Below are positions 1 through 64,000 of a DNA stretch of 64,000 nt, piece by piece (position 1 is the stretch's first letter; each line of letters opens with the position of its first letter). The stretch lies in NCBI RefSeq assembly GCF_018987235.1, contig NZ_CP072197.1:1116001-1180000 (forward strand), written 5' to 3'. Under the pieces are notes generated by a model. That model saw only the letters and a list, made by a program, of their open reading frames with translations. It did no database searches and was not told where the DNA came from. Position numbers and translations under genes: made by a program. This stretch comes from Lactobacillus crispatus (GTDB lineage Bacteria > Bacillota > Bacilli > Lactobacillales > Lactobacillaceae).

Positions 1-387
1 CCAAATAGCTGGGCTAATTTGCGGGGTGTAATCTTCATGATCACCTTTAAACTTGCGAGCCCAGCCGTCAAAAATATCATGATTTCCTGGTAAAACTAAG
101 AATGCAATTTTATTTTTAGTTAATGGCTTAAAAATATTAGCTAAACGTTCTCCTGATATTTTAGCGCCATTAAAGGTTACATCACCAGTAATTATCACTG
201 CAGTGGGCTTCTCTTGGATTACTTTACGTACAAACGCGGTCAAAGCAATCTCCTGATAATCTAAGTCTTTACCTGCACTAGTGTTGCGCATATGCTGAAA
301 AGCAAGACCATCATCATGTAAACTATCTGCAATTAGATGTGTATCTGATAATAACCAAAGAATTGGCTTCTTTTTACTAGTAATCAC
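1..387 (-). CDS. Metallophosphoesterase, N-terminal part (runs off the window)
   Basis: This is the first 129 codons of a calcineurin-like metallophosphoesterase; the rest lies beyond position 1. I see the family metal-binding motifs in order: LSDTHL near residue 13, ITGDVTFNGAK near residue 68, and LPGNHDIFDGW near residue 100. These bind the two-metal centre that hydrolyses phosphoesters. The start is a GTG at 385-387 with an AAAGG ribosome-binding sequence about 8 bases upstream; no in-frame ATG precedes the first motif. The substrate cannot be told from this fragment. The neighbouring PPOX gene is also leftward but ends in its own terminator, so the two are probably separate transcripts. 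Confidence 0.85.
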   Translation of the reverse strand, partial: MITSKKKPILWLLSDTHLIADSLHDDGLAFQHMRNTSAGKDLDYQEIALTAFVRKVIQEKPTAVIITGDVTFNGAKISGERLANIFKPLTKNKIAFLVLPGNHDIFDGWARKFKGDHEDYTPQISPAIW

Positions 388-440
388 AATTTACCTTTTT
401 CAAAAATCTATTTTCACTTTAACTACTCATCATTATACCA

Positions 441-470
441 ACAAAAAAGGCATCCCTGCTAGGGATGCCT
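441..470 (-). terminator. Rho-independent terminator after the PPOX gene
   Basis: A perfect 10-bp stem (448-457 with 461-470) with a 3-base loop is followed, on the minus strand, by a T run. It lies about 20 bases after the stop of the leftward PPOX gene. Confidence 0.85.
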
Positions 471-490
471 CATTGCGATAAAATATTGAA

Positions 491-856
491 TTAAGCGTCG
501 ATTTCTTCGATCTTAATGTTAACTACGAATGCTTCAGGAGTATCAGTGCCTGAAACGATCTTCTTAGCGTAATCGTCGCCTTCATGAATTTCAGCATGTC
601 CTAAAACACGAAATGCCTTATGAGTAGGAACATCAGCGACAACAATAGCTGCTACTGAACCATTCTTCAAGTTTGCATAAGCAGTTGACTTAGTCTTTTC
701 AAGATATTGAATAGTTGAAGCATCAATTGCCTTAAGTGAAGCCTTAGGACCAACTTGTGGCACACCGTTAGCATTCACAGTTGCCATGTATGGTAACTGT
801 GAGTTAAAAAATTCAATTTGTTCATCAGTAAGCTTAGTAGTATCTAATTTTTTCAT
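491..856 (-). CDS. Pyridoxamine 5'-phosphate oxidase-family FMN-binding protein
   Basis: A 121-residue single-domain PPOX/FMN-binding split-barrel protein. The sequence has the usual early strand pattern (LPYMATVNANGVPQVGPKA), where a substrate or flavin is bound, and ends in an acidic tail. Such small PPOX proteins in lactobacilli are usually FMN-dependent reductases of unknown substrate; I infer only the fold. The start at 856 (MKKLDTT) is preferred over an upstream codon because GAAAGG sits 9 bases before it. A TATAAT -10 lies at 892-897. IS256 copy 1 begins at 928, about 30 bases beyond that -10, so it may have removed upstream control sequences while leaving the core promoter. Confidence 0.75.
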   Translation of the reverse strand: MKKLDTTKLTDEQIEFFNSQLPYMATVNANGVPQVGPKASLKAIDASTIQYLEKTKSTAYANLKNGSVAAIVVADVPTHKAFRVLGHAEIHEGDDYAKKIVSGTDTPEAFVVNIKIEEIDA

Positions 857-993
857 AAAATTCGACCTTTCTTTTCTTAACTTCATTATTAATTATAAGC
901 TATTTGCTAGAAAATAGCTATTATTTTGAGACTGTAAAATAGTTTGTGTAAGGATGAATGATTCCTTAAATTTATTTCTTTAAACATTAGAAA

Positions 994-1057
994 AAGGAGT
1001 TCCTTTCTCGTATGATTGGTTTGAACAAAAAAACACATACAGAAAGAAGAACTCCTT
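994..1057 (+). promoter_or_regulatory. Hairpin sequestering the transposase start in IS256 copies
   Basis: AAGGAGTTC at 994-1002 pairs perfectly with GAACTCCTT at 1049-1057, and inner TTTCT/AGAAA and GTATG/CATAC pairs extend the stem. The 3' arm ends one base before the ATG. The same hairpin is in every complete IS256 copy here. Inference: it limits translation of transposase from transcripts that enter from outside. Confidence 0.7.
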
Positions 1058-1058
1058 C

Positions 1059-2237
1059 ATGAATGATTTTACCAAAGATTTTGCTCAAGCTCTATTCAAT
1101 CCAGACAAAATAAATGATTTATTGCGCAAAGAGCTACAACAGGCTGTTAATAACTTGCTAGAAGCTGAGTTGACTGCCTTTCTAGGCTATGATCCCTATG
1201 CCAGAAATGGCTGGAATACTGGCAATTCTAGAAATGGTGCTTATTTCCGCAAGGTTGATACCCAGTTTGGACCAATTGAAGTGCAAGTGCCTCGAGACCG
1301 CAACGGTCAGTTTCATCAGCACACGCTGCCTGACTACAAGCAGCACTCTGATGTTTTGGAAAGCACGATTATCAAGCTATACTCCAAAGGCGTAACTACC
1401 AGAGAAATCGCTGACTTGATTGAGAAAATGTATGGCAGTCATTATAGTCCAGCTCAAGTATCAAATATTTCCAAGCAGATGCTCCCCAAGATTGAGGCTT
1501 ATCACAAGCGCAAGCTAAGCGACAAGTTTTTCTGTGTCTATTTGGATGCGACATACCTTCCTTTGCGCCGAGAAACGTTTGAGCGTGAAGCAGTATATAT
1601 TGCCATTGGCATTAAACCTAATGGACATAAGGAAGTCATTGACTACTGCATTGCTCCTAGTGAGAACATTGAAGTTTGGACAGAGATGCTTCAAAACATG
1701 AAGTCCAGAGGCTTGAAGCAAGTTGAGCTTTTTCTTTCTGATGGTGTTGTTGGCATGAAAACAGCCTTGGCCAGGACTTATCCTAAAGCTCATTTTCAAC
1801 GCTGCCTGGTTCATGTCATGCGCAATATCTGCGCTAAAGTACGCGTCGACGATCGTGAAAAGATCATGAACGAATTCAAGCAGATACATCAACAGACAAG
1901 CAAAAAAGAAGCTGCAGCTGTCTTGCACAAATTCTATGCCAAATGGAATAAAGCTTATAGCCATGTCATCAAAGGTTTGAAGGAAATTGAGCCCGATCTG
2001 CTAGTCTTCTACAATTATCCCAAACAAATCAGAGCTTCAATTTATTCAACCAATATGATTGAATCCTTTAACAACGTCATCAAGCGTAAAGCTAAGCCTA
2101 AGGCAGAATTTCCAACTGAACAGTCGCTTGATGCATTTATTGGCATCCAGGCAATGAGCTACAATGACCGTTATTTCAATCGAATTCATAAAGGCTTTGG
2201 TCAGGTTCAGGACACCTTAGAATCCTACTTTGATTAA
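1059..2237 (+). CDS. IS256-family transposase (copy 1)
   Basis: 392-residue mutator-type DDE transposase. Catalytic residues can be placed at D163 (YLDATY), D228 (LSDGV) and E335 (NMIESFN); the family C-x2-H (CLVH, 249-252) follows the second Asp. The protein is intact and identical to those of copies 2, 4 and 5. The start codon lies one base after the 3' arm of a long hairpin (994-1057) that also covers the weak Shine-Dalgarno sequence. Confidence 0.97.
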   Translation: MNDFTKDFAQALFNPDKINDLLRKELQQAVNNLLEAELTAFLGYDPYARNGWNTGNSRNGAYFRKVDTQFGPIEVQVPRDRNGQFHQHTLPDYKQHSDVLESTIIKLYSKGVTTREIADLIEKMYGSHYSPAQVSNISKQMLPKIEAYHKRKLSDKFFCVYLDATYLPLRRETFEREAVYIAIGIKPNGHKEVIDYCIAPSENIEVWTEMLQNMKSRGLKQVELFLSDGVVGMKTALARTYPKAHFQRCLVHVMRNICAKVRVDDREKIMNEFKQIHQQTSKKEAAAVLHKFYAKWNKAYSHVIKGLKEIEPDLLVFYNYPKQIRASIYSTNMIESFNNVIKRKAKPKAEFPTEQSLDAFIGIQAMSYNDRYFNRIHKGFGQVQDTLESYFD

Positions 2238-2307
2238 ATAAATAATTAAAAAATCAATTTACGAGAAAGATCTATTTACACAAAAGATTTGACAGTTTCA
2301 TTATTTT

Positions 2308-2548
2308 GCCTTAGCTTAATTGATTCTTACATTTATCATACACAAGATATTGTATTTAATAAAATGTGTTTTTAATTCAATTTCTCTTGCTACTAATATT
2401 TTTATTAAGTAAACAGTCGTTGATATATCAATGCTTATAAATGCTGGCAAAAAGTCAATGGTTGAATTTTATTTTTTTAGCCAGTAGTATATTATCTTGC
2501 ATTAGTTAATAAGTGATACAAGATATTGTGCTTATTAAAATACAAAAC
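2308..2548. other. Gene-free AT-rich stretch
   Basis: No convincing ORF is present between IS256 copy 1 and the terminator of the next leftward gene. The only structure I see is a 12-bp direct repeat, ACAAGATATTGT, at 2342-2353 and 2518-2529, each followed by a TTA-rich AAAAT tract. Confidence 0.5.
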
Positions 2549-2607
2549 AAAATCAGTGCGAAACTCCCACATTTTTATGTTCACATAGGGTTCGCACTGA
2601 TTTTTTT
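2549..2607 (-). terminator. Terminator after the unknown gene
   Basis: Arms AAAATCAGTGCGAA and TTCGCACTGATTTT form a long stem with A/T runs on both sides, so it could end transcription either way. It abuts the leftward gene ending at 2610. Confidence 0.85.
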
Positions 2608-2609
2608 TC

Positions 2610-3047
2610 TTAACTCAAATCTTTCTTAGTAACTGCCAAATGTGCCTTATCATTGATAAAGACCCAGATTGGCAAATCTATTCCTGTTGAATCAGTCAAA
2701 TTATTTACAATTTCACTGATAAAAAGCTGGACCATTTTCTTAGGCGGTTCAGTAAAGTCTCTTCTTTGCGGCGTGTACCATAAACCTGTGATTGGCTTTT
2801 TAGTTTGTCGATCGAAAATACAATTCAGGGTTTCATCATATTGATCAAATGAGGCCTTGTAGACTATATGTAATGGATGATGTGCCAAGTTCTCGACTAA
2901 CTGATAACGCATATCGTCCGCAATTCTTCCTTTACTAATCATCATTAAACTGGTAACTGGACCATTTTCTTTTTCAAATTTTTGCAACTTGCCTTGTTTG
3001 ACTAGCTTCTTTTCAACTGAAATAAAACTATCAGAATCAACTAACAT
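2610..3047 (-). CDS. Conserved-looking protein of unknown function
   Basis: A 145-residue soluble protein that I do not recognise. It has a clear ribosome-binding site (GAGAAGGAAA, about 6 bases before the ATG), normal codon use and its own terminator, so it is very likely real. There is no signal peptide, membrane segment or familiar motif. The first half is charged and rich in Lys/Glu; a tryptophan-containing stretch (ITGLWYTPQRRDF, near residue 87) and a C-terminal IWVFINDKAHLAV strand look like core elements. It is monocistronic, lying between terminators. No function is proposed. Confidence 0.75.
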   Translation of the reverse strand: MLVDSDSFISVEKKLVKQGKLQKFEKENGPVTSLMMISKGRIADDMRYQLVENLAHHPLHIVYKASFDQYDETLNCIFDRQTKKPITGLWYTPQRRDFTEPPKKMVQLFISEIVNNLTDSTGIDLPIWVFINDKAHLAVTKKDLS

Positions 3048-3118
3048 CGTTTTTCCTTCTCTCTACTATCTATTATAAGCAAGCTGTCAATTACTTTACA
3101 TAATTTTGCTTATTATGC

Positions 3119-3155
3119 AAAAAAAAGAAGCCATGACCTGAAAATCATGACTTCT
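3119..3155 (-). terminator. Terminator of the treR-treC transcript
   Basis: An 11-bp stem (3126-3136 with 3145-3155, one mismatch) is followed on the minus strand by a run of T. It lies about 70 bases beyond the treC stop. Confidence 0.8.
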
Positions 3156-3225
3156 CGCGAATTCCTCGTCCGTAAATCGAAATCTTCACGAACATTTTTA
3201 CCTTAACACAATTAATTATACTAGT

Positions 3226-4893
3226 CTAATTAATTTTAATTACTAAAGCTTCATATGGCTTCAATGAGATATTCTCTTCTAGTTTGCCATCTTGTGCAGA
3301 ATAATTGCTCAATACGAGTTGATAATTCTTATTTTGATATTGTTCGGGCAATGGTGCTACATGATCAGTACCATAGAAATTAGTGAAAACTAATATTTTT
3401 TTAGCTTCATCCTTCAAAAAACGTTCATAGGCAAAAATTTGTGGATCATCTTTTAAAAACATTCTAATATGGCCATCAGAAATCAGTTGTTCGTGCTTAC
3501 GCAACTTGATCAATTTTTGATAGTAAGCAAAAATTTCACCCTCGTGTAATTCTTTTTCAACATTAATTCTATCTTGATCTGTTGGTAAAAGCCATGGCTT
3601 TGATTCACTAAAGCCAGCAAATTTACTATCATCCCAGTGCATCGGCACACGAGAGTTATCTCGTGCTTTAGTTTTTACTATTGCAAATGCTTCATCATCG
3701 CTTATTCCCTTTTGTTTCAATGCCGCAAAAGCATTTTTAGCTTCAACATCTACATAATCATGAATTGAAGAATAATGTGGATCCATCATTCCTATTTCTT
3801 CGCCCATATAAATGTAAGGAGTTCCGCGCATACAATGTGTCGCAGTAGCAAGCATTTCGGCAGATTTCTCTCGATATTTACCAGTATCACCAAAACGGTT
3901 AAGGGCCCACGGCTGGTCATGATTGTTCCAGAACAAAGCATTCCAACCGCCACCTTGATCCATTTTTTCTTGCCATTCAGTAAATAAGTGCTTTAATTTC
4001 ATGAAATCAAACGGCTCTTTAGTCCACTTTTCACCGTTTTTATAATCGACTTTTAAATGATGGAAAGTAAAGACCATGGACAATTCATGCTCACTCGGCT
4101 TAGAGTACTCAATCGAATTAGCAATAGTAGTTGAAGACATTTCACCCACCGTAATTGAGTCAGGATCTTGACCAAAAGTAGCGCGATTCATTTCTTTTAA
4201 ATATTGATGCACTACTGCTGTATCAGTATAAAGACTCTTTTCCTGACTTGGATCACCAGTTGAATCAACTAACTTTTCATCCTTACCGGTCACGTTAATT
4301 ACGTCAAAACGGAAACCATGTACTCCCTTTGAACGCCAGAAGTTAATTACTTTGAACAATTCTTGACGAACTTCTGGGTTATGCCAATCGAGATCTGCTT
4401 GAGTTGGATCATATAAATGTAGGTAATAATAATCCGTATCACCAAATTTTGCCCAAGCTGGTCCACCAAACTTACTTTGCCAATTATTAGGCAAGGAGCC
4501 GTCAGGCTTAGCTTTCCTTAAGTAAAAGAATTTGCGGTACTTTTCGTCTCCTGCCAAAGCTTTTTTAAACCATATATTTTCGGTTGAACAATGGTTTAGC
4601 ACCATATCCAACATGACGCCAACGCCTATTTCTTTTAGCTTTTTAGTTAATTCCTCAAAGTCAGACATTGTGCCAAAGCGAGGATCAATTCGGTAATAAT
4701 CCGCAATGTCATAACCGCCATCATTCTGAGGGGATACAAAAAAGGGATTAAACCAGATCATATCAACGTTAAGCTTCTTGATGTAATCGATTTTAGCGAT
4801 GATCCCTGGAATATCACCTACTCCATCGCCATTAGAATCATAAAAAGATTTGGGATAAATTTGGTAAATTACTTTTTTGCCTAAATCCGTCAT
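3226..4893 (-). CDS. treC: Trehalose-6-phosphate hydrolase (alpha,alpha-phosphotrehalase)
   Basis: A 555-residue GH13 enzyme that splits cytoplasmic trehalose 6-phosphate into glucose and glucose 6-phosphate. The GH13 regions are visible: DMVLNH (96-101), GFRFDVIN with nucleophile D197, VGEM with acid/base E251, and NNHDQ with D326. Length is normal for TreC/oligo-1,6-glucosidase. The sequence alone would also allow an oligo-1,6-glucosidase, but the neighbours, a GntR regulator 9 bases upstream and a divergent PTS permease with a phosphotrehalase partner layout, make TreC the better call. It is co-transcribed with treR; its ribosome-binding site (AGGAGATAAAA) overlaps the end of treR. Confidence 0.92.
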   Translation of the reverse strand: MTDLGKKVIYQIYPKSFYDSNGDGVGDIPGIIAKIDYIKKLNVDMIWFNPFFVSPQNDGGYDIADYYRIDPRFGTMSDFEELTKKLKEIGVGVMLDMVLNHCSTENIWFKKALAGDEKYRKFFYLRKAKPDGSLPNNWQSKFGGPAWAKFGDTDYYYLHLYDPTQADLDWHNPEVRQELFKVINFWRSKGVHGFRFDVINVTGKDEKLVDSTGDPSQEKSLYTDTAVVHQYLKEMNRATFGQDPDSITVGEMSSTTIANSIEYSKPSEHELSMVFTFHHLKVDYKNGEKWTKEPFDFMKLKHLFTEWQEKMDQGGGWNALFWNNHDQPWALNRFGDTGKYREKSAEMLATATHCMRGTPYIYMGEEIGMMDPHYSSIHDYVDVEAKNAFAALKQKGISDDEAFAIVKTKARDNSRVPMHWDDSKFAGFSESKPWLLPTDQDRINVEKELHEGEIFAYYQKLIKLRKHEQLISDGHIRMFLKDDPQIFAYERFLKDEAKKILVFTNFYGTDHVAPLPEQYQNKNYQLVLSNYSAQDGKLEENISLKPYEALVIKIN

Positions 4894-4902
4894 TTTTATC
4901 TC

Positions 4903-5628
4903 CTATAACTTAATTTTTTGTCTACGAGCAAAGTCAATAAATTTAAACTTTTTAGGATTATGAAAGGATAAAGTTAACTGAAACAGCGTTGTATCTGCTA
5001 AAAAATTATGACTAGCTACTAGTACTGCTTCCTTACTATCCAATTGCAATTTCTCTTGTAAATCAGCATCGATTTCTTCTACCGTAATTGCCTTAGTTGC
5101 ATAGGATATATCTAGCCCTAATTTATTTTCTAAATAATTGTAGATTGATTTTTCTGCTTCTTCTGACGGAAGCTCAGTAATTGGTGGATTAAATAAGAAA
5201 TCACAGTCCAGCACTTCTGGTTCATCGTTAATCATTCTTAAACGTTCAACATAGATCCCTGCATGCTTCTTTTGTTCAGGGAAGAATTTCTTGAAAATTG
5301 CCGGCAAATCATCAACCATTTCATCATTAAGTAGCTTAGTTTTTGCATTCATTCCTAATGATTTATTTAATTCCGCAAAGCTAGAAATTCCTGAAATAGG
5401 AAACGAAAACTTTTCCAAATTAAGGACGATCGAACCTTTGCCCTTGATTTTTTGGATTAATCCTAACGAGGTCAATTGCTGCAAAGCTTTACGGACTGTT
5501 TCGCGTGACGCGCCATAAAGCTCTGTCAATTGATTTTCACTAGGCAAGCGCTCGCCTTCCTTAAATTGTTGATGTTTAATCTTAGAAGCTAAGTCTTGAG
5601 CGATCAGTTCAGATTTTGCTTTAGTCAT
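4903..5628 (-). CDS. treR: GntR/HutC-family trehalose operon repressor
   Basis: A 241-residue regulator with an N-terminal winged helix (about residues 8-70, including the GASRETVRKALQQL recognition region) and a C-terminal UTRA-type effector domain (about 85-240). In this family the effector is trehalose 6-phosphate. I chose the start at 5628 because an upstream in-frame codon at 5688 lies within the promoter -35 itself, while AAGAAAGGACAAGG precedes 5628. A consensus TTGACA-17-TATAAT promoter (5660-5688) carries an operator in its spacer, so the gene is probably autoregulated. Confidence 0.9.
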   Translation of the reverse strand: MTKAKSELIAQDLASKIKHQQFKEGERLPSENQLTELYGASRETVRKALQQLTSLGLIQKIKGKGSIVLNLEKFSFPISGISSFAELNKSLGMNAKTKLLNDEMVDDLPAIFKKFFPEQKKHAGIYVERLRMINDEPEVLDCDFLFNPPITELPSEEAEKSIYNYLENKLGLDISYATKAITVEEIDADLQEKLQLDSKEAVLVASHNFLADTTLFQLTLSFHNPKKFKFIDFARRQKIKL

Positions 5629-5659
5629 CTTGACCTTGTCCTTTCTTAAAATCATGTTC

Positions 5660-5688
5660 ATTATATTTTTGATGTACGTACATGTCAA
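5660..5688 (-). promoter_or_regulatory. treRC promoter with TreR-like operator in the spacer
   Basis: On the minus strand TTGACA (5683-5688) is followed after exactly 17 bases by TATAAT (5660-5665). The palindrome ATGTACGTACAT fills 5672-5683, i.e. the half of the spacer next to the -35. GntR-type TreR proteins bind TGTAtatACA-like palindromes, so this is the likely operator. Confidence 0.85.
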
Positions 5689-5743
5689 TAGATATATCTA
5701 AAAAACTATATTGCAGGCATGTAATCATTTTCATAAAAATCTA

Positions 5744-5772
5744 TTTACAACTTGTACGTACAGGAATATTAT
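5744..5772 (+). promoter_or_regulatory. treB promoter with TreR-like operator in the spacer
   Basis: TTTACA (5744-5749) and TATTAT (5767-5772) are 17 bases apart, with a second TGTACGTACA at 5753-5762 between them. This mirrors the treRC promoter on the other strand. Confidence 0.85.
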
Positions 5773-5787
5773 AATAAATGAATTTTG

Positions 5788-5801
5788 TGAAAACGCTTTT
5801 A
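5788..5801 (+). promoter_or_regulatory. Catabolite-responsive element (cre) before treB
   Basis: TGAAAACGCTTTTA fits the CcpA cre consensus (TGWNANCGNTNWCA) except for one base near the end. It lies just downstream of the expected transcription start, a position where CcpA blocks elongation. Confidence 0.7.
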
Positions 5802-5823
5802 TAGTAAAGGGAGAATAACACTT

Positions 5824-7758
5824 ATGAATAAAAACGAAATTGCATTACTTGCTCCTGCTAATGGTCAAGTAATTGCACTAAGTAAAACAAGTGATCCTAT
5901 CTTTAGCAAAGGAACTATGGGTGATGGTTTTGGTTTAACACCAACTGATAATATAGTTCTTGCACCAGTTAGCGGCACTATCTCAATGATTGCTGAAACA
6001 AAGCATGCGATCGGAATTACTACTAAAGATGGTCTAGAAGTATTGGTCCACATGGGAGTTGATACGGTTGGACTTAAAGGTGAACCGTTTGATGTAGTAA
6101 TTAAAAATGGTCAGGAAGTTAAAGCTGGTGACCAAATTGCCACGATGAATATAGAGATGATTAAAGCAAAAGATCTTGATACTACGATTATGACTTTAAT
6201 CACCAATTCATCTATGAAACTTGATGGCTTAGATGTAACTGAAGGTAAAGCAGAAGCTGGCGATACAGTTGCTCGAGCTTATTTAAAGGAGTCAAAAGAA
6301 GATAGTTCAGACAAGAAACTTTCGTATGATGAATTAGCTACTTTCATTATTAAGAATGTTGGTGGTAAAGATAATATAAATAACCTGATTCACTGTATCA
6401 CACGTTTGCGCTTTTATTTGAAAGATGAGTCTAAAGCCAATGATGATATTTTAAAAAATCAACGTGGCATACTTGACGTTATGCATGCTGGTGGTCAATA
6501 TCAAGTCGTAATCGGTAATGAGGTTACCAATGTTTACGATGCAGTTATGAAACAATTGCCTGGTCTTAGTGACAATCCTGCACCTCAAACTAATAATCAG
6601 GATGATGGTAAAAATCCTGTTTCTAGAGCCTTTAGTAATCTAATTGGTTTTATTACCGGCTCAATGAGTCCTGTAATCGGTGTTATTGCAGCATCGGGTA
6701 TCATCAAAGGCTTACTTGCACTACTCACCCTTCCACAACTTGGTGCTTTACTTAGCGTCAAGAGTCCGGTCTATGTCACAGTTAGTGCTATGGCCGACTC
6801 TGCTTTCTTCTTTCTACCAGTTCTAGTAGGATTTGCAGCCGCTAAGCGGTTAGGATCCGATCCAATGATTGCTGCAGTAATTGGCGGTTTCTTAGTTTAT
6901 CCACAAATGATTACTTGGGGCAAGAGTATGACGACAATGTTTAGTCTTGGATCTTGGAACTTCCAATTCTTAAACTATTCTTACTCTATCTTTCCAATGA
7001 TTTTAGCTGCTTGGCTAGCTAAAGAATGTGAACAGTGGTTAAAGAAAGCTTTGCCTAGTTACTTGCAAATGATCTTTACCCCATTAATTACTATCCTTGT
7101 AGTTTCAACTATCACATTAGTTATTACCGGTCCAATCATTCAAGGAGCCGCAAATGGTATCGCAGTCTTTATTAACTGGCTAGTATCTGCATCTGGCTGG
7201 GTTGGCGGCTTAATAATCGGTGCCTTTTATCAGTTATTGGTTATTTTTGGTCTTCACTGGGGCGTTGTGCCACTAGTTGCTCAACAAATTGCCTCAACTG
7301 GTCAAAGCTCATTAAACGCAATTATCTGCGCAACAATGGTTTCCCAAGGTGCAGCTGTTCTTGCAGTCGCAATCAAATCAAAGAAAGCAGACATAAAAGA
7401 GCTAGGAATTGCAGCAGCTATTTCAGCCTTCTGCGGTGTTACTGAACCCGCTATTTATGGTATTAACTTAAGATATAAGAAGGTCTTTGCTTCAGGTTGT
7501 ATTGGCTCAGCCTTCGGTGGCCTAGTTACTGGTTTAATGCATGGTACTATGTATGGCTTTACCGGTGGTCTAATTGGCTTCTCAAGCTTTTTCAACCCGG
7601 CCCATCCTACTCAACTAAATAGTTTCTATACTTTCCTAATTGCCAGTGCTGTTTCAATTATAGTTTCATTTATTGCAGTTTGGGTATGGGGATATAATGA
7701 CAACATGACTATGGGTAAAAAAGTAGCCAAGAAGCAACGCCCAGGTTCAGCTAAATAA
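5824..7758 (+). CDS. treB: Trehalose PTS transporter, EIIABC
   Basis: A 644-residue three-domain PTS permease with order A-B-C. The N-terminal glucose-type IIA domain (1-155) shows HAIGI and VLVHMGVDTV with phospho-His H76. The IIB domain (about 165-245) has the LIHCITRLRF motif with phospho-Cys C191. The rest is a membrane IIC domain of about ten hydrophobic segments with the FSSFFNP-like end. It takes up trehalose as trehalose 6-phosphate for TreC. Strong ribosome-binding site AAAGGGAG. The A-B-C order differs from the usual BC TreB of bacilli, but such fusions are common in lactobacilli. A beta-glucoside PTS is the alternative; the adjacent treRC argues against it. Confidence 0.92.
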   Translation: MNKNEIALLAPANGQVIALSKTSDPIFSKGTMGDGFGLTPTDNIVLAPVSGTISMIAETKHAIGITTKDGLEVLVHMGVDTVGLKGEPFDVVIKNGQEVKAGDQIATMNIEMIKAKDLDTTIMTLITNSSMKLDGLDVTEGKAEAGDTVARAYLKESKEDSSDKKLSYDELATFIIKNVGGKDNINNLIHCITRLRFYLKDESKANDDILKNQRGILDVMHAGGQYQVVIGNEVTNVYDAVMKQLPGLSDNPAPQTNNQDDGKNPVSRAFSNLIGFITGSMSPVIGVIAASGIIKGLLALLTLPQLGALLSVKSPVYVTVSAMADSAFFFLPVLVGFAAAKRLGSDPMIAAVIGGFLVYPQMITWGKSMTTMFSLGSWNFQFLNYSYSIFPMILAAWLAKECEQWLKKALPSYLQMIFTPLITILVVSTITLVITGPIIQGAANGIAVFINWLVSASGWVGGLIIGAFYQLLVIFGLHWGVVPLVAQQIASTGQSSLNAIICATMVSQGAAVLAVAIKSKKADIKELGIAAAISAFCGVTEPAIYGINLRYKKVFASGCIGSAFGGLVTGLMHGTMYGFTGGLIGFSSFFNPAHPTQLNSFYTFLIASAVSIIVSFIAVWVWGYNDNMTMGKKVAKKQRPGSAK

Positions 7759-7774
7759 AAATTTAGAGCAAAAT

Positions 7775-7813
7775 AAAACGATGAATCACCCACAAAGGTA
7801 AATTCATCGTTTT
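7775..7813 (+). terminator. Bidirectional terminator between treB and the Spx-like gene
   Basis: AAAACGATGAAT (7775-7786) pairs with ATTCATCGTTTT (7802-7813), followed by T on the plus strand; the A run before it serves the convergent gene. Confidence 0.88.
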
Positions 7814-7822
7814 TTGTCTTAT

Positions 7823-8224
7823 TTAAGCAGCATCAGCAATCCGTTGTGCCTCAATTAATTCAGCTTTTCTGATATCACGAGGCAAGAACTGACGAATATC
7901 TTCTTCATTATAGCCCACCTGCATCCGATGGTCGTCTGCAATAATAGGTCTCTTTAATAATCCTGGATTCTGAGTAATTAAATCAACCATTTTAGACAAT
8001 GACAAGTCTTCATTCAACTTATTCTTTAATTGTTTGAAAGACTGTGAACGAGTAGATAAAATATCCTCAGTTCCATTTTCAGTTAAAGACAACAGATGAA
8101 GGACATCTTCTTTAGATAATTCCTTAAAGACGTTCTTTTCCTTGAAAGAAAGATGATATTTGTTAAGCCATGCTCTCGCCTTACGTGAAGATGCACTACT
8201 TGTTGACATATAAAGAGTAATCAT
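7823..8224 (-). CDS. Spx/ArsC-family regulator lacking the CXXC redox centre
   Basis: A 133-residue thioredoxin-fold protein matching Spx along its whole length: SRKARAWL at 13-20, TENGTEDILSTRS at 48-60, NPGLLKRPII at 86-95 (R92 is the conserved family Arg) and VGYNEEDIRQFLPR. Spx binds the RNA polymerase alpha C-terminal domain and redirects transcription under thiol stress. The sensing Cys10 and Cys13 are both serine here (S10 AGT, S13 TCA), so it cannot form the usual disulfide. Residues thought to contact polymerase are kept. It may be a redox-insensitive paralogue. It has its own ribosome-binding site (AAGAGGCG) and is divergent from rarA. Confidence 0.88.
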   Translation of the reverse strand: MITLYMSTSSASSRKARAWLNKYHLSFKEKNVFKELSKEDVLHLLSLTENGTEDILSTRSQSFKQLKNKLNEDLSLSKMVDLITQNPGLLKRPIIADDHRMQVGYNEEDIRQFLPRDIRKAELIEAQRIADAA

Positions 8225-8334
8225 ACAATACGCCTCTTTCTAAAAAACTCGTTAACTTCTCGTACATTAGTTCTATTGTATAACTTACTTTTTGATAGTG
8301 CAAGCTATTTTTACAAAAAAATTGTAGAAAATAG

Positions 8335-8340
8335 TATACT
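8335..8340 (+). promoter_or_regulatory. Probable -10 of the rarA promoter
   Basis: TATACT at 8335-8340, with TTACAA 18 bases upstream as a possible -35, lies 24 bases before the rarA start. Confidence 0.5.
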
Positions 8341-8364
8341 TACCTTACTGAAAGAAGGAATTTG

Positions 8365-9627
8365 ATGAATTTTAAAACACCAATTGCCGAACAAATGAGG
8401 CCGCAAACACTGGCGGATATGGTAGGCCAAAGTGAGTTGCTGGGACCAGGAAAGGCTTTAAGAAATATTATCAAGCAGCATGTTAATATTTCTTTACTTC
8501 TCTGGGGGCCTCCTGGTACCGGAAAGACAAGCTTAGCTCAAATTATTGCTAAAGAGAATGATTATCCCTTTGCTTCCTTTAATGCTTCAATTGATAATAA
8601 AGCACAGTTGAACAACATTATTAATGCTTATAAGTATCAGACCTTCGTTCTTTTAATTGATGAAATCCACCGTATGACCAAAAATCTACAAGATTTTTTA
8701 TTACCTTATTTAGAAAATGGTCACGTTCTACTTGTTGGCTCTACCACTGAAAATCCAATTATGTCGATTGTGCCTGCAGTGCGGTCACGTTGTCAAATCT
8801 TTGAGTTCAATCCTCTAACAGAAGACGATATTGCAGCTGTTTTGAACAAGGCATGTACTAAGGTCCTTAAATTAGTAGATCACCAAGTTGAAAAAAATTC
8901 GTTAAATTTGATAGCAGCTGCAGCTGATGGCGACCTACGAATTGCTTTAAACATTTTAGAGACTGTTCATGCACTTAATCCTAAAAAGATCACCTTAGCA
9001 AATGTTAAATCGTTTACTAAGCAGCAATTCTTTAGCTATGATAAGAATGCCACTAAACATTACGATTATTTAGCTGCATATTCTGACTCTATGGCTGGCT
9101 CTGACACAGATGCTGCACTTTATTATCTTGCTATTTTGCTAAAAAATGGAGATTTAGCTTCGGTTGTACGGCGTCTGCGTGAGATTCCATATACTTATAT
9201 TGGCTTAGCTAATCCGCAACAAGTAACTCAAATTGTTACTGCAGCTAATCAAGCTGAAAAGATAGGAATGCCTAAAGCTAAATATCCACTAATGTTTGCA
9301 ACAATGTTAATGTGTATTTCGCCAAAATCAGGAGCATTTGAGGAAATTTGGGAAAGACTTGATCAAGATAGTGATCATCCCAATCGGTATCCCATGCCTA
9401 ATAGTTTGCGTGACTTTCATTATAAACACGCTAAAGAAATCACGGGAGCTGGCCTAGCTGAGTCACCTTTTCAAGCTCCGCATCAAATCGCCAAGCAAAA
9501 TTATATGCCCAAGGGACTCAAAGGCAAACAATATTATTTCCCAAAAGACAATCAAAATGAACGCAGATTATATGAGCAATACCTAAAATTACATCGTTAT
9601 ATTTACGGCGAAGATTATCAAAAATAA
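8365..9627 (+). CDS. rarA: Replication-associated recombination ATPase RarA (MgsA family)
   Basis: A 420-residue AAA+ ATPase with the characteristic N-terminus (PIAEQMRPQTLADMVGQ), Walker A GPPGTGKT near residue 50, Walker B LLIDEIHR near 99, and sensor GSTTENP. The C-terminal half (LYYLAILLKNGDLASVVRRL ...) is the MgsA tetramerisation domain. It acts at stalled replication forks with SSB and RecA. The ATG at 8365 is taken rather than the TTG directly before it because AAGGA is 5 bases from the ATG and too near the TTG. It ends in a terminator at 9627-9664. Confidence 0.92.
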   Translation: MNFKTPIAEQMRPQTLADMVGQSELLGPGKALRNIIKQHVNISLLLWGPPGTGKTSLAQIIAKENDYPFASFNASIDNKAQLNNIINAYKYQTFVLLIDEIHRMTKNLQDFLLPYLENGHVLLVGSTTENPIMSIVPAVRSRCQIFEFNPLTEDDIAAVLNKACTKVLKLVDHQVEKNSLNLIAAAADGDLRIALNILETVHALNPKKITLANVKSFTKQQFFSYDKNATKHYDYLAAYSDSMAGSDTDAALYYLAILLKNGDLASVVRRLREIPYTYIGLANPQQVTQIVTAANQAEKIGMPKAKYPLMFATMLMCISPKSGAFEEIWERLDQDSDHPNRYPMPNSLRDFHYKHAKEITGAGLAESPFQAPHQIAKQNYMPKGLKGKQYYFPKDNQNERRLYEQYLKLHRYIYGEDYQK

Positions 9628-9664
9628 AGGACAGCAATGCAATTGAGCATCCCTGTCCTTTTTG
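9627..9664 (+). terminator. rarA terminator
   Basis: AAAGGACAG pairs with CTGTCCTTT, followed by T; it starts at the stop codon of rarA. Confidence 0.8.
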
Positions 9665-9684
9665 GTTAGATTATAAATTAATTG

Positions 9685-9750
9685 CTTCTACGAGAGAAGA
9701 TTCTCGTCCAGCCACCTATATGGTAGTTCTATTTAAGTTATTTGTTAAAT
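9685..9750. repeat. Diverged direct repeat, unit 1
   Basis: CTTCTACGAGAGAAG...AGCCACCTATAT...TTTGTTAAAT matches the segment at 9879-9946 in order and spacing. From the AGCCAC block to the end of TTTGTTAAAT the two copies agree at roughly three bases in four. Unit 1 begins with a small hairpin (CTTCT/AGAAG). Function unknown. Confidence 0.5.
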
Positions 9751-9802
9751 GCTAATCGAAAAAACTTTACGTACTTTTTACGTATTTTATTACCAATAAT
9801 AA

Positions 9803-9836
9803 CAAAAAAGCAGCGGCGCAAATACAGCGTCACTGC
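9803..9836 (-). terminator. Probable terminator downstream of pepT
   Basis: GCAGCGGCGC (9810-9819) pairs with GCGTCACTGC (9827-9836) with one mismatch and one G-U; a T run follows on the minus strand. It is about 125 bases past the original pepT stop. Confidence 0.65.
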
Positions 9837-9878
9837 AATATGTAGCAAGATTATCAATGAAGAAAATGGTATTTATCA

Positions 9879-9946
9879 CTTCTAAGGAGGAAGGATATTT
9901 CATCTAGCCACTTATATCCTAATGCTACAGTATTAATTTGTTAAAT
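9879..9946. repeat. Diverged direct repeat, unit 2
   Basis: CTTCTAAGGAGGAAG...AGCCACTTATAT...TTTGTTAAAT, the partner of 9685-9750. Within it GGATAT and ATATCC can form a hairpin. It ends 16 bases before the original pepT stop codon. Confidence 0.5.
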
Positions 9947-9962
9947 AAAACGGCTATTAAAT

Positions 9963-11245
9963 CTACCAATATTTTTCTAGTGGCTTTTCATTCCTACCAG
10001 TGCGAGTTTGACGCAAATGTTCAGTCACAATATTAGTCAACACTTCGGCTAATTTATCAATCTGCTCAACAGTCACATATTCGTATCGGCCATGATAATT
10101 GCCACCACCATTAAATAAGTTAGGTGTAGGAATTCCTTTAGGCGAAATAAAGTTTCCATCAGTTCACCTCTAAAGGATTGTACATTTGGCTTTAGTCCAG
10201 ACTTGCGATAAGCATCAAGAGCCAGATTTACAATATATGGCTTGTCCTTAATATAGTTGTAGATATTTTCATATTGCTCACGAATATTTACAGTAAATCT
10301 ATTGCCATACTTTTTGTTCATCTTTTTAACTAGATCGCGAATAAACTGTTCTTTACGGTTATATTCACTTTGATCAAAATCACGAATAATCATGCTAATA
10401 TCGGCATGATCAACATTGCTTTGAGCATGTAGAACCAAGAAATAACCATCATGATTACGTGACTTTTCAGGCACTTGATCCTGAGGTAAATTAGACAAAA
10501 AATCATTCATCAAAGTTGTTGCGTTAACCATCAGACCATATGCTTCACCGGGGTGAACTACAGTCCCTCTAATATGGATCGTAACCTCTGACGCATTAAA
10601 GGTATCGTATTCAAAATCTCCTGGCCGCCCATTGTCTAACGTATAAGCGAATTCTACATTAGGAAAATCAGCTGGATCAAAATATTGACCACCACAGCCA
10701 ATTTCTTCGTCTGGACCAAAAGCAACAAAAACATCACCGTGTTCAATTTCAGGATGTTCAGTTAAATATTTAAGCATTGCTAATGCCCCAGTGATTCCAG
10801 CCTTATCATCAACTCCTAGCAAAGTATGACCATCAGAAGTAATTAAGGTTTGTCCTTTTAGATTTAATAAGTCTGGAAACTCAGTTGGATCAAGAACAAT
10901 ATTATCTTTCTCATCTAGGATAATTTTCTGACCATCATAATTTTCGTGAATTTGTGGCTTAATATTAACTGCGTTAAAGTCTGCAGTATCCACGTGAGCA
11001 AAGAAGCCAATAGGCGTTACCTTTTCTGCTGTGTTTGCACTTAACTTTCCAATTGCAAAAGCTGTTTTTTCATTATAGTAAGCATCAAGCCCAAGCTCTT
11101 TCATTTCCTTTACTAGTTCCTTGGCCAGCTCAACTTGGCCAGGTGAGGAAGGAATCTGATCATGATGTTCATAATATGAGCGAGTATTCTTTTTAGCTAA
11201 CTGAATAAACCGTTTTTCTTCATAATCTAAATTATAAAAACTCAT
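9963..11245 (-). pseudogene. pepT: Tripeptide aminopeptidase T, frameshifted near the 3' end
   Basis: An M20B di-zinc peptidase that removes the N-terminal residue of tripeptides. Residues 1-360 read normally, with GFFAHVDTA, TSDGHTLLGVDDKAG and GPDEEIGCGG carrying metal ligands. At about 10165 one C is missing on the plus strand (AGTTCACC instead of AGTTCCACC), so after SFRG the frame shifts and stops at 10073 after 30 unrelated residues. The other frame continues with GTDGN...NGGGNYHGRYE and ends at 9963 in a normal PepT C-terminus. The His in NYHGRYE is a zinc ligand in the family and is lost, so the product is probably inactive unless this is a sequencing error. It sits 12 bases after a GNAT gene and is likely co-transcribed with it. 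Confidence 0.9.
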
Positions 11246-11257
11246 TAATATTGCCTC

Positions 11258-11713
11258 TTACACTAATTCCATCGTATCACTTGAAACTGGCTCAGACTTG
11301 GGGTCTGACCACCACGGCTCTTTAACTGTTTTGATAATTTTAAAACCATGCTTTGCATACAGCGCTTTAGCTGCTATATTTGCGCTAAAGACTTCTAGCC
11401 TAATCGGCCGTCTAATATTTGGTAACACTGAAGCTAGCAATTGATCACCAATACCACGTCGTTGAAATTGAGGATCAATATAAAAATAAGCTAAATTATG
11501 TGGCTTATACGCAGCAAAGCCAGCAAATTCATTATTAACTTCTACAATCCTAATCTCAGAATCAAAGAAATTATACCAGTATGGTGCTTCCTTAAACGGA
11601 ATAAAATATTTCTCCACTCCGCCTATTTTCATTTCTTGCAAACGAGCCGCATCATGAACCCGGCACAAATCTTCGTAATCTAAACTTTGAAAACATCTAG
11701 TTCTTACTTGCAT
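11258..11713 (-). CDS. GNAT-family N-acetyltransferase
   Basis: A 151-residue GCN5-related acetyltransferase. The acetyl-CoA pyrophosphate loop is seen as FQRRGIGDQLL (about 80-90), preceded by the strand LAYFYIDP, and followed by LEVFSANIAAKALYAKHGF, the typical C-terminal helix and strand. The substrate is unknown. The start has a good ribosome-binding site (TAGGAGTAAATT). A TATAAT -10 about 55 bases upstream with a TTTAAA -35 could drive it and the downstream pepT. Confidence 0.85.
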   Translation of the reverse strand: MQVRTRCFQSLDYEDLCRVHDAARLQEMKIGGVEKYFIPFKEAPYWYNFFDSEIRIVEVNNEFAGFAAYKPHNLAYFYIDPQFQRRGIGDQLLASVLPNIRRPIRLEVFSANIAAKALYAKHGFKIIKTVKEPWWSDPKSEPVSSDTMELV

Positions 11714-11795
11714 AATTTACTCCTTTAGGTGAAAGAGTTAATAAATTTTTATTTTTTCTTTAATTATACAGAAGTGAATTATACATTTAAAGATT

Positions 11796-11885
11796 TTAGT
11801 TCCAATTCAACCAGTCTTCATCAAAAAACTTAACTTTTTCTTCCTGTGATTCTAATTCCTCTTGTTGCATCATAGCTATTATCAT
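11796..11885 (-). CDS. Possible 29-residue acidic small protein
   Basis: A short leftward ORF (MIIAMMQQEELESQEEK..., ending in DEDWLNWN) preceded by AGAAAGATGAG and, about 40 bases upstream, a TATAAT. It is strongly acidic, with two Trp at the C-terminus. It lies in a 446-base gap upstream of the GNAT gene. Nothing in the sequence proves translation and I know no family for it. Confidence 0.35.
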   Translation of the reverse strand: MIIAMMQQEELESQEEKVKFFDEDWLNWN

Positions 11886-11898
11886 CTCATCTTTCTAT

Positions 11899-12123
11899 TT
11901 TCAGACCATTAGTTCGCATAGAAATTATATCAAACAAAGGTTCATCTTTCTACTCTTTTTCAAAAAAATATTAATTGAGTTAGTAATAGATGTGAATTAC
12001 CTATATTTTTATCCACAATCGCGATAATATCGGGCTTCAGAGCCATGTTTCACGTTTATTGTTTACATTTAGCTGTTTTTCCAAGTAATCAAATAGCTTT
12101 TCACCTTATAAAAATTGTTTCAT
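11899..12123. other. Gene-free stretch with one DnaA box
   Basis: I find no gene here. A perfect DnaA box, TTATCCACA, is at 12009-12017 and a small palindrome (CGATAATATCG) follows. Fragments of open frame in two registers on the minus strand might be a decayed gene, but I cannot identify it. Confidence 0.4.
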
Positions 12124-12152
12124 AAAAAAGGATCCAACTTAATGGATCCCTT
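12124..12152 (-). terminator. Terminator of the L,D-transpeptidase gene
   Basis: GGATCCA (12130-12136) pairs with TGGATCC (12143-12149), with T on the minus-strand 3' side. Confidence 0.75.
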
Positions 12153-12159
12153 AAACATG

Positions 12160-13365
12160 TTATTCGTAAATAATTACAGGTTCGCCCTTTTTAATATTGT
12201 TCCAAACGCTTCGAATCTCGCTTGGCTTAACATTAACACAACCATGTGAACCACCTTTTAGATAAGCGGTCTTGCTCCAATCAGTCCGCCAAGAGGCATC
12301 GTGAAAACCACAGCCACTTAAGGTAAATGGCATCCAATACTTAACTGGAGAAGCATAACTTGAACCATCATCATTGGTCCCCCGCAATGTACTTGGTGAT
12401 TCCTTATAGTGGATATACCACACCCCACGCGGAGTTTGATCACCCTTAGAACCTTCCATAGTACCGGTAACCACATCACGAAGATGAACGGCTAGTTTAC
12501 CCTTTTTGATCAACCATACCTCTTGCTTTTTCAATGATACAACAGCATAAGTATCACCAATTTCTTTATTTGAATAGCCATAGCCGTGAGGATAAGTGCT
12601 GTAGCCTAAACCGTAAAGTGCATCTGCACCATCAAAGTTTTTTTGGCCTTTGGCAAATGCTTCGAGAAGTAAGCGTTGCGTCTTTTTAACATAAACGCCC
12701 CAACCCCAAGTCTTATTCTTTACCGTTATCGTTTTGCCTTTAACTTTATTGCCCTTTGGCACTGTAAATTTATAGCTCTTGTGTAATGTTGAAACTTCTT
12801 TATCAATTTGATTTAACTTAGTCGTTAATTTACTAGTATCACCAAATTGATAGCGATTATCTCGATAAGTCACATTATTCAATAAATCTTTGGCCTTTAA
12901 TTGATAATTTTTGCCATTAATTTTATAAGTAATCTCTGCTTTGCTTAAGTCAGTTAGTTTCTTTTTAGCTGTAGCTAAATTACTAGTAGTAAACTTATAA
13001 GTCTGAGTCGATGGAGTTTTAGTTTGTTGCTTCTTAAAAAAGGCCTTTGTCTCGGGCTCATCTAATGATTGGACTGTAGTGTTATAGCTATAAACCAGTT
13101 CGTTATTTTTTAACTCAACTTGATTTTTAGCTTTTTGGTTAACTTTAGCCATTGCCTTAGTAACGGTTAGCTTTCCTACTTTAACTCCATCGATTGTAAC
13201 ATTAGGGTTAAAGTGAGTTTTAGCATATTTTTCTGCTGCAGCTTGTGTTGCCACACGGTGATTATGAATGCCAAAACCCGCGATTACTCCAACGATAATT
13301 AAAACTGCAATCGTTAAAATAATAATATTGTTTCGTTTATTCTTTTTCTTTAGGTCTTCGTTCAT
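12160..13365 (-). CDS. L,D-transpeptidase (YkuD domain) with N-terminal membrane anchor
   Basis: A 401-residue cell-wall enzyme. Residues 14-34 form one membrane segment (IIILTIAVLIIVGVIAGFGI) after a Lys-rich start, so the rest faces the wall. A domain of the peptidoglycan-binding type (about 55-210) precedes a C-terminal YkuD catalytic domain (about 275-400) with the HDASWR region and the GGSHGCVNVKP motif that holds the catalytic Cys. It makes or remodels 3-3 peptide cross-links, or attaches D-residues. A promoter with TTTACA (13424-13429) and TATATT (13401-13406), 17 bases apart, stands just upstream, so it is transcribed independently of the B6 genes. Confidence 0.9.
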   Translation of the reverse strand: MNEDLKKKNKRNNIIILTIAVLIIVGVIAGFGIHNHRVATQAAAEKYAKTHFNPNVTIDGVKVGKLTVTKAMAKVNQKAKNQVELKNNELVYSYNTTVQSLDEPETKAFFKKQQTKTPSTQTYKFTTSNLATAKKKLTDLSKAEITYKINGKNYQLKAKDLLNNVTYRDNRYQFGDTSKLTTKLNQIDKEVSTLHKSYKFTVPKGNKVKGKTITVKNKTWGWGVYVKKTQRLLLEAFAKGQKNFDGADALYGLGYSTYPHGYGYSNKEIGDTYAVVSLKKQEVWLIKKGKLAVHLRDVVTGTMEGSKGDQTPRGVWYIHYKESPSTLRGTNDDGSSYASPVKYWMPFTLSGCGFHDASWRTDWSKTAYLKGGSHGCVNVKPSEIRSVWNNIKKGEPVIIYE

Positions 13366-13400
13366 ACTATCCTACCTTTTATGCCAGTAATAATATCTTT

Positions 13401-13429
13401 AATATAGCACCTTGCAAATTTCGTGTAAA
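13401..13429 (-). promoter_or_regulatory. Promoter of the L,D-transpeptidase gene
   Basis: Minus-strand TTTACA (13424-13429), spacer 17, TATATT (13401-13406), about 35 bases before the start codon. Confidence 0.7.
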
Positions 13430-13439
13430 ATCTATTGAT

Positions 13440-14006
13440 TTATCTAACCTTTTTTATAATTAGACGACTAGCATCCCGCAAAGCAAAATATAAAATTGGT
13501 GTACAAATTGCAGTAGAAATTGAATTGATTACAGTTGCAGGCAAACTAACAAAGGCTCCAACTAACGCTACTTTAAAGCTCGTCCCCACCATTAAAGCTT
13601 CAACAATCGAAACGCAATAAGTAGTGAATATCTTAGTTACCCCTGCAATAATACCTAAAATAATAATATTTCTTTTACTATCTTGATAGTGCATTCCTCG
13701 ATAAACTGCTGTCAAAACCGAAGCCACTACTACTACCTCAAGCATAGTTAACCATGATGTTGCGGCATAGCCATTTAACAAATCAAAACCACCTAGACCA
13801 ATAATTCCCGCAATCATGCCATTACGATAACCTAAATATAAAATTGCTACAGCAGTTAGCGTATTTCCAAAATGAATAAATGGGCGTCCTACCATAGCAG
13901 GAACGGGGATTCTTAACACCCAGATCCCAATATAAATAATTGCCGCAAAAAGTCCCGTTAAAACTAAAGCTTGTAAAGAATTCTTGTTTTCTCTAAATAT
14001 CTGCAT
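13440..14006 (-). CDS. ECF transporter substrate-binding (S) component, probably for vitamin B6
   Basis: A 188-residue membrane protein with about six hydrophobic segments, an alanine/glycine-rich first segment (LVLTGLFAAIIYIGIWVLRIPVP) and a GRPFIHFGNTLTAV segment, the general look of ECF S components. S components bind one vitamin and share an ATPase/T module encoded elsewhere. The start lies 2 bases after the pyridoxal-kinase-like gene, which strongly suggests a pyridoxine/pyridoxal ligand (PdxU-like); the sequence by itself does not prove it. Confidence 0.8.
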   Translation of the reverse strand: MQIFRENKNSLQALVLTGLFAAIIYIGIWVLRIPVPAMVGRPFIHFGNTLTAVAILYLGYRNGMIAGIIGLGGFDLLNGYAATSWLTMLEVVVVASVLTAVYRGMHYQDSKRNIIILGIIAGVTKIFTTYCVSIVEALMVGTSFKVALVGAFVSLPATVINSISTAICTPILYFALRDASRLIIKKVR

Positions 14007-14008
14007 TA

Positions 14009-14839
14009 TTAATTATTACTCCATCTCTTCAGTAAATCTGATAAAGCTGCTGCATAATTTGGTCCTAGACGTGAATCTTGCTTGGGTGTTTCCCTGATTG
14101 CTTGTGCAACAAAATCGGCCGCAATTGAACACGCTTTTTCTAAATTTTCTTTATGCATTACAGCAGCAAAAAATGCACTTGCAAACAAATCTCCCGTACC
14201 AAAATAATTACCTGGGAGTTTTTTCTGAATTAAAGACCAACTATGATCGGCTGTAATTCCAACTTCCGCAATTTTTTCCTTATTAAGTGAAATACCGGTA
14301 ATTATGACATTCGGGACACCAAATTGACTAGATAATTCAGCCGCAAATTCTGTTGCTGTTTTCAATGAATTACTAGTTGCCTTTTTGCCTAATAAAAATG
14401 CTGCCTCCGTCATATTCGGCGTTAAAATCGTAGCCGACTTAACTAGATTTCGCATCTTTATTACATAGTTTTCATCAATGCCACGATAAAGTTCACCGTG
14501 ATCACCCATTACTGGATCAATCAAGATCAATTTATTTTTTTGTTTAAAATAGCTAATCTTTTCTGTCCAAAAATCTAATGCACTTTTGCCCAAATAGCCT
14601 AAGTATACAGCTGAAAAATCAAAACCAACCTTTTGCCAATGGGCCATAATCTTAGCCATTTCATTATTCAAACTTAAAAAAGTATTCTCACCAAAGCCAC
14701 CCGTGTGTGTAGACAAAATTGCAGTAGGCAATACGGTCGGGCTCAAGCCACATGCTCCTAAAACAGGTAAAGCTGCACTAAGTGATACTTGACCAGCACA
14801 AGATAAATCTTGGCTAACTAATACGCCACCATTAACCAT
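14009..14839 (-). CDS. Pyridoxal/pyridoxamine kinase (ribokinase-like)
   Basis: A 276-residue ribokinase-fold kinase of the PdxK/PdxY type, which phosphorylates B6 vitamers with ATP. Visible motifs are SQDLSCAGQVS at the N-terminus, LIDPVMGDHGELY near residue 110, and the anion-hole/catalytic FGTGDLFASAFFA near 212 with the base Asp. I start at 14839: GGAG lies 9 bases before this ATG, while the upstream in-frame codon at 14857 is a TTG at the foot of a terminator. Paired with the ECF S component 2 bases downstream for uptake and trapping of vitamin B6. Confidence 0.88.
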   Translation of the reverse strand: MVNGGVLVSQDLSCAGQVSLSAALPVLGACGLSPTVLPTAILSTHTGGFGENTFLSLNNEMAKIMAHWQKVGFDFSAVYLGYLGKSALDFWTEKISYFKQKNKLILIDPVMGDHGELYRGIDENYVIKMRNLVKSATILTPNMTEAAFLLGKKATSNSLKTATEFAAELSSQFGVPNVIITGISLNKEKIAEVGITADHSWSLIQKKLPGNYFGTGDLFASAFFAAVMHKENLEKACSIAADFVAQAIRETPKQDSRLGPNYAAALSDLLKRWSNN

Positions 14840-14855
14840 CTTTTTTACTCCAATC

Positions 14856-14898
14856 AAAAAAATCCTGCTTTAAGCTTAACATGAAGTTTAAAGCAGGA
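14856..14898 (-). terminator. Terminator between the serine hydrolase and B6-kinase genes
   Basis: TCCTGCTTTAA and TTAAAGCAGGA form a perfect 11-bp stem (14863-14873 with 14888-14898) followed by seven T on the minus strand. It ends only 17 bases before the kinase start, leaving no room for a separate promoter. Confidence 0.88.
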
Positions 14899-14904
14899 AA
14901 AATT

Positions 14905-16104
14905 TTATTTTGCGCTAAATGTATTAGCCTTGATATGATTCAAAATTTGATAACCAATTTGTTTATTTCTGTTTTCATCATTTTGAGTTTGATTTAAGAA
15001 CATAATCAAACCATTTTGATTATCTGTAGTCATCTGAATCCAGTTACCAAAGTGAGTGTTATATAAGTTACCATATGCTAACTTCAAGTTATCATTATTC
15101 TTCATATATAAACCACCTGAATAACCATTTGATGAACGTGATGTTAAATGAGTCATATAATCAAAGTCTGTTCGACTCAAAATTTGCCCATTGGTTAAAC
15201 CAAGTTGAATACGGTAATAGTCCATTGGAGCTGAGAACAAATTACCAGCACCTACCAATTGAGAAGCTTGAGTCTTTTTAACATATTGAGCCCATTGGTA
15301 ATTCTTTTGATTCCAGGTATATGAGATACCATCCGTCATCCCGGCTGGAATATCTTCCAAGAAATAAGTTCGCTTTAAGCCAAGCTTATTAATAATTCGT
15401 TCCTGCACATTTTGCTTGTAGCTTTGTCCAGTTTCTTGACGTATAATTCCAGCTAACAAAATATAGTTGGTATTATTGTATGAAAAATTACCAGGTTGAT
15501 TTTGCGTAGTTGAGTTTAGCTTATTAACAACCCAATTAATTGCATCAGCTTCTGAATAAACACGTCCTCTATTTACTTCAGTATCAGCTGCTGTCAATCC
15601 AGAAGTATGCGTCATCAAGTTGCCGACGGTAATATTATCAGCACCTTTTAAATTAGGATACCACTTAGAGATCTTAGTATACTGTGTAAACTTCCCTGCA
15701 GAAATTAATTGGGTGATAATTGCGCCGGTAATTACTTTTTGCAAAGAACAAACAGGATAAACTACCTTACTATTTCCCGCACCTAATCGCTTGCCATAAT
15801 AACCGTAACCATAAGAAATTTGTTGTGGTTGTCCATCTTTTACTATAACTACGGTACCACGAGCATAATAACTAGCTAATGTATTTCTAACAAAGCTCCG
15901 CATTTCAGTTTTGTTATAACTTGCTGCCTGAACTGTCGAGCTATTGGCATTAGCAATTGCCATTCCAACAGGCATTGAAGCAGCTATAGTTAACGAAATG
16001 GTTGATTTGATTAATGTTTTTTTAAAATTAATACGTTTCGTTTTAAATTCCCCCAGCAATGTTATGTAAATTCTACCCATAATACTAGCATTTATTTTTT
16101 TCAT
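14905..16104 (-). CDS. Secreted serine hydrolase (beta-lactamase/class C PBP-like)
   Basis: A protein of up to 399 residues with a Lys-rich segment and hydrophobic signal peptide (about 29-60, ending near NSSTVQAAS) and a serine beta-lactamase-like domain. The SxxK nucleophile motif is CSLQK (about 118-122), the YxN motif is likely SYNN (about 208-211), and MTHTSGL is the conserved segment after SxxK. Family members are D,D-peptidases or esterases acting on cell-wall material; the substrate is not evident. The start is uncertain: no candidate ATG has a good ribosome-binding site, and the best purine run (CTGGGGGAA) lies near codon 18. Ends in a strong terminator. Confidence 0.8.
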   Translation of the reverse strand: MKKINASIMGRIYITLLGEFKTKRINFKKTLIKSTISLTIAASMPVGMAIANANSSTVQAASYNKTEMRSFVRNTLASYYARGTVVIVKDGQPQQISYGYGYYGKRLGAGNSKVVYPVCSLQKVITGAIITQLISAGKFTQYTKISKWYPNLKGADNITVGNLMTHTSGLTAADTEVNRGRVYSEADAINWVVNKLNSTTQNQPGNFSYNNTNYILLAGIIRQETGQSYKQNVQERIINKLGLKRTYFLEDIPAGMTDGISYTWNQKNYQWAQYVKKTQASQLVGAGNLFSAPMDYYRIQLGLTNGQILSRTDFDYMTHLTSRSSNGYSGGLYMKNNDNLKLAYGNLYNTHFGNWIQMTTDNQNGLIMFLNQTQNDENRNKQIGYQILNHIKANTFSAK

Positions 16105-16156
16105 TGGGGTTACAATTTTGATAAAGAATCAATGAGAACGTATACATTTTCTTTTT

Positions 16157-16771
16157 CTAATATGGATAATTATTTAAATGATCTTGATCAGTAATCTGAC
16201 GTATTACTTTAGCCGGTACCCCTAGTGCCAATGAATTATCTGGAATATCTTTAGTAACTACCGATCCAGCTCCAATAACGCAATTTTTACCAATTTTTAC
16301 GCCGGGACAAACAGTAACATTGCTGGCTAACCAACAATTATCGCCAACAGTGATAGCTGCTCCATATTCAATATCGGCTATTTTTCCGTCTGATTGCTTG
16401 CGAGCATTTCTTTGAGTTGGCAACAAAGGATGCAATGGAGTCGCAAATGTTACGTTAGGTCCACACATTACATTATTTCCAATTGTTACGGGACAAGTAT
16501 CCAAAATAGTCAAATTGAAATTAGAATAAAAATTATCTCCTAAGTGTGTAAATTGGCCATAATCCACTTCAATTGGTCCTTGTAAATATACATTTTGACC
16601 ATGATTCGGAAAAAGACGATCGATAATTGCTTTCCGTTCTACCTCATCTTCATCAGTAGTCATGTTGTAATCACGTGATAAGCGATGAGCTAAACTGGAA
16701 ATCTTTTTCAGTTCTTCAGTATCTGGGCGATATGGTTTGCCTGCCAACATTTTTTTAGTATTTTCTTCCAT
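16157..16771 (-). CDS. Maltose/galactoside O-acetyltransferase family (hexapeptide repeat)
   Basis: A 204-residue left-handed beta-helix acetyltransferase. The N-terminal Maa domain (MLAGKPYRPDTEEL...) is followed by hexapeptide repeats from about residue 60, with TFATPLHPLLP holding the catalytic His, and the typical end GAGSVVTKDIPDNSLALGVPAKVIR. Enzymes of this type move acetyl from acetyl-CoA to sugar 6-hydroxyls, perhaps for detoxification. It lies 16 bases downstream of the disrupted GNAT gene, so it may once have shared its transcript; the two IS copies upstream could now affect expression. Confidence 0.9.
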   Translation of the reverse strand: MEENTKKMLAGKPYRPDTEELKKISSLAHRLSRDYNMTTDEDEVERKAIIDRLFPNHGQNVYLQGPIEVDYGQFTHLGDNFYSNFNLTILDTCPVTIGNNVMCGPNVTFATPLHPLLPTQRNARKQSDGKIADIEYGAAITVGDNCWLASNVTVCPGVKIGKNCVIGAGSVVTKDIPDNSLALGVPAKVIRQITDQDHLNNYPY

Positions 16772-17030
16772 CGATAAAGCCTACTTTCTAATTTAATCGC
16801 TTACTTAAATAAATCATGTCTAGTAGCTGATGTCCAGCTTCAAAAATCGGATGATCATAATTTTTTACAAAAAAATCTTTGATCTTACCTGAGCGTTTAA
16901 AACCACATTTTTCATAAAAAGGAATAGTTAAGGGGCTATCACCCGTTCCAACTTGCAAAATTTGATATTTATTTTGATACTTCTTAGCAATAAAATTAAT
17001 CAAATGTTTAGCATACCCTTTACCTTGATC

Positions 17031-18402
17031 GAGACTGTAAAATAGTTTGTGTAAGGATGAATGATTCCTTAAATTTATTTCTTTAAACATTAGAAAAAGG
17101 AGTTCCTTTCTCGTATGATTGGTTTGAACAAAAAAACACATACAGAAAGAAGAACTCCTTCATGAATGATTTTACCAAAGATTTTGCTCAAGCTCTATTC
17201 AATCCAGACAAAATAAATGATTTATTGCGCAAAGAGCTACAACAGGCTGTTAATAACTTGCTAGAAGCTGAGTTGACTGCCTTTCTAGGCTATGATCCCT
17301 ATGCCAGAAATGGCTGGAATACTGGCAATTCTAGAAATGGTGCTTATTTCCGCAAGGTTGATACCCAGTTTGGACCAATTGAAGTGCAAGTGCCTCGAGA
17401 CCGCAACGGTCAGTTTCATCAGCACACGCTGCCTGACTACAAGCAGCACTCTGATGTTTTGGAAAGCACGATTATCAAGCTATACTCCAAAGGCGTAACT
17501 ACCAGAGAAATCGCTGACTTGATTGAGAAAATGTATGGCAGTCATTATAGTCCAGCTCAAGTATCAAATATTTCCAAGCAGATGCTCCCCAAGATTGAGG
17601 CTTATCACAAGCGCAAGCTAAGCGACAAGTTTTTCTGTGTCTATTTGGATGCGACATACCTTCCTTTGCGCCGAGAAACGTTTGAGCGTGAAGCAGTATA
17701 TATTGCCATTGGCATTAAACCTAATGGACATAAGGAAGTCATTGACTACTGCATTGCTCCTAGTGAGAACATTGAAGTTTGGACAGAGATGCTTCAAAAC
17801 ATGAAGTCCAGAGGCTTGAAGCAAGTTGAGCTTTTTCTTTCTGATGGTGTTGTTGGCATGAAAACAGCCTTGGCCAGGACTTATCCTAAAGCTCATTTTC
17901 AACGCTGCCTGGTTCATGTCATGCGCAATATCTGCGCTAAAGTACGCGTCGACGATCGTGAAAAGATCATGAACGAATTCAAGCAGATACATCAACAGAC
18001 AAGCAAAAAAGAAGCTGCAGCTGTCTTGCACAAATTCTATGCCAAATGGAATAAAGCTTATAGCCATGTCATCAAAGGTTTGAAGGAAATTGAGCCCGAT
18101 CTGCTAGTCTTCTACAATTATCCCAAACAAATCAGAGCTTCAATTTATTCAACCAATATGATTGAATCCTTTAACAACGTCATCAAGCGTAAAGCTAAGC
18201 CTAAGGCAGAATTTCCAACTGAACAGTCGCTTGATGCATTTATTGGCATCCAGGCAATGAGCTACAATGACCGTTATTTCAATCGAATTCATAAAGGCTT
18301 TGGTCAGGTTCAGGACACCTTAGAATCCTACTTTGATTAAATAAATAATTAAAAAATCAATTTACGAGAAAGATCTATTTACACAAAAGATTTGACAGTT
18401 TC
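17031..18402 (+). mobile_element. IS256-family insertion sequence, copy 2
   Basis: 1372 bp, as copy 1, with target duplication CCTTGATC at 17023-17030 and 18403-18410. It sits 11 bases from copy 3, in the same orientation. Confidence 0.97.
17162..18340 (+). CDS. IS256-family transposase (copy 2)
   Basis: 392 residues, identical to the copy 1 protein, with D163, D228 and E335 intact. The start-sequestering hairpin is present upstream. Confidence 0.97.
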   Translation: MNDFTKDFAQALFNPDKINDLLRKELQQAVNNLLEAELTAFLGYDPYARNGWNTGNSRNGAYFRKVDTQFGPIEVQVPRDRNGQFHQHTLPDYKQHSDVLESTIIKLYSKGVTTREIADLIEKMYGSHYSPAQVSNISKQMLPKIEAYHKRKLSDKFFCVYLDATYLPLRRETFEREAVYIAIGIKPNGHKEVIDYCIAPSENIEVWTEMLQNMKSRGLKQVELFLSDGVVGMKTALARTYPKAHFQRCLVHVMRNICAKVRVDDREKIMNEFKQIHQQTSKKEAAAVLHKFYAKWNKAYSHVIKGLKEIEPDLLVFYNYPKQIRASIYSTNMIESFNNVIKRKAKPKAEFPTEQSLDAFIGIQAMSYNDRYFNRIHKGFGQVQDTLESYFD

Positions 18403-18413
18403 CCTTGATCTTC

Positions 18414-19785
18414 GAGACTGTAAAATAGTTTGTGTAAGGATGAATGATTCCTTAAATTTATTTCTTTAAACATTAGAAAAAGGAGTTCCTTTCTCGTATG
18501 ATTGGTTTGAACAAAAAAACACATACAGAAAGAAGAACTCCTTCATGAATGATTTTACCAAAGATTTTGCTCAAGCTCTATTCAATCCGGACAAAATAAA
18601 TGATTTATTGCGCAAAGAGCTACAACAGGCTGTTAATAACTTGTTAGAAGCTGAATTGACTGCATTTCTGGGCTATGATCCCTATGCCAGAAATGGCTGG
18701 AATACTGGCAACTCTAGAAATGGTGCTTATTTCCGCAAAGTTGATACGCAATTTGGCCCAATTGAAGTGCAAGTGCCTCGGGATCGCAACGGTCAATTTC
18801 ATCAGCACACGCTGCCTGACTACAAGCAGCACTCTGATGTTTTGGAAAATATGGTCATCAAGCTTTATTCAAAAGGCGTGACTACCAGAGAAATAGCTGA
18901 TCTAATTGAAAAGATGTATGGCAGCCATTATAGCCCGGCTCAGGTATCAAATATTTCCAAGCAGATGATTCCAAAGGTTGAGGCTTACCACAAACGCAAG
19001 CTAAGCGACAAGTTCTTCTGCATTTATCTGGATGCGACATACCTTCCTTTGCGCCGGGAAACGTTTGAGCGTGAAGTAGTCTATATTGCAATTGGCATCA
19101 AGCCTAATGGGCACAAGGCAGTCATTGACTACTGCATTGCTCCTAGCGAGAACATTGAAGTCTGGACAGAGATGCTTCAAAACATGAAATCCCGAGGCTT
19201 AAAGCAAGTTGAGCTTTTTCTTTCAGATGGCGTTGTTGGCATGAAAACAGCCTTGGCTAGAACTTATCCTAAAGCTCATTTTCAACGCTGTTTGGTTCAT
19301 GTCATGCGCAATATCTGCGCTAAAGTACGCGTCGACGATCGTGAAAAGATCATGAACGAATTCAAACAGGTACATCAACAGACAAACAAAGAAGAAGCCA
19401 TAGCTGTCCTGCATGACTTCTATACCAAATGGGGCAAGGTTTACAGTCATGTTATCAGAAGCTTGAAAGACATAGAACCAGATCTGCTGGTCTTTTATAA
19501 CTATCCCAAGCAGATCAGAGCTTCAATTTATTCGACTAACATGATTGAATCATTTAACAATGTGATCAAGCGCAAAGCTAAGCCTAAGGCAGAATTTCCA
19601 ACTGAACAGTCGCTTGATGCTTTTATTGGTATTCAGGCAATGAGCTACAATGACCGTTATTTCAATCGAATTCATAAAGGCTTCGGTCAAGTTCAGGACA
19701 CCTTAGAATCCTACTTTGATTAAATAAATAATTAAAAAATCAATTTACGAGAAAGATCTATTTACACAAAAGATTTGACAGTTTC
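18414..19785 (+). mobile_element. IS256-family insertion sequence, copy 3 (divergent variant)
   Basis: 1372 bp with the same terminal repeats and its own target duplication, TGATCTTC, at 18406-18413 and 19786-19793. This overlaps the duplication of copy 2 by five bases, so the two elements inserted independently three bases apart. Internal sequence differs from the other copies in patches while the ends are the same. Confidence 0.97.
18545..19723 (+). CDS. IS256-family transposase (copy 3, variant)
   Basis: 392 residues with about 19 substitutions relative to the other copies, clustered at 102-104 (NMV for STI), 142-145 and 276-310 (for example HDFYTKWGKV for HKFYAKWNKA). All catalytic residues are kept, so it is likely functional. 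The clustering between identical stretches suggests recombination between element variants. Confidence 0.95.
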   Translation: MNDFTKDFAQALFNPDKINDLLRKELQQAVNNLLEAELTAFLGYDPYARNGWNTGNSRNGAYFRKVDTQFGPIEVQVPRDRNGQFHQHTLPDYKQHSDVLENMVIKLYSKGVTTREIADLIEKMYGSHYSPAQVSNISKQMIPKVEAYHKRKLSDKFFCIYLDATYLPLRRETFEREVVYIAIGIKPNGHKAVIDYCIAPSENIEVWTEMLQNMKSRGLKQVELFLSDGVVGMKTALARTYPKAHFQRCLVHVMRNICAKVRVDDREKIMNEFKQVHQQTNKEEAIAVLHDFYTKWGKVYSHVIRSLKDIEPDLLVFYNYPKQIRASIYSTNMIESFNNVIKRKAKPKAEFPTEQSLDAFIGIQAMSYNDRYFNRIHKGFGQVQDTLESYFD

Positions 19786-20092
19786 TGATCTTCTGGATAA
19801 GTGGCTATATTTTTTATTTCTACTGTATTACCATTTTCAACCGTAATAACACATTCAGATCTAACTTTTCCTTTATCAATCAAGATATACATAATTCCAC
19901 GTTCTAAATAGCGATCAATCATACTCTCTTGTTCATCAGCTAACAAAAGTAAGTCTATATACTGCTTCTTATTAGATTTTATCTCTTTAATTTCCATGAT
20001 TATTTTCCAATTAATTTAAAATTTTTCTCTTTCTACTCATATTCTATGATAAACTCATTATTGTTATAAAAATAAGTATAAACGAGGAAAAA

Positions 20093-20725
20093 ATGCGCAA
20101 AAAAAATATTTATTCTATTTGTATCGGATTACCGATCTTTTTGATTCTTGCATTCTCTATTATGGCTCATGCAAGTTGGGTTACCGGCTTTGACAATTTC
20201 TTTGAAGGCTTAGTCCACAGTATTCCTAATCTGCAGAGCATTATGCATGTAATTACATTTTTAGCAGATACTAAAGTTGACTTAGTTTGGATGCTGTTGA
20301 TAGCTGTCATTCTTTGGCTGAAAAAGCAGCGTCCTCTTTCGGCAAGTATTGTCATTTCACTAGTTACAGCTGATGCTTTTGGTTGGATTGTTAAACATAT
20401 AATCCAACGGGCACGACCAACTGCTCACTTAGCTGCTGATGATGGCTTCAGTTTTCCTAGTGGCCACACATTAGGAATGGCGATCATTGTTTTCTGGCTA
20501 ATACTAATATTGATTCCAGCTTTAGTTAAAAATAAAACTGCTAAAATCTGGCTCACTGTTTTATTAGCTATTTGGCTTGTTTTAGTAATGATTTCAAGAG
20601 TTTATCTCTACGCTCACTGGCCAAGTGATGTTTGCGGCTCAGTTGCTATAGGCTTAATGTGGATTGGCTTAGTAGATGCAATTTGGGATAAAGTTACTCC
20701 ACAAACAGACAAAAATAATTTTTAA
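20093..20725 (+). CDS. PAP2-superfamily membrane phosphatase
   Basis: A 210-residue integral membrane phosphatase with about six hydrophobic segments. The three PAP2 motifs are clear: KHIIQRARP (about 101-109), PSGH (about 122-125) and SRVYLYAHWPSDV (about 163-175), with the two catalytic His residues. Such enzymes dephosphorylate phosphatidate, phosphatidylglycerophosphate or undecaprenyl pyrophosphate; which one applies here cannot be told. Ribosome-binding site GAGGAAAAA. Ends in a terminator at 20731-20765. Confidence 0.9.
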   Translation: MRKKNIYSICIGLPIFLILAFSIMAHASWVTGFDNFFEGLVHSIPNLQSIMHVITFLADTKVDLVWMLLIAVILWLKKQRPLSASIVISLVTADAFGWIVKHIIQRARPTAHLAADDGFSFPSGHTLGMAIIVFWLILILIPALVKNKTAKIWLTVLLAIWLVLVMISRVYLYAHWPSDVCGSVAIGLMWIGLVDAIWDKVTPQTDKNNF

Positions 20726-20730
20726 GATTA

Positions 20731-20765
20731 AAAATAGTCGACGATAAGTCGGCTATTTATTTTGG
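20731..20765 (+). terminator. Terminator of the PAP2 gene
   Basis: AAATAGTCGAC (20732-20742) pairs with GTCGGCTATTT (20748-20758) with one G-U pair, followed by T-rich sequence. Confidence 0.75.
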
Positions 20766-20900
20766 GCAAAAAGAAAAAGTCACTAAGGAAAATGTCCTTA
20801 ATGGCTTTTCTACACCTTCAAATTTCTTCCTATCAGCAGATGTCATAAGAAACATCTTGCTTAGCCTTTTCATCCTCGGAGCGCTCATCACACGCTCCGC
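20765..20900 (-). ncRNA. Candidate small RNA with its own promoter and terminator
   Basis: On the minus strand a TATTAT -10 (20905-20910) is followed at once by a hairpin, CGGAGCG/CGCTCCG (20877-20899), a second hairpin, AGATGT/ACATCT with a GC clamp (20836-20860), and a final stem, TAAGGA/TCCTTA (20784-20800), followed by TTTTTC. No open frame of note lies inside and no gene follows: the PAP2 gene converges from the other side. It therefore looks like a stand-alone RNA of about 135 bases. It matches no riboswitch class I know. The -35 (TTTATC) is weak. An orphaned leader, cut off by rearrangement, is the alternative. Confidence 0.5.
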
Positions 20901-20964
20901 TACTATAATATCAAATAAAAATAAAAAGATAAAGATTTTTACTTGATAAATTTCAAAAAAAGTA

Positions 20965-22128
20965 CCCGGATTTAAAATTGAAGTGCAACACCAAGTGTTA
21001 AACAAAAAGGCCATGAAGACCTAAACTTGAAGTGACGAAAAATCAAGAAAGGAAGATCTTCATGACCAATTCAAATTCTAGCATTTCTAAGCACTATCAT
21101 CAATTAACCAGCGTACAACGTGGACAAATTCAAGCAATGCTGGATTCCGGCATAACTTCCCGTACTGTTATCGCTCAAGAAGTCGGCTGCCATAAGTCGA
21201 CAATCAGTCGCGAAATCAAACGCGGAAGCGTCCTGCAAAGAGACAGCAGCTATTTATTGTATGAGCACTATTACGCTGATACTGCACAGCTTTATTATGA
21301 GAAGCGTCGCAAAAACTGCTATCAGCGCAATCCATTGAAGCATTATGCTGTCTTTTTGAGAATGCTCTCCAGACGCTTCAAAGCTAAATTTGATGCCACC
21401 AGCATCGATGAATTCGTTGGTGAATTCAAAAGGACTATGCCAGGCTACCCTTGTCCCAGCACACCAACTGTCTATCGCTATATTGATCAGGGCTTGCTGG
21501 ACATAAGCAATATTGATCTGCCTATGAAGCTCAAAAGACGCAGGAACAAGCGTCATCACGGCCAGAGCGGTCATGCTTTGCACAAGAAGAATCTTGGCAA
21601 TTCCATTGAACAGCGTCCTAAAGAGATTGAAGACAGAAAAACGCCGCTGCACTGGGAAGGAGATCTGGTTAAAGGCGTCAGACGCAAGAATCAGCCTGCT
21701 TTAATGACTTTGACCGAAAGAACCACACGCTTTGAAGTAGTTATCAAGATTCCTGACTATCGGGCAAGCACATGCCAAAGGCTGCTTCAAAATGAGATTG
21801 ACAGACATCCTGCCTGGTTTAAATCGATCACGTTTGACAATGGCTCTGAGTTTGCGGATATGACCAAGATCAAAGGCTGCCAGATCTACTTCGCCCACCC
21901 ATATTCTCCATGGGAAAGAGGCACCAATGAGAACTGCAATGGACTTCTGCGTCAATTCTTCCCTAAAGGCAAAAGCATGAAAGATAAGTCAGCTGCTTAT
22001 GTTCAACAGGCAACTGATGCCATTAACCGCAAACATCGTCGAATCCTTCAATATCACACAGCAGAAGAACTCTTCAAGCAATATATTTCCTCATAGCCTA
22101 ACTGTTGCACTTAATTTGACAATTCAGG
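20965..22128 (+). mobile_element. IS30-family insertion sequence, copy A
   Basis: 1164 bp with imperfect 25-bp inverted ends, starting CCCGGATTTAAAATTG on the left and CCTGAATTGTCAAATT on the right and sharing AAGTGCAAC inward. Identical 13-bp flanks, TTCAAAAAAAGTA, occur at 20952-20964 and 22129-22141. Confidence 0.95.
21062..22096 (+). CDS. IS30-family transposase (copy A)
   Basis: 344 residues from the ATG at 21062 (GAAAGGAAG upstream); an in-frame GTG at 21032 is less likely. An N-terminal helix-turn-helix (QLTSVQRGQIQAMLDSG..., SRTVIAQEVGCHKSTISRE) precedes the DDE core, with the residues at D211 (WEGDLV), D269 (FDNGSEF) and E300 (RGTNEN) counted from the GTG. CATGAAGA (21012-21019) can pair with TCTTCATG over the start codon. 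Confidence 0.96.
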   Translation: MTNSNSSISKHYHQLTSVQRGQIQAMLDSGITSRTVIAQEVGCHKSTISREIKRGSVLQRDSSYLLYEHYYADTAQLYYEKRRKNCYQRNPLKHYAVFLRMLSRRFKAKFDATSIDEFVGEFKRTMPGYPCPSTPTVYRYIDQGLLDISNIDLPMKLKRRRNKRHHGQSGHALHKKNLGNSIEQRPKEIEDRKTPLHWEGDLVKGVRRKNQPALMTLTERTTRFEVVIKIPDYRASTCQRLLQNEIDRHPAWFKSITFDNGSEFADMTKIKGCQIYFAHPYSPWERGTNENCNGLLRQFFPKGKSMKDKSAAYVQQATDAINRKHRRILQYHTAEELFKQYISS

Positions 22129-22157
22129 TTCAAAAAAAGTATATGAATTTTTAAAAA

Positions 22158-23147
22158 TCAAATTTGTATATTGCTATCATTTTTAACCTTTTTTAGCTCT
22201 GATTTAACTGATTTGCTTTTAGTATTGTTAATTGTCTTAAAAAAGGCGGAAATTTGGCCAATTTCTTTTTCGGTAGTCGAACAACAGCCACCTATTATTC
22301 TAGCACCATGTTCATACCACTCTTGACTTAACTTTTTAAAATCGAATTTTGCATTAAATGGAATCCAATTGCGCTCAAATTCGTTATAAACGCCACCCAA
22401 GTTAGGATAAATGACAATTTGTTTATCAGTAAAATCATGAATTTTATCAATTACTGCAGTTGCTAAAAATGGTTTAAAGCAATTGGCTCCAATCGCAAAT
22501 ACTTGATCATATTCATTAAGCTTTTGCACTACCCGCTTTAAAGGAGTGCCATCACTAATTTTAGTTGTATCATGCAATGTAAAACTTACATACACTGGAA
22601 TTTCCGGAGCATTTTCCTTTAACCAATCTAAGATTGCTACAACTTCATCCAATTTAGGCTGAGTTTCAAGTGCGAGACAATCAGGTTTATTTGCCAATAA
22701 AATCTTCAATCGTGGTAAATGAAAATTAAGATATTCCTCCGTTGTTAGAGAATAATCTCCGCGAAATTCATCCCCTTGAGCTAAATATGCACCATAAGGT
22801 CCTACTGAAGCCGCTACATAATTATGAATTCCCGTTGTCTTTGCAAAATCATCACGGGCTTTTTTGGCAATTTGAACTGCATTAGTAATCAATTTAGTAG
22901 CCTGGTCTTGTGTAAAACCATGTTTTTCAAAAGCTGGGATATTTGCTTGATAAGTATCAGTAATTGCCATCTGGGCTCCAGCCTTAAAATAATTCATATG
23001 TACTTGATAAATTTGAGCAAGATTATGTTCTAATGCAATTGCTGTCCAAAGTTCATTATTTGTATCAATGCCTAACTTTTCAAGAGCTGTAGACATTGCA
23101 CCATCTAAGATTAATCCTCGATCACGGATCTGTTTGAGCAAATTCAT
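22158..23147 (-). CDS. mmuM: Homocysteine S-methyltransferase
   Basis: A 329-residue Pcf/MmuM-type enzyme that methylates homocysteine to methionine using S-methylmethionine or S-adenosylmethionine. Seen are GLILDGAMSTALE at the N-terminus, DTYQAN, and the zinc-binding Cys residues in GANCFKP (about 222-228) and IGGCCSTT (about 287-294). The usual GGCCRTTP reads GGCCSTTE here, with the Cys pair kept. The C-terminus carries a short Lys-rich extension beyond the family end. The ATG at 23147 is chosen because AAGGTGAG precedes it; the in-frame GTG at 23156 is inside that sequence. A second, truncated mmuM lies at 38961-39118. Confidence 0.9.
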   Translation of the reverse strand: MNLLKQIRDRGLILDGAMSTALEKLGIDTNNELWTAIALEHNLAQIYQVHMNYFKAGAQMAITDTYQANIPAFEKHGFTQDQATKLITNAVQIAKKARDDFAKTTGIHNYVAASVGPYGAYLAQGDEFRGDYSLTTEEYLNFHLPRLKILLANKPDCLALETQPKLDEVVAILDWLKENAPEIPVYVSFTLHDTTKISDGTPLKRVVQKLNEYDQVFAIGANCFKPFLATAVIDKIHDFTDKQIVIYPNLGGVYNEFERNWIPFNAKFDFKKLSQEWYEHGARIIGGCCSTTEKEIGQISAFFKTINNTKSKSVKSELKKVKNDSNIQI

Positions 23148-23308
23148 TTTTCTCACCTTAGTATAAATTGAGTAGATAGTTAATATACAGTTAATTTATA
23201 TTTAATATTACATTAATCTTAGATCTGTTTCAAATATTATTTCTTCCTATGTCTTATTTTTTAGCTACAGTTTGCTATAAATTTATTTAATGCTATTTTC
23301 ATATAATA

Positions 23309-25540
23309 TTAAAATAGATTTTCGAAATCATGTAAATAATTGGCCAAATAGTGTGCCGTTAAACTTTCAGGCTTTTGCTTTAATTCTAAAGGCTTACCCT
23401 CTTGGACAATCCGACCACCGTTTTTACCACCACGTGGGCCTAAATCAATCATGTAATCACAATTGACAATTAAATTTAAATCATGAGTGATTGTAATAAT
23501 GGTAGCTCCCTGATCTAACAACTTTTGCATTACTTGGACCAGAACCTTCACGTCAAGAGGATGCAAGCCAATCGTAGGTTCATCGAAAACAAACAATGTA
23601 TCATTTTGTTTATGACTAAGATGAGTAACAAGTTTAAGGCGCTGAGCTTCTCCACCTGACAAAGTTGGTGTATCTTCTCCCAAATGTAAGTAATCCAAGC
23701 CTACTTCTTTTAACAATTTTAGCTCTCGTTCAATCTTAGGCACTTTAACAAAAATCGGTAGAGCTTCATTAACATCTAGATTTAGGACATCAACAATTGA
23801 CAGATCATGCCACTTCACCTTTTGTACATCTTGATTATAACGATCACCATGACAGGTTGGACAGACTTGTTGCATATCTGGTAAAAATTGGATATCAAGA
23901 GTCACAATTCCTGTACCACCACAAGTAGGACAAGCTCCTTGTTTATTATTATATGAAAACCAACTTGGCGTATAATGCTTCTTTTTAGCGAGTGGCTGAC
24001 TAGCATATAACTTTCGTAAATTGTCCATAATTGAAGTATAAGTTGCTACAGTTGACCGAGTACTTTTACCAATTGGAGATGCATCAACACTTACTACATT
24101 TGAAATTGGGCTAGAAAAGCTACTAATTTGTTTTGGCAATTTTTCACTTTTGCTTTTTGCTATAATAGCGGGCACTAAACTATCCAAAATCAAACTAGTT
24201 TTACCGGCACCTGAAAAACCAGTTACTGCAGTTAATTGGTTTAGTGGGATTTTAGTTTTTACATCATGTAAATTAAAATATTGCTTTACTTCAAATGAAA
24301 TAGAATCGGAATTTATTTGATTGGCTGGCTCTCTGGCAAGTAGCTTAGCACTGCCATCCAAATATGGTCGAATTAAAGAATGCTGATCATGTTTGATTGC
24401 AGTAATTGAACCTTGATCCAAAATCTGACCACCTTTTTTACCTGAACCTGGTCCAATCTCAATTACCTCATCAGCTGCTTTAATAATGTCAACATTATGA
24501 TCAACAACTACTAATGAATTGCCCTGAGCAACTAATTTTCGTAAAACCTTAATTAATCCTGCAACATTAGCAGGATGGAGACCAATAGAAGGCTCATCCA
24601 AGACATATAAAACTCCAGTAGTTTCAGTACGTAATGTTCTTGCTAATTGAATTCGTTGCAATTCACCTGTCGATAAGGTATTTCCACTTCTAGCCATAGT
24701 CAAATAGTCTAGCCCTAAGTCTAATAATGGTTGCAAATTATCCAAAAACTCCTGAATAATCGAATGAGCCATTTTATGCATATTAGTTGGTAAAGTTGCT
24801 TGCACATCTTTAACCCAGGTAACTAAATCACCTAACTGCATTTCGGCCACCTGATTAATATTTTGCTTACCGATCAGCTGTTGTAACAATTCTGGTTTCA
24901 AACGACTACCATGACAAAGTGGACAAGTCGAATAAGTAAAGAATTCGGCTATTCTTTTTTGCGCACGTTCTGATTTGCTGCTCTTTGCTGAGCGGTAAAC
25001 GGCTTGCCGAGCATTTTCATATAAGGCATTAAAATCATGAAATACCCTGCCAGTTCCTGATAAAAAGTCCATTTTATATTTCTTTTCAGGACCATTTAAG
25101 ACAAAATCTTTTTCTTTATCAGTAAGATCTTTATAAGGAATGTCGATCCTAACACCAGCATGCTCTGCAACGTTAGGCATAAAGTTCCGTCCTGGCAAGC
25201 TCCAAGATGCAACTGCACCATCTTTAATTGACAAATTTTCATCCGTAATCAGTTTAGATTCATCTAGTTGCCGTACCTTACCAGTTCCACCACACTCAGT
25301 ACATGCACCATCTGAATTAAAAGCAAATTGTTCGGCACTTGGTGCATAAAATTTTACACCACAGACTGGACAAGTTAATTGTCCCATTTGCTCACCTGAC
25401 ATACTCATTGCCTTTGCAATTGCCAAACTCGGCTTCAAGCGGTGTCCATTAGGACAAACTGGAGAACCCAAACGAGAGAAAATTAAGCGTAAAACATTAA
25501 AAGTCTCACTCATGGTTCCTACTGTAGCTCGCTCATTTGG
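23309..25540 (-). pseudogene. UvrA-like ABC ATPase lacking its N-terminus
   Basis: About 740 residues of a UvrA paralogue (UvrA2-like class). Kept are zinc-type Cys motifs (CPVC/CTECGG, CPLCHGSRL, CPTCGGTG, CPTCHGDR), the signature and Walker B of the first ATPase (NTLSTGELQR, VLDEPSIGLHP), and the full second ATPase: Walker A GFSGAGKTSL, signature TLSGGEAQR, Walker B VFDEPTIGLHP. The coding match starts abruptly at PNERATVGTMSETFNVLRLIFSRLG, just after an in-frame TAA near 25547. In the family about 120 residues, including the first Walker A, precede this point. A shortened protein could start at the ATG 25511-25513, but it would have only one complete ATPase site. The break borders unrelated DNA, so this is a deletion. 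Confidence 0.85.
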
Positions 25541-25558
25541 TACACTTTAAGTAGATAA

Positions 25559-25573
25559 AGTAAGCGCTTACTT
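25559..25573 (+). promoter_or_regulatory. Palindromic cre-like site
   Basis: AGTAAGCGCTTACT is a perfect palindrome fitting the core of CcpA cre sites (NNTAARCGYTTANN). It lies about 30 bases before the small ORF at 25602. Confidence 0.55.
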
Positions 25574-25601
25574 TTAAAAGACATAGAAATGAGGTGTTGT
25601 T

Positions 25602-25706
25602 GTGATATTGATTAAAGAAACCGTTGTTTTTTCTTTTGATAGATATAAAAATACCACATATTTAGAAACACCTATCAAGCTAGGAGTCATGCGTAACGGC
25701 GCTTGA
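25602..25706 (+). CDS. Small 34-residue ORF, perhaps a gene remnant
   Basis: A GTG-start ORF (ILIKETVVFSFDRYKN..., ending VMRNGA) has a GAGGTG ribosome-binding site, a cre-like palindrome upstream and a clean terminator about 20 bases downstream. That is a complete expression cassette around a peptide I do not recognise. The most likely reading is the scar of a deleted, carbon-regulated gene; the deletion may also have removed the start of the neighbouring UvrA-like gene. A real small protein is possible. Confidence 0.35.
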   Translation: MILIKETVVFSFDRYKNTTYLETPIKLGVMRNGA

Positions 25707-25724
25707 TTCGTGTCCTAAATAAAA

Positions 25725-25758
25725 AATGAGGGTTACATTTTGTAACTCTTATTTTTGT
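25725..25758 (+). terminator. Terminator after the small ORF
   Basis: AATGAGGGTTACA (25725-25737) pairs with TGTAACTCTTATT (25741-25753), with G-U pairs, followed by T. Confidence 0.75.
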
Positions 25759-25769
25759 TCTTAAAATAC

Positions 25770-25814
25770 AAAAAAAATCAGTACAAAACACGGAGTTTGT
25801 ACTGATTTTTAATA
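25770..25814 (-). terminator. Terminator of the flavodoxin gene
   Basis: AAAATCAGTACAAA and TTTGTACTGATTTT form a 14-bp stem with a T run on the minus-strand 3' side. It resembles the terminator at 2549-2607 in sequence. Confidence 0.85.
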
Positions 25815-25827
25815 TTCTAAAGGTTAA

Positions 25828-26280
25828 TTATTTAACCCAATCGCGGACTTCACTATCATCACGTGCAACACCAACAACATTCAGACCTTTAGCCCATTCT
25901 TTAAAGTGACTGACATAAGCCTTATGGTTAGTGCCTGCTGAGGTAAAGAATGATGCAACTTCACCACGGTAGTTTTTCATCTTTTCAAGTAATGGCTTAA
26001 TTGGAGTTGCAGGATAGCCTGACCAAACAGGGCTACCGACTAAAATCAAATCATAATTATTAAAATCGATATCATCCATTTGAATTTCAGGATAAGGAAT
26101 CTTACCTTGAATTTGATCTAGAGCAATATCGTTGGTCTTGTACATATCTGAATCAAAAGCGTCAGGAGCAACAGTTACTTCCTTTAATTCGCTGTTTTCA
26201 ATTTCGCCGTTAATCTTTTCAGCCATGTTCTTGGTATTGCCTTCCCAAGAATAATAGATAATTAATGTTTTTTTAGCCAT
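25828..26280 (-). CDS. Flavodoxin
   Basis: A 150-residue short-chain flavodoxin. The FMN phosphate loop is YSWEGNTKNMAEKI (about 10-23), the second flavin loop is VGSPVWSGYPATP (about 81-93), and SAGTN (about 114) fits the third. It is a soluble one-electron carrier or a flavodoxin-like reductase. IS30 copy B lies about 70 bases upstream of its start; a possible promoter (TTGGTC, 18, TACAAT) survives between them, so it can probably still be expressed. Confidence 0.9.
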   Translation of the reverse strand: MAKKTLIIYYSWEGNTKNMAEKINGEIENSELKEVTVAPDAFDSDMYKTNDIALDQIQGKIPYPEIQMDDIDFNNYDLILVGSPVWSGYPATPIKPLLEKMKNYRGEVASFFTSAGTNHKAYVSHFKEWAKGLNVVGVARDDSEVRDWVK

Positions 26281-26349
26281 AAATATAGTCCTTCTTTCAT
26301 TTACATTTATTGTAATAAAAAAAGACCGGTTTGACCAATATTTTAATAT

Positions 26350-27513
26350 CCTGAATTGTCAAATTAAGTGCAACAGTTAGGCTATGAGGAAATATATTGC
26401 TTGAAGAGTTCTTCTGCTGTGTGATATTGAAGGATTCGACGATGTTTGCGGTTAATGGCATCAGTTGCCTGTTGAACATAAGCAGCTGACTTATCTTTCA
26501 TGCTTTTGCCTTTAGGGAAGAATTGACGCAGAAGTCCATTGCAGTTCTCATTGGTGCCTCTTTCCCATGGAGAATATGGGTGGGCGAAGTAGATCTGGCA
26601 GCCTTTGATCTTGGTCATATCCGCAAACTCAGAGCCATTGTCAAACGTGATCGATTTAAACCAGGCAGGATGTCTGTCAATCTCATTTTGAAGCAGCCTT
26701 TGGCATGTGCTTGCCCGATAGTCAGGAATCTTGATAACTACTTCAAAGCGTGTGGTTCTTTCGGTCAAAGTCATTAAAGCAGGCTGATTCTTGCGTCTGA
26801 CGCCTTTAACCAGATCTCCTTCCCAGTGCAGCGGCGTTTTTCTGTCTTCAATCTCTTTAGGACGCTGTTCAATGGAATTGCCAAGATTCTTCTTGTGCAA
26901 AGCATGACCGCTCTGGCCGTGATGACGCTTGTTCCTGCGTCTTTTGAGCTTCATAGGCAGATCAATATTGCTTATGTCCAGCAAGCCCTGATCAATATAG
27001 CGATAGACAGTTGGTGTGCTGGGACAAGGGTAGCCTGGCATAGTCCTTTTGAATTCACCAACGAATTCATCGATGCTGGTGGCATCAAATTTAGCTTTGA
27101 AGCGTCTGGAGAGCATTCTCAAAAAGACAGCATAATGCTTCAATGGATTGCGCTGATAGCAGTTTTTGCGACGCTTCTCATAATAAAGCTGTGCAGTATC
27201 AGCGTAATAGTGCTCATACAATAAATAGCTGCTGTCTCTTTGCAGGACGCTTCCGCGTTTGATTTCGCGACTGATTGTCGACTTATGGCAGCCGACTTCT
27301 TGAGCGATAACAGTACGGGAAGTTATGCCGGAATCCAGCATTGCTTGAATTTGTCCACGTTGTACGCTGGTTAATTGATGATAGTGCTTAGAAATGCTAG
27401 AATTTGAATTGGTCATGAAGATCTTCCTTTCTTGATTTTTCGTCACTTCAAGTTTAGGTCTTCATGGCCTTTTTGTTTAACACTTGGTGTTGCACTTCAA
27501 TTTTAAATCCGGG
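26350..27513 (-). mobile_element. IS30-family insertion sequence, copy B
   Basis: 1164 bp, same ends as copy A, in the opposite orientation. The 13-bp flanks AATATTTTAATAT are at 26337-26349 and 27514-27526. It lies between recQ (ends 27538) and the flavodoxin gene. Confidence 0.95.
26382..27416 (-). CDS. IS30-family transposase (copy B)
   Basis: Identical at protein level to copy A, with helix-turn-helix and DDE residues intact. Confidence 0.96.
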   Translation of the reverse strand: MTNSNSSISKHYHQLTSVQRGQIQAMLDSGITSRTVIAQEVGCHKSTISREIKRGSVLQRDSSYLLYEHYYADTAQLYYEKRRKNCYQRNPLKHYAVFLRMLSRRFKAKFDATSIDEFVGEFKRTMPGYPCPSTPTVYRYIDQGLLDISNIDLPMKLKRRRNKRHHGQSGHALHKKNLGNSIEQRPKEIEDRKTPLHWEGDLVKGVRRKNQPALMTLTERTTRFEVVIKIPDYRASTCQRLLQNEIDRHPAWFKSITFDNGSEFADMTKIKGCQIYFAHPYSPWERGTNENCNGLLRQFFPKGKSMKDKSAAYVQQATDAINRKHRRILQYHTAEELFKQYISS

Positions 27514-27537
27514 AATATTTTAATATTATTATTTTAG

Positions 27538-29307
27538 CTATTTTCCTTTTCTTTTGATTATTTCCATCATAGCCTGACCATACTTTTTCATCTTCGCTTG
27601 CCCTACACCACTTACCTCTAAAAATTCACTTTCATTTTGTGGTTTAATTTGTGCCATATCGTGCAAAGAGCGATCTGAAAAAATCATAAATGCTGGTACT
27701 TTTTGCTGCTTAGCTAATTCCAAACGCTTTTGTCTTAAAGCTTCAAATAAAGTATCACTTTCTTCACCAGCATGAGTAGTAGTTACTGAAATCTTAGCAA
27801 TTCGCCGTTTGACTACAGTTTTGCCATCTAGTACATCCCACCCATGATTAGTTACATGCACTAGTGGATATTTGCTACCTTCAACTTCTAGATAACCTGA
27901 AGCAATTAAATAGTCAATCAAGCTTATAGCATCTTTTTGCTTCATTCTTAGAGAGCCAAAAGACTTATATTGTGTAGCATTCATTTCTTGCATGCGCTGA
28001 TTTTTTGAGCCAATCAAACATTGAGCAACTATCGTTTTTCCAAAGCGACCATCTAGTTCATAAACCATACTAATCACTTTTTGAGCATCAATGGTAATGT
28101 CAGTCAATTTATCCTGATTTAGACAATTTGAGCATTTGCCACATGGCGGACAATCTTGACCAAAATAACGGACGATAAATTGCTGCAAACATTCACCAGT
28201 ATTAGCATAATCAGTAATTGTTTGCAACTTACGATATTGCAGTTCTCGATATTTATCATCCGCATCTGATTCATCAATAAAGTAGCGATATTGACGCAAG
28301 TCACCAGGATGATAGATTAAAATCGCTTCGCTTTCTTCCCCATCACGGCCTGCCCGACCTGCTTCTTGATAGTAACTTTCCATATTACGGGCACTTGAGG
28401 CATGAATCACAAATCTGACATTACTTTTATCGATCCCCATTCCAAAAGCATTAGTTGCAACAATTACTTGAAATTCATCAAATTGAAAAGCTTCCTGTAC
28501 TTGACTTCGTTCTGAAGAATCCATTCCACCATGATAAGCACCAACAGAGATTCCTTTCTTAGCCAAATAATCTGTCAAACTTTCAACTTTTTTACGTGTA
28601 TTAGTGTAAATAATCCCTGCTTTATCCTGATGTGCCTTAATATATTCTGAAATATATAATGGAGTATTTTGTGGTGAGTTGACCACTTTAAACGATATAT
28701 TAGGGCGAGCAAAAGAGGTAACAATCATATTCTCCTTGGGAATATTCAATTGTTCACAAATATCATCTTGAACCGCAGGCGTGGCTGTCGCTGTTAAAGC
28801 TAATATATTTGGTCTGCTTTTTAGTGAATTGATTCCATCTAATAATTGACGATAAGCAGGTCGAAAATCATGTCCCCATTGTGAAATACAGTGTGCTTCA
28901 TCGACAGCAACTAGATCAATATCTAAAAAATTTAACTGATATCTAAAATAATCAATCGCTAAACGCTCAGGTGTAATATAAATTAACTTAATTTTGCCTT
29001 TATATGCCTGACGTAAAATTGGATTAACCTCTTCTTGCGGTGTAGTAGAATTTAATGCTGCCGCATTAATTCCATTTTGCTTTAAATTATCAATTTGATC
29101 TTTCATTAAAGAAATTAATGGTGAAATAACCAAAGTTACACCGGAATTAATCAAAGCTGGTATTTGATAACACATTGATTTTCCGCCACCGGTTGGCATA
29201 ACCGCTAACACATTTTGCTTTTTTAAAACTAAATCAATTACTTGTTTTTGACCTGGGCGAAAATTTGTATAGCCAAATATATCTTTTAAAACTTCTTCTG
29301 GATTCAT
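27538..29307 (-). CDS. recQ: ATP-dependent DNA helicase RecQ
   Basis: A 589-residue superfamily 2 3'-5' helicase. Walker A MPTGGGKS (K43), [15 protein letters not shown] (about 134-148) and the arginine-finger motif [10 protein letters not shown] (about 310) lie in the two RecA-like domains. The zinc-binding RQC cysteines follow (C-x16-C-x2-C-x2-C, about 373-396), and a C-terminal HRDC domain ([14 protein letters not shown]..., about 512-586) ends the protein. Acts in recombination and repair of stalled forks. Confidence 0.94.
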
Positions 29308-29426
29308 AAACTTATCCTAACTAGTTAAATTGCTACTTTTTATTCTAAATTAACAATTTACCCCAAACAAGATAAAAAGATTCACACTTTTAAATAAAGA
29401 AAAATGTGAATCTTTTAGAGTTAAAT

Positions 29427-30686
29427 TTACTTATAAAATGTTTCTTCTACTGCATGAGTAATCGCAATCTTATCATGAGCATAGGACAAACCGCCTTGAA
29501 TATAAAGCATGTATGGTTCACGTAAAGGGCCATCAGAAGAAAGCTCAATTGTTGATCCTTCAACAAAACTTCCCGAAGCCATAACAACTTCATCTTCGTA
29601 ACCATCCTGATGATATGGAATTGGGTCAACAAAAGAGTTCATAGGTGAATAATGTTGAATAGCCGCACAGAATTTTACCATCGGATCCGGCTCACCAAAA
29701 GTAACAGTTTGAACAATATCACTACGTGGATCACTCCATTTAGGTGAAACCTGCATCCCCATTTCTTCTAATAAGGCTGCAGTAAAGACCATACCTTTTT
29801 GAGCTTCACCAGTAGTATGAGCTGCCATAAAGAATCCTTGGTAGATATCGCGCAAATAACCCCAAGTTGCGCCTTCACCTTTTCCAGCTCCTGGCACTGT
29901 CAACCGTGAACCAGCACCATCAATTAAGTCTTGTCGCCCAACTAAGAAAGCTCCCCCTTTTACTAGACCTGCACCAGCATTCTTATAAAGGGAACCAGCC
30001 ATCATATCAGCACCATAAAAAGTTGGTTCTTCACATTCAGAGAATTCTCCATAACAATTATCAATAAAAATATTAACATCTGGACGAACTTCTTTAATGA
30101 ACTTAAGCATTGGCTTAATCTTAGCCATAGTAAAAGTCTTACGAGTTGCATAGCCTAATGATCTTTGAATTGCCACTACTTTAATTGAAGGATCCATGAT
30201 ATCTTTTTTAGCTTGATCATAATCAACCTCGCCGTCTTTTAATTCTGTAGTCTTAAACTTGATGCCCCATTCCTTCATGTTGCCTGGTTTATTGCCAGCT
30301 AAGCCAATAACTTCTTGAATAGTATCATATGGCGTACCCGTCAAATAATAAAGCGTGTCACCAGGACGAAGCATACTAAATAAACCAACAGTAATTGCAT
30401 GAGTACCTGAACCAAATTGTGGACGAACTAGAGCATCATCTGTTTTAAAATAGTCAGCATATATATCTTCAATCTTATCACGACCTATATCGTCGTAGCC
30501 GTAGCCTGTTGATGGAACTAGATCTTCTTCACCAACATGATGTTTTCTAAATAGGTCCAATACACGTTGTTGATTATACAAAACTTGTTCATCAATTTCT
30601 TCTAGACGAGGTTGAATCATTGATTCAACTTTAGTCACTTTATCGCTTAACTCTTTTGGTAAATTCTCTTTCCAAGAAAAACTCAT
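29427..30686 (-). CDS. PLP-dependent methionine gamma-lyase-like protein (YnbB, 'aluminum resistance' family)
   Basis: A 419-residue fold-type I PLP enzyme of the YnbB family. Seen are VRPQFGSGTHAITVGLF (about 87-103), IFIDNCYGEF (about 206-215) and MAGSLYKNAGAGLVKGGAFLVG (about 229-250), which contains the PLP lysine. The catalysed reaction is not established for the family; 'aluminum resistance' is an inherited label. It is 10 bases downstream of the ornithine decarboxylase gene, so the two are probably co-transcribed. Confidence 0.85.
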   Translation of the reverse strand: MSFSWKENLPKELSDKVTKVESMIQPRLEEIDEQVLYNQQRVLDLFRKHHVGEEDLVPSTGYGYDDIGRDKIEDIYADYFKTDDALVRPQFGSGTHAITVGLFSMLRPGDTLYYLTGTPYDTIQEVIGLAGNKPGNMKEWGIKFKTTELKDGEVDYDQAKKDIMDPSIKVVAIQRSLGYATRKTFTMAKIKPMLKFIKEVRPDVNIFIDNCYGEFSECEEPTFYGADMMAGSLYKNAGAGLVKGGAFLVGRQDLIDGAGSRLTVPGAGKGEGATWGYLRDIYQGFFMAAHTTGEAQKGMVFTAALLEEMGMQVSPKWSDPRSDIVQTVTFGEPDPMVKFCAAIQHYSPMNSFVDPIPYHQDGYEDEVVMASGSFVEGSTIELSSDGPLREPYMLYIQGGLSYAHDKIAITHAVEETFYK

Positions 30687-30696
30687 TTTTAACTCC

Positions 30697-32799
30697 CTAT
30701 TTATTTTTGATTACTTCTGCTTGTACGCATAAACTACCATTATTATTTTCGCTCAGATATACTCCCTGAATCTCTGGCACAAAACCAGGAAACTTTTCAA
30801 TAGCATGCGCCAAGACTTCAAAGTACTTTTGGTCTACTACTCCCCATTTTTCACCAGGTGCAACAATGAAAACTCCTGGTGGATACGGCAAAGCTCCTTC
30901 GGCAGCAATTCTTCCAACAACATTTTCTAGGTTGACCAGTTCATTTTGATCCTTTTTAAAAAGCTGATCAGCTGTAGCTGGTGTCATTTGATAGTCTTGC
31001 ATCCCTGATTTAGAAAATAGCTTTTGCTGTAATACAAAAGTATTATTTTCCTGATAGTACTCATGCATCTCTTGACACAACTGTTTCAGGGTATAGCCTT
31101 GATAACGCTTTGGATACTCATTATATAAAACCGGCAAAACATCTTTCATTAAGTCATCTTCTAGATAGTGTTTTTCAAAACTTAAAAAAGCTTCAAGTAA
31201 AGTATCTAGTTCTGCTTGACTATCTCCCGGTGTAAGTAAAAACAACAATGAATTCAAATCATTTTTAGCTCGAATAATATGATTTTCCATTAAGTATTCT
31301 GCCACTACCGCGCCTGGAATACCCGTTTTCTCATACTTTTCATTTTTTACATCAATCCCGGGAGTTTTTACCGTAATCTTCAATGGGTCAATCATTGCTT
31401 CGCCTGGAACCATTTTACGGAAACCGTGCCAATCCGTATTTTGTCCCATTTCCCAATATTCTGCATTGGTAGCCAATTCATCAGTCGAAATTTCGGCAAA
31501 ATTGTCAGGAACTAATGGCTTAAATAGCTTAGACTTTTTGAGTAGTTTTTTCCGCCATTCAATTCCCATTCGCAGAGTTTGATCCCACCACTTTTTATTT
31601 CCTGCTCCAGCAGTAACGTAGGAATTAACTGTTAATGAAGCATAAAGTGGGTATGCATAACTGGAAGTAACAAACTTCAGATAAGCATGATTAAAGTGCT
31701 TATGATCAACATATCGTTTTTGTCCTTTAATATGAGCATCCTTTTTTAGAATCTGTGACGCTTGAGCCATACCTGCTTGCTGTTTATGTAATGACTGAGT
31801 AACCAAAATACCTGGATCATCAGGACCCAAGTTAAGTAGAAGTGGTGATAAATGTCTCATAATTGGTACGAATTCTTCAAAGCCGCCCCAGGCACAGTCA
31901 AACAGAACATAATCACAAAGTTTACCGATTCGGTCAATAATCCATTGTGCATCATAAAAGACTCCATCATAGGTTTCTGCTTGTACGATTGCTAACCTAA
32001 ATGGCCGCTTAGCCTTTGCCTTTGCCGGATCTATCTTAGCTACTTCAGCTCTAATTTTATCTTCAGTTAAGAAGGCTGGATCCATTTCTCCAATTAGTCC
32101 AAGTGCATTTCGATCAGTTGGAATGTAGACCGGCTTTGCTCCGCTCATTACCAAGGCAGAATTATACAAAGATTTATGATTATTTCGATCAAATAAAACT
32201 AGATCGCCTTCAGATAAAAGTGCACTTGCGCAAATAGAATTAGCTGAAGTCGTTCCGTTGGTACAGAAGTAAACCTTATCTGCATGATAAGTTTTAGCAG
32301 CTTTCTTTTCTGCATTAAGTGGCGTTCCAGCATGCGTCATTGTATCCCCTAATTGAGGAACAGTATCACTTGTATCGGCAAACATTAGATTTTTACCAAA
32401 GAACTTATTAAAAACTACTCCGGCAGGATGTTTGTCATAATATTGCCCATTATGGTGACCCGGTGTAGTAAATGAAATTGGTTTTGCTTGAGCAAAATTG
32501 ATCAAGTCGGTCAAAAAGCCTGGCACCATTTGCTTTTCATATTCTGTAGCTTTCTGAGTGACTTGGTCTTCATCTACCTGATCAGTTACTTTAATCAATG
32601 GAATCGGAAAGCCAGATTGTTCTCTTAGAGCTTCTGCTTGTTTTATTCCTAATGCATCATCATTTTTGACAACAATTGCGGCAAGTTCAGCACTATTTTG
32701 TACATCGCCAATTGGAATTGACGACCAACCTTTCATCTTATTAACATTGACGCCATTTCCAATGGCAATTTTCAAAAAATCCATCCTTTTTCTTTCCAT
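30697..32799 (-). CDS. Ornithine decarboxylase (Orn/Lys/Arg decarboxylase family)
   Basis: A protein of about 700 residues in the bacterial PLP ornithine/lysine/arginine decarboxylase family, with an N-terminal wing (to about 105), a PLP core beginning TTPGHHNGQYY, DTSDTVPQLGD and CTNGTTSANSI, the PLP lysine in SLHKQQAGM (K342 from the longest start) and a C-terminal domain. It converts ornithine to putrescine and uses up a proton. Size and sequence fit the inducible ornithine decarboxylase type; lysine is the alternative substrate. The start is uncertain among 32808 (GTG), 32799 and 32784. The divergent amino acid exchanger at 33017 would import substrate and export product. Confidence 0.87.
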   Translation of the reverse strand: MERKRMDFLKIAIGNGVNVNKMKGWSSIPIGDVQNSAELAAIVVKNDDALGIKQAEALREQSGFPIPLIKVTDQVDEDQVTQKATEYEKQMVPGFLTDLINFAQAKPISFTTPGHHNGQYYDKHPAGVVFNKFFGKNLMFADTSDTVPQLGDTMTHAGTPLNAEKKAAKTYHADKVYFCTNGTTSANSICASALLSEGDLVLFDRNNHKSLYNSALVMSGAKPVYIPTDRNALGLIGEMDPAFLTEDKIRAEVAKIDPAKAKAKRPFRLAIVQAETYDGVFYDAQWIIDRIGKLCDYVLFDCAWGGFEEFVPIMRHLSPLLLNLGPDDPGILVTQSLHKQQAGMAQASQILKKDAHIKGQKRYVDHKHFNHAYLKFVTSSYAYPLYASLTVNSYVTAGAGNKKWWDQTLRMGIEWRKKLLKKSKLFKPLVPDNFAEISTDELATNAEYWEMGQNTDWHGFRKMVPGEAMIDPLKITVKTPGIDVKNEKYEKTGIPGAVVAEYLMENHIIRAKNDLNSLLFLLTPGDSQAELDTLLEAFLSFEKHYLEDDLMKDVLPVLYNEYPKRYQGYTLKQLCQEMHEYYQENNTFVLQQKLFSKSGMQDYQMTPATADQLFKKDQNELVNLENVVGRIAAEGALPYPPGVFIVAPGEKWGVVDQKYFEVLAHAIEKFPGFVPEIQGVYLSENNNGSLCVQAEVIKNK

Positions 32800-32864
32800 T
32801 TTGTCCACGAAACCGTTTTACATATTGCAAAACTTTAAAAAGTCTTTATAATTTTTCTACAGTA

Positions 32865-32900
32865 TAGCGTACTTTTTGCATTCTTTCTTAAAATACGCTA
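32865..32900. promoter_or_regulatory. Inverted repeat in the decarboxylase/exchanger intergenic region
   Basis: TAGCGTACTTT (32865-32875) and AAAATACGCTA (32890-32900) are inverted repeats with 10 of 11 positions matching. Lying between two divergent genes, they are a reasonable operator for a shared regulator. Confidence 0.45.
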
Positions 32901-32923
32901 CAGCTGAAATTATTATATAAATA

Positions 32924-33009
32924 TTGGAGGTTTTTAACAAGTGCATTTGCCTTGCTCGCCTCCGAGAACAGCTATGTCAACACAACGATAAAATAGCTTA
33001 ACTTGGAGG
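32924..33009 (+). promoter_or_regulatory. Mutually exclusive leader hairpins before the exchanger gene
   Basis: CCTCCGAG (32959-32966) can pair with GGAGG of the leader-ORF ribosome-binding site (32924-32930, 7 bp) or with CTTGGAGG of the exchanger ribosome-binding site (33002-33009, 8 bp with one G-U). The second form is extended by AGCTAT/ATAGCT (32970-32975 with 32993-32998), separated by a symmetric 3x3 internal loop. Only one can form at a time. This suggests translational control of the exchanger by movement of a ribosome on the leader ORF. Confidence 0.6.
32941..32991 (+). CDS. Probable 16-residue leader peptide of the exchanger gene
   Basis: A GTG-start ORF encoding MHLPCSPPRTAMSTQR, with GGAGG ten bases upstream and a TAA stop 25 bases before the exchanger start. 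The codons for Ser-Pro-Pro-Arg hold the anti-Shine-Dalgarno CCTCC, so a ribosome paused at Pro-Pro-Arg would cover it and free the exchanger ribosome-binding site. Leader peptides before ornithine decarboxylase/antiporter genes are known in proteobacteria (SpeFL), but this peptide does not resemble that one. Translation is inferred from the ribosome-binding site and layout only. Confidence 0.55.
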   Translation: MHLPCSPPRTAMSTQR

Positions 33010-33016
33010 AATTTTT

Positions 33017-34489
33017 ATGTCAGAAACAATCGAAACAGTCAATTTCGAACCCGGCAAAAAACACTACATGTCATGGCCGGTTATTGCATTGATCGACTTC
33101 GTAACGATTATCAGTTTTGAAAATATTTTTTATCCATTTCAAAATCAAGGTTTATCAGTAGTTGTATCTTGGATTTTCCTACTCTTCGCCTACGTTATTC
33201 CTTATGCATTGATGTCTAGTCAAATGGGCCTAACCTTTACTGATCAAGCCGGTGGATTGGCATCTTGGGTACGTCATTCATCTAACGATACACTGGGCTA
33301 CTGGACTTCATGGATGTATTGGGTTCAAACTGTTCCTTATTTGGTCGATGTTTCTAATTCAGTTATTGTGTCCTTTTCATGGATTATTTTGGGCAACAAT
33401 ACTTTAGACAAGCATATGTCTACTTTTTGGTTTGGGATTTTGACCTTTGTCATTATTCTTGCCTTTATTTTGGTTGAAAATGCAATCAAGAATTCACTTG
33501 AACTACTATCTTTAATTGGTGGTGGTGCAATGTTTATTATGTCTATGCTCTTTGTTTTACTTGCTGTTTGGTCAGTTATGCATGGACACCATATTGCTAC
33601 CCAACCATTTAACTTGGCCGCATTTAAGCCATCATTTAGTTTACGTTACTTTTCTACCACTGGTCTTCTAATCTTCGCCATGTCTGGTGCAGAACTTGCT
33701 GCTCCTTATATCGTACAAATGCGCGATCCAAAACACGAATTTCCTAAAGCAATGTGGATGTTGGCTTTGATGACTGGATTCTTGACTATCTTCGGTACTT
33801 TGGCTTTAGCAATGTTTTTCAATGCTCATCATATTCCACATGATTTCAAGATGAACGGACCTTACTATGCATTTCAACTACTAGGCGAAAGCCTTGGTTG
33901 GGGCAAAGTATTAATGTACATCTTTGCTGTTGTTCAAGCCCTCTTTATGATGGCCCAATTAGCAGTTTTACTTGATGCATCAAGTCGTGTCTTTGCCGGT
34001 GACGTTGCCGACAAATTCATGCCAAAATGGTTAACTGGGAAAAAAGACAAAACAGGTCGTCCAGTTCACTCGTACACTTTAACTTGTGGTTTAGCCTTAT
34101 TCTTGCTTTTACTTACTGGGACTTTGCCAAATATTAATTCAATTTACAATTGGCTTTTAAATATCAATGGTATTATTTCCCCATACAAGACTTGTTGGGT
34201 ATTCTTCGCTTTCATTATGTTACGGATGCACCAAGAGAAGTTCCACTCAGATTATGTCTTCGTTAAAAATAAGACTGGTGCCCTTATCATGGGCTGGTGG
34301 TGCTTAATCTTTACCTTTATCTGTGCTACTTTAGGATTTATTCCTCAAGAAGCAGAAGCAACATTCGGTAGCGCAGCCTTTAATCACCAATTAATTATGA
34401 ATATTATTACAGTTATCGTACTCTTTGGCTTAGGCTTCTTACTACCATACTTAAGAAAACGCGAAGAACGTAAAGAAATGAATATATAA
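33017..34489 (+). CDS. APC-family amino acid exchanger, probably ornithine/putrescine
   Basis: A 490-residue APC-superfamily transporter with about twelve hydrophobic segments, of the glutamate:GABA antiporter-like branch (N-terminus YMSWPVIALIDFVTIISFENIFYPFQNQGLS; FAMSGAELAAPYIVQMRDPKHEFPKAM near residue 230). Its position, divergent from ornithine decarboxylase, points to ornithine/putrescine exchange: together the pair would consume protons and generate a proton motive force. Strong ribosome-binding site TTGGAGGAA, which can be masked by the leader structure. Ends in a long bidirectional terminator. Confidence 0.82.
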   Translation: MSETIETVNFEPGKKHYMSWPVIALIDFVTIISFENIFYPFQNQGLSVVVSWIFLLFAYVIPYALMSSQMGLTFTDQAGGLASWVRHSSNDTLGYWTSWMYWVQTVPYLVDVSNSVIVSFSWIILGNNTLDKHMSTFWFGILTFVIILAFILVENAIKNSLELLSLIGGGAMFIMSMLFVLLAVWSVMHGHHIATQPFNLAAFKPSFSLRYFSTTGLLIFAMSGAELAAPYIVQMRDPKHEFPKAMWMLALMTGFLTIFGTLALAMFFNAHHIPHDFKMNGPYYAFQLLGESLGWGKVLMYIFAVVQALFMMAQLAVLLDASSRVFAGDVADKFMPKWLTGKKDKTGRPVHSYTLTCGLALFLLLLTGTLPNINSIYNWLLNINGIISPYKTCWVFFAFIMLRMHQEKFHSDYVFVKNKTGALIMGWWCLIFTFICATLGFIPQEAEATFGSAAFNHQLIMNIITVIVLFGLGFLLPYLRKREERKEMNI

Positions 34490-34536
34490 AATAAACATGC
34501 TTCGATCAGTTCGAAAATCGAGGCATGTTTATTTTA
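34488..34536 (+). terminator. Bidirectional terminator after the exchanger gene
   Basis: Long arms, AAATAAACATGC...TCGAT and ATCGA...GCATGTTTATTT (about 34488-34506 with 34517-34534), with T on both outer sides; it serves the convergent PPOX gene as well. Confidence 0.88.
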
Positions 34537-35043
34537 TTATTCTAAGATTTCAACCTGCATCTTACTAGGAACATTAACAAAGTCGAATTGTTTTTGAAAA
34601 ACATGATCAAACCGTAAATCATAAACAGAACCAATAATTGGTGTTAATGCAAAAGCTCGTAAAGTGTTCATATCTTTAGTTTTATTAGCATAAATATGAT
34701 GCATTTGTGGTTTGATTTTATAAATTCGTTCTAAATATTGTGGACTTACCTCATCAACATAGCCTTCTAGAGTGAAACCAATGCTAGTGAGAGTTTCTCT
34801 TCCGCGCAAAGCGGTAATTGAAACTTTATTGTGTCCCTTAATATGGCGATAAAATGACTTCTGATTAGTCGTTGCAAAAATCAGACGACCATCTTCATTA
34901 AAGTCAATATCGATAATATTGGTATGTGGATCACCATTTTGATCAACGGTACCAAAAATTACTGAATGGAAACAATCAACGATTAGATCTAGGAATTCGT
35001 CGTTACTTAAATTACGATCGAGTTCAGGAACATGTTGTCTCAT
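34537..35043 (-). CDS. Pyridoxamine 5'-phosphate oxidase-family protein
   Basis: A 168-residue FMN-binding split-barrel protein (VIFGTVDQNGDPHTNIIDIDF..., RLIFATTNQKSFYRHIKGHNKVSITALRG). Longer than, and only distantly like, the PPOX protein at 491-856. The fold suggests a flavin-dependent reductase or oxidase; the substrate is unknown. IS256 copy 4 lies about 85 bases upstream of the start, its 3' end pointing at this gene. Possible native promoter elements (TTGTGT and TAATAT) lie between. Confidence 0.8.
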   Translation of the reverse strand: MRQHVPELDRNLSNDEFLDLIVDCFHSVIFGTVDQNGDPHTNIIDIDFNEDGRLIFATTNQKSFYRHIKGHNKVSITALRGRETLTSIGFTLEGYVDEVSPQYLERIYKIKPQMHHIYANKTKDMNTLRAFALTPIIGSVYDLRFDHVFQKQFDFVNVPSKMQVEILE

Positions 35044-35129
35044 AATAATCTTTCCGTTTCTATATACTTTCTGTAATTTTTATCTATATTATTTCTTATA
35101 GTGTACATGACACAATTAACTAAAAACAA

Positions 35130-36501
35130 GAAACTGTCAAATCTTTTGTGTAAATAGATCTTTCTCGTAAATTGATTTTTTAATTATTTATTTAATCAAA
35201 GTAGGATTCTAAGGTGTCCTGAACCTGACCAAAGCCTTTATGAATTCGATTGAAATAACGGTCATTGTAGCTCATTGCCTGGATGCCAATAAATGCATCA
35301 AGCGACTGTTCAGTTGGAAATTCTGCCTTAGGCTTAGCTTTACGCTTGATGACGTTGTTAAAGGATTCAATCATATTGGTTGAATAAATTGAAGCTCTGA
35401 TTTGTTTGGGATAATTGTAGAAGACTAGCAGATCGGGCTCAATTTCCTTCAAACCTTTGATGACATGGCTATAAGCTTTATTCCATTTGGCATAGAATTT
35501 GTGCAAGACAGCTGCAGCTTCTTTTTTGCTTGTCTGTTGATGTATCTGCTTGAATTCGTTCATGATCTTTTCACGATCGTCGACGCGTACTTTAGCGCAG
35601 ATATTGCGCATGACATGAACCAGGCAGCGTTGAAAATGAGCTTTAGGATAAGTCCTGGCCAAGGCTGTTTTCATGCCAACAACACCATCAGAAAGAAAAA
35701 GCTCAACTTGCTTCAAGCCTCTGGACTTCATGTTTTGAAGCATCTCTGTCCAAACTTCAATGTTCTCACTAGGAGCAATGCAGTAGTCAATGACTTCCTT
35801 ATGTCCATTAGGTTTAATGCCAATGGCAATATATACTGCTTCACGCTCAAACGTTTCTCGGCGCAAAGGAAGGTATGTCGCATCCAAATAGACACAGAAA
35901 AACTTGTCGCTTAGCTTGCGCTTGTGATAAGCCTCAATCTTGGGGAGCATCTGCTTGGAAATATTTGATACTTGAGCTGGACTATAATGACTGCCATACA
36001 TTTTCTCAATCAAGTCAGCGATTTCTCTGGTAGTTACGCCTTTGGAGTATAGCTTGATAATCGTGCTTTCCAAAACATCAGAGTGCTGCTTGTAGTCAGG
36101 CAGCGTGTGCTGATGAAACTGACCGTTGCGGTCTCGAGGCACTTGCACTTCAATTGGTCCAAACTGGGTATCAACCTTGCGGAAATAAGCACCATTTCTA
36201 GAATTGCCAGTATTCCAGCCATTTCTGGCATAGGGATCATAGCCTAGAAAGGCAGTCAACTCAGCTTCTAGCAAGTTATTAACAGCCTGTTGTAGCTCTT
36301 TGCGCAATAAATCATTTATTTTGTCTGGATTGAATAGAGCTTGAGCAAAATCTTTGGTAAAATCATTCATGAAGGAGTTCTTCTTTCTGTATGTGTTTTT
36401 TTGTTCAAACCAATCATACGAGAAAGGAACTCCTTTTTCTAATGTTTAAAGAAATAAATTTAAGGAATCATTCATCCTTACACAAACTATTTTACAGTCT
36501 C
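35130..36501 (-). mobile_element. IS256-family insertion sequence, copy 4
   Basis: 1372 bp, reversed relative to copies 1-3; target duplication AAAAACAA at 35122-35129 and 36502-36509. It lies between a PPOX gene and pepV without breaking either. Confidence 0.97.
35192..36370 (-). CDS. IS256-family transposase (copy 4)
   Basis: 392 residues, identical to copy 1, with intact D163, D228 and E335. Confidence 0.97.
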   Translation of the reverse strand: MNDFTKDFAQALFNPDKINDLLRKELQQAVNNLLEAELTAFLGYDPYARNGWNTGNSRNGAYFRKVDTQFGPIEVQVPRDRNGQFHQHTLPDYKQHSDVLESTIIKLYSKGVTTREIADLIEKMYGSHYSPAQVSNISKQMLPKIEAYHKRKLSDKFFCVYLDATYLPLRRETFEREAVYIAIGIKPNGHKEVIDYCIAPSENIEVWTEMLQNMKSRGLKQVELFLSDGVVGMKTALARTYPKAHFQRCLVHVMRNICAKVRVDDREKIMNEFKQIHQQTSKKEAAAVLHKFYAKWNKAYSHVIKGLKEIEPDLLVFYNYPKQIRASIYSTNMIESFNNVIKRKAKPKAEFPTEQSLDAFIGIQAMSYNDRYFNRIHKGFGQVQDTLESYFD

Positions 36502-36609
36502 AAAAACAACTTTAATGCTCATTATTTTCCCATTTTAAATGTATAATTGTTTAATATTAATTTTTCTGGTAAAATTTTAGCTAACAAAAAATAAGAAAAG
36601 AGGCAGAAT

Positions 36610-38016
36610 ATGAATATAGATTATAAGAAATTGGCCCAAGCCAAAAAGGACGACATTCTTCGTGATCTTGACGAATTAATCGCAATCGACTCATCTGAGG
36701 ATTTGAATAATACTTCCGAAGAGTATCCTGTTGGTCCAGGTCCAGTTAAGGCAATGAAGAAATTCTTATCGTTTGCACAGCGTGATGGTTTCCATATCAA
36801 AAATGTTGACAATTACGCTGGCCGTGTCGACTATGGTACTGGTGAAAAACGTTTAGGCATTATTGGCCACATGGACGTGGTTCCAGCTGGTGACGGCTGG
36901 GTAACTGATCCTTTTAAAATGTTAATTAAGGATGGTAAAATCATTGGTCGAGGTTCTGCCGATGATAAAGGTCCTGCCCTAGCTGCATATTATGGCATGC
37001 TTTTACTTAAAGAAGCTGGATTTGAACCTAAGAAAAAGATTGATTTTATTGTGGGAACCAATGAGGAAACTAATTGGGTTGGCATTGATTACTACCTAAA
37101 ACATGAGCCAACCCCTGATCAAGTATTCTCACCTGATGCCGAATTTCCAATTATCAACGGTGAACAAGGAATCTATACCCTGACCATGACCTTTAAAGAT
37201 GACAATAAAAAGGGATCAGTAATCCTTAAGTCATTCAAGGCCGGTATTGCCGAAAACGTAACTCCTCAAAAGGCCTATGCAACTATTGTTGGTAGTGATT
37301 TAGCCACAATGAAGGAAAAATATACTAAGTTTTTATCAGATAATAAACTTGAAGGCGAATTCACTATTGAGGGCGATGAAGCTAAGATTGAATTAACTGG
37401 TCAAGGTGCCCATGCATCTGCACCTCAAGTTGGTAGAAATGCGGCTACATTTTTGGCAGTATTTCTAGATCAATTTGATTTTGCTGGTCGCGATAGAAGC
37501 TGGCTTCATTTCTTAGCCGATGTTGAACATGAAGACTTTAACGGCAAAAAATTAGGCGTTGCTCATCATGATGACTTGATGGGTGATCTCTCAAGTGCTC
37601 CATCAATGTTTGACTACGAGGAAAATGGAAATGCTGTTTTGAAAGATAATATTCGCTATCCTCAAGGTACTGATCCAGATAAGATGGTTAAGCAAGTTGA
37701 AGAAAAATTTGGTGATATCTTAACTCCAAGTTTTGCTTCATTTGAAGAACCTCATTATGTACCTGGAGACGATCCATTAGTTCAAACCTTGCTCAAAGTT
37801 TATGAACGCCAGACTGGTAATAAAGGTCATGAAGTCGTGATCGGCGGTGGGACTTATGGGCGTTTATTTAAGCATGGAGTTGCATATGGCGCTCAACCTG
37901 AAGATGCTCCAATGGTTATGCACCAAGCAAATGAATATATGAAGGTAGATGACCTAATTAATTCAATTGCGATTTATGCCGAAGCTATCTATGAATTGAC
38001 CAAGGACGCCGAATAA
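36610..38016 (+). CDS. pepV: Xaa-His dipeptidase (carnosinase-like) PepV
   Basis: A 468-residue M20 di-zinc dipeptidase releasing amino acids from a wide range of dipeptides in the cytoplasm. Metal and catalytic segments are GIIGHMDVVPAGDGW (about 84-98), GRGSADDKGP (about 115-124), GTNEETNWVG (about 151-160), and H near the end in MVMHQANEY. Ribosome-binding site AAAGAGGCAG. A promoter, TTGTTT-17-TAAAAT, lies between IS256 copy 4 and the gene, so the insertion has left it in place. Confidence 0.94.
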   Translation: MNIDYKKLAQAKKDDILRDLDELIAIDSSEDLNNTSEEYPVGPGPVKAMKKFLSFAQRDGFHIKNVDNYAGRVDYGTGEKRLGIIGHMDVVPAGDGWVTDPFKMLIKDGKIIGRGSADDKGPALAAYYGMLLLKEAGFEPKKKIDFIVGTNEETNWVGIDYYLKHEPTPDQVFSPDAEFPIINGEQGIYTLTMTFKDDNKKGSVILKSFKAGIAENVTPQKAYATIVGSDLATMKEKYTKFLSDNKLEGEFTIEGDEAKIELTGQGAHASAPQVGRNAATFLAVFLDQFDFAGRDRSWLHFLADVEHEDFNGKKLGVAHHDDLMGDLSSAPSMFDYEENGNAVLKDNIRYPQGTDPDKMVKQVEEKFGDILTPSFASFEEPHYVPGDDPLVQTLLKVYERQTGNKGHEVVIGGGTYGRLFKHGVAYGAQPEDAPMVMHQANEYMKVDDLINSIAIYAEAIYELTKDAE

Positions 38017-38033
38017 AAATTTTTACATGTATC

Positions 38034-38125
38034 AAAAAAGCTTATATACTGATCTTGTTTTAATGCAGTATATAAGCTATAGAAAGTTGCTAGTGTCATA
38101 TATCACTAGTGACTTTTTTATTTTT
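38034..38125. terminator. Two hairpins between pepV and the permease remnant
   Basis: AGCTTATATACTG/CAGTATATAAGCT (38039-38051 with 38066-38078) has its T run on the minus strand and would end leftward transcription. A weaker CTAGTG/CACTAG stem (38090-38109) followed by TTTTTT would end pepV rightward. Confidence 0.65.
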
Positions 38126-38960
38126 CCAATAAAATTTCTTCATTATTTTTCTTAGATTTTAGCCAAAAATGATGTCCCAAGTAACAAATAGCTACAAAAG
38201 GAATTGTATAGTACAATGCTACTCTTTGAGTTGGATCGAACCAGATTAACACACAAGAAAGTAGGCTTGATATAAATGCAAAATATGGAATTACAGGATA
38301 CCATGGGGTCTTGTACTTCAATTCACTGAGTTGATGACCTGAGTTTAAAAATGCCCTTCTAAACTTCAATTCTGACCATGCAATCGCCGTCCAAACGAAT
38401 ACAACAGCTAATCCAGAAATAGAAACTAATACTAGATAAACCGTCGAGGCAGCAACTTTACTAGAAATCAAAGCAAAAATTCCGCCTAACATACTTACTA
38501 CTAATGACAATACTGGAATACCACGCTTATTAGTTTTGGTGAATGCTTTAGGAATTGTTCCTTCGTTGCCCAACGACCAAAGCATTCTAGTTGAAGCATA
38601 CAAACCTGAATTGGCCGCAGAAATAATTGCAGTCAAAACTACGAAGTTCATAATATTTGCAGCAAATGGCACATGAATTAGGTCAAGCACATACACAAAT
38701 GGGCTTTGAGTTACTCCAGCCGTATGATAAGGAATTAATGCAGCCATAACTACAATTGAGCCAATAAAGAAGACAATTAAACGCCAAAGTGTTGTCCTAA
38801 TTGCTTCAGGAATAGCTTTCTGAGGATTCTCTGCTTCACCAGCCGTAATGCCAATAAGCTCAGTTCCTGAAAAAGCAAAGTTTACTGTTAGCATTGTTGT
38901 AAATACTCCACCCCAGCCGTTGGGGAACCAGCCATTTTTATAAAAATTAACCAATCCCAA
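38118..38960 (-). pseudogene. Amino acid permease, C-terminal part only
   Basis: 280 codons of an APC-family amino acid permease, beginning GLVNFYKNGWFPNGWGGVF and carrying about seven of the expected twelve membrane segments, with FAFSGTELIGITAGEAENPQKAIP near the start. The N-terminal portion is missing. It is joined directly to a truncated mmuM start, so it is probably the S-methylmethionine-type permease that accompanies mmuM. Not functional as a transporter by itself. Confidence 0.88.
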
Positions 38961-39118
38961 TGTGCTTGATAAACTTTGCTCAACTGATCAATCAAAGCTG
39001 TTGCGGTCCATAATTTATTATTAGTATCTACGCCTTGTTTTTCCAATTCATACGACATTGCACCATCTAGGACTAATCCCTTATTTTTAATCTGTTCAAG
39101 CAAACCCATTTTTTTCAT
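38961..39118 (-). pseudogene. Truncated homocysteine S-methyltransferase, N-terminal fragment
   Basis: The first 50 or so codons (MGLLEQIKNKGLVLDGAM...KVYQAH) are a clear paralogue of the intact mmuM at 22158-23147, position for position. After YQAH the match stops and permease sequence begins in another frame. No ribosome-binding site precedes it, and crcB ends 10 bases upstream. It is the left edge of a deletion that fused the two genes. Confidence 0.88.
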
Positions 39119-39128
39119 GCTGTCAACA

Positions 39129-39506
39129 TTATTTTAGTAAATTTCCTAAATAATAGCCGCAATAAACTAGAACCAAGCCACCCAGATATGATGACACCGC
39201 GTAGAATACAAGACCACGATAATTTTTACTCTTATAAAGCTCAACTAATTCTGTATTCATAGTGGAAAAGGTTGTATAGCCACCCATTACTCCAGTTCCT
39301 AGTAATGCATAAATAAAAGTGTTAGCACCAATTCCAAAAATCAAGCCTAAAATTAGTGCTCCAGTTAAGTTAATAAACAAAGTCGGTGTAGGTAAATTAG
39401 AAAATTTATTACCAATCCATTCCCAATGCTTTTTACCATAATTAGTAATAGCATAACGAAGCATAGCTCCAATTGATGCACCAATTCCTGCAAGCAAAAA
39501 ATTCAT
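39129..39506 (-). CDS. crcB: Fluoride channel subunit (CrcB/Fluc), second of a pair
   Basis: A 125-residue small membrane protein with four hydrophobic segments and the Fluc signatures [12 protein letters not shown] at the N-terminus, [11 protein letters not shown] (channel Asn, about 45) and [15 protein letters not shown] (about 72-86, with the TFS track). Fluc channels export fluoride as dual-topology dimers; paired genes like these normally form heterodimers. It overlaps the upstream crcB by 4 bases (ATGA). Confidence 0.93.
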
Positions 39507-39901
39507 CGTGTATTCCTTTCCTTTCTTACTAATTGACCAACTTTTTTACCAATTTTCATTCCTAACATAGCAAAAACAAAGCCAAAAATAATTGAGCTAA
39601 AGTAATAAATTACTGCTTCGATTGGCAAATTAGCCTGCATATTTTTTAAAACATCAAGATTAAAAGTTGAAAAAGTAGTAAATGCACCTACAAAGCCAGT
39701 ACCTAATCCAACTACAAGCCATTGCCTAATCTCTTTAGTTTCAATAAAAAAGTAGGTGAAAAACGCTAATAAAAAGCAACCTATGACATTACCCCAAAAA
39801 GTACCATAATAGCTGAAGTTTGCATTTAAACCAGCACGTGCCATACCACCAAAAAAGGCGAAAATAGCGATACTAATGTAATTAATAAATTTTGAATTCA
39901 A
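39503..39901 (-). CDS. crcB: Fluoride channel subunit (CrcB/Fluc), first of a pair
   Basis: A 132-residue Fluc protein with [24 protein letters not shown] (channel Asn) and [15 protein letters not shown]. The start is taken as TTG at 39899-39901 because GGGAGGA lies 6 bases upstream; the more upstream in-frame GTG is inside that sequence. It follows a fluoride riboswitch at 39915-39996. Confidence 0.92.
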
Positions 39902-39914
39902 ACAGATTCCTCCC

Positions 39915-39996
39915 ACAAAAAAACGTCTACTCTACCCCTATCGGATAAAGTAGACGTCATTAGATTTTACTCGGTTAATGGCGAACGTCATCACCT
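39915..39996 (-). ncRNA. Fluoride riboswitch (crcB motif) with overlapping terminator
   Basis: On the minus strand GGTGATGACGTTCGCCATTA (39976-39995) carries the conserved fluoride aptamer core, followed by ACCGAGTAAAATCTAATGACGTC. The 3' part of the aptamer merges into a terminator: ACGTCTACT (39949-39957) pairs with AGTAGACGT (39923-39931), followed by seven T. Fluoride binding should prevent the terminator and switch on crcB. Confidence 0.92.
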
Positions 39997-40014
39997 ATTC
40001 AGTTGACAGTTATC

Positions 40015-40043
40015 ATCATACGACTTTTCTGTTTGGTTGGCAA
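40015..40043 (-). promoter_or_regulatory. Promoter of the riboswitch-crcB operon
   Basis: Minus-strand TTGCCA (40038-40043), spacer 17, TATGAT (40015-40020), starting transcription about 10-15 bases before the aptamer. Confidence 0.75.
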
Positions 40044-40165
40044 GTTGTATTGTGTACGTGTCGCAAAGCGACACGCAGTTTAATTATTTAATAAAAAATT
40101 TAGTAACAACGTGCTTGAAATAATGTATAATTATTTTTAACGAATGTTTGAAAGGAGCCTCAATC

Positions 40166-40981
40166 TTGACTTTTCCATATGAAGATAAATTTCGCATTTA
40201 CTGTAAACAACAAAAGAAACTAGCCGATTCAACTATTTCTCTAGCCTGTTCTTCAATTTCAACTTTTTGGGATTATTATTCTGGTAGTTTAGATGCTACT
40301 GAAGCAAATGTAGAAAATGTTACAACTGGAGATATACGTAACTTTTTAGATTCACTTGAAAATAAACTCCATATGAAAAGTAATACAGTAAATAAATATC
40401 TTAGTCACATAAAGATGTATTTTGTTTTTTTGAATGAATATGGCTACATCATTACTTATCCATTGCTCACTTTACGTGGTAATCGCTTCAATCGTAAGCA
40501 ACACTATGTTATTGGCTGGGAAAATTATTTATCAGAATTAATTCAAATAAAAAATATTCATCCTGAAACTATCAAGATGATGGCTGCTATTGCTTGTGGT
40601 TTTAAGCCAAAAGAAATTATGATTTTGCATGTAAATGAATTGTTGGCAAAAGTTAAAGAAAATGATGTCAGAGAATATATCCAAAATCACACTAATTTTG
40701 CCAATAACGATAATCCCTATCTGTTTGCTCGCCGCGATGGCAAACATTACGCTTCTGATTTTAATATTAACCAAAAAATTGCCCCTGACCGTTCAATAGT
40801 CGGCATGCCATTAACTACACATAAGCTTCGGATGTCTTATGTCTACTCTGTTTTGTCTAATTCAAAATTAACAGAAGCGGATTATATTGAAAAATTACAT
40901 CTTTCAATGAAAACTTTAAATTACTACCGTAAAAATATGACACTCTATGTAGAAACAAGTAAATTTGAATTAAAAAAATAA
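40166..40981 (+). CDS. Tyrosine recombinase-like protein with altered active site
   Basis: A 271-residue protein with a SAM-like N-terminal core-binding domain (about 1-100) and a shortened catalytic domain of the phage-integrase type. H219 and R222 (THKLR), H245 and a Tyr in LNYYRK (253/254) match the HxxR...H...Y pattern. The first catalytic Arg, normally in G-hydrophobic-R, is Lys (GFKPKE, K147), which may weaken or abolish cleavage. The start is TTG at 40166, eight bases after AAAGGAG. It is divergent from crcB and ends in its own terminator. A structural or regulatory role is possible. Confidence 0.75.
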   Translation: MTFPYEDKFRIYCKQQKKLADSTISLACSSISTFWDYYSGSLDATEANVENVTTGDIRNFLDSLENKLHMKSNTVNKYLSHIKMYFVFLNEYGYIITYPLLTLRGNRFNRKQHYVIGWENYLSELIQIKNIHPETIKMMAAIACGFKPKEIMILHVNELLAKVKENDVREYIQNHTNFANNDNPYLFARRDGKHYASDFNINQKIAPDRSIVGMPLTTHKLRMSYVYSVLSNSKLTEADYIEKLHLSMKTLNYYRKNMTLYVETSKFELKK

Positions 40982-40984
40982 ACA

Positions 40985-41026
40985 AGCAAAAACGACTACC
41001 CATTTCGAGTAGTCGTCTTTGTTTGT
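40985..41026 (+). terminator. Terminator of the recombinase-like gene
   Basis: ACGACTAC pairs with GTAGTCGT (about 40992-41016), with a T-rich tail and flanking CAAA/TTTG that extend the stem. Confidence 0.8.
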
Positions 41027-41077
41027 TGAAGGTGAAATTTCAACAAATCTATCTTAGTCAGAACTTGGAGTTATCTA

Positions 41078-41770
41078 TTAGTACCAGCCATTTGCTTGCC
41101 AGAAATTTTTAGCAGCGCTCCAAGAGCCATATCTAGATTTGACATAATTATCCGCTACACGTTCTTGGTTAGCAGCTGAATAATCACCATTCAAATAAGA
41201 TGAAGAAAGTTGATACTTACCTACATATTGGCCATTTCTAGCACTGTATGAGCCACCAGATTCTTTGCTTGCGATCCATGCCTTTGCACTAGCTTCGGAA
41301 CCTGTTGCGGTTGATGAATATGAACTAGTTGTTGTCGTCTTAGGTGTGTAGTTCACATTTGAATAAGTGTATGAACTTTGACTTTGGCTAGCTTGTGTAG
41401 TTTGTTGAGCTGGCGTTTGTGTTTGAGTGTAGGTATTTTCTTGTCTAGCTTGAGTATTTTGGCTAGTAGTATAACTAGTTGCTAATACCCATTGATTTAA
41501 GCCAAGATCATACCACTTCTGTCCCTTTGAATCATAAGCAGTTTTTATAATCTTCCAGTTAGTACCTGCTGCTAAAGTTTGACCAGTTGCAACTGGATTT
41601 TCATAGTTATTGTAAACGGTAGTAGCTTGTGTAGTTGTATACACTACTGCATCATTTTGCACAACGGCAGCTTGTGCTTCATTATTATCTAGTTGATTGA
41701 TTGCACCAATACCTGCAAGTGATAAAGCAGCAACAGCAATAGTCTTAGTTAAAATAGATTTAGTTTTCAA
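41078..41770 (-). CDS. apf: Aggregation-promoting factor (Apf)-type surface protein
   Basis: A 230-residue secreted protein. A signal peptide (about 1-35, ending EAQAA) precedes a surface-layer-type domain (NDAVVYTTTQATTVYNN..., about 38-95), then a low-complexity Gln/Thr/Ser linker (about 97-155), and the conserved C-terminal Apf domain (AKAWIASKESGGSYSARNGQ...GKYQLSSSYLNGD...AAKNFWQANGWY). Apf proteins of the L. acidophilus group attach to the wall and affect cell shape and adhesion; the C-terminal domain resembles lysozyme-like folds. The start is TTG, about nine bases after AAGGAGAG. Confidence 0.88.
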   Translation of the reverse strand: MKTKSILTKTIAVAALSLAGIGAINQLDNNEAQAAVVQNDAVVYTTTQATTVYNNYENPVATGQTLAAGTNWKIIKTAYDSKGQKWYDLGLNQWVLATSYTTSQNTQARQENTYTQTQTPAQQTTQASQSQSSYTYSNVNYTPKTTTTSSYSSTATGSEASAKAWIASKESGGSYSARNGQYVGKYQLSSSYLNGDYSAANQERVADNYVKSRYGSWSAAKNFWQANGWY

Positions 41771-42007
41771 AAAACATCTCTCCTTAAATTAAAACGTCAA
41801 TTATTATTCGTCATTTTTGTTTTATTATTCTCTTGCAATTGACATTTTATATAATACCTGCTTCGAGTTGCAGTTCCATCACAGCCAGATCACACAATGA
41901 TTAAAGAAAAATGTTTTTTCGTAACAGTTGGAAATATTTTTAATAAATCTAGATTTCTCTGCAATATTTGTAAAAATCATGCAATATATAAACAAAATTT
42001 GACGACA

Positions 42008-42054
42008 AAATAAGCATCCCTACGCCATAAAAGATCGTTTTAGGGATGCTTATT
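42008..42054 (-). terminator. Terminator of the aldo/keto reductase-LacX transcript
   Basis: AATAAGCATCCCTA pairs with TAGGGATGCTTATT across 42008-42054, with T-rich ends on both sides. Confidence 0.8.
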
Positions 42055-42057
42055 TAA

Positions 42058-42782
42058 TTAATAATCTAATTCTTGGTCCATACTTGCAGGCCAGCCACCA
42101 ATACCACGTTTTTGATCAAGGCCACGCAATGTCTCCATCTCTTCAGCAGTAAATTCAAAATCAAAAATATCCAAATTATCCTTCATGTGTAACGGATTCG
42201 TCGAGCCAGGAATAGTCATGATATTTTCTTGTACCAAGAAGTGTAACGCAATTTGTGGCACTGTCTTATTATACTTCTCAGCCAAAGAAAGTAAGGTTGG
42301 GTCATTAAATAAAGCCTTCATCCTTCACCGAGTGGTGACCAAGATTCATGTACAATATTATTTTCAATTAAATATTTATGCATTTTCTTTTGTTGCTTAA
42401 AGACAGACGTTTCAATTTGATCAACTACTGGCTTAGTATCGAAATTATTCATAATTTCATTTACTTGATCATGGTTGAAGTTACTCAGTCCAATTGAACG
42501 TAGCTTTCCCGCCTGATATGCCTCCTCAAGTGCCTGGTAAGTACCTAAACTATCAGACATAGGCCAGTGAATAATCATTAAGTCAAAATAGTCTTGCTGG
42601 GCGCGAATTAACGATTCATCAATCCCCTTCTTCGTCTCTCTATAACCACTTGTTTGCGCTTTAGTGGTCAAAAAAATGTCTTCACGTTTAATGCCCTTTT
42701 GTTAATAGCATTGCCTACTTCTGCATGTTCCAAAGCCGAAGATTGGAGTTTTTACACCGTTATTAAAAGTTAAATATTTCAT
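42058..42782 (-). pseudogene. Aldo/keto reductase with three lesions
   Basis: Fragments of one NADPH-dependent aldo/keto reductase in order: MKYLTFNNGVKTPIFGFGT (from 42782), then AEVGNAINK, then the long piece from about 42690 (ED-IFLTTKAQTSGYRETKKG...IIHWPM...SIGLSNF) to SWSPLGEG, and MKALFND...LDY. An internal deletion removed the segment between FGFGT and AEVGNA, where the catalytic Asp and Tyr lie; one base is missing in the AACAAAAGGGC run near 42692; another is missing at GGATG (42320), which introduces a stop. Expression signals (GAGGAATAAAA before the ATG) survive. It follows the LacX-like gene by 17 bases. Confidence 0.9.
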
Positions 42783-42799
42783 TTTTATTCCTCAATATT

Positions 42800-43696
42800 T
42801 TATTCAGGATCAGATGCAGAGTGATAAGTAATACTAAATCCAGCTTGATATTCTTTACCTGGCTCCAAATGATTCATACCATATTTGTGCTCTAGCTCAC
42901 CATCAGCATCTTCTCTATCTGCAATTCCCCACCATGGTTCAATACATACATAATTAGCGGTCTTTGGATATTGTGACCAAATGCCAACATATGGTGCATT
43001 TCTAGTCCAAACATTGATGTGGAATTTACTCTTATCAGTTCTCAAAGATACTTTATTGTCATGACCATGTAATTCATAAATCAAGGCATCATCTTTAAAT
43101 AGCTCATCACTTAAACCAATAAAACTATCAGTCGAAGCTAGAGAACGATTATTCCAGTCAAGATATGCTCCTTTAAGTGGGATTTTTACCCTAGCAATAG
43201 ATGGATGCATATCGAAATAATAATCTTCTTTCTCTTCCCCATTATTTACTGGTAAGTTAAATCCAGGGTGACCACCTACACCAAAAATCATAGTTTCATC
43301 TGATTTATTGACTACGCTAAAGTTTTCTTCCAATAAATTATTCATCAAATTATAGTTAACTCTGAATTCAAATTTAAATGGATACATTTCACGCGTTTTT
43401 TCATTATCTTTCAGTAAGAACGTGATACTTTCTTGTGTATGATTCTCCACTTCAAAATCACAATCACGGGCAAAACCATGCTGACCCATATGATAGGTCT
43501 TACCTTGATACTTATATTCATCATTCTTAAGTCGCCCTACAATTGGAAAAAGTACAGGTGCATGTCTGCCCCAGATCTCTGGATCAGCTTGCCACATATA
43601 TTCTTCACCGGTATGAGCTCCTTTAACGCTCTGAACCTCAGCTCCGTGATCCGAAATCACTACTTCGATAATATTATTCTTGATTGTGTAATCCAT
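42800..43696 (-). CDS. Aldose 1-epimerase family protein (LacX-like)
   Basis: A 298-residue galactose mutarotase-like beta-sandwich protein of the LacX branch. Seen are GAEVQSVKG, WGRHAPVLFPIVGRLKND (about 42-59), MGQHGFARDCDFEV with the catalytic His (about 71-74), GVGGHPGFN (about 139-147) and CIEPWWGIADRE (about 250-261). Likely interconverts sugar anomers in the cytoplasm; the precise sugar is unknown. A cre-like sequence (TGTAATCGCTTAAT, about 43738-43751) upstream suggests carbon catabolite control. Confidence 0.85.
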   Translation of the reverse strand: MDYTIKNNIIEVVISDHGAEVQSVKGAHTGEEYMWQADPEIWGRHAPVLFPIVGRLKNDEYKYQGKTYHMGQHGFARDCDFEVENHTQESITFLLKDNEKTREMYPFKFEFRVNYNLMNNLLEENFSVVNKSDETMIFGVGGHPGFNLPVNNGEEKEDYYFDMHPSIARVKIPLKGAYLDWNNRSLASTDSFIGLSDELFKDDALIYELHGHDNKVSLRTDKSKFHINVWTRNAPYVGIWSQYPKTANYVCIEPWWGIADREDADGELEHKYGMNHLEPGKEYQAGFSITYHSASDPE

Positions 43697-43816
43697 AACT
43701 AAATTTCCCTCTACATATCAAACAGTTAAAAATCATAATGTAATCGCTTAATTATTTATATTTTAACATTAATGCGTCAATAAGCCAGAATAAAAACAAA
43801 AGAAACATACTAACCT

Positions 43817-43865
43817 AGTGTTGGATCATGAATCGACGGATTCACGATCTGGCACTTTTTATTTT
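43817..43865 (+). terminator. Strong hairpin with T run upstream of the IS110 element
   Basis: Eighteen-base arms (43817-43834 and 43839-43856) pair with one mismatch and a GACG loop, followed by TTTTTATTTT. By form it is a rho-independent terminator on the plus strand, yet no plus-strand gene ends here. It may mark a lost gene or belong to the IS end. Confidence 0.7.
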
Positions 43866-43879
43866 GTCTAAAATAGAAA

Positions 43880-44044
43880 GTGAAGATAAAGCAAATCAAG
43901 TCTTCAGCTTTTTAGACACTTGATGTCGTAAAAGAAACGGACTGCTTTACCACCTATTCTTAAGTCTCTTCGAAGTCTGTGGGCACTTAGATGCCGTGTT
44001 TAGAAAATTAGAATTAATAGGTTGATAAAGAGGTTTATCTTCAC
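43880..44044 (+). ncRNA. Probable bridge (guide) RNA region of the IS110-family element
   Basis: GTGAAGATAAA (43880-43890) and TTTATCTTCAC (44034-44044) are perfect 11-bp complements enclosing about 140 bases of non-coding sequence with smaller hairpins (for example GGCA/TGCC near 43982-43995), directly before the transposase start. IS110-group elements encode a bridge RNA of about this size in this place, whose loops pair with donor and target DNA. The assignment rests on position, size and the closing stem. Confidence 0.6.
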
Positions 44045-44059
44045 AGCGGAGGTTATATT

Positions 44060-45286
44060 ATGGAATCACAAATTATTTTCGGTATTGATGTTAGCAGTAA
44101 ATCTTCCACAGTTTGTGTGGTTAATGACCGGATCAAACAAGGCGAATCTTTTAGAATCTCTAATGATTCCTTTGGCTATCAAAAACTTTATGAGCAACTG
44201 AACCAATATTTGATAACTCCTTTAGTTGTTTTCGAAGCTACTGGTGTTTATTCTCTAAGCCTGCAAGCTTTCTTAGAGGATTATCATATTAAGTATTTGA
44301 AGCTTAATCCGCTTAAAGCGAAAAAGCTAATGGACAATAATTTACGCCATAATAAAACTGATAAGGTAGATGCTTATCGCCTGGCTTTAATTCAATTTAA
44401 TGCCCCGCAAAAGCTGCGTGATCCACAGCCCAGAGAGTATCATGAACTTCAGAATGCCAGTCGCTATTATGAAGAACTTACTAGGAGTATAGTTACTACT
44501 AAAAATCAATTGCACCGCAACCTCCAATCCACTTTCCCACAAATTGAAGAAATACTGTCTCATCCATCTGGCAGAATTTATTGGGCGCTTGTTAGTCTTT
44601 TCCCACATGCTGGATATGTTCTAGAAAAGAATGAGACACAGGTAACTCAAATGCTTAATTCTATTTCTGGAATAGGACAACAAAGGGCACGGTACTTAAC
44701 CACAAGATTATACGCTTTTGCTAGAGAAGCTTATCCTTATGATTCCAAAGATAGTATTATCGTTAGAGCTATTCAAAGGAACATTTCTAATTTATTTTCA
44801 CTCCAGCAAGAACGCGACTATGTAATTAACTACATGGAAAAGCTGGCTAAAGCAGTAAACGCTCGTGCTTTATCCATCTATTTGAGTATCCCAGGGGTTG
44901 CTAGAATTACAGCAGTGAGATTAGTAGCAGAGCTCGGTGATCTAAGACGGTTTAGCACTTCAGCTCAAATTGATGCGTTTGTTGGCATTGATCCAGGAAG
45001 GTACCAATCTGGTGAAAAAGACAGTTCTCTTGGCATTACCAAGCATGGCAATCATATTGCCAGAAAAATACTTTATCGAGTTATTACTCAAATGGAGACG
45101 GTAAAGGCTACGCAGCCTTGCCATATAACTGATTATTATGACAAGAAAAAACGATCTTCAAATAGCCAAGGCTATAAGAAAATCGCCATTGCATCAGTCC
45201 ATAAACTGATACGCACAATGTTTGCTCTTATCAAACATGATCAATTATATGATTACAACATAGCCACCGAAAATAAAAGACTTTAG
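44060..45286 (+). CDS. IS110-family DEDD transposase
   Basis: A 408-residue transposase with an N-terminal RuvC-like DEDD domain (IFGIDVSSKSSTVCV, Asp near residue 10; VVFEATGVYSLS, Glu near 59; NKTDKVDAYRLA, Asp pair near 100-103) and a C-terminal transposase_20 domain (LSIPGVARITAVRLVAELGDLRRF..., FVGIDPGRYQSGE). The Ser that attacks DNA in this family lies in the C-terminal part. Ribosome-binding site GCGGAGG. Intact. Confidence 0.94.
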   Translation: MESQIIFGIDVSSKSSTVCVVNDRIKQGESFRISNDSFGYQKLYEQLNQYLITPLVVFEATGVYSLSLQAFLEDYHIKYLKLNPLKAKKLMDNNLRHNKTDKVDAYRLALIQFNAPQKLRDPQPREYHELQNASRYYEELTRSIVTTKNQLHRNLQSTFPQIEEILSHPSGRIYWALVSLFPHAGYVLEKNETQVTQMLNSISGIGQQRARYLTTRLYAFAREAYPYDSKDSIIVRAIQRNISNLFSLQQERDYVINYMEKLAKAVNARALSIYLSIPGVARITAVRLVAELGDLRRFSTSAQIDAFVGIDPGRYQSGEKDSSLGITKHGNHIARKILYRVITQMETVKATQPCHITDYYDKKKRSSNSQGYKKIAIASVHKLIRTMFALIKHDQLYDYNIATENKRL

Positions 45287-45470
45287 CTGAAATCAAATAA
45301 TCAACTTAAGTATAAGCAACCTATGGAAAAACTACAAGTATTCATAGGCTTATTTGTGGTACTTTCGCTTTTTCTTAAATTTAAACTCTTATTTGCTTTA
45401 ACCTTATTCGCATCATTAAAACAAGTAAATTTATTTTCTTAAATCATTGATAATACTTGACTTTGGGTAG

Positions 45471-45503
45471 AAAAAAAGCATTCAAACTTTGAATTGAATG
45501 CTT
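45471..45503 (-). terminator. Terminator after hslU
   Basis: AGCATTCAA (45478-45486) pairs with TTGAATGCT (45494-45502); a T run follows on the minus strand. It ends the topA-hslU operon. Confidence 0.85.
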
Positions 45504-45524
45504 CATTCGTGATTCTTTGATCAA

Positions 45525-46922
45525 TTAGAGAATAAATTTAGTTAAGTCTTTATTCATAATAATATCGCCTAACTTATCTTCAACATAGGCTTCAGTAACT
45601 GTGATTTCACCCATTTCCATATCAGGCCCTTCGTAAAGAACGTCTTCTAAGAGCTTTTCAAGAATAGTTGAAAGTCGACGAGCACCAATATTATCAGTGC
45701 CTTGGTTAACATTAAAGGCAATCTCCGCAATTTTATCAACGGCTTCTTGGGTGAAGACTAACTTAATGCCATCTGCCTTCATTAAAGCAATGTATTGCTT
45801 AAGCAATGAATTTTGTGGATCCTTCAAGATCTTGACAAAATCGTCCTTGGTTAAAGCGTTAAGCTCAACCCGAATTGGAAAACGTCCTTGAAGTTCTGGA
45901 ATCAAATCACTAGGCTTGCTTTCAGCAAAGGCACCTGCAGCAATAAACAAAATATGATCAGTTGAAACTGGGCCATATTTTGTATTTACAGTTGAGCCTT
46001 CAACGATTGGTAAAATATCTCTTTGAACACCTTCACGAGAAACTTCACCAGAATTACGTTTATTACCAGCAATAATTTTATCAATTTCATCAATAAAGAT
46101 AATTCCGTTATTCTGGCTTCTTTCAATAGCATGTTGATAGATAGCGTCATAGTCAACTAACTTACGTGATTCTTCTTGAATCAAAACTTCACGTGCTTCT
46201 TTTACTGATAAAGTACGCTTAACCTTTTTCTTAGGCATAAGATCACTAAGCATTGAACCCATATCCATCCCCATTTGACCCATCATGTCACTCATTGGGT
46301 TGGCCTTAGGAGCTTGTTCTACCTCTATGGTAACTTCGTGATCTTCAAGTAAGCCTTTAGCTAGCTTTTCAGCCACATCCATTCGTTTGTTTCTTACATC
46401 AGCAGAAACATCCTCTTCATGATCTTCTTCGCGATTATTTTCTCCCATCAACATAGACATCATATCTTGCATTTGCTGCATTTGATTTTCACGACGTTCA
46501 TGTTTCTCTGCTGGAGCTAACAAACGAACCAATTCTTTATTTGCTTCTTTAGTTGCTTGAGTCTTTACACGAGCAAATTGGTCCTTTTCTTCCATTCGTA
46601 CGGCTTCGGAAACCAAGTCACGGACCATTGATTCAACGTCACGTCCTACATAACCTACTTCAGTAAACTTCGTTGCCTCTACTTTAACAAAGGGAGCTTC
46701 TACAATATCAGCTAAACGACGAGCAATTTCAGTTTTACCTACACCAGTAGGACCAGCCATTAATAAATTCTTAGGCGTTACTTCACGTTGCATTTCTTTA
46801 GATAACTGCATTCTACGGTAACGGTTGTAAAGAGCTATCGCAACTGATTTTTTAGCTTCATCTTGGCCAATAATATATTCGTTTAAAATTTTAACTATTT
46901 CTTTTGGGGTCTTAATAGCCAT
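45525..46922 (-). CDS. hslU: HslU (ClpY) ATPase of the HslUV protease
   Basis: A 465-residue AAA+ unfoldase that feeds proteins to HslV. Walker A GPTGVGKT (about 60-67), Walker [12 protein letters not shown] (about 255-265), an inserted I domain rich in Met/Glu (about 130-230) and sensor-2 [10 protein letters not shown] near the C-terminus are present. I use the ATG at 46922, eight bases after GGAG, rather than the overlapping upstream GTG at 46931. Its ribosome-binding site overlaps the end of hslV; the two are co-translated parts of one complex. Confidence 0.95.
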
Positions 46923-46933
46923 TTCCTTCACTC

Positions 46934-47458
46934 CTAAATTTCATCAGTGACAATTTTATCATCAGTGAAAACATCAATTCCTGAAGCAATCTTTACAGCT
47001 TCATGTGCAATTTCATCGGCCTTCATATCTTTTGCGTGTCGAGTCATGGCAATCGCTGCGGCTTGAGCAAAATTACCACCTGAACCAATTGCAACTACGT
47101 TTTCATCAGGTTCAAGTACTTCACCATTACCTGAAATTAAAAGTAGGTCTTTGTCATCAAAAGCAATCAACATTGCATTTAATTTTTGTAAAGTTGGATC
47201 CTTACGCCATGCTTGAGCCATTTCCACGGCAGCACGACGAAGATCGCCTGAGTAGCTTTCGAGCTTGCCCTCAAGCATATCTTGAAGGCTGACTGCATCA
47301 GCTACACCACCGGCAAAACCAATTACTACACGATCATGGTAAATACGACGAATTTTACGCGCTGTTGCCTTGGCAATAACTTTTTCGCCTAAGGTTACTT
47401 GTCCATCACCGGCAATTGCTGTTTTTCCATTAAATCTTACTGAACAAATTGTTGTCAT
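46934..47458 (-). CDS. hslV: HslV (ClpQ) peptidase of the HslUV protease
   Basis: A 174-residue threonine-type peptidase. The start at 47458 gives [24 protein letters not shown], exposing the nucleophilic Thr after Met removal; GAGG lies six bases upstream. An in-frame TTG at 47470 would bury this Thr. [13 protein letters not shown] is the typical C-terminal segment. Forms a double hexamer capped by HslU. Confidence 0.95.
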
Positions 47459-47466
47459 GTTAAACC

Positions 47467-48375
47467 TCAACTTTCTTTATTACGAGGAAAATATTTTTGA
47501 TAATCTGATTTTAAATGAGCCATTGTTACATGAGTATAGATTTGCGTTGCTGATAGACTACTGTGTCCTAATAACTCTTGGACACTTCGCAAATCTGCTC
47601 CATTATTAAGCATCGCGGTAGCAAAGCTATGTCGCAACTCATGTGGGTGTACTTTACCACTAATTCCTGCCTGATTAAAAGTTTTTTGCATTACAGTTTC
47701 AATTCCGCGGCTAGTAATGCCAGTTCCTTGATTATTTAAAAATACATGCTGTTCATCATCATTTTTAAGTAATAATGGACGTGCATTTTCTAAATAAGCA
47801 ATCAAAGATTTTTTTGTTTTATCATCAAAAGCAACATAGCGGTCTTTATTTCCTTTACCGTGAACCAAAATTGTCTGTAAGTCTAAATCAAGTTGATTCA
47901 AAGTAAGATTACTAACCTCACTTACCCGCATTCCTGTCGCATAAAACAGTTCAAACATTGCCAAATTTCTCATCGTCAAAGGCTTATTTCCTTTCAATGA
48001 ATCAAAAACCTGCTTTAATTCAGGCTGGTAAAAAAATTGCGGTAATTTTTTCTCACCACGGCGTAAAGTAATACCCTGAGTTGGATCGATTGCCACTAGT
48101 TTGCGGCGGGTTAAAAAACGGTAAAAAGAATGCAGGCTGGACATCTTGCGCAACTGACTACTACGGGCTAACTTGCGTTCTGCTAAATGTTGTAGATAAA
48201 CCTGGATATCACGTTCTCTTACTTTAGTCCAACCTGGGAATCCACCATTTTCATGCCAAAACCTTTCCGCTTCATGCAAATCTGTTTGATAAGCTAAAAC
48301 GGTTTTCGCACTATAATGACGCTCATTTTGTAAATATGATAAAAATTGATCTAACTCACTTTGCCTTTGGTTCAT
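47467..48375 (-). CDS. xerC: Tyrosine recombinase XerC
   Basis: A 302-residue site-specific recombinase that resolves chromosome dimers at dif with XerD. All catalytic residues are present: R150 (TGMRVSE), K174, H245 and R248 (HELRHSFA), H271 (LLGHSSL) and Y280 (QIYTH). The N-terminal domain (1-95) is the SAM-like DNA clamp. Its ATG overlaps the trmFO stop (TAATG), implying translational coupling. Confidence 0.94.
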   Translation of the reverse strand: MNQRQSELDQFLSYLQNERHYSAKTVLAYQTDLHEAERFWHENGGFPGWTKVRERDIQVYLQHLAERKLARSSQLRKMSSLHSFYRFLTRRKLVAIDPTQGITLRRGEKKLPQFFYQPELKQVFDSLKGNKPLTMRNLAMFELFYATGMRVSEVSNLTLNQLDLDLQTILVHGKGNKDRYVAFDDKTKKSLIAYLENARPLLLKNDDEQHVFLNNQGTGITSRGIETVMQKTFNQAGISGKVHPHELRHSFATAMLNNGADLRSVQELLGHSSLSATQIYTHVTMAHLKSDYQKYFPRNKES

Positions 48376-49691
48376 TAATCTAAAACTTCCGTCTTAAATT
48401 CATCTAAACTAGCAAGACCACGTTCACTGACCTTCTCATGGCGCTCACGCTTCTTGCGAATCTTCTTACCCTCTAGTGGAGGTAGCAAAGCAAAACTAGC
48501 ATTCATTGGTTGGAAATGTTTAGCACTCGTAGTAGTTATGTAGTTAGCCATTGAGCCTAACGCAGTATCTTTTGGGAAAGCCACAGTATCTTTCCCCATA
48601 GCTTCACGTGCTGCATTAATTCCTGCTACTAAGCCACTACCTGCACTTTCTACATAGCCTTCAACACCTGTCATCTGGCCTGCAAAAAATAATCCAGGCT
48701 GCTCTTTTGCCTCGTAAGAAGCTGTCAAAACTTCTGGTGAAGCCATATAAGTATTACGATGCATTTTACCATAACGAACGAAACGTGCATTTTCTAAGCC
48801 TGGGATCATTGAAAATACTCGTTTTTGTTCACCAAATTTCAAATGAGTTTGGAAACCAACAATATTATACATTGAAGCTGCAGCATTATCTTGGCGCAAC
48901 TGTACAACTGCATAAGGAGTTTTGCCTGTATGTGGATCTTCTAATCCTACTGGTTTAAGTGGACCAAAAAGCATTGTTTTAGCACCACGCGCTGCCATTA
49001 CTTCAATTGGCATACACCCCTCAAAAACATCGCTATTTTCAAAACCATGTAATTGCGCAGTTTCAGCGTTAATTAATTCCTGACTAAACTTTTCATATTG
49101 CTCTTTAGTCATAGGACAATTCAAATATGCAGCTTCACCACGATCATAACGCGACTTTTTATAAACAATGTTCATATCAATCGAGTCAGCGGCCACAATC
49201 GGAGCTGCTGCATCAAAGAAATTTAAACTATCAGTTCCAGAAAATTTTTGAATCTGTCCAGCTAAAGCATCACTAGTTAACGGACCAGTTGCAATAATTG
49301 TAATCCCATCTTTCGGAATTTCAGTAACTTCTTCTTCGTGAACAGTTACATTCTCTAACCCACGCAAAGTGTCAGTTACGTATTTACTAAAACTATCACG
49401 ATCAACGGCTAATGCTCCACCTGCAGGCACTTGAGTTTTGTCGGCAGCTTTCATGATCAATGAATCTAAATGGCGCATTTCTTCTTTTAAAAGACCTACA
49501 GCATTAGATAATTGATTTGATCTCATTGAATTGGTACAAACCAGTTCCGCAAATTCACCAGTTTCATGAGCTGGAGTCTCCTTTTTTGGTCGCATTTCAT
49601 AAAGGTCAACATGAATACCACGCTTAGCTAATTGCCAAGTTGCTTCACTACCAGCAAGACCTGCACCAATAACTGTTACATTTTTTGGCAT
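48375..49691 (-). CDS. trmFO: Methylenetetrahydrofolate-tRNA (uracil-54-C5)-methyltransferase TrmFO
   Basis: A 438-residue FAD enzyme of the GidA-like family that forms ribothymidine-54 in tRNA using methylenetetrahydrofolate. The FAD-binding start is [19 protein letters not shown], followed by [23 protein letters not shown], specific to TrmFO, and a C-terminal [24 protein letters not shown]. Formerly called Gid. Lies between topA and xerC, as in many Firmicutes. Confidence 0.95.
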
Positions 49692-49713
49692 TTACTCACC
49701 TATATTTTCTATG

Positions 49714-51825
49714 TTAATTGTTTTTTTCGTTTTCACTGTCTTCACGATAATCACCGTTAGGACAAAGAATCACTGGACCTTTTTTAGAATGCTTTTCTAC
49801 TAAAAAGTGGCCATCATTTGGACAATTTCTGCCAATTGGCTTGTCCCATGAGACAAAGTCGCATTCTGGATAACGAGAACAGCCGTAGAATTTACGATTT
49901 CTACGTGATTTCTTTTCGACAACCTGACCTTTGCCACATTTTGGACAAACTACACCGATTTCTTTAATGATTGGCTTAGTATTACGACAATCTGGGAAAC
50001 GAGAACAAGCATAGAACTTGCCATAGCGTCCCATCTTAATCACCATTGGTGCACCACAAATATCACAATTAAAGCCAGCTGGCTCATCCTTGATTTGTAC
50101 CTTTTCGATTTCACTATCAGCCTTATTTAATTCTTTCTTAAACGGTTGATAGTATTCGTCAACAACATGAACCCAATCCTTTTTACCATCTTCGACTTCA
50201 TCCAATTCATTTTCAAGTCGGGCGGTGTAATCAACATCAGTAATATCTGGGAAGAAGCTTTCAATTAAACCATCAACAATTTCACCTAATTCAGTTGGTA
50301 CAATTGAACGACCATCAAGTTTAACATAATAGCGGCGTTGAATTGTATCTATTGTAGGTGCATAAGTTGAAGGACGGCCCACGCCATTTTCTTCCAATGC
50401 GTGAACTAATGATGCTTCAGTATAGCGTGCTGGTGGTAACGTAAAGTGCTGTTTGTTATCGGACTTAGTCATCTTGACCTTGTCACCCTCTTCAAGATCA
50501 GGTAAGTCAACATTCTTTTCTTGTTGATTATCATAAACCTTGGTGAAACCAGCAAATTTCAATTTAGAACCAGTAGTTCTAAAAATCACACCATTTTGAA
50601 CAATATCTGCACGAACAGTATCATAAACAGCTGGGGGCATTTCACTGGCCAAAAAACGTGACCAAATCAATTTGTATAAACGATATTGTTCCGTAGTTAG
50701 GACACTCTTTAATGACTCCGGTGTGCGATATACAGATGTTGGGCGAATGGCCTCGTGAGCATCTTGTGCGTCCTCTTGATTCTTAAAATGGCGTTGACTC
50801 TTAGCTGCAAATTCTGCACCATAATTTTCATGCAAAAACTTAGAAGCCTCTTGTTGGGCAACTGGTGATGTTCTCTTAGAGTCAGTTCTCATATAAGTAA
50901 TCAAACCAACTGTTCCTTGCTTACCTAAAGAAATCCCTTCATATAATTGCTGAGCAATACTCATAGTTCTACGAGTACGATAACCTAAACGCTTATTGGC
51001 TTCTTGCTGCATTGTAGAAGTTGTAAATGGGGCTGCTGGCTGACGCCGACGTTGCCGAGCAACAACTTTATCTACTACAAAGTCCTTTTTCTTATCGATT
51101 TTAGCCAAAACATCCTTAACAGAATCGATATTAGGCAATTCTTTCTTTTTGCCATCAACACCATAAAAGGTAGATTTAAAAGTTTCTTTGCCCTTAGCAA
51201 ATTCCGCATCAATTGACCAATATTCTTTTGGCTTAAAGTTCTTGATCTCCTTTTCACGATCAATCACTAATTTTAAGGCAACTGATTGTACACGTCCTGC
51301 AGATAAACCTTTTTTAACTTTGGCCCAAAGAATTGGTGAAAGTGAATACCCTACAATTCGATCAAGTACACGTCTTGCCTGTTGGGCATCAACCGTATCC
51401 ATATCAATTGTCCGGGGATGCTTGAAGCTTTCTTTAACTGCATCCTTGGTAACTTCGTTAAAAGTTACTCTATTCTTGGCTTTTTCGTCAAGATTCAATG
51501 CGTGCGCTACGTGCCAAGCAATTGCTTCGCCTTCACGATCGGGGTCGGATGCTAAATAAACATCCTTGGCCTTCTTGGCTTCGCTTTTTAATTCTTTAAT
51601 GGTATCGCCTTTACCACGAATGGAAATATACTTAGGCTTATAGTCGTCTTCAAAGTCGATTCCCATTTGTGACTTAGGCAAATCACGAATATGCCCCTTG
51701 GAAGCAATAACGTGATAGTTTCTTCCTAAATATTTTTCAATAGTCTTAGCTTTTGCAGGTGATTCCACAATGACTAAGGTCTTTTTACGTTTTTTTGTTG
51801 TTTTACTTTTCGCTTTAGTAGGCAT
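49714..51825 (-). CDS. topA: DNA topoisomerase I
   Basis: A 703-residue type IA topoisomerase that relaxes negative supercoils. TOPRIM domain with E21 ([11 protein letters not shown]) and ASDPDREGE (about 92-100), active Tyr Y311 in [10 protein letters not shown], and three C-terminal zinc-ribbon modules (CDICGAP...CSRFPDC, CPKCGKG...CSRYPEC and a reduced CPNDG...CPNGD, where one Cys is replaced). Its own promoter (51870-51898) overlaps the end of dprA. Confidence 0.95.
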
Positions 51826-51869
51826 TAACTGCCTCCTTAATTCTTATTTTATTTTATGGGTACAGTCCA

Positions 51870-51898
51870 AAAATAACTAATACTTTCTGAATTGTCAA
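51870..51898 (-). promoter_or_regulatory. topA promoter overlapping the dprA stop codon
   Basis: Minus-strand TTGACA (51893-51898), spacer 17, TATTTT (51870-51875). The dprA stop TGA lies within the -35. This would keep topA and the downstream genes expressed in spite of the IS insertion at dprA. Confidence 0.8.
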
Positions 51899-52743
51899 AT
51901 CTTTATCTTGTTAAATTTAAAATCAACAATTGGCGTAGCTCCTGCTTCAATTAATTGATTGGGACCTGCAGACAATGCATTAGTAATTGGTCCAGGTACT
52001 GCATAAATATCGCGATTTTCTTGTAACGCTAAATTAGCAGTAATCAGTGAACCCGACTTTTCTTTAGCCTCAGTAACGATTACGCTTTGACTTAAGCCGG
52101 CCAAGATACGGTTGCGTTCAGGAAAACGATACGGACGCGGTGGTGTATCAGGCAAATATTCACTAATCAATAGTCCCTTTTGCACAATCTCTTCTTGTAA
52201 AGCAAAATTTTGCATTGGATATGAAAAATTTAAACCATTGCCAATAACCGCAATTGTTTTTCCTTGGTTGAAAAGTGCAGCCTTATGAGCTAAGGCATCA
52301 ACGCCTTTTGCTAAGCCACTTGCTACAACCTGACCAGATTGCACAATATTAGGTACCAAGCGATTAATAACATCTTGACTATACTTAGTCGGATAGCGTG
52401 AGCCAACAATTGTAATGATTTCTTTTTGCAGTAAAGAAATATTTCCTCGGGTAAACAATACCATAGGTGGTCGATAAATTTGACGTAGTTTTTCTGGATA
52501 TGCTTCATCGAAAAAACTGATTACGTCACACTGCTGTTCAATTTGTTGTACCATTCGATCCAACTGATCATCCTGAAAAGCGCGATAGCATGCATCCATT
52601 AGCTCCTCAGTTAATTCAATTTGTTCTAATTCTTCAAATTCAATTTCTGTTTCATCAGTTAACTGATTAGCAATTGTCAGCAATTTAACATAACCAATCC
52701 CTTTTTGCAATTTTAATTTTAGTAGAAATTCTGTTTTTTTCAT
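51895..52743 (-). CDS. dprA: DNA-processing protein DprA, separated from its ribosome-binding site by IS30
   Basis: A 282-residue DprA/Smf, which loads RecA on incoming single-stranded DNA. A short N-terminal helical domain precedes the Rossmann-like core (IVGSRYPTKYSQD..., SGLAKGVDALAHKAAL, IAVIGNGLNFSYP, LISEYLPDTPPRPYRFPERNRILAGLS). The frame is intact, but the native ATG (52741-52743) lies within the IS30 target duplication: IS30 copy C starts one base upstream. The original ribosome-binding site, GGAGGG, is now at 53923-53934 on the far side of the element. An in-frame ATG inside the IS (52794), with a weak AGGT upstream, would add 17 residues. Confidence 0.88.
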   Translation of the reverse strand: MKKTEFLLKLKLQKGIGYVKLLTIANQLTDETEIEFEELEQIELTEELMDACYRAFQDDQLDRMVQQIEQQCDVISFFDEAYPEKLRQIYRPPMVLFTRGNISLLQKEIITIVGSRYPTKYSQDVINRLVPNIVQSGQVVASGLAKGVDALAHKAALFNQGKTIAVIGNGLNFSYPMQNFALQEEIVQKGLLISEYLPDTPPRPYRFPERNRILAGLSQSVIVTEAKEKSGSLITANLALQENRDIYAVPGPITNALSAGPNQLIEAGATPIVDFKFNKIKI

Positions 52744-52744
52744 A

Positions 52745-53908
52745 CCCGGATTTAAAATTGAAGTGCAACACCAAGTGTTAAACAAAAAGGCCATGAAGAC
52801 CTAAACTTGAAGTGACGAAAAATCAAGAAAGGAAGATCTTCATGACCAATTCAAATTCTAGCATTTCTAAGCACTATCATCAATTAACCAGCGTACAACG
52901 TGGACAAATTCAAGCAATGCTGGATTCCGGCATAACTTCCCGTACTGTTATCGCTCAAGAAGTCGGCTGCCATAAGTCGACAATCAGTCGCGAAATCAAA
53001 CGCGGAAGCGTCCTGCAAAGAGACAGCAGCTATTTATTGTATGAGCACTATTACGCTGATACTGCACAGCTTTATTATGAGAAGCGTCGCAAAAACTGCT
53101 ATCAGCGCAATCCATTGAAGCATTATGCTGTCTTTTTGAGAATGCTCTCCAGACGCTTCAAAGCTAAATTTGATGCCACCAGCATCGATGAATTCGTTGG
53201 TGAATTCAAAAGGACTATGCCAGGCTACCCTTGTCCCAGCACACCAACTGTCTATCGCTATATTGATCAGGGCTTGCTGGACATAAGCAATATTGATCTG
53301 CCTATGAAGCTCAAAAGACGCAGGAACAAGCGTCATCACGGCCAGAGCGGTCATGCTTTGCACAAGAAGAATCTTGGCAATTCCATTGAACAGCGTCCTA
53401 AAGAGATTGAAGACAGAAAAACGCCGCTGCACTGGGAAGGAGATCTGGTTAAAGGCGTCAGACGCAAGAATCAGCCTGCTTTAATGACTTTGACCGAAAG
53501 AACCACACGCTTTGAAGTAGTTATCAAGATTCCTGACTATCGGGCAAGCACATGCCAAAGGCTGCTTCAAAATGAGATTGACAGACATCCTGCCTGGTTT
53601 AAATCGATCACGTTTGACAATGGCTCTGAGTTTGCGGATATGACCAAGATCAAAGGCTGCCAGATCTACTTCGCCCACCCATATTCTCCATGGGAAAGAG
53701 GCACCAATGAGAACTGCAATGGACTTCTGCGTCAATTCTTCCCTAAAGGCAAAAGCATGAAAGATAAGTCAGCTGCTTATGTTCAACAGGCAACTGATGC
53801 CATTAACCGCAAACATCGTCGAATCCTTCAATATCACACAGCAGAAGAACTCTTCAAGCAATATATTTCCTCATAGCCTAACTGTTGCACTTAATTTGAC
53901 AATTCAGG
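52745..53908 (+). mobile_element. IS30-family insertion sequence, copy C
   Basis: 1164 bp, orientation opposite to the genes around it; 13-bp flanks TGTTTTTTTCATA at 52732-52744 and 53909-53921. It splits the rnhB-dprA junction exactly at the dprA start codon. Confidence 0.95.
52842..53876 (+). CDS. IS30-family transposase (copy C)
   Basis: Identical at protein level to copies A and B, with intact helix-turn-helix and DDE residues. Confidence 0.96.
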   Translation: MTNSNSSISKHYHQLTSVQRGQIQAMLDSGITSRTVIAQEVGCHKSTISREIKRGSVLQRDSSYLLYEHYYADTAQLYYEKRRKNCYQRNPLKHYAVFLRMLSRRFKAKFDATSIDEFVGEFKRTMPGYPCPSTPTVYRYIDQGLLDISNIDLPMKLKRRRNKRHHGQSGHALHKKNLGNSIEQRPKEIEDRKTPLHWEGDLVKGVRRKNQPALMTLTERTTRFEVVIKIPDYRASTCQRLLQNEIDRHPAWFKSITFDNGSEFADMTKIKGCQIYFAHPYSPWERGTNENCNGLLRQFFPKGKSMKDKSAAYVQQATDAINRKHRRILQYHTAEELFKQYISS

Positions 53909-53982
53909 TGTTTTTTTCATAAAAAAAGCCCTCCACTATTTATTACGCAAAAAGAGACCATTATTTTTTTATAAATTGAAAT

Positions 53983-54735
53983 TTATTCAAAAAAATCACT
54001 GACTGGAGCAAATGTTTTGCGGTGAATTGGCGTAGGGCCATACTTTTTCAAGGCTTCAATGTGCTCCTTGGTGCCGTATCCTGCATTATGATGAAAGCAA
54101 TATTGAGGGTATATTCTATCATAATCATCCATCAATTGATCTCGAAAGACCTTGGCCACAATTGAAGCTGCCGCAATTGAATTCGACTTAGCATCTCCCT
54201 TAATCAATTTAACTTGGGGTAGATTTACTGGCACATTCATTGCATCTACCAAAAGTGCATTCGGCTTAACATCAAGTGCTCGTACTGCTTGAGCCATCGC
54301 TTGACGGTCAGCTTCATAAATATTAATTTGATCGATTACCTCTGCACTTTTTACTCCAACACCAACACTAACTGCTTCCGCTAAAATTTTAGGATATAAC
54401 TTAAATCGTTTCTCTGGGCTCAATTTCTTCGAGTCGTTTACATCTAATAAATCAAAATCTTGATCAATTATCACAGCAGCAGTTACTACCGGTCCAGCTA
54501 AAGGGCCACGTCCTACCTCATCAACACCCGCTACTAATTGTCCCTTTTCCCAGAACTTTTTTTCATAAGAAAAGCGACGCAAAAACTCTTCTTTTTTTGC
54601 TAGTAATTTTGCTTGACGCTTACGATAACTAACTAACAATTTTTGTACGCCGGCCCGCGGATCTGCCTCAAGTTCGTTAATTTGGGCTTCAGAGACCTCA
54701 GATTTCAACAGTTCTTTTATTTCTTTAATTGTCAT
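53983..54735 (-). CDS. rnhB: Ribonuclease HII
   Basis: A 250-residue RNase HII that cuts RNA in RNA-DNA hybrids and removes single ribonucleotides. The catalytic region begins [21 protein letters not shown] (about 67-87, DEVGRG metal site), with further Asp in NDSKKLSP and LLVDAMN. It has the N-terminal extension usual in Firmicutes (1-60). The ATG overlaps the rbgA stop by 4 bases. Downstream, IS30 copy C separates it from dprA. Confidence 0.95.
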
Positions 54736-55571
54736 GGTCTATCTAACGTAATCCTTCCGATTGCACCCTTACGCAATTTTTGTAACATAAATAATGAAAA
54801 ACGATCATAATCATCACGCATGCCATATTTTTCAGTCATTGCCAAAAGCAAATCTGGATCAGCCATATCAGCAATTTGCTGTTCAGGTAATTTAGAAAAT
54901 TTAAGCAGATCCTTAGCATAAAATTCACGTAAATTTTTCAAAACAAATAATGCTACATCATCTGCATGAAAAACACTATCCTTAATTGCACCGAAAGCAG
55001 CTAATTTATAACCAACTTCCTGATCAGAAAATTTAGGCCATAAAATCCCTGGTGTATCGAGCACTTGAATATTAGCATTTGTTTTCAGCCATCTTTGTCC
55101 CTTAGTTACACCTGGTTTGTTACCGACTTCAGCCACGTTCCGACCAACTAAACGATTAATCACCGTTGACTTGCCACAGTTAGGAATACCTGCCAAAGCA
55201 ATTCTAATAGTAGGATTTGAGGCCCCTCGTGCTTCTAGCTTCTCTGTTTTAGCAGCTGCCGCCTTTTTTACTAAGGAAACCAACTTCTGCATATTAGTAT
55301 TGTGCAAGGAGTCAAGTGCCAAAACATACTTATTATCTCCAGCTAATTCTGCTGCCCATGCCTTTGTTAAAACTGGATCAGCTAAATCAGCCTTATTTAA
55401 GATAATAATATGTGGTTTATTACCAACTAGTTCTTCAATCATTGGATTTCTTGAAGCTTGCGGAATTCGGGCATCAAGTACTTCCACCAAAACATCAATC
55501 AGTCCTAACTTATCTTCCAGTTGATTACGAGCCTTGTTCATATGCCCCGGATACCATTGAATTGTTGCCAT
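54732..55571 (-). CDS. rbgA: Ribosome biogenesis GTPase RbgA (YlqF)
   Basis: A 279-residue circularly permuted GTPase needed for late 50S subunit assembly. The motif order is the permuted one: NKADLAD (G4, about 59), then [14 protein letters not shown] (G1, about 128), then DTPGILWP (G3, about 172). The start [13 protein letters not shown] is the typical N-terminus. First gene of the segment leading into rnhB. Confidence 0.95.
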
Positions 55572-55640
55572 ATTATCTCTTCTTTCTAAAATTAATCATT
55601 TTCATCATCTAAGAACACCACTTCTGACATCAAAATCTGT

Positions 55641-57185
55641 CTATATAAAGCCAGAAAGCCTCAACGATATTCTCTCTTGTTGTGCAATTTTACCTAAATA
55701 GTCACGTTCTTGTCTAAAAGCATATCTATATACCTCAGCTCTAAATTCTTTCTGATCATCGGGCAATTCTTTTTGTTTAATTGTATACTTTATTTCCCTA
55801 GCAAAATCAACTATAGAAGTTTGATTCATTTGTGCTCTTAAATCGAATTCTAGTTGTTTTCGAATCTTTTTAGGTAAATAGATCTTTTTCATTTGATCCA
55901 TAGCATACTCAATCATTGCCACACGAACTCGATCAACTTCCTTTCTCTGATCAAAATCAGGTATATCTTTGTCCAAGATCATGTGAAAAACAATTATTGG
56001 AACAATCATACTTAGTAAAATAAGCGTAATTTCACTCACCAAAATTAAATGGAAATCTGCTACATTAATGCGTAAATCATATAACGTATATGCCAAGGCA
56101 AAAGTAACTGCTCCATGAATGCCACCCAGACTAAAAACCAATGCTTCTTTATTACTCGTTTTTCCTTTAATAGAAGGGCTAAATCGATAATAAAAGTATC
56201 TAATAAGCAAATTAGCTAGGTATAAAATTATTCCGATCAAAATCGCATCAATTGTTTGTTGATTAAAAATGTCTTCCCTCATTGACCGAACAATGATGAT
56301 TCCCAAAAGCAAAAAGACAATCCCATTTAAAATATCAATCAGAAGTTGCGATAATTGATTACTGTTATAAAAAATAAAGGCATTAGTAAGCCTGCTTCGC
56401 TCAGATTCAACGTTATGAATCAATCCGGCTGCAACGACTGCAATAATTCCAGAAACGTGAATTTCTTCTGCTAAAAAATATATTATTAACGGTGTCAAAA
56501 AGAATATGACTTCAACCGGCATTGCAACACCAGCAGATAAATGATATTTGGAGCGAAAACTTTCCTGACGCAAGAAAACTAATAAAGTAGCCACCAAAGC
56601 TCCTAGAAAAATACCTCCACCTGCAGAATATAAAAAATTACCTATTGCTTGTCCAATCCGTAATTCTTGATGCAAGTACCAATCAACTGCCATATTAAGC
56701 AAAATGATACCTGAAGCGTCATTAAACAAAGACTCATCTTTTAGGTAAAAAGCAATCTTCTTAGGCAGCTTCAATCCATGTGTTACAGATTCTGTTGCTG
56801 TAGCATCTGTTGGCATTGAAATTGCAGCCAGAATAAAAGCCAGTGGTAGAGAGACCCATACTAAAATAGATCCCGAATCCCGCAGTTATAGTTGCCAAGA
56901 TAATCATAATAACCGTTAACCCAATATTGCACGCCACGAACGTAAAACATTATACAACCTAGTACGTTGTCCCTCAAAAAATAGTAATGGTGCTACAATC
57001 AAGCCCATAAATAATTCCGAGCTAAAGTCCTCAATTAATGAATTAGTTTGTGGTACTAGTGCAATAGCCGCTCCAATCGCCATTACAATGTAATTAACTG
57101 ATATTCTCTTCAAAAAGCGTTGTTGAATAATCGTCGCAAATGCTACCGCAAAGACGATAAAACCAATAAAAATTACTACCTGCAT
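55641..57185 (-). pseudogene. CPA1-type Na+/H+ antiporter with two compensating frameshifts
   Basis: A monovalent cation/proton antiporter of about 515 codons. The N-terminal part (MQVVIFIGFIVFAV... to WRAILG) stops at 56916; the frame then continues one register off as LTVIMIILATITAGFG and returns to the first register near 56873 as SILVWVSLPLAFILAAISMPTDATATESVTHGL, running to 55641. One base is missing near 56920 and one G is extra in the run at 56872-56874. Stops in the middle segment would end translation. The second ORF (start 56816) keeps the cation-site segment TDATATES but lacks the first membrane helices. Confidence 0.88.
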
Positions 57186-57201
57186 TTTTCTACCCACTTA
57201 A

Positions 57202-57235
57202 TAAAAAAGCCCAGGCATCTATCAGGCTTGGGCTT
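57202..57235 (-). terminator. Terminator after yozE
   Basis: AAGCCCAGGC pairs with GCTTGGGCTT (one G-U) and is followed by T on the minus strand; it overlaps the yozE stop region. Confidence 0.85.
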
Positions 57236-57464
57236 AATACATCATTTTGTCTTCATACATTCGATAAGCACGATCAAAAATTGACATACTTGGTAAATAA
57301 CTAGCATTCAATTCCAAATAATCTGACAATTTCTCATAATCTTGTTCTTGCTTAGGAAAAGTCAGGTCATGCTGTGCATTATTCGCAAATTGAGCTACGT
57401 CATCAGCTGAATCTGCATCCCTTTGCGTCATTAAATATCGATAAAAACTTTCTCGGTAAGCCAT
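57234..57464 (-). CDS. YozE-family (UPF0346) small protein
   Basis: A 76-residue protein matching the YozE family: [34 protein letters not shown]...[11 protein letters not shown]...[13 protein letters not shown]. The family is a small helical fold, seen next to RNA- and DNA-related genes in Firmicutes; its function is not known. It starts 2 bases after degV, so the two form an operon. Confidence 0.85.
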
Positions 57465-57466
57465 AA

Positions 57467-58318
57467 TTACTCCACATAATATAAGATCGCATAAGCGCCA
57501 TTGCCAGCATGTGTTGCGATAATTGGACTTGTCTCTGCCACTAAAACATTAATTGCAGGATTGATTGCACGAATTTTTTCAGCTAATTCTTCCATTAATT
57601 CAGGTGTATCAACGTACGAAATGCCTACTTCTTTAATATGCTCTTTATTATCTGCGATTTCTTTTAACACTCGTTCATCAAAAGCACGTGTAAATTTCTT
57701 ACCTCGTCCTTTTTTGGCTACGATTAACTTACCTTGTGGCATCTGAAGAGCGATTCTAATATTAAGCATAGTAGCAATTCGACCAGAAAGTGCACCTAAA
57801 CGGCCACCCTTGATTAAGTTTTGTAAATTAACTACCATCATTTCCAGTTTTTGAGTACTACGAATCTTTTTAACATGATCAATAATCTCAGCCATGCTTT
57901 TACCAGCCTGAGCATCCTTAGCAGCAGCCAAAACTTGGAAGCCTTCTGCCCTGTCGGTTAGTTCAGAGTCAATAATTGTAACATTATCGCTTTGACCTGC
58001 AATTTCTGCAGCTTGACGAGCGGCATCTATCGTACCACTTAATGATTTAGCTAAGAAAATACCAATCACTTGACTGCCATCTGCAGTTAATTTTTTAATC
58101 ACATCAACAAAACGGCCAATTGGTGGCTGACTAGTCTTAGGTAAGCTCTCCGCTTCGTTCATCTTCTTGACAAAATCACTTCTAGTGATATCAATCCCAT
58201 CCACATATGACTTACCGTCGATGGTAATCGTCAATGGGACTACTGTAATGTCATATTTTTCAACTTCTTCTGGTGTTAATTGGACGGAAGAGTCCGTCAT
58301 AACTTTTATCTTCGACAA
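57467..58318 (-). CDS. DegV-family fatty-acid-binding protein
   Basis: A 283-residue DegV protein (FakB type), which presents fatty acids to the kinase FakA. Seen are [15 protein letters not shown] at the N-terminus with the conserved [21 protein letters not shown] (about 93-110) and [15 protein letters not shown] at the C-terminus (HxGxGA). I use the TTG at 58316-58318 because GAAGG precedes it by eight bases and this gives the typical [11 protein letters not shown] start; an upstream TTG at 58333 would be inside that sequence. Confidence 0.9.
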
Positions 58319-58431
58319 CGTATTCGCCTTCAATTCTAATTTGTTTACCCGATTTATGATAAAATGTAAGCAACATATATACTGTATTGTATCAAAAAAC
58401 TATTAGAAGAAAAAAGGATTGATTACACTTC

Positions 58432-59097
58432 ATGAAAATTAGCAAACTTTGGCAGCAACCAGAACAACGATCAGAAAGGTACTACCTTCTAGATAATATT
58501 TTTAGTGCCATAACTCATGGGATTGGTTTCGGACTAGCAGTTACCGGCTTAGTAATTTTAATTGTAAAGGCAGCTCATACAGGCAGCCCGATGCGAGTTG
58601 TTACTTTCACAATTTATGGCTCTTGCCTGGTACTGCTTTATTTATTTTCCACACTATATCACAGTTTAGTTTTTACACGGGCCAAAAATATTTTTCAAAT
58701 TTTTGACCATTCTTCAATCTTTCTTTTGATTGCAGGATCTTATACTCCATATTCACTTGTTGCAATTGGTGGAGCCTGGGGTTGGACTTTATTTGGCTTG
58801 ATCTGGGGCCTAACCATCTTTGGCATCATTTACTACATCTTCAATCGTGGTAAACACGTCATACTTGATACAATCCTCTATGTTGCTATGGGATGGTTAG
58901 TTATCTTGTCAGGATCTTATTTATATGTTCGCTTAAGTCCAACTGGATTCTGGCTATTAGTTAGTGGTGGCATTGCTTACACAATCGGCGCGATTCTGTT
59001 CAGTATGCGCAATGTTCCCTTTATCCATACTATCTGGCATTTATTTGTTATGCTCGGTTCAATCTTAATGTACTTTTCCGTTTTACTTTATGTTTAA
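58432..59097 (+). CDS. Hemolysin III / TrhA-type membrane protein
   Basis: A 221-residue protein with seven hydrophobic segments of the PAQR-like hemolysin III family. Conserved are NIFSAITHGIGFGLAV (about 21-36), STLYHS (about 68-73, metal-binding His), FDHSSIFLLIAGSYTPY (about 88-104) and HTIWHLFVMLGS near the end. Linked to membrane fluidity control in bacteria; the haemolysin name is historical. Ribosome-binding site GAAAAAAGGATTG. Terminator at 59095-59132. Confidence 0.88.
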   Translation: MKISKLWQQPEQRSERYYLLDNIFSAITHGIGFGLAVTGLVILIVKAAHTGSPMRVVTFTIYGSCLVLLYLFSTLYHSLVFTRAKNIFQIFDHSSIFLLIAGSYTPYSLVAIGGAWGWTLFGLIWGLTIFGIIYYIFNRGKHVILDTILYVAMGWLVILSGSYLYVRLSPTGFWLLVSGGIAYTIGAILFSMRNVPFIHTIWHLFVMLGSILMYFSVLLYV

Positions 59098-59132
59098 AAA
59101 ATGTAGCAGTTGAATTCTGCTACATTTTTCTT
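59095..59132 (+). terminator. Bidirectional terminator between the hemolysin III-like and cca genes
   Basis: ATGTAGCAG (59101-59109) pairs with CTGCTACAT (59117-59125), A run before and T run after. Confidence 0.88.
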
Positions 59133-59133
59133 T

Positions 59134-60333
59134 CTATTCAATTGTAGTCAAATAGCTTTCAATCGCTTCTTGATTATTCTCAACTTCACCTGAAACAACT
59201 AACTCTCGAATTTTATTCAAAGTCTGCCCCAATTTTGCACCTGGTCGCATCCCGCGATCTATTAAAAATCTCCCATCAACGGCTAGTTCCGACGCTTTTT
59301 TAATAGGTAAAGCCATATAACGATCAACTAAAGCTTCTGAAGAAATTGGTTGACCAACAATATGAGCAACGTCAATCGTATTAATTAATGTCTCTTCCCC
59401 TGCTAAGAATAATTCATAATCACTAGGAGCATGACTAGAAAGTAAATCAAATAGATTAATAATTCTTTCGACTTGCTCAGTCATAGCATTAGAGTTTTTC
59501 CAGTCACGCATAAAACGATGAATTTGTTCATTCGGTAATTTCAATAGCAAAATTATCAGTGACCACAAACTATTTTCCATCGTTGGACTGAATTTTAACT
59601 GTGGGAAAATAGCTAGTTGATCTTTTTTTCCGCCAAAATCAGGTACATCTTCACTCAAATTTGTATCAAGAAAAACCTGAAAAGCTTGCCGAGCATGTGG
59701 TCCTAAACCTAATTTTACAAATTCTTCTCGAATTCGTTCAACTGAAATTTTTTTAAGTAATTTATGATTATCCTTAATTGCCTGTTGGGTCTTGCTTTCT
59801 AACTTAAATTCAAGTTGACTCATAAAACGTACGGCCCGCATCATTCGCAAAGCATCCTCGTGAAATCTTTTTTCTGGATCACCTACAGCACGAATAACAT
59901 GGTTTTTGAGATCATCTAGTCCGTTAAATAAGTCAACAATTTGCCCTCGTGTATCCATTGCCAAAGCGTTAATCGTAAAGTCTCTACGCTTTAAATCTTC
60001 ATCTAAGTTTTGAACAAATGTTACATGATCTGGACGACGAAAATCTTGATAACCCGATTCTGTTCTAAAAGTGGTAATCTCATAACTTTCACCACCATAA
60101 AGGACAGTCACCGTTCCATGTTTAATTCCTGTATCAATTGACTTATCAAATAACTCTTTTACCTCTTCTGGATAAGCACTAGTAGTAATGTCTACATCAT
60201 GAACATGACGATGTAACAAAACATCGCGGACAGAACCACCCACAAAGTACGCTTCAAAGCCTGCATTTTCTAATATCTGTAACACGGGCATTGCCTCGGT
60301 AAAAATTTCTGGTAAATTATCTATCTTTATCAT
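59134..60333 (-). CDS. cca: CCA tRNA nucleotidyltransferase
   Basis: A 399-residue class II nucleotidyltransferase that adds or repairs the 3' CCA of tRNAs. [29 protein letters not shown] (about 31-59) holds the GGxVRD and DxD metal motifs; [12 protein letters not shown] (about 110-121) and the ExxR region ([13 protein letters not shown], about 157-169) select the base. The C-terminal body and tail domains are complete. Confidence 0.95.
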
Positions 60334-60872
60334 ATTAAAATCTCAATTCTTATTGTCTTTATTATTACTTTTGCTATACACTTTGTTAAAATTGAGGAAA
60401 GACATAAAGGAGGTAATCATTATGCGTAAGATTGACAAAAGTATCTTAATTGATATCCTCATGATCGCGCTAGGCTGTGCTATTTACGCTTTAAGTCTAG
60501 ACATGATTTCTGTCCCCAATAAACTAGCCGACGGCGGACTAAGTGGTATTTCACTTCTTCTGCGGCATTTTTGGGGCATCAACATGGGACTATCGACCCT
60601 TGTATTGAATATTCCACTAATTTTGTTAGGCTATCGCTTTATGGGCAAACGTCTTTTAGCCTATACAATCTGGGGAACGCTCAGTCTTTCCTTTTTCTTA
60701 TGGTTTTGGCATTCAGTACCTATTATAAAACAATTAGATTTAGAACACGACCTCTTCCTTTCAGCAATTTCTGCTGGGTTATTGTCTGGAATCGGATTAG
60801 GGTTAGTATTTAGATATAATGGTACTTCCGGTGGAACTGATATTATTGCCCGAATCTGTCAGATAAAATTTG

Positions 60873-62244
60873 GAAACTGTCAAATCTTTTGTGTAAATAG
60901 ATCTTTCTCGTAAATTGATTTTTTAATTATTTATTTAATCAAAGTAGGATTCTAAGGTGTCCTGAACCTGACCAAAGCCTTTATGAATTCGATTGAAATA
61001 ACGGTCATTGTAGCTCATTGCCTGGATGCCAATAAATGCATCAAGCGACTGTTCAGTTGGAAATTCTGCCTTAGGCTTAGCTTTACGCTTGATGACGTTG
61101 TTAAAGGATTCAATCATATTGGTTGAATAAATTGAAGCTCTGATTTGTTTGGGATAATTGTAGAAGACTAGCAGATCGGGCTCAATTTCCTTCAAACCTT
61201 TGATGACATGGCTATAAGCTTTATTCCATTTGGCATAGAATTTGTGCAAGACAGCTGCAGCTTCTTTTTTGCTTGTCTGTTGATGTATCTGCTTGAATTC
61301 GTTCATGATCTTTTCACGATCGTCGACGCGTACTTTAGCGCAGATATTGCGCATGACATGAACCAGGCAGCGTTGAAAATGAGCTTTAGGATAAGTCCTG
61401 GCCAAGGCTGTTTTCATGCCAACAACACCATCAGAAAGAAAAAGCTCAACTTGCTTCAAGCCTCTGGACTTCATGTTTTGAAGCATCTCTGTCCAAACTT
61501 CAATGTTCTCACTAGGAGCAATGCAGTAGTCAATGACTTCCTTATGTCCATTAGGTTTAATGCCAATGGCAATATATACTGCTTCACGCTCAAACGTTTC
61601 TCGGCGCAAAGGAAGGTATGTCGCATCCAAATAGACACAGAAAAACTTGTCGCTTAGCTTGCGCTTGTGATAAGCCTCAATCTTGGGGAGCATCTGCTTG
61701 GAAATATTTGATACTTGAGCTGGACTATAATGACTGCCATACATTTTCTCAATCAAGTCAGCGATTTCTCTGGTAGTTACGCCTTTGGAGTATAGCTTGA
61801 TAATCGTGCTTTCCAAAACATCAGAGTGCTGCTTGTAGTCAGGCAGCGTGTGCTGATGAAACTGACCGTTGCGGTCTCGAGGCACTTGCACTTCAATTGG
61901 TCCAAACTGGGTATCAACCTTGCGGAAATAAGCACCATTTCTAGAATTGCCAGTATTCCAGCCATTTCTGGCATAGGGATCATAGCCTAGAAAGGCAGTC
62001 AACTCAGCTTCTAGCAAGTTATTAACAGCCTGTTGTAGCTCTTTGCGCAATAAATCATTTATTTTGTCTGGATTGAATAGAGCTTGAGCAAAATCTTTGG
62101 TAAAATCATTCATGAAGGAGTTCTTCTTTCTGTATGTGTTTTTTTGTTCAAACCAATCATACGAGAAAGGAACTCCTTTTTCTAATGTTTAAAGAAATAA
62201 ATTTAAGGAATCATTCATCCTTACACAAACTATTTTACAGTCTC
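60873..62244 (-). mobile_element. IS256-family insertion sequence, copy 5
   Basis: 1372 bp, reversed; target duplication AAAATTTG at 60865-60872 and 62245-62252. Confidence 0.97.
60935..62113 (-). CDS. IS256-family transposase (copy 5)
   Basis: 392 residues, identical to copy 1; intact catalytic residues. Confidence 0.97.
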   Translation of the reverse strand: MNDFTKDFAQALFNPDKINDLLRKELQQAVNNLLEAELTAFLGYDPYARNGWNTGNSRNGAYFRKVDTQFGPIEVQVPRDRNGQFHQHTLPDYKQHSDVLESTIIKLYSKGVTTREIADLIEKMYGSHYSPAQVSNISKQMLPKIEAYHKRKLSDKFFCVYLDATYLPLRRETFEREAVYIAIGIKPNGHKEVIDYCIAPSENIEVWTEMLQNMKSRGLKQVELFLSDGVVGMKTALARTYPKAHFQRCLVHVMRNICAKVRVDDREKIMNEFKQIHQQTSKKEAAAVLHKFYAKWNKAYSHVIKGLKEIEPDLLVFYNYPKQIRASIYSTNMIESFNNVIKRKAKPKAEFPTEQSLDAFIGIQAMSYNDRYFNRIHKGFGQVQDTLESYFD

Positions 62245-62685
62245 AAAATTTGGTATTTCGTCTGGCAAAATGCTTTTAGCTTGTGATGCAATAGTACTCT
62301 TCGCATCCCTATCTTACTTAGACATCAAGCATATGCTATACACATTATTAGCTTCTTTTGTCTTATCCCGAGTAATGGATACCGTTCAGCAAGGTGCATA
62401 CACAGCCCGTGGTTTATTAATTATCTCTGACAAATATGAACAAATTGGCAAGATGATTGATTTAAAACTAAATCGTGGTTTCACATATCTAAAAGCTTTA
62501 GGTGGCTATCAACAAAATGAAAAACGTGTAATTTATGTTGTAGTCGCACCGCGGGAAATTCCATCAATCAAAGCTTTAATCAAGCAAGAAGATCCACATG
62601 CTTTTGTTTCAATAATTGAGGTAAATGAGGCAATGGGAGAAGGATTTACTTATAAAAAACCACATCGCTTTTTCATCCACAAGTA

Positions 62686-62727
62686 AAAAGCTATACCATG
62701 ATGCATTTCATGATATAGCTTTTCTTT
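62686..62727. terminator. Bidirectional terminator between yitT and the SLAP gene
   Basis: AAAAGCTATACCATG (62686-62700) pairs with CATGATATAGCTTTT (62709-62723), one mismatch; A run and T run at either side. Confidence 0.85.
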
Positions 62728-62729
62728 TA

Positions 62730-63230
62730 CTAATAATTAATAATTACAGTCAATACGTTATTAGCTTTAACGTATTCGTTTTCTCCAATTTGAATGAATG
62801 GCCGTTCATCAATTTCTTTATGGCCAAGATTTTTAACTTTAGAGCCTTGTTTAACAAACTTACCTGGAATTGGCTGACCATTTTTATCATAAACATATGA
62901 TGGATGCTTAATGCGGTTAATTGTCTCGGCTGTGTCCTTAATGTATGGTAAAAATGCCCCTTCCTTAACGAATTTATTCTTACCAATCTTCACAAAATTA
63001 TTGCCATTAATTGATTTAATGCCTAGGATCTTGTAAACACGGCCCTTTTTTAAATGTCCAACTTTTTCTCCTTTGCGGTTAAAAATCGTTGCTTTTCTAG
63101 TCAAGTTTAACTTTTTACCCTGACGAATCGGATTAGTTAGAGCTGCGTTAACTGTCTGAGCAGTCATCGCACCTAAACTTAAGGAGGCTAAGACTACTCC
63201 TGCCATATACATAATTTTTTTGTTCATCAT
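62730..63230 (-). CDS. Secreted SLAP-domain surface protein
   Basis: A 166-residue protein with a signal peptide (about 1-29, GVVLASLSLGAMTAQTVNA) and two SLAP-type repeats (about 35-92, ATIFNRKGEKVGHLKKGRVYKILGIKSINGNNFVKIG; about 105-163, SYVYDKNGQPIPGKFVKQGSKVKNLGHKEIDERPFIQIG). Such domains bind cell-wall teichoic or lipoteichoic acid in S-layer proteins of the L. acidophilus group. The protein consists of anchor repeats only, without an enzymatic part. Ribosome-binding site AGGGGATGAG. Confidence 0.88.
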   Translation of the reverse strand: MMNKKIMYMAGVVLASLSLGAMTAQTVNAALTNPIRQGKKLNLTRKATIFNRKGEKVGHLKKGRVYKILGIKSINGNNFVKIGKNKFVKEGAFLPYIKDTAETINRIKHPSYVYDKNGQPIPGKFVKQGSKVKNLGHKEIDERPFIQIGENEYVKANNVLTVIINY

Positions 63231-63366
63231 GATCTCATCCCCTAATCATTACTTAATCTTCTTACTTATATTTTAACAAAAAATGCAGAGGTTATACACT
63301 TTTCTCTATTTTTATTTATGGGATGAATAACACTTATTCTTTGCAATCTTTCATGGCAAGAACTAA

Positions 63367-64000
63367 GAAACTGTCAAATCTTTTGTGTAAATAGATCTTT
63401 CTCGTAAATTGATTTTTTAATTATTTATTTAATCAAAGTAGGATTCTAAGGTGTCCTGAACCTGACCAAAGCCTTTATGAATTCGATTGAAATAACGGTC
63501 ATTGTAGCTCATTGCCTGGATGCCAATAAATGCATCAAGCGACTGTTCAGTTGGAAATTCTGCCTTAGGCTTAGCTTTACGCTTGATGACGTTGTTAAAG
63601 GATTCAATCATATTGGTTGAATAAATTGAAGCTCTGATTTGTTTGGGATAATTGTAGAAGACTAGCAGATCGGGCTCAATTTCCTTCAAACCTTTGATGA
63701 CATGGCTATAAGCTTTATTCCATTTGGCATAGAATTTGTGCAAGACAGCTGCAGCTTCTTTTTTGCTTGTCTGTTGATGTATCTGCTTGAATTCGTTCAT
63801 GATCTTTTCACGATCGTCGACGCGTACTTTAGCGCAGATATTGCGCATGACATGAACCAGGCAGCGTTGAAAATGAGCTTTAGGATAAGTCCTGGCCAAG
63901 GCTGTTTTCATGCCAACAACACCATCAGAAAGAAAAAGCTCAACTTGCTTCAAGCCTCTGGACTTCATGTTTTGAAGCATCTCTGTCCAAACTTCAATGT
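63367..64000 (-). mobile_element. IS256-family insertion sequence, copy 6 (cut by the window end)
   Basis: Starts GAAACTGTCAAATC like the right end of the other copies; the likely left target repeat is AGAACTAA at 63359-63366. The rest lies beyond 64000. Confidence 0.93.
63429..64000 (-). CDS. IS256-family transposase (copy 6, C-terminal part)
   Basis: The C-terminal 190 or so residues seen match copy 1 without change, including D228 and E335; the N-terminal part is outside the window. Confidence 0.93.
   Translation of the reverse strand, partial: IEVWTEMLQNMKSRGLKQVELFLSDGVVGMKTALARTYPKAHFQRCLVHVMRNICAKVRVDDREKIMNEFKQIHQQTSKKEAAAVLHKFYAKWNKAYSHVIKGLKEIEPDLLVFYNYPKQIRASIYSTNMIESFNNVIKRKAKPKAEFPTEQSLDAFIGIQAMSYNDRYFNRIHKGFGQVQDTLESYFD

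Follow-up and report, generated by a model that had tools for sequence, protein, structure and literature searches.

The window analysed here, a 64,000-nt stretch of Lactobacillus crispatus DNA, carries on its forward strand (33017..34489) a gene for a 490-aa, GadC-like exchanger of the APC superfamily, with an ATG start at 33017 and a Pfam PF13520 match of 106.5 bits. The protein scored under the cut-offs of all five NCBIfam antiporter/transporter models that it matched, and a profile of 13 members of the exchanger family, compared with the PDB, returned GadC (4dji, E = 1.6e-23) as the sole match at E <=0.001. The divergent neighbour on the reverse strand (30697..32808) encodes a decarboxylase assigned to TIGR04318, the lactobacillar putative ornithine decarboxylase (1281 bits, cut-off 950), and its closest solved structure is the ornithine decarboxylase (ODC) 1ord. 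This neighbourhood suggests that the exchanger may swap ornithine for putrescine.

Between the two genes, on the same strand as the exchanger, lies a leader ORF of 16 codons (32941..32991; GTG start, MHLPCSPPRTAMSTQR, stop codon TAA at 32989-32991), preceded by its own Shine-Dalgarno (SD) sequence GGAGG at 32926..32930, which was read from the sequence and for which duplex energies were computed in orthologues. The segment CCTCCGAG (32959..32966, forward strand) covers the codons Pro7-Pro8-Arg9, with Pro-Pro at 32959-32964, and is the 5' arm pairing with the exchanger SD as well as the proposed site of ribosome arrest. The 3' arm, CTTGGAGG (33002..33009, forward strand), located by sequence, folding and comparison, holds the exchanger SD GGAGG (33005-33009). 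In the minimum free energy (MFE) fold of this region these arms form an 8-bp stem (32959-32966 / 33002-33009), followed by an internal loop of 3 + 3 nt and by an inner stem of AGCTAT (32970..32975) with ATAGCT (32993..32998), both on the forward strand, which is lengthened by three more pairs; the leader stop codon sits in the apical part of this hairpin. A previous sequence-only reading had described the ORF with its GGAGG, the Pro-Pro-Arg segment and the exchanger SD, all of which are present as described, and it had likewise correctly placed the 8-bp pairing, the nested AGCTAT/ATAGCT stem and the stop codon within the hairpin. The MFE was -25.4 kcal/mol (z -2.1 against dinucleotide shuffles, 5/200 of which were equally good), and by itself this fold statistic is modest.

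A promoter-like site for the leader/exchanger mRNA, TTAAAA-17-TATTAT, was found on the forward strand at 32888..32916 with 9/12 consensus matches; it should be added that the scan of positions 32750-33060 gave 4 sites on both strands together, against 0.9 expected. Among the orthologous leaders described below, TTATA occurred 27-29 nt 5' of the leader start in 44/65, and anywhere in the examined stretch in 51/65, compared with 13.4 expected. The promoter-like site and the placement of TTATA in orthologues thus indicate that transcription probably starts about at the leader SD, just before it. No intrinsic terminator was detected on either strand of the window between 32750 and 33060. No Rfam family reached its gathering score on the leader, four matches remaining below threshold (E 0.84-4), and a known Rfam cis-regulatory RNA was rejected.

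The orthologue set comprised 88 loci with an exchanger at >=60% identity, whose upstream DNA fell into 68 distinct sequences. In 65 of these 68 a short Pro-motif ORF stood in place before the exchanger; in two others it was displaced upstream, by 203 nt (L036) and by about 330 nt (L014), and L048 was the sole case in the 68 regions to have no leader ORF. These three regions were excluded from the 65 leaders counted, and L090 and L094 were left unfolded as the motif expression missed RPP, hence 63 folded regions out of 65. The exchanger starts of L054 and L055 were set by hand, and L096, with its GTG altered, was given a weak ATG. As a control, SD-led short ORFs with KPP, CSPP, KHPG or K[AGE]PG were counted before 61/65 exchangers and before 1/222 other genes of the same loci with an upstream gap of >=80 nt, the motif set having been derived from the exchangers themselves; the single control match is probably the 5' piece of the split exchanger of L054. 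The leader peptides read MHLPCSPP- in the window group, MKxNSSLLTLKPPN in Companilactobacillus, M-LNTLMIVLKPPN in the gasseri/johnsonii group, -HKPPN in Liquorilactobacillus, M-SNKHPG in Ligilactobacillus, MRPFRNKGPG in Lapidilactobacillus and MQHNKAPG in Lacticaseibacillus absianus, with group names partly assigned by peptide resemblance. The leader is far more conserved than a single sequence could reveal.

A decarboxylase homologue was present in 53 of the 58 named loci whose exchanger was >=60% identical, and in 52 it lay divergently upstream. The other five belonged to Liquorilactobacillus or to a relative named Lactobacillus sp., and had their decarboxylase homologue elsewhere in the genome; at these loci the exchanger retained the leader (displaced in L036), and no such leader was found upstream of the unlinked decarboxylase in the five genomes. 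Furthermore, in 54 ODC upstream regions, that of the window included, three short SD-led ORFs matched the Pro motif loosely but did not look like the exchanger leaders, and none of seven genomes checked had a Pro-motif leader on the decarboxylase. A matching leader on the decarboxylase was rejected on these counts. Since the leader stays with the unlinked exchanger and has no counterpart on the ODC, it belongs to the exchanger.

Pairing between the exchanger SD and the Pro region had a mean probability of 0.66, compared with 0.13 when the intervening stretch was shuffled, and in 56 of the 63 orthologues folded it exceeded that of their own shuffles. The probability was <=0.16 in eight of the 63 (L075, L023, L084, L047, L031, L054, L044 and L042). 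An exchanger kept without leader, pairing or covariation had been named by the sequence-only reading as evidence against itself; this check did not refute it, the leader being missing from 1/68 regions and the pairing from these 8/63. Mean duplex energy was -13.4 kcal/mol for arms of the same locus against -9.2 kcal/mol for all foreign combinations, and arms from other clades paired better than a locus's own in 17.6% of comparisons. The SD register was picked by its match to GGRGG, so that pairing of the Pro codons themselves (0.84) is partly built in and it is the columns past the SD that carry information. There, in a test with 63/65 leaders, the arms in register (slide 0) were paired at 0.60 with two-sided changes at 0.125, the peak of the series, compared with 0.32-0.54 and 0.03-0.09 for slid arms; with 39 representatives this peak was only slightly above slide -1 (paired 0.606 versus 0.583, two-sided 0.120 versus 0.103). 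The column test, done on the 54/65 leaders with PP and an SD score >=4, exceeded its shuffles at pp+7 and at pp+9 to +12 and did not at pp+2, +5, +8 and +13, while pp+0, 1, 3, 4 and 6 varied insufficiently for it. RNAalifold returned no consensus pair from a MAFFT alignment of 28 KPP-type sequences, in which the SD registers were unaligned. The comparison shows that the codons of the Pro motif serve as the 5' arm of a hairpin hiding the exchanger SD.

The sequence-only reading had also proposed a second, competing hairpin of 7 bp between the same Pro codons and the leader SD, and had asked for a test of compensating base changes in both stems. Such changes were found between the Pro region and the exchanger SD; the leader-SD stem gained no support from the comparison. 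That stem is possible on paper, is missing from the MFE fold and is unconserved, its pairing in orthologues being at chance level (own duplexes -6.96 kcal/mol on average, foreign -7.42, the foreign partner being better in 52%), and the competing hairpin was consequently rejected.

Variation of the leaders carries the mark of a translated sequence. In the acidophilus group, represented by eight leaders with seven distinct stretches, codons 2-8 varied in 1, 0 and 6 of 7 columns at codon positions 1, 2 and 3, respectively. Pairwise codon differences, which shared ancestry inflates (column counts less so), were 72 synonymous and 6 non-synonymous in this group, where 25% synonymous would be expected, 406 and 73 in Companilactobacillus, 119 and 58 in the gasseri group, and 16 and 12 in Ligilactobacillus. 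In the Liquorilactobacillus/HKPP set the counts were 78 synonymous versus 314 non-synonymous; the residues ahead of HKPPN are unconserved there, and mainly KPPN or KPPK itself is retained. Past the motif, the leaders differ from one another in both residues and length. The codon-position pattern bears directly on the view that the element acts as RNA only, as a riboswitch or thermosensor, with an incidental ORF. A stable hairpin over the SD would agree with such an element, but the pattern itself, the lack of an Rfam family at gathering score and the variability of the hairpin loop and apical region among orthologues all speak against it, and we regard it as extremely improbable.

The residue before the two-residue motif was Lys in 53 of the 65 leaders, Ser in 8, Arg in 2, Leu in 1 and Gln in 1, the window's clade being without Lys at this position; the residue following the motif was Asn in 38, Gly in 13, Lys in 7 and others in 7. 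Exactly 11 codons precede the motif in 40/65 leaders and five or six in another 17. CCNCC is intrinsically anti-SD, hence a part of the Pro conservation could be driven by the RNA, and likewise the Asn after KPP, as its codon falls in the stem. In PP leaders, the wobble base of the first Pro codon lies opposite the middle of the SD and pairs in 32/54, which does not exceed shuffles (p 0.11), although the stem would gain from a pair there. Where KHP, KAP, KGP, KEP or KSP replaces KPP, the leaders retain Pro and Lys without a CCNCC run. Both observations point to amino acids as the object of the constraint. The earlier reading had linked the Arg codons to arginine or ornithine supply and had asked for a test of Pro-Pro-Arg conservation: the Pro motif is kept, but Arg9 is retained in only 2/8 window-group leaders, six having E, S, Q or G there, and Arg-codon sensing was rejected. 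The comparison shows selection on the amino-acid sequence of the leader peptide up to the Pro motif and, taken together with the pairing, the leader is conserved under selection on peptide and RNA both.

These data can be set against an amino-acid starvation attenuator, in which a shortage of charged tRNA would leave the A site empty at Pro (or Lys) codons and the exchanger would serve as importer. The Pro codons sit precisely in the switching arm, as such a device would have them, and transporter leaders reading proline supply are known elsewhere (mgtL-type). However, residues besides Pro and Lys are kept synonymously (HLPCS, NSSLLT), of which a tRNA-charging device needs none; several leaders hold a single motif Pro, namely NKHPG and NKAPG in orthologues and NKSP in paralogues; and all four Pro codons are in use among the orthologues. 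We therefore consider starvation sensing decidedly unlikely.

The motif, unlike the stop codon, keeps a nearly constant distance from the exchanger SD. The distance from the motif to the exchanger SD had a median of 46 nt (IQR 44-48, sd 3.0 nt) in the 60/65 leaders in which it was <=60 nt, with five outliers of up to 167 nt, whereas the distance from the stop codon to the SD had an sd of 13.4 nt in the same 60. In L007 and L026 the leader stop falls 23 nt into the exchanger gene, and in L102 it directly adjoins the exchanger start. Release at a stop codon that is free in position, and sometimes inside the exchanger, can hardly be the common step, and an arrest at the stop of the SpeFL type, which the sequence-only reading had drawn upon as an analogue, was rejected for these reasons. 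The same geometry bears on plain translational coupling, whereby translation of the leader would melt the hairpin with neither arrest nor sensing. A leader SD and a hairpin would suffice for it, and in some orthologues the leader stop is near or overlaps the exchanger start; yet coupling depends neither on the peptide sequence nor on a constant spacing of motif and SD while the stop varies in position, and it appears very improbable to us.

We consider it probable, from the comparison of sequences, that the leader is a translational attenuator in which a short nascent peptide arrests its ribosome at the Pro motif and the exchanger start is thereby freed. By default, a ribosome would read through the leader, the hairpin would re-form behind it and the exchanger would be poorly translated. 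Under the inducing condition, the nascent chain, of about 8 residues in the window and about 13 in most relatives, would arrest the ribosome while a proline of the motif occupies the P site, that is, during elongation at the Pro motif and not at the stop codon. With a ribosome on the second Pro codon (32962-32964) the footprint would extend to about 32978. The arrested ribosome would then cover the entire 5' arm, leaving the exchanger SD and start open to a second ribosome. The earlier proposal of a pause at Pro-Pro-Arg that frees the exchanger start is upheld in that the Pro codons sequester that start and abandoned as to the role of Arg; the pause itself we infer. As the trigger, a substrate of the exchanger, presumably ornithine where the decarboxylase is linked, ranks first among single candidates, albeit as a doubtful one.

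To outline the reach of the device, 40 further regions were considered. One of them, L123, proved to be an orthologue; a Pro-motif leader was visible in 23, which were tested, and the 16 others (33-51% identical) had no recognisable leader. Leaders with a related core (QNKPPS, RNKPPC, KNKSP, NNSPP, FNPPP) precede exchangers 47-65% identical to that of the window; L105-L108 and L132, at 64-65% and hence above the 60% cut-off, were counted among these paralogues. In 20/23 the SD paired above shuffles that keep base composition only (0.57 versus 0.14), and three (L107, L118, L138) had no pairing. Outside Lactobacillaceae, leaders were found in two other families of the order, in L193 (MAYRNKPPSWAAQLNNY) and in L195 and L196 (..SDRNKPPS..); L194, from the family of L193 and also about 53% identical, had none. 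Within the window's family, L216 carries MRRNKAPGSQRVD and L215 has no leader. None of 20 more distant exchangers (30-40% identical) had a leader. A sequence-only model of KPP-type leaders (R1), built in this form as the alignment gave no RNAalifold pairs, matched 76 of 251 Lactobacillaceae genomes at E <=0.01. Among the 30 R1 loci listed, an exchanger was present in 21 and absent from nine, one of the latter being L173 (3.7e-5), where the surrounding gene is presumably dnaB. R1 misses the window's own leader, and it is thus a weak detector outside the KPP type, which leaders of other gene types may escape; as far as tested, the leader stands upstream of a single exchanger family.

In ten contexts of paralogues from the window's genus, a TIGR04318-type decarboxylase was present in L143, L148 and L149 and hflX in L145, L146 and L151; a decarboxylase homologue was absent from 7/10 of them and from five contexts of other genera. 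With so many paralogue contexts lacking the decarboxylase, one ornithine signal for all is unlikely, and ornithine is for that reason only a candidate. A single trigger for all paralogues, which would explain the common core, could instead be offered by a global elongation sensor, with Pro-Pro stalling set by the activity of EF-P/YebC, polyamines or pH and not by a ligand of the nascent chain. EF-P relieves polyproline stalls, and KPPP, HPPP and RPPP are strong contexts (PMC4176338), whereas the conserved N-terminal residues beyond the Pro motif and the occurrence of single-Pro cores (HPG, APG, GPG, EPG) are at odds with such a sensor. Moreover, the window clade has Ser before PP. The residue preceding PPP determines how strongly E. 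coli ribosomes stall, Lys, His and Arg being among the strong contexts and Ser, with Cys, Thr, Gly and Leu, among the weak (PMC4176338), so that SPP of the window would be no obviously strong staller in E. coli terms; this bears loosely on the case, as XPPP and XPP stalling correlate poorly in that source. In favour of the sensor, E. coli CadC, which belongs to a lysine decarboxylase system, depends on EF-P via a polyproline motif (PMC10746267). On balance, control by a global sensor seems rather unlikely.

Returning to arrest by the nascent peptide, a wider reading would be that the leaders constitute an undescribed group of arrest peptides, very short and spread across three or more families of the order, with the core N-K-x-P-[P/G/N/S/A] and derived forms such as CSPP and NPPP, sensing a small molecule. 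A nascent chain of as few as 8-13 residues would suffice, the Arg of the RAPP class would be dispensable, and paralogous copies within one genome would differ in their N-terminal sensor part, so that every GadC-like exchanger would be tuned by a sensor of its own. We put this forward tentatively, with more doubt than confidence. Open-licence full-text literature yielded no paper on the exchanger leader; subscription papers and preprints lie largely outside that search, which makes the novelty provisional. By term search, PMC10987492, which deals with arrest peptides, names neither lactobacilli nor antiporters and refers once to a sucrose permease. The exchanger leader offers a small system in which control of an amino-acid exchanger by a nascent peptide can be put to the test in lactobacilli, for which we found no described example, and the natural alignment, with its dozens of compensating variants, makes arrest core, sensor part and hairpin separable at once. 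It bears on the timing of exchangers paired with ornithine decarboxylase in lactobacilli and hence possibly on putrescine output. If the arrest needs a ligand, a chain of 8 residues would be a very short sensor, to our knowledge among the shortest.

The closest known kind of system is that of the translational attenuators with leader peptides of the ermC/ermB and cat type. They share with the exchanger leader an ORF with its own SD, a downstream SD held in a hairpin and a proposed stall site on the 5' arm and, likewise, no terminator was found in the window leader. They differ in that the exchanger leader adjoins no resistance gene and precedes amino-acid exchangers, and in that its Pro codons are themselves the anti-SD. 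SpeFL, the ornithine-sensing leader of gamma-proteobacteria, is similar in that the leader peptide belongs to a system of ornithine decarboxylase and exchanger. SpeFL blocks RF1-mediated release (PMC8429421), whereas the leader studied here precedes the exchanger rather than the decarboxylase, has a stop that is free in position and may fall inside the exchanger gene, and would act by release of the SD. CadC of E. coli, together with EF-P, likewise ties polyproline translation to an acid-resistance decarboxylase/antiporter system (PMC10746267), although CadC is a transcription regulator and the exchanger leader a cis leader.

The RAPP/RAPG/RAGP peptides (ApcA, ApdA, ApdP, SecM) resemble the exchanger leaders in a variable N-terminal part and in a core where P or G comes after x-P, the exchanger leaders having K-A-P-G, K-G-P-G and K-P-P-N/S. 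In this class the P site is occupied by Pro and the A site by Pro or Gly, small residues at x are partly tolerated in ApdA and ApdP, and the Arg is irreplaceable in ApcA, ApdA, ApdP and SecM (PMC12992588). The exchanger leaders, by contrast, have Lys (or Cys/Asn) at that position, and a RAPP-type Arg two residues before the P-site proline occurs in only 2/65, when the second motif residue is assumed to be that proline. No signal or membrane segment was seen in the short leaders, the 5-15 codons before the motif being judged insufficient for one, and the gene downstream is an APC exchanger, unlinked to genes of protein localisation (Sec/YidC); some RAPP-like members regulate other genes (PMC10987492). 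The core is RAPP-like, but Lys, Ser or others replace the irreplaceable Arg, and the defining feature of the class is therefore lacking; by analogy, the exchanger leader may work like the RAPP class.

Variation in the start codon or the position of the leader, a short ORF with a Pro motif that is proposed to act on the exchanger by translational attenuation, was seen at three orthologous loci. In one genome of the gasseri/johnsonii group (locus L096, around 1381-1479), the conserved GTG start of the leader is altered, and translation might begin instead at a TTG or an ATG deeper within the ORF; judged by its sequence, this locus would represent a natural start-codon variant of the leader. At L014 (4673) and L036, the leader is otherwise typical but lies farther from the exchanger, with a longer intervening sequence (about 330 and 203 nt, respectively); coupling of the leader to the exchanger has possibly been lost naturally here.

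The genome harbouring the window has a second decarboxylase/exchanger pair (L143, C1:678000-689500), where the leader, with its QNKPPSS motif, is still recognisable. The exchanger gene is interrupted by an internal TAG, and the match of the decarboxylase to its own family model starts only at position 66. A 392-aa ORF is located between the two genes; its first 60 residues are the same as those of the ORF at window 35192-36370, which we take to be transposase-like. In the window, the decarboxylase is immediately followed downstream by a gene for a methionine gamma-lyase-like PLP enzyme (29427-30686, minus strand, PF06838), and at the paralogous locus L148 a gene near the decarboxylase also weakly matches enzymes similar to it.

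Three paralogous exchangers with an FNPPP leader (L145, 2529-3818; L146, 6518-7789; L151, 1829-3094) adjoin hflX, the gene of a ribosome-rescue GTPase. This adjacency is odd given the putative ribosome-arrest leader, yet it is perhaps due to chance.

Elsewhere in the window, mutually overlapping fragments of homocysteine S-methyltransferase and S-methylmethionine permease in different frames (38118-39118, minus strand) look like a decayed pair of these genes. Furthermore, a fluoride riboswitch (39944-40004, minus strand; RF01734, 45.9 bits) precedes two small ORFs (39503-39916 and 39129-39506) that resemble a crcB pair.
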